DNA from: JBHIER01 sp046760705 [NCBI: bacterium]
GTDB taxonomy: Bacteria > JBHIER01 > G020348925
DNA length: 11,200 nt
Reading direction: 5' to 3'
NCBI GenBank assembly: GCA_046760705.1
Contig: JBHIER010000064.1
Coordinates: 1 to 11,200 of the forward strand
Made by a program: the position numbers and the translations under genes. Under the pieces are notes generated by a model that was not told the origin of the DNA, searched no databases, and saw only the letters and a list, made by a program, of their open reading frames with translations. Shown here piece by piece: positions 1 to 11,200 of the stretch (position 1 is the stretch's first letter; each line of letters starts with the position of its first letter).

Positions 1-1
1 C

Positions 2-997
2 ACAGATGGGGATGGATTCTTAGACGGCGAAGAATTAAAAAACGGCTTTGATCCTTTGGGTCCAGGAGAAATTAAGCCAGAGGAAAAACTATCTGGCGTT
101 GATTTGGCTTTGCTTAGGGGTGAGGTTCTCGAACAACCCAAGACCCAAGAAATCGATGGCTCTTATCTTTTCTTTGGTCTGACCAAAGAAAATGAATTGC
201 TCTCCTGCAATCACCAGGATTGCACCTGGCCTAATTGCCTTTATTTAGGCGCTGTTTCAGAAATACCAGCAGAAGTAGTGCCTTATCCGCCGCCCCAGAG
301 CAGGATGTACACCTTTTGGGGCAATCAAGCAGACAGCCAGGGAATAATAGATGAGCCAGAACCCTGGTTTGCCTACAATCTCTTCTTTCATGTCTCTTCT
401 GAACCTATTTACGAGACATTTGACCTGAGAATGGTTGTTCGGGCTGATTCTGGTTTTTTCTGGACCAAGAAATTAGCTTCTTATGCTCCAGCAGGTGAAT
501 TCAATCCCACGGACTGGATTTTCCTGGGTGGTCGGGATGTTTCTGATTTTGACTTAACCGGGCTCTATGTTTTTATCCAGAAAAGGCATGGCTGTCAGGA
601 ATGCGGTTGGGGTAGATTTTCTATCCTCTGGTCAAAAATCACGGTCAAAGAATATGAAAGTTTGGACGGCTTTATCAGAACCTTTGACGGTGATGAGGTT
701 GGCTGGTCTTTAGCAGATGACTGTGATGACAATGAGGAGACGGTTTATCCAGGGGCGCCAGAGCTTTGCGATGGCAAGGACAATGACTGCGATGAGGAGA
801 TTGACGAAATACAGATGGGCGATGTTAATCAGGACTGCAGCGTTAATATAATTGATGTTGTTCTGGTAATCAGCCATATTTTGGAAGTGGTTCCATTGGA
901 TGCAGATGGTCAGGTCTTGGCTGATCTTAATCAGGATGGAGTGATCAATATCATTGATGCCGCCCTGATTGTCAGCATCATTCTTGGCTCTCCTTAG
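2..997 (+). CDS. C-terminal part of a secreted Ca-binding protein with MopE-type and dockerin-type motifs (5' partial)
   Basis: The reading frame is open through the left edge, so the true start lies outside the window. The TTG at 56 is an internal codon, not a convincing start. The first visible residues (TDGDGFLDGEELKNG) form an Asp-rich thrombospondin-type-3/EF-like Ca loop. A middle region of about 200 residues has no family I recognise. Near the C-terminus (about nt 716-810) is a MopE-type motif: DCDDNEETVYPGAPE followed by LCDGKDNDCDEEID. It is followed by two dockerin-like repeats, GDVNQDCSVNIIDVVLV and ADLNQDGVINIIDAALI, ending at TAG 995-997. These motifs are known from extracellular or surface proteins, and dockerins usually bind cohesins. 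No signal peptide can be seen because the N-terminus is missing. The gene points away from all the others, and its codon use and base composition are AT-richer, which suggests transfer or a contig join near 1000. Function beyond Ca-binding and surface attachment is not inferable. Confidence 0.85.
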   Translation, partial: TDGDGFLDGEELKNGFDPLGPGEIKPEEKLSGVDLALLRGEVLEQPKTQEIDGSYLFFGLTKENELLSCNHQDCTWPNCLYLGAVSEIPAEVVPYPPPQSRMYTFWGNQADSQGIIDEPEPWFAYNLFFHVSSEPIYETFDLRMVVRADSGFFWTKKLASYAPAGEFNPTDWIFLGGRDVSDFDLTGLYVFIQKRHGCQECGWGRFSILWSKITVKEYESLDGFIRTFDGDEVGWSLADDCDDNEETVYPGAPELCDGKDNDCDEEIDEIQMGDVNQDCSVNIIDVVLVISHILEVVPLDADGQVLADLNQDGVINIIDAALIVSIILGSP

Positions 998-1061
998 TCT
1001 TGGTGGGCGGTAACTGTTCCGGCAGCTTTCCCTTGGGGGCAGAGACACGGTTCCCTCCCCT

Positions 1062-1110
1062 GGATTGCATCCTCCGACTCGACCGGAGGATCGAGCCGGG
1101 CAATGACAAA
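1062..1110. repeat. Structured dispersed repeat, copy 1
   Basis: This 49-bp unit matches 1375-1423 at 45 of 49 positions. It folds as an outer stem ATTGC/GCAAT (1064-1068 with 1100-1104) around an inner 8-bp stem ATCCTCCG/CGGAGGAT (1069-1076 with 1084-1091). It lies in a gene-free stretch between two convergent genes. The repeat family is not one I can name. Confidence 0.75.
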
Positions 1111-1122
1111 GGGGGGGTGGTC

Positions 1123-1145
1123 ATCATCCGGCTTGACCGGATGAT
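1123..1145. repeat. Related hairpin with compensatory changes (diverged third copy)
   Basis: This is a perfect 9-bp inverted repeat, ATCATCCGG/CCGGATGAT, with a 5-nt loop. Compared with the inner stem of the copies at 1062 and 1375, a C-G pair has become A-T on both sides. The pairing is kept while the sequence changes. It could be a bidirectional transcript end or a REP-like element; there is no T-run beside it. Confidence 0.6.
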
Positions 1146-1168
1146 CCAGGGGGTTGCCCCTGCGACCG

Positions 1169-1198
1169 ATCGGGACGCACAGGCGTAAACTCTGTCCC
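1169..1198. repeat. Second short repeat family, copy 1
   Basis: The segment beginning ATCGGGACGCACAGGCGTAAA recurs at 1255-1284 with few differences (shared core ACAGGCGTAAACYCTGTCC). In this copy the hairpin is partly decayed: ACAG/CTGT remain complementary around GCGTAAACT. Confidence 0.6.
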
Positions 1199-1254
1199 TA
1201 CGACCCCTGGGCCTGTCCTGCCTCGTGGCCGTAAGTTCTCCGCTCCTGCCACCC

Positions 1255-1284
1255 ATCGGGACGGACAGGCGTAAACCCTGTCCG
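1255..1284. repeat. Second short repeat family, copy 2 (hairpin)
   Basis: This copy of the 1169 repeat carries an intact 8-bp stem CGGACAGG/CCTGTCCG (1262-1269 with 1277-1284) around a short CGTAAAC-type loop. Further along, AAGGC-TAAA-GCCTT at 1338-1351 is another small hairpin. The whole 998-1437 stretch looks like accumulated non-coding repeat DNA with no convincing ORF. Confidence 0.6.
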
Positions 1285-1374
1285 GCAGTCCCTGCGACTG
1301 CAATCGGGGCGCTGATGCCTGAGGCAGGGACCGATAAAAGGCTAAAGCCTTAAATCCGATTGGCTGGAGGAGGT

Positions 1375-1423
1375 GGATTGCATCCTCCGACTCGATCGGG
1401 GGATCGAGCCGGGCAGTGACAGA
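1375..1423. repeat. Structured dispersed repeat, copy 2
   Basis: Same unit and orientation as 1062-1110. Its inner stem (1382-1389 with 1397-1404) and outer stem (1377-1381 with 1413-1417) each differ from copy 1 by one base, giving a T-G wobble, so both helices survive. It ends 14 bp before the stop codon of the response regulator. A second fold, CTCGATC/GATCGAG, is also possible here. Confidence 0.75.
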
Positions 1424-1437
1424 AATGATACGCCATT

Positions 1438-2793
1438 TTACTCCGGATTACGTTCTTTCAGCGCCAGTTTCTTCATCTTATAGAGCAGGACGTGTCGAGG
1501 GATTTTTAGGAGCTCGGCTGCCTTCGTCTTGTTCCAACCGGTCCGCTCCAGAGCTGCGAGGACGGCCCTCTTCTCCATCTCGGCCATGGAAATACCCTCA
1601 GGGGGAATTTCAGGCACCGTCCTCCTGTGGCCTCCGGCGCGAAGGGAGGGCGGGAGAAGATCGGCTGTGATCACATCGCCCCCAGCTAAGACCGTGGCCC
1701 GCTCAATCACGTTCTCCAGCTCCCGCACGTTTCCCGGCCAATCGTACTCCGCCAGAACCCTCATGGCCCTCTCGTCTATGGTTAAGGCTTTCTCTTTCCC
1801 ATACTTATTCAAGAAATGGTCAACCAGAAGAGGAATGTCCTCCTTCCGCTCCCTCAACGGGGGCAGAAGGATGGGGATGACGCTCAACCGGTAATAGAGA
1901 TCTTCCCGGAACCTCTCCTCCTTGATCAGTCTCTCCAGGTCCTTGTTGGTGGCGGCGATGATGCGGACATCTACTCTGACCGGTGCGGAGGTGCCAACGG
2001 GCTCGAACTCCCGCTCCTGCAAAAATCGGAGGAGTTTGGCCTGGAGGTCGCCCTTCAGATCGGCCACCTCATCGAGAAATATGGTCCCGCCGTCGGCCAG
2101 TTCGAACTTGCCCTTCTTATCTTTGAGTGCTCCGGTGAAGGCCCCTCTGACGTGGCCGAAGAGCTCGCTCTCCATCAGATTGTCCGGGATGGAGGCGCAG
2201 TTGATGGGCGTAAAACGGTGCTCGCTCCTGGGGCTGGTGTAATGGATGGCCCGGGCAATGAGCTCCTTGCCCGTGCCGCTCTCGCCTAAGAGAAGAACCG
2301 TGGCGTCGCTCCCGGCCACCCGGCTGGCCAGCCCGAAGACCTCCTCCATTCTGGCGCTTCGCCCCACGATGTTGTCGAACCGATACCGGTCGGTCAGCTC
2401 TGTCCGCAGGCGAATATTCTCCGAGAGCAACTCCCTCATCCTGATCGCCTTCTCCATGGTGAAGCGGAGCTGCTCGTGGCTGAAGGGCTTGGTGATATAA
2501 TCGGCCGCCCCCAGGCGGCAGGCCTCAACAGCGCTCTCCACCGTGCCGTAAGCGGTGATGAAGATGACGATGGCCTCTCGGTTGAGCCGCTTGACTTCTT
2601 TCAAGACACCCATGCCGTCGAGCCCAGGCATCATCAAGTCGGTCAGAACGATGTCGAAAGAGCCTCTTTTGAAGAGCTCGAGCCCCCGCTCTCCGTCGTG
2701 GGCCGTTGTCACCTGATGGCCGTCCTCGGTCAGCATGTGCTCCAGAACACGGCTCAGACTCCTGTCGTCGTCGATGACTAAGACGTTTCCCAT
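1438..2793 (-). CDS. Sigma-54-dependent response regulator, NtrC/ZraR type (REC-AAA+-Fis HTH)
   Basis: The 451-residue protein has the full family layout. The receiver domain covers about 3-120, with acidic pocket D8-D10, phospho-acceptor D52, T80 and K102. The AAA+ domain covers about 142-375, with Walker A GESGTGKE at 170-177, the sigma-54 contact loop GAFTGA at 217-222 and Walker B IFLDE ending at D241-E242. A Fis-type helix-turn-helix (NKTKAAELLKIPRHVLLYKM) lies near the C-terminus. When phosphorylated it should oligomerise at upstream sites and open sigma-54 promoters. Its start overlaps the 3' end of the kinase gene by 16 bp, so the two form a cognate pair. A GGAGGGG lies about 14 nt before the ATG, rather far, so translational coupling is likely. 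Target genes are not visible in the window. Subfamily (ZraR, AtoC, HydG-like) cannot be fixed by eye. Confidence 0.95.
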   Translation of the reverse strand: MGNVLVIDDDRSLSRVLEHMLTEDGHQVTTAHDGERGLELFKRGSFDIVLTDLMMPGLDGMGVLKEVKRLNREAIVIFITAYGTVESAVEACRLGAADYITKPFSHEQLRFTMEKAIRMRELLSENIRLRTELTDRYRFDNIVGRSARMEEVFGLASRVAGSDATVLLLGESGTGKELIARAIHYTSPRSEHRFTPINCASIPDNLMESELFGHVRGAFTGALKDKKGKFELADGGTIFLDEVADLKGDLQAKLLRFLQEREFEPVGTSAPVRVDVRIIAATNKDLERLIKEERFREDLYYRLSVIPILLPPLRERKEDIPLLVDHFLNKYGKEKALTIDERAMRVLAEYDWPGNVRELENVIERATVLAGGDVITADLLPPSLRAGGHRRTVPEIPPEGISMAEMEKRAVLAALERTGWNKTKAAELLKIPRHVLLYKMKKLALKERNPE

Positions 2794-3932
2794 AGATTTG
2801 TGCGTTTCCCCTCCGCGCAGGGAATGGTGACGGTGACGGTGGTGCCGACCCCCTCCTTGCTCTTCAATCTAATCCCTCCCCGGAGTTGCTGAACGGCGCG
2901 CTTGGCGATGGCCAGTCCCAGACCTGTCCCTTCATCCTTGGTGGTGTAGAACGGTTTGAAGACATTCTCGATCTCCGACTCACAGATCCCCCTGCCAGTA
3001 TCGGAAATGGTCACCGAGGCGAAGGTCTGACTGGTGGTTTCATCTCCCGGGGCGCCTTCTTTCAAAGATGGGGAGATGACGACGCGGCCACCGCCCTCAA
3101 TCGAGGCCATACCATTCAGCAGAACATTGAGCAGCACCTGGCGCAGCAGGTTTTCGTCGGTGAAGACAGTGATGGTCTCGGCCGGCCTGACCACAATCAG
3201 TTCGATCTTCTCTTTGCGGGCCTTTGCGGAGACCAGATCGACCACGGATTGGACCACGTCGCTCAGGTCAAAGTCGGCCATCCTCTGGCGCTTCGGCTTG
3301 GCCAGACCGAGGTAGCTCTCCACCACCTCGTTCAGCCGGTTGACCTCCTTCACCAAGATCTGAAAAAACTCCGCCTGCTTGCTCCCGGGCGGGTACTCCT
3401 TCCTCAAGATGTCGACCGTACCCCGGATGGAGCCGAGGGGATTTCTCACCTCATGGGCCAGGCTGGCGCTCAACTCCCCCAAGACAGCCAACCGGTCAGA
3501 GGTGCGCAGCTGGTCCTCCATGTCCAGGAGTCTTTCGGTCTGCTCAGTCAGTTGTTCGTACGAGCGCTCCAGCTCCCGAGCCGCCTGTTGGTACCTGTTC
3601 CTCTGCTCCCTCACCCGCTGAACCATGAGCCCGGTCATCGAGCCCACCACGTTGAACATCACAATCTCCAAAAATCGGCTGAGGTTCTGCAACCCCCCGC
3701 CCCATTGAAAGATCACGTGGGGCAAGTAGATGAGACTGATGGTCCCCGAGGCGACGATCCCACCCTTCAGGCCATACCAGAAGGCGGCCAGAATGATGGG
3801 GACGTAATAGGATCGGGCGTAAATGGCGTGGAAGTGAGGGTATCTGATACTGGTGAAGTAGTGAAGAAAAGATATGGCCACGATCAGGAGTGCGACTACA
3901 AAGAATCGCTTTCCTTCAACATCCAATTTCAT
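2778..3932 (-). CDS. Membrane sensor histidine kinase, partner of the downstream NtrC-type regulator
   Basis: The 384-residue protein has about three or four hydrophobic segments in the first 105 residues (about 10-30, 42-75, 84-105), a coiled-coil linker (about 106-145), a dimerisation/phospho-acceptor helix with H160 in SLAHEVRNPLGSIRG, and a GHKL ATPase domain. The ATPase domain shows the N box with N273 in LLNVLLNGMASI, G1 DTGRGI (311-316), F box FKPFYTTK and G2 GTGLGL (335-340). There is no PAS or large periplasmic domain, so the signal is probably sensed within or near the membrane. The start has AGAGGAG 7-8 nt upstream. It is expected to autophosphorylate and pass the phosphate to D52 of the regulator with which it overlaps by 16 bp. 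The signal is unknown. Confidence 0.95.
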   Translation of the reverse strand: MKLDVEGKRFFVVALLIVAISFLHYFTSIRYPHFHAIYARSYYVPIILAAFWYGLKGGIVASGTISLIYLPHVIFQWGGGLQNLSRFLEIVMFNVVGSMTGLMVQRVREQRNRYQQAARELERSYEQLTEQTERLLDMEDQLRTSDRLAVLGELSASLAHEVRNPLGSIRGTVDILRKEYPPGSKQAEFFQILVKEVNRLNEVVESYLGLAKPKRQRMADFDLSDVVQSVVDLVSAKARKEKIELIVVRPAETITVFTDENLLRQVLLNVLLNGMASIEGGGRVVISPSLKEGAPGDETTSQTFASVTISDTGRGICESEIENVFKPFYTTKDEGTGLGLAIAKRAVQQLRGGIRLKSKEGVGTTVTVTIPCAEGKRTNLWETS

Positions 3933-4021
3933 CCGAGATCTCCTCTGCTCGAGCGTTCAGCGTCAAGACCGATTGTAAACTGTCAGTCGGACGGTGGTCC
4001 TCCCATTTCAGGACGTGTCAG

Positions 4022-4050
4022 AACTTACATCGTTTCTGTTAGAAAGTCAA
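4022..4050 (-). promoter_or_regulatory. Possible sigma-70 promoter for the kinase/regulator operon
   Basis: In the 135-bp gap before the kinase gene, read on the minus strand, TTGACT (4045-4050) is followed after 17 nt by TAAGTT (4022-4027). The -35 matches 5 of 6 consensus bases; the -10 matches only 3. It would give a leader of about 80 nt. Cotranscription from the upstream membrane-protein gene is an alternative. Confidence 0.35.
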
Positions 4051-4067
4051 GCGTTTTCGAGGGCTTC

Positions 4068-6368
4068 TCATCCTGTCCCTCTTCGGGGTAGGAGGGCCTC
4101 TGGGAGAAGTAGGATGAGGGCGAAAAGGCTCAGAGATGAGAGAACAATGCACGTGTTCCAGATGCCCAGCACCGGAATGAGAAGGGACCCGGCGGTGAGG
4201 GCTCCGAGACTTGAACCCAGCACATCGATGCCGTAGGTGATGGCGCCGGCGTGCCCGAGCCGCCCGGTGCGTTTGATGCAGAGCTTGTTGGCCAGAGGAA
4301 ACTGCACCCCCCCCAAGAACCCACCCGCACCGATGAGCAGAGGAAACAGAATTTCTGTGGACAGAAAGACTGCGGTGTGCCTGCTCAGTTCGGAAAGCCC
4401 TTTAAAGATAACAATCAAAAGGAGAGGGTAGACACACAGAGCCCCCTGTATCTTCAGAAAACTGAGATAGGATATCTCTCTGCGCTCGATGCGCCTGGTC
4501 ATCCATCCGCCCCCTAAGGTGAGACCGACCATGAAGCCCATCAGGATGATGCCCACCCTGGAGTAGACGAAGCCGTACAGAACCTGGAAGGCGACGAGGA
4601 GGACCACCTCGAAGATGATCTCTAAAGCCCCGGTCGTTCCCACGGCCACAAGAAGAGCGGCCCGGCGCAAGAGCGCAGATCGGAAGGCCCAGAAAAAGAG
4701 CAGAAGGGTGAGTGCGCCGAAGGGAACGAGAATCCGGCCCGGAGTCAATCCGGCGAAACTGCGGACGATAGAAGGCAAGGGCGACCGGAAATGGGTGGTC
4801 CACTGAACCATATCGTAAAAGTAGCTGATGGGATAAAAGTCGGTGTTCACTCTAACATTTCTCGCCTCCGCAATACGGTCGTTGAGGTAGTCGACCCGGT
4901 CGCCCACCAAGCGGAAAGGCAGATAGTATTCGCGGATGAACTCTGTTTCGATGGATCGCTCCCTCAGACGATCTAATAATAGGTCCGGGTCGTAGGTGAG
5001 CACACCCTTCTTCAGACAGGCCAGAAAGACGTTGGTGTTTCCTGGGAGGATCTTCACCTCAGCAAAGACCTGGCTGAGAGTCCGGTTGAAGCTGGCCAAA
5101 AGCTGCTGAAGATCGGCGCTGATGTAATTTTCAGCGGATGTTATGCGAAAGGAGATGATCCCCTCATCGGCCAGAATCCGCTTGGCCTCCCGGTAGAACT
5201 CAACAGTATAGAACCTGTTCAGTTGGGCAGTGAACGGTTCAGGGAGGTTGACAATGATGACATCATATCTCTGCGTCGTCCGCTTTACGTAGAGACGGCC
5301 GTCGAGGTGGTGCACCGTCACCCTGGGACCCTCCAGCCTCAGTTCCTCTCGGGAGAGATACCTGTTGGCCATAACAATAATGAGGGGATCCAACTCCACG
5401 TAAGTGACCCGATCTACAGGATGCTTCAGCACCTCTGCCAGGGAACCGCTCACTCCGCCGCCGATGAGCAACACTCGTCTGGGACTGGGATGTTCTAAGA
5501 GGGCGAAATGGACCGACTCTTCTGAGGAGAAGCGGTCTGGAGAGGCGAACATCAGCAGGCCGTTTTCGAAGAAATTCCGCTGGCTTCCCCGCTCGTTCAC
5601 AGTGACGTTCCCGTAGACCGAATCTTTTGAGGAGAGCACCTCGAATCCGGGCCACTGCCAGCCGATTGAAAGCCGCTGAATGCTATCGACACCCTTTAGC
5701 CCGAGGAGAAGGTCGGCCGCCAGCATGAGCATCAAGACCAAGGCGAGCGCCTTCCTCTTAAAGTACGCTCTGCAAAGGGCAATGGAGAGGGCAGAGAGAA
5801 GGTTGAGGGTACTCACCAACCAGGCGATCTGAAAAGGGTGGGCGAAACGGATCAAAAGATAGCTGAAGAGCGCGCCACCCAAGGTTGCGCCCACGGCTTC
5901 GTAAACATAGATGCGTCCGATGTGAGCAGCGGCCCTTTGGGCATCCGGGGGGAAGAGCCGACAGCTCAGGGCGAAGAGAAACCCGAGCACCAAACAGAGC
6001 GGGGCCAACAGGAGAAAGGAGATGTAAACCATCGGGAAGAGGCCGATGATCTCCCCCGGGGAGACGCCTAAGGCCAGCTTCGAGACCCTGGCCAGCACAA
6101 TGGACAGGGGTAAGAAGAGGACCAGGAAAAGTTGGTTCAGGACGAATACCCTCAGCTTATTCCTGATCTTTTGGACCAACCTTCCGACCAGAAGGCTGCC
6201 CACCCCCACCCAGAAGAGCCAGCAGGCCAAAATGACCCCCATGGAGGCCTCGTTCCCATAAAAGGCCACCAACAGCTCGCGCATCAGGACCACCTGCCCG
6301 ATCATGGAGGTGAACCCCATCAGAACCCAGGCAATGGCCAGCCTCTGCTCCACCCTGCTCCTCTTCAT
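4068..6368 (-). CDS. Fused multi-pass membrane protein with a spermidine-synthase-like Rossmann domain
   Basis: The 766-residue protein has three parts. An N-terminal block of about seven hydrophobic helices spans residues 10-223. A soluble domain spans about 240-520. A C-terminal block of about seven or eight helices spans 545-758. The middle part shows the nucleotide-binding signature of the spermidine-synthase superfamily: LLIGGGVSGSL (301-310), the acidic ELDP (325-328), LDGR (355-358) and YDVIIVNLPEPFTAQLNRFY (368-387). In true aminopropyltransferases the equivalent of VNLPEP carries two Asp (D-x-x-D-P), one of which deprotonates the substrate. Here they are N374 and E377, so polyamine synthesis is doubtful. 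The family is annotated as fused MFS/spermidine synthase; its function is unknown. ATG 6366-6368 has GGAGG 13 nt upstream, a weak spacing, but an in-frame stop lies at about 6401. It precedes the kinase gene by 135 bp. Confidence 0.9.
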   Translation of the reverse strand: MKRSRVEQRLAIAWVLMGFTSMIGQVVLMRELLVAFYGNEASMGVILACWLFWVGVGSLLVGRLVQKIRNKLRVFVLNQLFLVLFLPLSIVLARVSKLALGVSPGEIIGLFPMVYISFLLLAPLCLVLGFLFALSCRLFPPDAQRAAAHIGRIYVYEAVGATLGGALFSYLLIRFAHPFQIAWLVSTLNLLSALSIALCRAYFKRKALALVLMLMLAADLLLGLKGVDSIQRLSIGWQWPGFEVLSSKDSVYGNVTVNERGSQRNFFENGLLMFASPDRFSSEESVHFALLEHPSPRRVLLIGGGVSGSLAEVLKHPVDRVTYVELDPLIIVMANRYLSREELRLEGPRVTVHHLDGRLYVKRTTQRYDVIIVNLPEPFTAQLNRFYTVEFYREAKRILADEGIISFRITSAENYISADLQQLLASFNRTLSQVFAEVKILPGNTNVFLACLKKGVLTYDPDLLLDRLRERSIETEFIREYYLPFRLVGDRVDYLNDRIAEARNVRVNTDFYPISYFYDMVQWTTHFRSPLPSIVRSFAGLTPGRILVPFGALTLLLFFWAFRSALLRRAALLVAVGTTGALEIIFEVVLLVAFQVLYGFVYSRVGIILMGFMVGLTLGGGWMTRRIERREISYLSFLKIQGALCVYPLLLIVIFKGLSELSRHTAVFLSTEILFPLLIGAGGFLGGVQFPLANKLCIKRTGRLGHAGAITYGIDVLGSSLGALTAGSLLIPVLGIWNTCIVLSSLSLFALILLLPEALLPRRGTG

Positions 6369-6649
6369 GTCTCTGGCTGCGCCTCCGCTCGACAGGGACT
6401 ATCCGGCGGGCACCCGTAACATTCGCGCCCACCTGTGTGCGTGCTCACGCTCAGGCAGGCAATCGGCGGCACCACGTTCGGACAGAGGCTCATCCCCAGA
6501 CCTCCGAGAGCATCCCTGCCGAACCACTATCATCTCAGAACAGATTTTTATCCCCTATGGTATTGGTAACCAGATCTTTGTTTTTGGGAAAACATTTTTG
6601 GTGTCCCTTCATTACAAGTTCGGAGAGATGCTCGGGACAAGGGTGACGG

Positions 6650-6760
6650 TCACGAAGCCCGTATCAGGGGGACCAACTCAGCCACCTCCGGGATGAGGTT
6701 ATCGGTCCCATCGTATCTGCAGTTGACCCCGGCCAGACATGCGCTGACCACATACTTCAT
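6650..6760 (-). pseudogene. Frameshifted, truncated DUF523 (TudS-like Fe-S desulfidase) remnant
   Basis: A short ORF, too small to stand out by length, starts at ATG 6758-6760 with GGAGG 7 nt upstream. It encodes 36 residues that begin MKYVVSACLAGVNCRYDG, the N-terminal signature of DUF523/YbbK proteins. These are normally about 150 residues, and some are [4Fe-4S] 2-thiouracil desulfidases. It ends early at TGA 6650-6652. In the +1 frame the sequence continues with RDRHPCPEHLSEL at about codon 41, where intact members have a CPEQLGGL motif. A frameshift near codon 32 is therefore likely. That frame runs to a stop at 6535-6537 without the usual PTPR that follows, so the gene is degraded further. 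A short real peptide is possible but less likely. Confidence 0.7.
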
Positions 6761-6801
6761 ATCGGTTCCTCCATTCGCCATATTTTTGATCCTGAGGGTA
6801 C

Positions 6802-6830
6802 AAAAGAAAACCCCACTCGAAGGTGGGGTT
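6802..6830 (-). terminator. Rho-independent terminator of the M23 peptidase gene
   Basis: On the minus strand a perfect 8-bp stem AACCCCAC/GTGGGGTT (6809-6816 with 6823-6830) with a 6-nt loop is followed by a TTTTCTTTT tract. It lies 29 bp after the stop codon of the peptidase gene and directly before the DUF523 remnant. Confidence 0.85.
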
Positions 6831-6858
6831 GCTTGCCCGGTCCCAATCGCTATCCGTT

Positions 6859-7782
6859 TCAGTCGACGACTTCGTCGGCGTAAAAATAGTTCAGCGGGTT
6901 TTGGTGCCGTCCGTTCAATTTCACCTCATAATGCAAGTGAGAGCTGGTGGACCGGCCGGTGTTGCCCATCAGGGCGATTTTCTGGCCCCGTTCCACCTTC
7001 TGCCCCTTCGTCACCAAGCTCTTCTGGACGTGGCCGTAGCGCGTCTCGAAACCGTATCCGTGGTCGATGACGAGCAGCCGCCCGAAGTTTTTGTCGTAAC
7101 CGTAATATTTGACTGTACCGGCGGCCGTGGCGTATATCGAAGTCCCCCTTTTGTTGGCAATATCAACGCCCTTGTGGAACTGGCGTCGACCTGTAAAAGG
7201 GTCACGACGCCGCCCGAAATAGGAGCTGAACCATCCTGCGGTGGGCATGATGGTGGGCGTATGGTTCAGGACGTCCTTCTGCTCTCTGAGCTTGCTTTCG
7301 ATCTCGCCAAAACTGGACTTGAGCAGAGCCGCCTCACGCAACAGTCGGTCGATATTCACCCCCATCGAAGCGGGAAGCCCGGCGGGGTCCGTAAGGTCAA
7401 AAGCAAGCTCATCGTAGGAGAGGGCCGCTCCCCCCACCCCAACCATCCGCGTCTCCTCATCAATTGCGGGCAAATCGGCCAGCAACCTCAACGCCCTGCC
7501 CTGTTCGGCCAGAAAATCGATCTCCGACATCAGACTATCCACTTTCGAGCCCATCCCCTCGATCTTTCTGGCCAAAAGACCGTTCTCCATTTCCAACCGC
7601 TCGAGATTCGACTTCTCCACAGCCTTCCAATAGGAGCCCCACATAAAAAAGACGAAGAGCCCAACCCAGAGGGCGCATACGAAGATGAAGAGAGGTACAA
7701 AAAACGCGGGCAGACTGATCACCCGAACCTTCGAGCTGTTCTGATCTGGAATGACCATCAGAGTAAGCACTTTCCTAAGCAT
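6859..7782 (-). CDS. Membrane-anchored M23 (LytM/MepM-like) peptidoglycan endopeptidase
   Basis: The protein is 307 residues from the ATG at 7780-7782, which has AGGAGG 3 nt upstream. The frame is open for 33 more codons upstream, but that part has no ribosome site and runs into promoter-like AT-rich DNA. A short cytoplasmic N-terminus is followed by one membrane helix (about 23-47), a charged coiled-coil-like stretch (about 50-100 and 145-170) and a C-terminal M23 domain (about 185-300). The zinc and catalytic residues are present: HKGVD (H203, D207), H251 in YGH, and HLH (H282, H284). It should be active, unlike NlpD/EnvC-type proteins that have lost these residues. Its likely role is cutting peptide cross-links in the periplasm. 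It has its own terminator. It lies 148 bp after the HU-family gene, and a link between the two is not evident. Confidence 0.93.
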   Translation of the reverse strand: MLRKVLTLMVIPDQNSSKVRVISLPAFFVPLFIFVCALWVGLFVFFMWGSYWKAVEKSNLERLEMENGLLARKIEGMGSKVDSLMSEIDFLAEQGRALRLLADLPAIDEETRMVGVGGAALSYDELAFDLTDPAGLPASMGVNIDRLLREAALLKSSFGEIESKLREQKDVLNHTPTIMPTAGWFSSYFGRRRDPFTGRRQFHKGVDIANKRGTSIYATAAGTVKYYGYDKNFGRLLVIDHGYGFETRYGHVQKSLVTKGQKVERGQKIALMGNTGRSTSSHLHYEVKLNGRHQNPLNYFYADEVVD

Positions 7783-7833
7783 GACCCTCCTCTGTTCGGT
7801 TACGGCGTTCCACAGGAACAACAGTCCCAAAGA

Positions 7834-7862
7834 ATTGTTTAAGTTTACACAAATTTTCACAA
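7834..7862 (-). promoter_or_regulatory. Possible sigma-70 promoter for the M23 peptidase gene
   Basis: On the minus strand TTGTGA (7857-7862) and AACAAT (7834-7839) are separated by 17 nt, each matching 4 of 6 consensus bases, in a locally AT-rich patch about 55 bp before the start codon. The match is weak. Confidence 0.3.
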
Positions 7863-7930
7863 AACAATGGGAGAGGACCATTCCATTAAGGGGGAGGCCC
7901 CAGATTGTCCCTTCTGCGACCTCTCATCTT

Positions 7931-8239
7931 TCACCTCCGTCTTCGTCTCTTGAGAGGCTTGTGCAGCGCTTCCTTCAACAGCTTGCCCGGCTTAAAGTGG
8001 GTCTTCCTGCGGGCCGGCACGTAAATGATCTGCCCTGTGCGCGGGTTGCGGGCGGCGGGCTTGGGCTTGGTATCCTTCACTTCGAAGACCCCAAAACCCC
8101 GTATTTCAATGCGGTTGCCGGCGATCAATGTATCCCGCATGGCCGCAAACAGAGCATTCACCATCTTTGCAGACACGTTCTTCCTAAACCCGGTGACCTT
8201 GCTGACCTTCAAAGCCAAATCCTTTTTGGTTGTTGTCAT
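7931..8239 (-). CDS. HU/IHF-family DNA-bending protein
   Basis: The 102-residue protein starts at ATG 8237-8239 with GAGGAGG 2-3 nt upstream. It matches the HU/IHF fold over its whole length: N-terminal helices (DLALKVSKVTGFRK), the dimer segment GNRIEIRGFGVFEVKD (41-56), the DNA-wrapping arm with the intercalating proline in ARNPRTGQ (63-70, P66), and the closing helix FKPGKLLKEAL. The last residues, KPLKRRRRR, extend about eight residues past the usual end and are strongly basic, which may add nonspecific DNA contact. HU or IHF versus a lineage-specific paralogue cannot be decided. IHF-like bending commonly helps sigma-54 promoters, and this gene lies just downstream of such a promoter, though it has its own strong sigma-70 promoter. 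Confidence 0.93.
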   Translation of the reverse strand: MTTTKKDLALKVSKVTGFRKNVSAKMVNALFAAMRDTLIAGNRIEIRGFGVFEVKDTKPKPAARNPRTGQIIYVPARRKTHFKPGKLLKEALHKPLKRRRRR

Positions 8240-8300
8240 GACCTCCTCTCTTTTTTAAGGTCTAAATCAGATTAAATGTTTTATTATTTTCAAGTTACAG

Positions 8301-8332
8301 ATTATAATAATACAAAGTTTCCACCTTGTCAA
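8301..8332 (-). promoter_or_regulatory. Strong sigma-70 promoter of the HU/IHF-family gene
   Basis: On the minus strand a perfect -35 TTGACA (8327-8332) is followed after 17 nt by TATTAT (8304-8309). A perfect TATAAT lies 3 nt further on (8301-8306). The surrounding DNA is AT-rich. Transcription would start about 55 nt before the start codon. Confidence 0.75.
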
Positions 8333-8491
8333 GCAAAATTTCATTTTTTTCTCATCTCTGAACATCGAGGCGATCACGAGGGCGGCGGGTAGGATCTCTC
8401 TTGCCCTCCCCAAAAGATTTAGGAGGGGAAAGGCCTGGGCCGGCGTTGACTGTGGGGAGAGATGGTTCTGAGTTTAGACGCACTCCTGGGC

Positions 8492-8517
8492 TGGTCTTTG
8501 CTCTTTGCTAAAGACCA
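8492..8517. other. 8-bp perfect hairpin in the gap between the HU promoter and the putative sRNA
   Basis: TGGTCTTT (8492-8499) pairs with AAAGACCA (8510-8517) around a 10-nt loop. There is no T-run on either side, so it is not a standard terminator. It could be a processing site, a backup end for the putative sRNA, or a protein site. The rest of 8340-8590 shows only a weak CCCTCC/GGAGGG hairpin near 8410 and a palindrome GTTAATTAAC at 8557-8566, and no gene. Confidence 0.4.
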
Positions 8518-8594
8518 TCCACAATCGGCCGCCCGCCCAGGCAGGGGGATCTATAGGTTAATTAACGATCATCCCAAAAAGTGTCCGGCAAGAC

Positions 8595-8767
8595 AGAAAA
8601 GTAAGACAGAGCAGGCTTTCACGCAGGGCGGAGAGGAACAGATAGATTTGGGGGTGAGTTCACGGTGCGCTTGAAGCAACCCTGGCTACTCACCTGCTCG
8701 GTCTTACTCTCTGAGGCTACGTTGAACGGCCTTCTTATCAGTGCGCAAAACCTCAACAGACAATAAG
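8595..8767 (-). ncRNA. Predicted sigma-54-dependent structured small RNA (about 170 nt)
   Basis: The start is inferred 12 nt past the -12 element of the promoter at 8778-8793. The 5' part can form a stem between 8751-8755 and 8712-8716 (TGAGG/CCTCA in the RNA sense). The 3' part is closed by a helix pairing 8601-8615 with 8693-8707, with 14 of 15 pairs and one mismatch, and minus-strand TTTTCT follows at once (8600-8595), as at an intrinsic end. An alternative inner helix pairs 8653-8659 with 8688-8694 (GGTGAGT/ACTCACC). A C/U-rich, apparently unpaired segment containing TTCCTCTCC (about 8630-8640) is complementary to Shine-Dalgarno sequences. No convincing ORF is present. I do not recognise the family; 6S, SRP and tmRNA signatures are absent. 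It could also be an untranslated leader that continues to the HU gene. Confidence 0.5.
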
Positions 8768-8777
8768 AACTCAACAG

Positions 8778-8793
8778 TGCGAAAAGCGTGCCA
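8778..8793 (-). promoter_or_regulatory. Sigma-54 (-24/-12) promoter
   Basis: On the minus strand the site reads TGGCACGCTTTTCGCA. The -24 part (TGGCACG) is a perfect match to the consensus, the GG-N10-GC spacing is exact, and the -12 part TCGCA differs from TTGCA by one base. It lies 122 bp downstream of the nearest inverted-repeat site and on the same strand as the adjacent sigma-54 activator gene. It would drive the small RNA; no protein gene starts within 500 bp downstream. Confidence 0.78.
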
Positions 8794-8914
8794 AAGGTGG
8801 CGAGCCTCTCCTTTGAGATTGGGCCGTAATGACGTAATAACCTGTAAATATTGATATTAAATAGAAAAGCGGATCAGGCGGGAAGAGATTTTCGACGTGA
8901 GGAACAGGAGGGGA

Positions 8915-8935
8915 ACTGTCAACAAAGTTGACAGT
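8915..8935. promoter_or_regulatory. Upstream activating site 1: perfect inverted repeat
   Basis: ACTGTCAAC and GTTGACAGT form a perfect 9-bp inverted repeat around AAA (centre 8925). The core CTGTCAA-N5-TTGACAG recurs at 8982 and 9004. Its centre is about 158 bp upstream of the predicted sigma-54 start, a usual position for enhancer-binding proteins. The half-site spacing is like that of NtrC sites, but the sequence is different. Confidence 0.72.
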
Positions 8936-8981
8936 AGAAATCGCAATTAGCCGTAAGATACTAAAAAATTGAAGCTTGCTT

Positions 8982-9000
8982 CTGTCAACCCAGTTTACAC
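8982..9000. promoter_or_regulatory. Upstream activating site 2: imperfect copy
   Basis: CTGTCAA at 8982-8988, N5, then TTTACAC at 8994-9000. The left half-site is perfect and the right matches 5 of 7. Its centre is 66 bp from site 1 and 22 bp from site 3. Confidence 0.6.
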
Positions 9001-9003
9001 AGG

Positions 9004-9022
9004 CTGTCAAATGAGTTGACAG
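9004..9022. promoter_or_regulatory. Upstream activating site 3: perfect half-sites
   Basis: CTGTCAA at 9004-9010 and TTGACAG at 9016-9022 are separated by 5 nt (centre 9013). It ends 7 bp before the stop codon of the GAF activator gene, so the site cluster starts right at the end of that gene. The 22-bp step from site 2 is about two helical turns, putting both on the same DNA face. Confidence 0.7.
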
Positions 9023-9029
9023 ACCGCTA

Positions 9030-10583
9030 TCATATCCCCATCTCTTTGAGCATTTTGATCAGCCCTTGGCGGCTGACACCCAAAACTTGGGCAGCTTTTG
9101 TTCTGTTGTCTCCATGTTTTTCCAATGCCTCCACAATCGCCCGATGCTTCACCTCTTGCAGGATATTCTTGAGTGTCTTCCCCTCGGTGGAGAGCGGCGG
9201 AAGTTGGCTCGTGTGAAGGATCTCCTCCGGCAAATGGCTCGGCCCGATCTGCTCATCTTCGACAGAGCTTAAGGCTACCGCGCGCTCCACCACATTCTTC
9301 AGCTCCCGAACATTTCCCGGCCAATGGTACAGCTCCAGCAACCTCATCGCCTCGGAGCTGAAACCCGGCAGCTTTTTCCCTGTCACCTTCCGAAAAGCGT
9401 TCAAGAAATGGTCTGCCAGCGAGGGGATATCTTCCTTACGATTACGCAGAGGGGGTATGTTCACCGTGACAACATTGAGGCGGTAGAAGAGGTCTTCTCG
9501 AAATATGCCCTGAGCAACGAGGTCTTTCAGATTCTTGCTGCTGGCGCTGATGATCCGGACATCGATCTTTTTCGCCACCGTAGCCCCCACAGGGCGGATT
9601 TCCCTCTCTTGAAGAGCGCGAAGCAGCTTGCTCTGAAGAGTTGGACCCATATTGGTGATCTCATCCAGAAAGAGGGTGCCTCCGCTGGCCTGCTGAAAGA
9701 GGCCGGGTTTATCTTTCACCGCTCCGGTAAAGGCACCTCTAACGTAGCCGAAGAGCTCGCTCTCCAGCAGACTTTCGGGAATGGCTCCGCACTCCACCGG
9801 GACGAAGGGGCCCTCTCTCCTGGGTCCGTTATAATGGATAGCTCTGGCCAACAGCTCCTTCCCGGTGCCGCTCTCGCCCTGAAGGACGACATTGGCTTCG
9901 CTGGATACAATATGTTCCAAAAGGGCGAACACGGGCCCCATTGACGGACTTTGACCGATAATACCCTCGAACTGATACCTTCCCCTCACCTCCTTTTTCA
10001 GAAAGATATTCTCCCTGGACACTTTCTCAAAAAGTCGGGCGCTCTCAATGATTTGCGCCGACTGGGATGAGAAAATAGAGACAAGTCTGACGTCGTCGGC
10101 AGTGAAGGGGCCTCCTCTCTTGTTGCACAGATTAATCGCCCCAACCACCCGGCCTTTTGAAATGAGGGGCACGCTCAGTACAGTCTTCATCTTGTAATCT
10201 TTCCCCCGGAATCCGGGGAACCGGTGGTCTCGGCACAGATCTTCAACGAGCAGCACCTCTCTGTTGTGCAACACCCAACCAGTGAGGCTCCGGTCGACCT
10301 TGAACGTAATGCCATGAAGTTCGGACTGCTCCCCCCGAACCAGGGTGGTCATTCCACTGGGTGCCTCCTCATCGACGATCGATATGGAGCCCTGAGTTGC
10401 ATCGGTCAGAACGATGGCCTCATCCACGATGATCTTCAATATCTTATCCACCTCCATCGTGGAGCCAATCAGGCCGGCCAGCCTGTTCAGCGCCTCCAGT
10501 TCCCTCACCCGTCGGTTCAGGCGGTCGAGCTCATCCCCTTGCTCTGGCGACTTTGATCTGTCCCTTCTCCGAAATGTAACCAT
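9030..10583 (-). CDS. Sigma-54 activator with N-terminal GAF domain (NifA/NorR/FhlA-like architecture)
   Basis: The 517-residue protein is counted from ATG 10581-10583, which has GGAG 3 nt upstream. The open frame extends 43 codons further, but that part overlaps the small ORF upstream, is not protein-like and lacks a ribosome site. A short coiled-coil (about 15-38) leads into a GAF domain (about 30-185), then the AAA+ domain with Walker A GESGTGKE (236-243), the sigma-54 contact loop GAFTGA (283-288), Walker B LFLDE (304-308) and WPGNVREL (421-428). A Fis-type HTH (NRTKAAQVLGVSRQGLIKML) lies at 493-512. There is no receiver domain, so control is by a ligand or partner of the GAF domain (a single Cys, C153, lies within its last strand region). 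Its likely sites and target promoter lie immediately downstream (8778-9022). Confidence 0.94.
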   Translation of the reverse strand: MVTFRRRDRSKSPEQGDELDRLNRRVRELEALNRLAGLIGSTMEVDKILKIIVDEAIVLTDATQGSISIVDEEAPSGMTTLVRGEQSELHGITFKVDRSLTGWVLHNREVLLVEDLCRDHRFPGFRGKDYKMKTVLSVPLISKGRVVGAINLCNKRGGPFTADDVRLVSIFSSQSAQIIESARLFEKVSRENIFLKKEVRGRYQFEGIIGQSPSMGPVFALLEHIVSSEANVVLQGESGTGKELLARAIHYNGPRREGPFVPVECGAIPESLLESELFGYVRGAFTGAVKDKPGLFQQASGGTLFLDEITNMGPTLQSKLLRALQEREIRPVGATVAKKIDVRIISASSKNLKDLVAQGIFREDLFYRLNVVTVNIPPLRNRKEDIPSLADHFLNAFRKVTGKKLPGFSSEAMRLLELYHWPGNVRELKNVVERAVALSSVEDEQIGPSHLPEEILHTSQLPPLSTEGKTLKNILQEVKHRAIVEALEKHGDNRTKAAQVLGVSRQGLIKMLKEMGI

Positions 10584-10588
10584 GCTCT

Positions 10589-10623
10589 CCGATAGGACGC
10601 AGTCACGGGTGCATCTTATTCGG
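10589..10623 (-). promoter_or_regulatory. Leader hairpin just before the GAF activator start codon
   Basis: In the minus-strand RNA, CCGAATAAGATGCA (10623-10610) pairs with TGCGTCCTATCGG (10601-10589). This gives about 12 pairs including one G-U, with one bulged A, one mismatch and an 8-nt loop. The 3' arm ends in CGG, which overlaps the GGAG ribosome site, so the hairpin could limit translation of the activator. No T-run follows, so it is not a terminator. Confidence 0.5.
10607..10622 (+). repeat. Inverted repeat bracketing the small ORF, left arm
   Basis: GGGTGCATCTTATTCG matches the reverse complement of 10885-10900 at 15 of 16 positions (16 of 17 with the flanking C). This arm is also the 5' arm of the activator leader hairpin. 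Confidence 0.6.
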
Positions 10624-10665
10624 TTGGACAACGTCACGGTACAACCTGGTGCCCAGCTCCTCCTA

Positions 10666-10863
10666 TCACTGCCCGGTCCACGGCTGACCTGTCGGGTCGC
10701 AGGTCTTCTCACCCGACAGGGTACCCCTCATGCCGGTGAAACTATCGCCCATTGAGTCCAATATGGCGTGAATTCGAGCCAGATCCGTCTTGAGATCACC
10801 CTCGTCGAGCGTATCACGCAGATCGGCGATCTTGTCCAGAACTTGCCGGCCTGTCACCCTCAT
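10666..10863 (-). CDS. Small protein of 65 residues, unknown function; possible rSAM substrate peptide
   Basis: The ATG at 10861-10863 has a very good AAGGAGG 7 nt upstream. The protein is not one I recognise. Residues 5-45 look helical and amphipathic (RQVLDKIADLRDTLDEGDL, then LARIHAILDSMGDSF). The last 20 residues switch to a Gly/Pro/Thr-rich, flexible tail with one Cys (C55) and one Trp (W62): GEKTCDPTGQPWTGQ. A helical leader plus a short odd tail, directly after a radical SAM/SPASM gene, fits a RiPP-like precursor, but it could equally be a small regulator or partner of the activator. It lies 82 bp after the rSAM stop and 82 bp before the activator start, all on one strand. Confidence 0.7.
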   Translation of the reverse strand: MRVTGRQVLDKIADLRDTLDEGDLKTDLARIHAILDSMGDSFTGMRGTLSGEKTCDPTGQPWTGQ

Positions 10864-10884
10864 CGTATCCCCTCCTTTTCAAGG

Positions 10885-10900
10885 CGAATAGGATGCACCC
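10885..10900 (-). repeat. Inverted repeat bracketing the small ORF, right arm
   Basis: On the minus strand it reads GGGTGCATCCTATTCG, with one change from the left arm at 10607-10622. It sits about 20 bp before the start codon of the small ORF. Paired with the left arm it would enclose the whole small ORF in the transcript. Confidence 0.6.
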
Positions 10901-10945
10901 GCTTCTGCTCACTCTTCAATCCGACTGGCGCAAAGAGAAATTCTC

Positions 10946-11200
10946 CTAATCAATAAGATACCAGATCGCCTTTTCATCAGTATCAATCAGTGCATGAAAA
11001 ACTTTGGCCGCTGCTTGCCGCCGTATCCGAGAAATACGACAGACACTTTCAGGAACGATGGAGGGGTCCCCGTAGGCCAGCAACCCGGTCCCAGGGCAGA
11101 CGGAACACATCAGAAGACTGTCGCAGGCGTTGCAGGTTCGAGCCGCCGTGCGATAATCGCTCCCTCTGAACGGGCTGGCCCGTTTACCCAGGCTTTCCTG
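10946..11200 (-). CDS. C-terminus of a radical SAM/SPASM-domain protein (5' part outside the window)
   Basis: The frame is open from the right edge for 84 codons to TAG at 10946-10948. The visible part has a Cys pattern typical of SPASM auxiliary Fe-S cluster domains. ARTCNACDSLLMCSVCPG gives C-x2-C-x5-C-x2-C, and it is followed by the AYGD motif and a further Cys (PESVC) 18 residues later. A helical basic tail (RISRIRRQAAAKVFHALI) ends the protein. The radical SAM core with CxxxCxxC is not in the window, so this is inferred from the C-terminal pattern. Such enzymes often modify ribosomal peptides or partner proteins; the small ORF next door is a candidate substrate. Confidence 0.75.
   Translation of the reverse strand, partial: QESLGKRASPFRGSDYRTAARTCNACDSLLMCSVCPGTGLLAYGDPSIVPESVCRISRIRRQAAAKVFHALIDTDEKAIWYLID

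What the first reader, a model, noticed from the sequence alone, without database searches (positions are those of the whole stretch)
8595..9022. Activator-linked sigma-54 small RNA unit
Seen directly: a near-consensus -24/-12 promoter (TGGCACG perfect, GG-N10-GC exact) on the minus strand, preceded by three inverted-repeat sites, followed by a structured region closed by a 15-bp helix (one mismatch) and a T-run, with no credible ORF. The gene for a GAF-type sigma-54 activator ends 7 bp before the site cluster and points the same way. Known: enhancer-dependent sigma-54 promoters driving regulatory RNAs are rare (Qrr under LuxO, CrcZ under CbrB, Pxr in Myxococcus). Inference: this is a compact ligand-sensing activator plus sRNA switch. 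I see no resemblance to the named RNAs, so it may be a new family.
Basis: partly seen in the sequence, partly recalled or inferred. Interest (0 to 1): 0.82.

Follow-up and report, generated by a model that had tools for sequence, protein, structure and literature searches.

The report
Sigma-54 promoter beside a candidate RNA
Just after the gene for a sigma-54 activator lies a well-formed cluster of activator sites and a promoter pointing into DNA without a recognised gene but with a conserved RNA-like hairpin, which looks like another case of the known arrangement in which a regulator switches on a small RNA encoded next door.

Summary
The gene upstream is a GAF-AAA-Fis activator with an intact GAFTGA motif. 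One relative with the same locus was found (L001; no other genome of its phylum is held): activator 68% identical, same order activator, gap, HU/IHF-like gene, M23 peptidase. My reading: a sigma-54-dependent RNA starting near 8768 and running through this element, about 50% likely. The main rival is that the promoter serves the HU/M23 genes through a long leader. An activator gene beside its sigma-54 sRNA is a known arrangement (crcZ directly downstream of cbrB; qrr1 beside luxO), so this is a new candidate member of a known kind.

The parts
9030..10583 (-). Gene for sigma-54 activator: GAF + AAA+ (GAFTGA motif intact, by eye) + Fis-type HTH; start at 10583 is my guess, the open frame runs from 10712
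   Evidence: Pfam GAF_2 1.6e-20, Sigma54_activat 1.8e-66, HTH_8 4.1e-07; best NCBIfam match NifA 361 bits, below its cut-off 528.85
9004..9022 (-). Palindromic upstream site 3 (1 mismatch)
8982..9000 (-). Palindromic upstream site 2 (2 mismatches)
8916..8934 (-). Palindromic upstream site 1 (perfect)
8842..8860 (-). AT-rich stretch between sites and promoter with an imperfect IHF-like motif (TATCAATATTTAC); recalled consensus, significance not tested
   Evidence: sequence read; inference
8778..8793 (-). -24/-12 sigma-54-type promoter TGGCACGCTTTTCGCA; predicted start about 8768
8600..8708 (-).
8434..8570 (-). Conserved RNA-like element: closing helix CCUGGGC..GCCCAGG; inner helix GAUGG/CCAUC in the consensus fold only; invariant 3' stretch AACCAUCUCUCCC
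   Evidence: 85 of 137 positions identical to L001:7185-7321; fold of 8425-8555 z -5.2; alifold energy reached by 1 of 500 column shuffles
8304..8332 (-). Sigma-70-type promoter before the HU/IHF-like gene (TTGACA-17-TATTAT), aligned with a similar one in L001
7931..8239 (-). HU/IHF-like DNA-binding protein gene, downstream neighbour, order conserved in L001
6859..7881 (-). M23 peptidase gene, next neighbour, order conserved in L001

Best explanation
The activator encoded at 9030-10583 (minus), when its GAF domain receives a signal, binds the three phased palindromes just past its own stop codon, loops to sigma-54 polymerase at the -24/-12 site, and starts a non-coding transcript near 8768. 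The RNA carries a 5' hairpin domain that the relative lacks (8600-8708) and a conserved 3' module (8434-8570) that is probably the functional part. Its invariant CU-rich stretch (UCUCCC) is unpaired in the consensus fold and is a plausible base-pairing or protein-binding site. Shown: sites, promoter match, helix, conserved element and conserved neighbourhood. Inferred: binding, transcription, start, end, strand and any target.
For: Three near-perfect phased palindromes. By far the best sigma-54 site in the window, correctly oriented and about 120 bp past the nearest palindrome. Neither ORF of 60 aa or more wholly inside the gap has a Pfam match. Conserved 137-nt element; folds with z -5.2 and -3.7 in the two species, 0 of 200 shuffles as good each, and a consensus energy reached by 1 of 500 column shuffles. 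Degenerate palindromes also follow the orthologous activator: with a matrix built from the window's three sites, the four best scores in the first 300 nt were reached in 1, 0, 0 and 0 of 300 simulations, and over the whole gap in 1, 3, 0 and 2 of 300 (in the first-300 list the fourth overlaps the second). Conserved order activator, gap, HU, M23. The HU gene has its own sigma-70-type promoter after the element in both, so the sigma-54 transcript is not needed for it. The order activator, then sigma-54 sRNA has precedent in cbrB-crcZ.
Against: Only one other locus was found. It shows no recognisable -24/-12 promoter between activator and element: the best matches there score 7.2 or less on the sense strand, even allowing one base more or less. 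Covariation is thin: one pair of 18 changed on both sides, no better than its shuffles (248 of 500). The inner helix of the consensus is absent from the window's own minimum-energy fold, which pairs part of the CU-rich stretch differently. The reverse strand folds almost as well (-22.0 against -23.4), so the RNA strand is not settled. No terminator was found in the window gap. The element lies 459 nt after the activator here and 672 nt in L001. In G001 another activator with a perfect sigma-54 site just downstream precedes a protein gene.
Confidence: 0.5

Rival explanations
1. The sigma-54 promoter is an inducible promoter of the downstream HU/IHF-like and M23 genes. The 529-nt stretch from 8768 to the HU start codon is a structured 5' leader, and element 8434-8570 is a cis-acting part of it.
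For: Activator-HU-M23 order is kept in L001. No terminator was detected in the window gap. In G001 another activator is followed by a perfect sigma-54 site and then a protein gene that by eye is an HD-GYP response regulator.
Against: A good sigma-70-type promoter, present in both species, lies between the element and the HU gene, so the element is outside that mRNA's leader. A 529-nt leader is long.
Confidence: 0.2
2. The conserved element 8434-8570 is an RNA or DNA element with its own promoter, unrelated to the sigma-54 promoter; the sigma-54 site serves some short transcript or is a relic.
For: No recognisable sigma-54 promoter in L001 although the element and degenerate sites are kept. Conservation starts at 8570, about 200 nt after the predicted start, and includes 28-29 nt outside the hairpin.
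Against: The scan shows no sigma-70-type promoter just upstream of the element in the window. The palindromes and the -24/-12 site in the window look too good for a relic.
Confidence: 0.17
3. The conserved element encodes a small protein on the opposite strand (70-aa frame 8462-8674 plus; 52 aa in L001) or on the sense strand.
For: The plus-strand peptides share the stretch ARPGRGxYRLIxD and the HP before it. In the 5' block that frame has 5 synonymous and 5 non-synonymous codon changes (41 of 1000 shuffles as extreme). The 3' block favours a sense frame (4 to 1; 9 of 1000) and another antisense frame (3 to 1; 6 of 1000); the same sense frame over the whole element has 8 synonymous, 20 non-synonymous and 3 stop-involving codons (17 of 1000).
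Against: The two blocks favour different frames; the sense frame contains stops in both species, and the middle is not conserved at protein level. No Pfam match for the 70-aa frame. 18 frame tests were made, so these values are weak.
Confidence: 0.06
4. Chance: sigma-54-like site and helix without function.
For: Promoter and helix are not recognisable in the one relative.
Against: Each feature alone is rare in shuffled or simulated sequence: 0 of 200, 0.06 per window, 0 of 40.
Confidence: 0.07

Closest known systems
CbrB-CrcZ (Pseudomonas)
   Same: Sigma-54 activator gene immediately followed by a non-coding RNA gene that it activates (PMC10562864, one passage) through several phased subsites with help from IHF (PMC6296734, passages).
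   Different: CbrB belongs to a two-component system (recalled), here a GAF-domain activator; CbrB subsites are described as non-palindromic and CrcZ as sequestering Crc. I did not look for Crc/Hfq-binding motifs here. No Rfam match here.
LuxO-Qrr (Vibrio)
   Same: Sigma-54 activator beside an sRNA gene it controls (PMC8043402, passages).
   Different: qrr1 is upstream of luxO and points the other way; no Rfam match here.
QseF/GlrR-GlmY (Enterobacteria)
   Same: Sigma-54-dependent sRNA under one activator (PMC7073468 and PMC3162934, passages).
   Different: glmY has an overlapping sigma-70 promoter and works with RapZ; no Rfam match here.
NifA-type activators
   Same: GAF + AAA+ + Fis HTH; best NCBIfam match. 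NifA sites are TGT-N10-ACA (recalled).
   Different: 361 bits against a cut-off of 528.85; the palindromes here are TGT-N11-ACA; I noticed no nif gene in the window but did not search for nif families as such.

Membership tests
Sigma-54-dependent regulatory RNA (general kind) | -24/-12 promoter with upstream activator sites | tested here: met
   In the window only; promoter not recognised in L001
Sigma-54-dependent regulatory RNA (general kind) | Transcript that needs rpoN and the activator | not testable with these tools
   No expression data
Sigma-54-dependent regulatory RNA (general kind) | Conserved non-coding RNA downstream of the promoter | tested here: inconclusive
   137-nt element conserved in 2 sequences, 1 covarying pair of 18, not above shuffles
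CrcZ, Qrr, GlmY or any other Rfam family | Covariance-model match | tested here: not met
   0 of 4227 families at gathering score over the whole window; at E up to 5 over 8230-9030 one match, to a KCNQ1OT1 lncRNA model on the plus strand, 13.2 bits against a gathering score of 70, E 0.031, taken as chance
6S RNA | Match to RF00013 | tested here: not met
   No match in the window; none in G001 at E up to 10. The control rang in 8 of 14 genomes but over the cut-off in only 4, so absence from G001 is weak evidence
NifA | Score above the NCBIfam equivalog cut-off | tested here: not met
   361 against 528.85 bits

The most novel reading that the evidence does not exclude
Element 8434-8570 is the founding member of an undescribed RNA family, so far seen only in this window and in one genome whose phylum has no other held member, and forms the functional core of a sigma-54-switched regulatory RNA kept together with its own GAF-type activator and an HU/M23 gene pair. 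Since no 6S RNA was detected in that genome, a global, polymerase- or nucleoid-directed role is not excluded.
Probability: 0.3. Interest if true: 0.58.

Novelty: new member of a known kind. Interest (0 to 1): 0.42.

Why it matters
If true, it extends the activator-beside-sRNA sigma-54 arrangement, which I know from Pseudomonas, Vibrio and enterobacteria, to an almost unsampled lineage with a GAF-type rather than two-component activator, and gives a short, testable RNA element with no known relatives. It would be a further hint that sigma-54 RNA switches arise repeatedly beside their activators.

Tried and rejected
Looked for the same locus elsewhere: one scan of genome contigs with the GAF part gave 1 relative among 124 pattern matches. 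Activator search in genomes related to G001: 1 of 98 at E<=1e-150 (G001 itself; at most 15 candidates scored per genome) and 3 of 290 at E<=1e-125 (G001 and two genomes at 43-45% identity, L009 and L010, whose surroundings I did not examine; at most 5 candidates scored per genome in the rows shown). The second G001 copy (61%, L003) has a convergent gene directly behind it, so it is not this arrangement. RNA model R1: 3 of 386 genomes at E<=0.1, stricter filters, of which only G001 (a training sequence) is convincing; G158 (20.5 bits) lies beside unrelated genes, G340 (19.3 bits) was not examined; 2 of 41 at E<=1, of which G013 (0.594) was not examined; 0 of 40 in the phylum of G074 at E<=0.01, where no genome known to match was present (the sets overlap). 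In the phylum of G001 only G001 itself is held. No match in viral contigs by an exact RNA pattern or by the activator, none in plasmids.

Searched G001 for more copies of the palindrome: 2 places at 1 mismatch, equal to the control, so no wider regulon by this test. Consensus sigma-54 pattern in G001 at up to 1 mismatch: 21 hits against 13 for the reversed control, 4 hits perfect. Rejected Rfam families, 6S and a single conserved reading frame. A manual, structure-guided alignment gave z -6.8 but is biased towards the structure; I rely on the MAFFT one (z -2.9). The sigma-54 consensus and matrix and the IHF consensus are recalled, not from a database.

Full report
What is there. On the minus strand the window holds an activator gene (9030-10583, open frame to 10712) with GAF, AAA+ and Fis-type HTH domains and, by eye, the GAFTGA motif (translation). 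Seven bases after its stop begins a cluster of three 19-bp palindromes, CTGTCAAC-N3-GTTGACAG, with 1, 2 and 0 mismatches; at up to 3 mismatches no others occur in the window and 0 of 200 shuffles gave three. Their centres are 22 and 66 bp apart, about 2 and 6 turns. About 120 bp further on is TGGCACGCTTTTCGCA (8793-8778), the only site in the window with exact GG-N10-GC and at least 10 of 12 consensus letters, well ahead of the next site with a recalled weight matrix (18.2 against 11.6). The distances put the sites 157-245 bp before a start at 8768, ordinary for sigma-54 systems (recalled). Downstream, arms 8600-8615 and 8693-8708 pair in 15 of 16 positions; none of 40 simulated windows had any such pair.

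What is conserved. The window's own genome is not held. One relative was found, L001 from CP070758.1, labelled Gemmatimonadota bin29; it is G001, the only held genome of its phylum. Its activator is 68-69% identical, and is followed by a gap, an HU-like gene and an M23 peptidase in the same order as in the window. The ends of that element are conserved (43 of 56 and 28 of 33 positions) and the middle is not (14 of 48), as counted. The ends pair in the consensus: a closing helix CCUGGGC/GCCCAGG extended by three pairs, one of them changed between G-C and A-U, and an inner helix GAUGG/CCAUC that never varies. The closing helix is in both single-sequence folds; the inner helix is not in the window's own minimum-energy fold, which has a different tip. 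Stretches 8425-8555 and L001 7195-7335, chosen after seeing the conservation, fold with z -5.2 and -3.7, each with 0 of 200 shuffles as good; a shifted window stretch, 8390-8500, does not (z 0.1). The consensus energy of the MAFFT alignment was reached by 1 of 500 column shuffles.

What is against a simple story. In L001 the palindromes are present only in degenerate form (best score 15.6 against 23-26 in the window; the four best scores were reached by 1, 3, 0 and 2 of 300 simulations over the whole gap and by 1, 0, 0 and 0 over its first 300 nt). No -24/-12 site can be recognised between activator and element: the best there score 7.2 or less on the sense strand, also allowing one base more or less; the best in the whole gap, 11.2 for TCGGCACGCTTTTTTTCA and 10.0 for ATGGCCCTGCACTGCA, both need a changed spacing and lie after the element, and the first lacks the GC. 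Covariation is one pair out of 18 and not above its shuffle control. The opposite strand folds almost equally well. A coding explanation was tested: the 5' block mildly favours a plus-strand frame and the 3' block other frames, and the sense frame has stops; with 18 frame tests I count it as not supported but not excluded.

Context. In G001 the sigma-54 consensus at up to one mismatch gives 21 hits against 13 for the reversed control, four of them perfect. One perfect site lies just behind another activator gene and in front of a gene that by eye encodes an HD-GYP response regulator. So activator followed by a sigma-54 site probably occurs elsewhere in this lineage, and there the target seems to be a protein gene. 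In the window the nearest gene after the promoter is HU/IHF-like, 529 nt away, with a sigma-70-type promoter at 8332-8304 that aligns with a similar one in L001. That favours a separate RNA over a leader but does not decide it.

Known relatives. No Rfam family reaches its gathering score, and the one sub-threshold match is taken as chance. The arrangement has precedent: crcZ lies immediately downstream of cbrB (PMC10562864, one passage) and is driven through several phased CbrB subsites with IHF help (PMC6296734, passages); qrr1 lies beside luxO (PMC8043402, passages); glmY has a sigma-54 promoter under QseF (PMC7073468, passages; PMC3162934, passages). A full-text search for the phrase 'RpoN-dependent small RNA' gave no paper, which says little; a search for the accession CP070758 gave none either.

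Verdict. The best reading is a sigma-54-dependent RNA of roughly 335-380 nt with the conserved module at its 3' end (confidence 0.5; both ends inferred). It resembles CbrB-CrcZ in layout, but matches neither that nor any other curated family.

Noticed in passing
G001 near 1401151-1401395 (L021): Another activator gene followed by a perfect sigma-54 site (TGGCACGAATGTTGCA) and, on the same strand, a gene that by eye encodes an HD-GYP response regulator: a probable protein-coding sigma-54 target of this lineage.
   Followed up: partly
G001 3822934-3822949 and 3444056-3444071 (L022, L024): Sigma-54-like sites (1 and 0 mismatches) on the strand of, and downstream of (the second about 1.6 kb), two further activator genes; what they serve is unclear because the nearest long frames lie on the other strand.
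   Followed up: partly
G001 (whole genome): No 6S RNA match at E up to 10; the control search rang in 8 of 14 known genomes, over the cut-off in 4.
   Followed up: partly
window 8842-8860: AT-rich stretch with an imperfect IHF-like motif between palindromes and promoter, while the next gene encodes an HU/IHF-like protein (best NCBIfam match IHF alpha, below cut-off).
   Followed up: no
L001 7380-7397: TCGGCACGCTTTTTTTCA shares the 11-mer GGCACGCTTTT with the window's promoter but lies after the conserved element and lacks the -12 GC.
   Followed up: partly
L001 6504-6528: The only terminator-like hairpin called in L001 6500-8000 spans the activator's stop codon and overlaps its first degenerate palindrome (1.1 expected from shuffles).
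   Followed up: no
window 1438-3932: A histidine kinase and NtrC-type sigma-54 response regulator gene pair; a second sigma-54 system in the window.
   Followed up: no
window 2-997: C-terminal part of a protein with dockerin type I and MopE metal-binding motifs.
   Followed up: no
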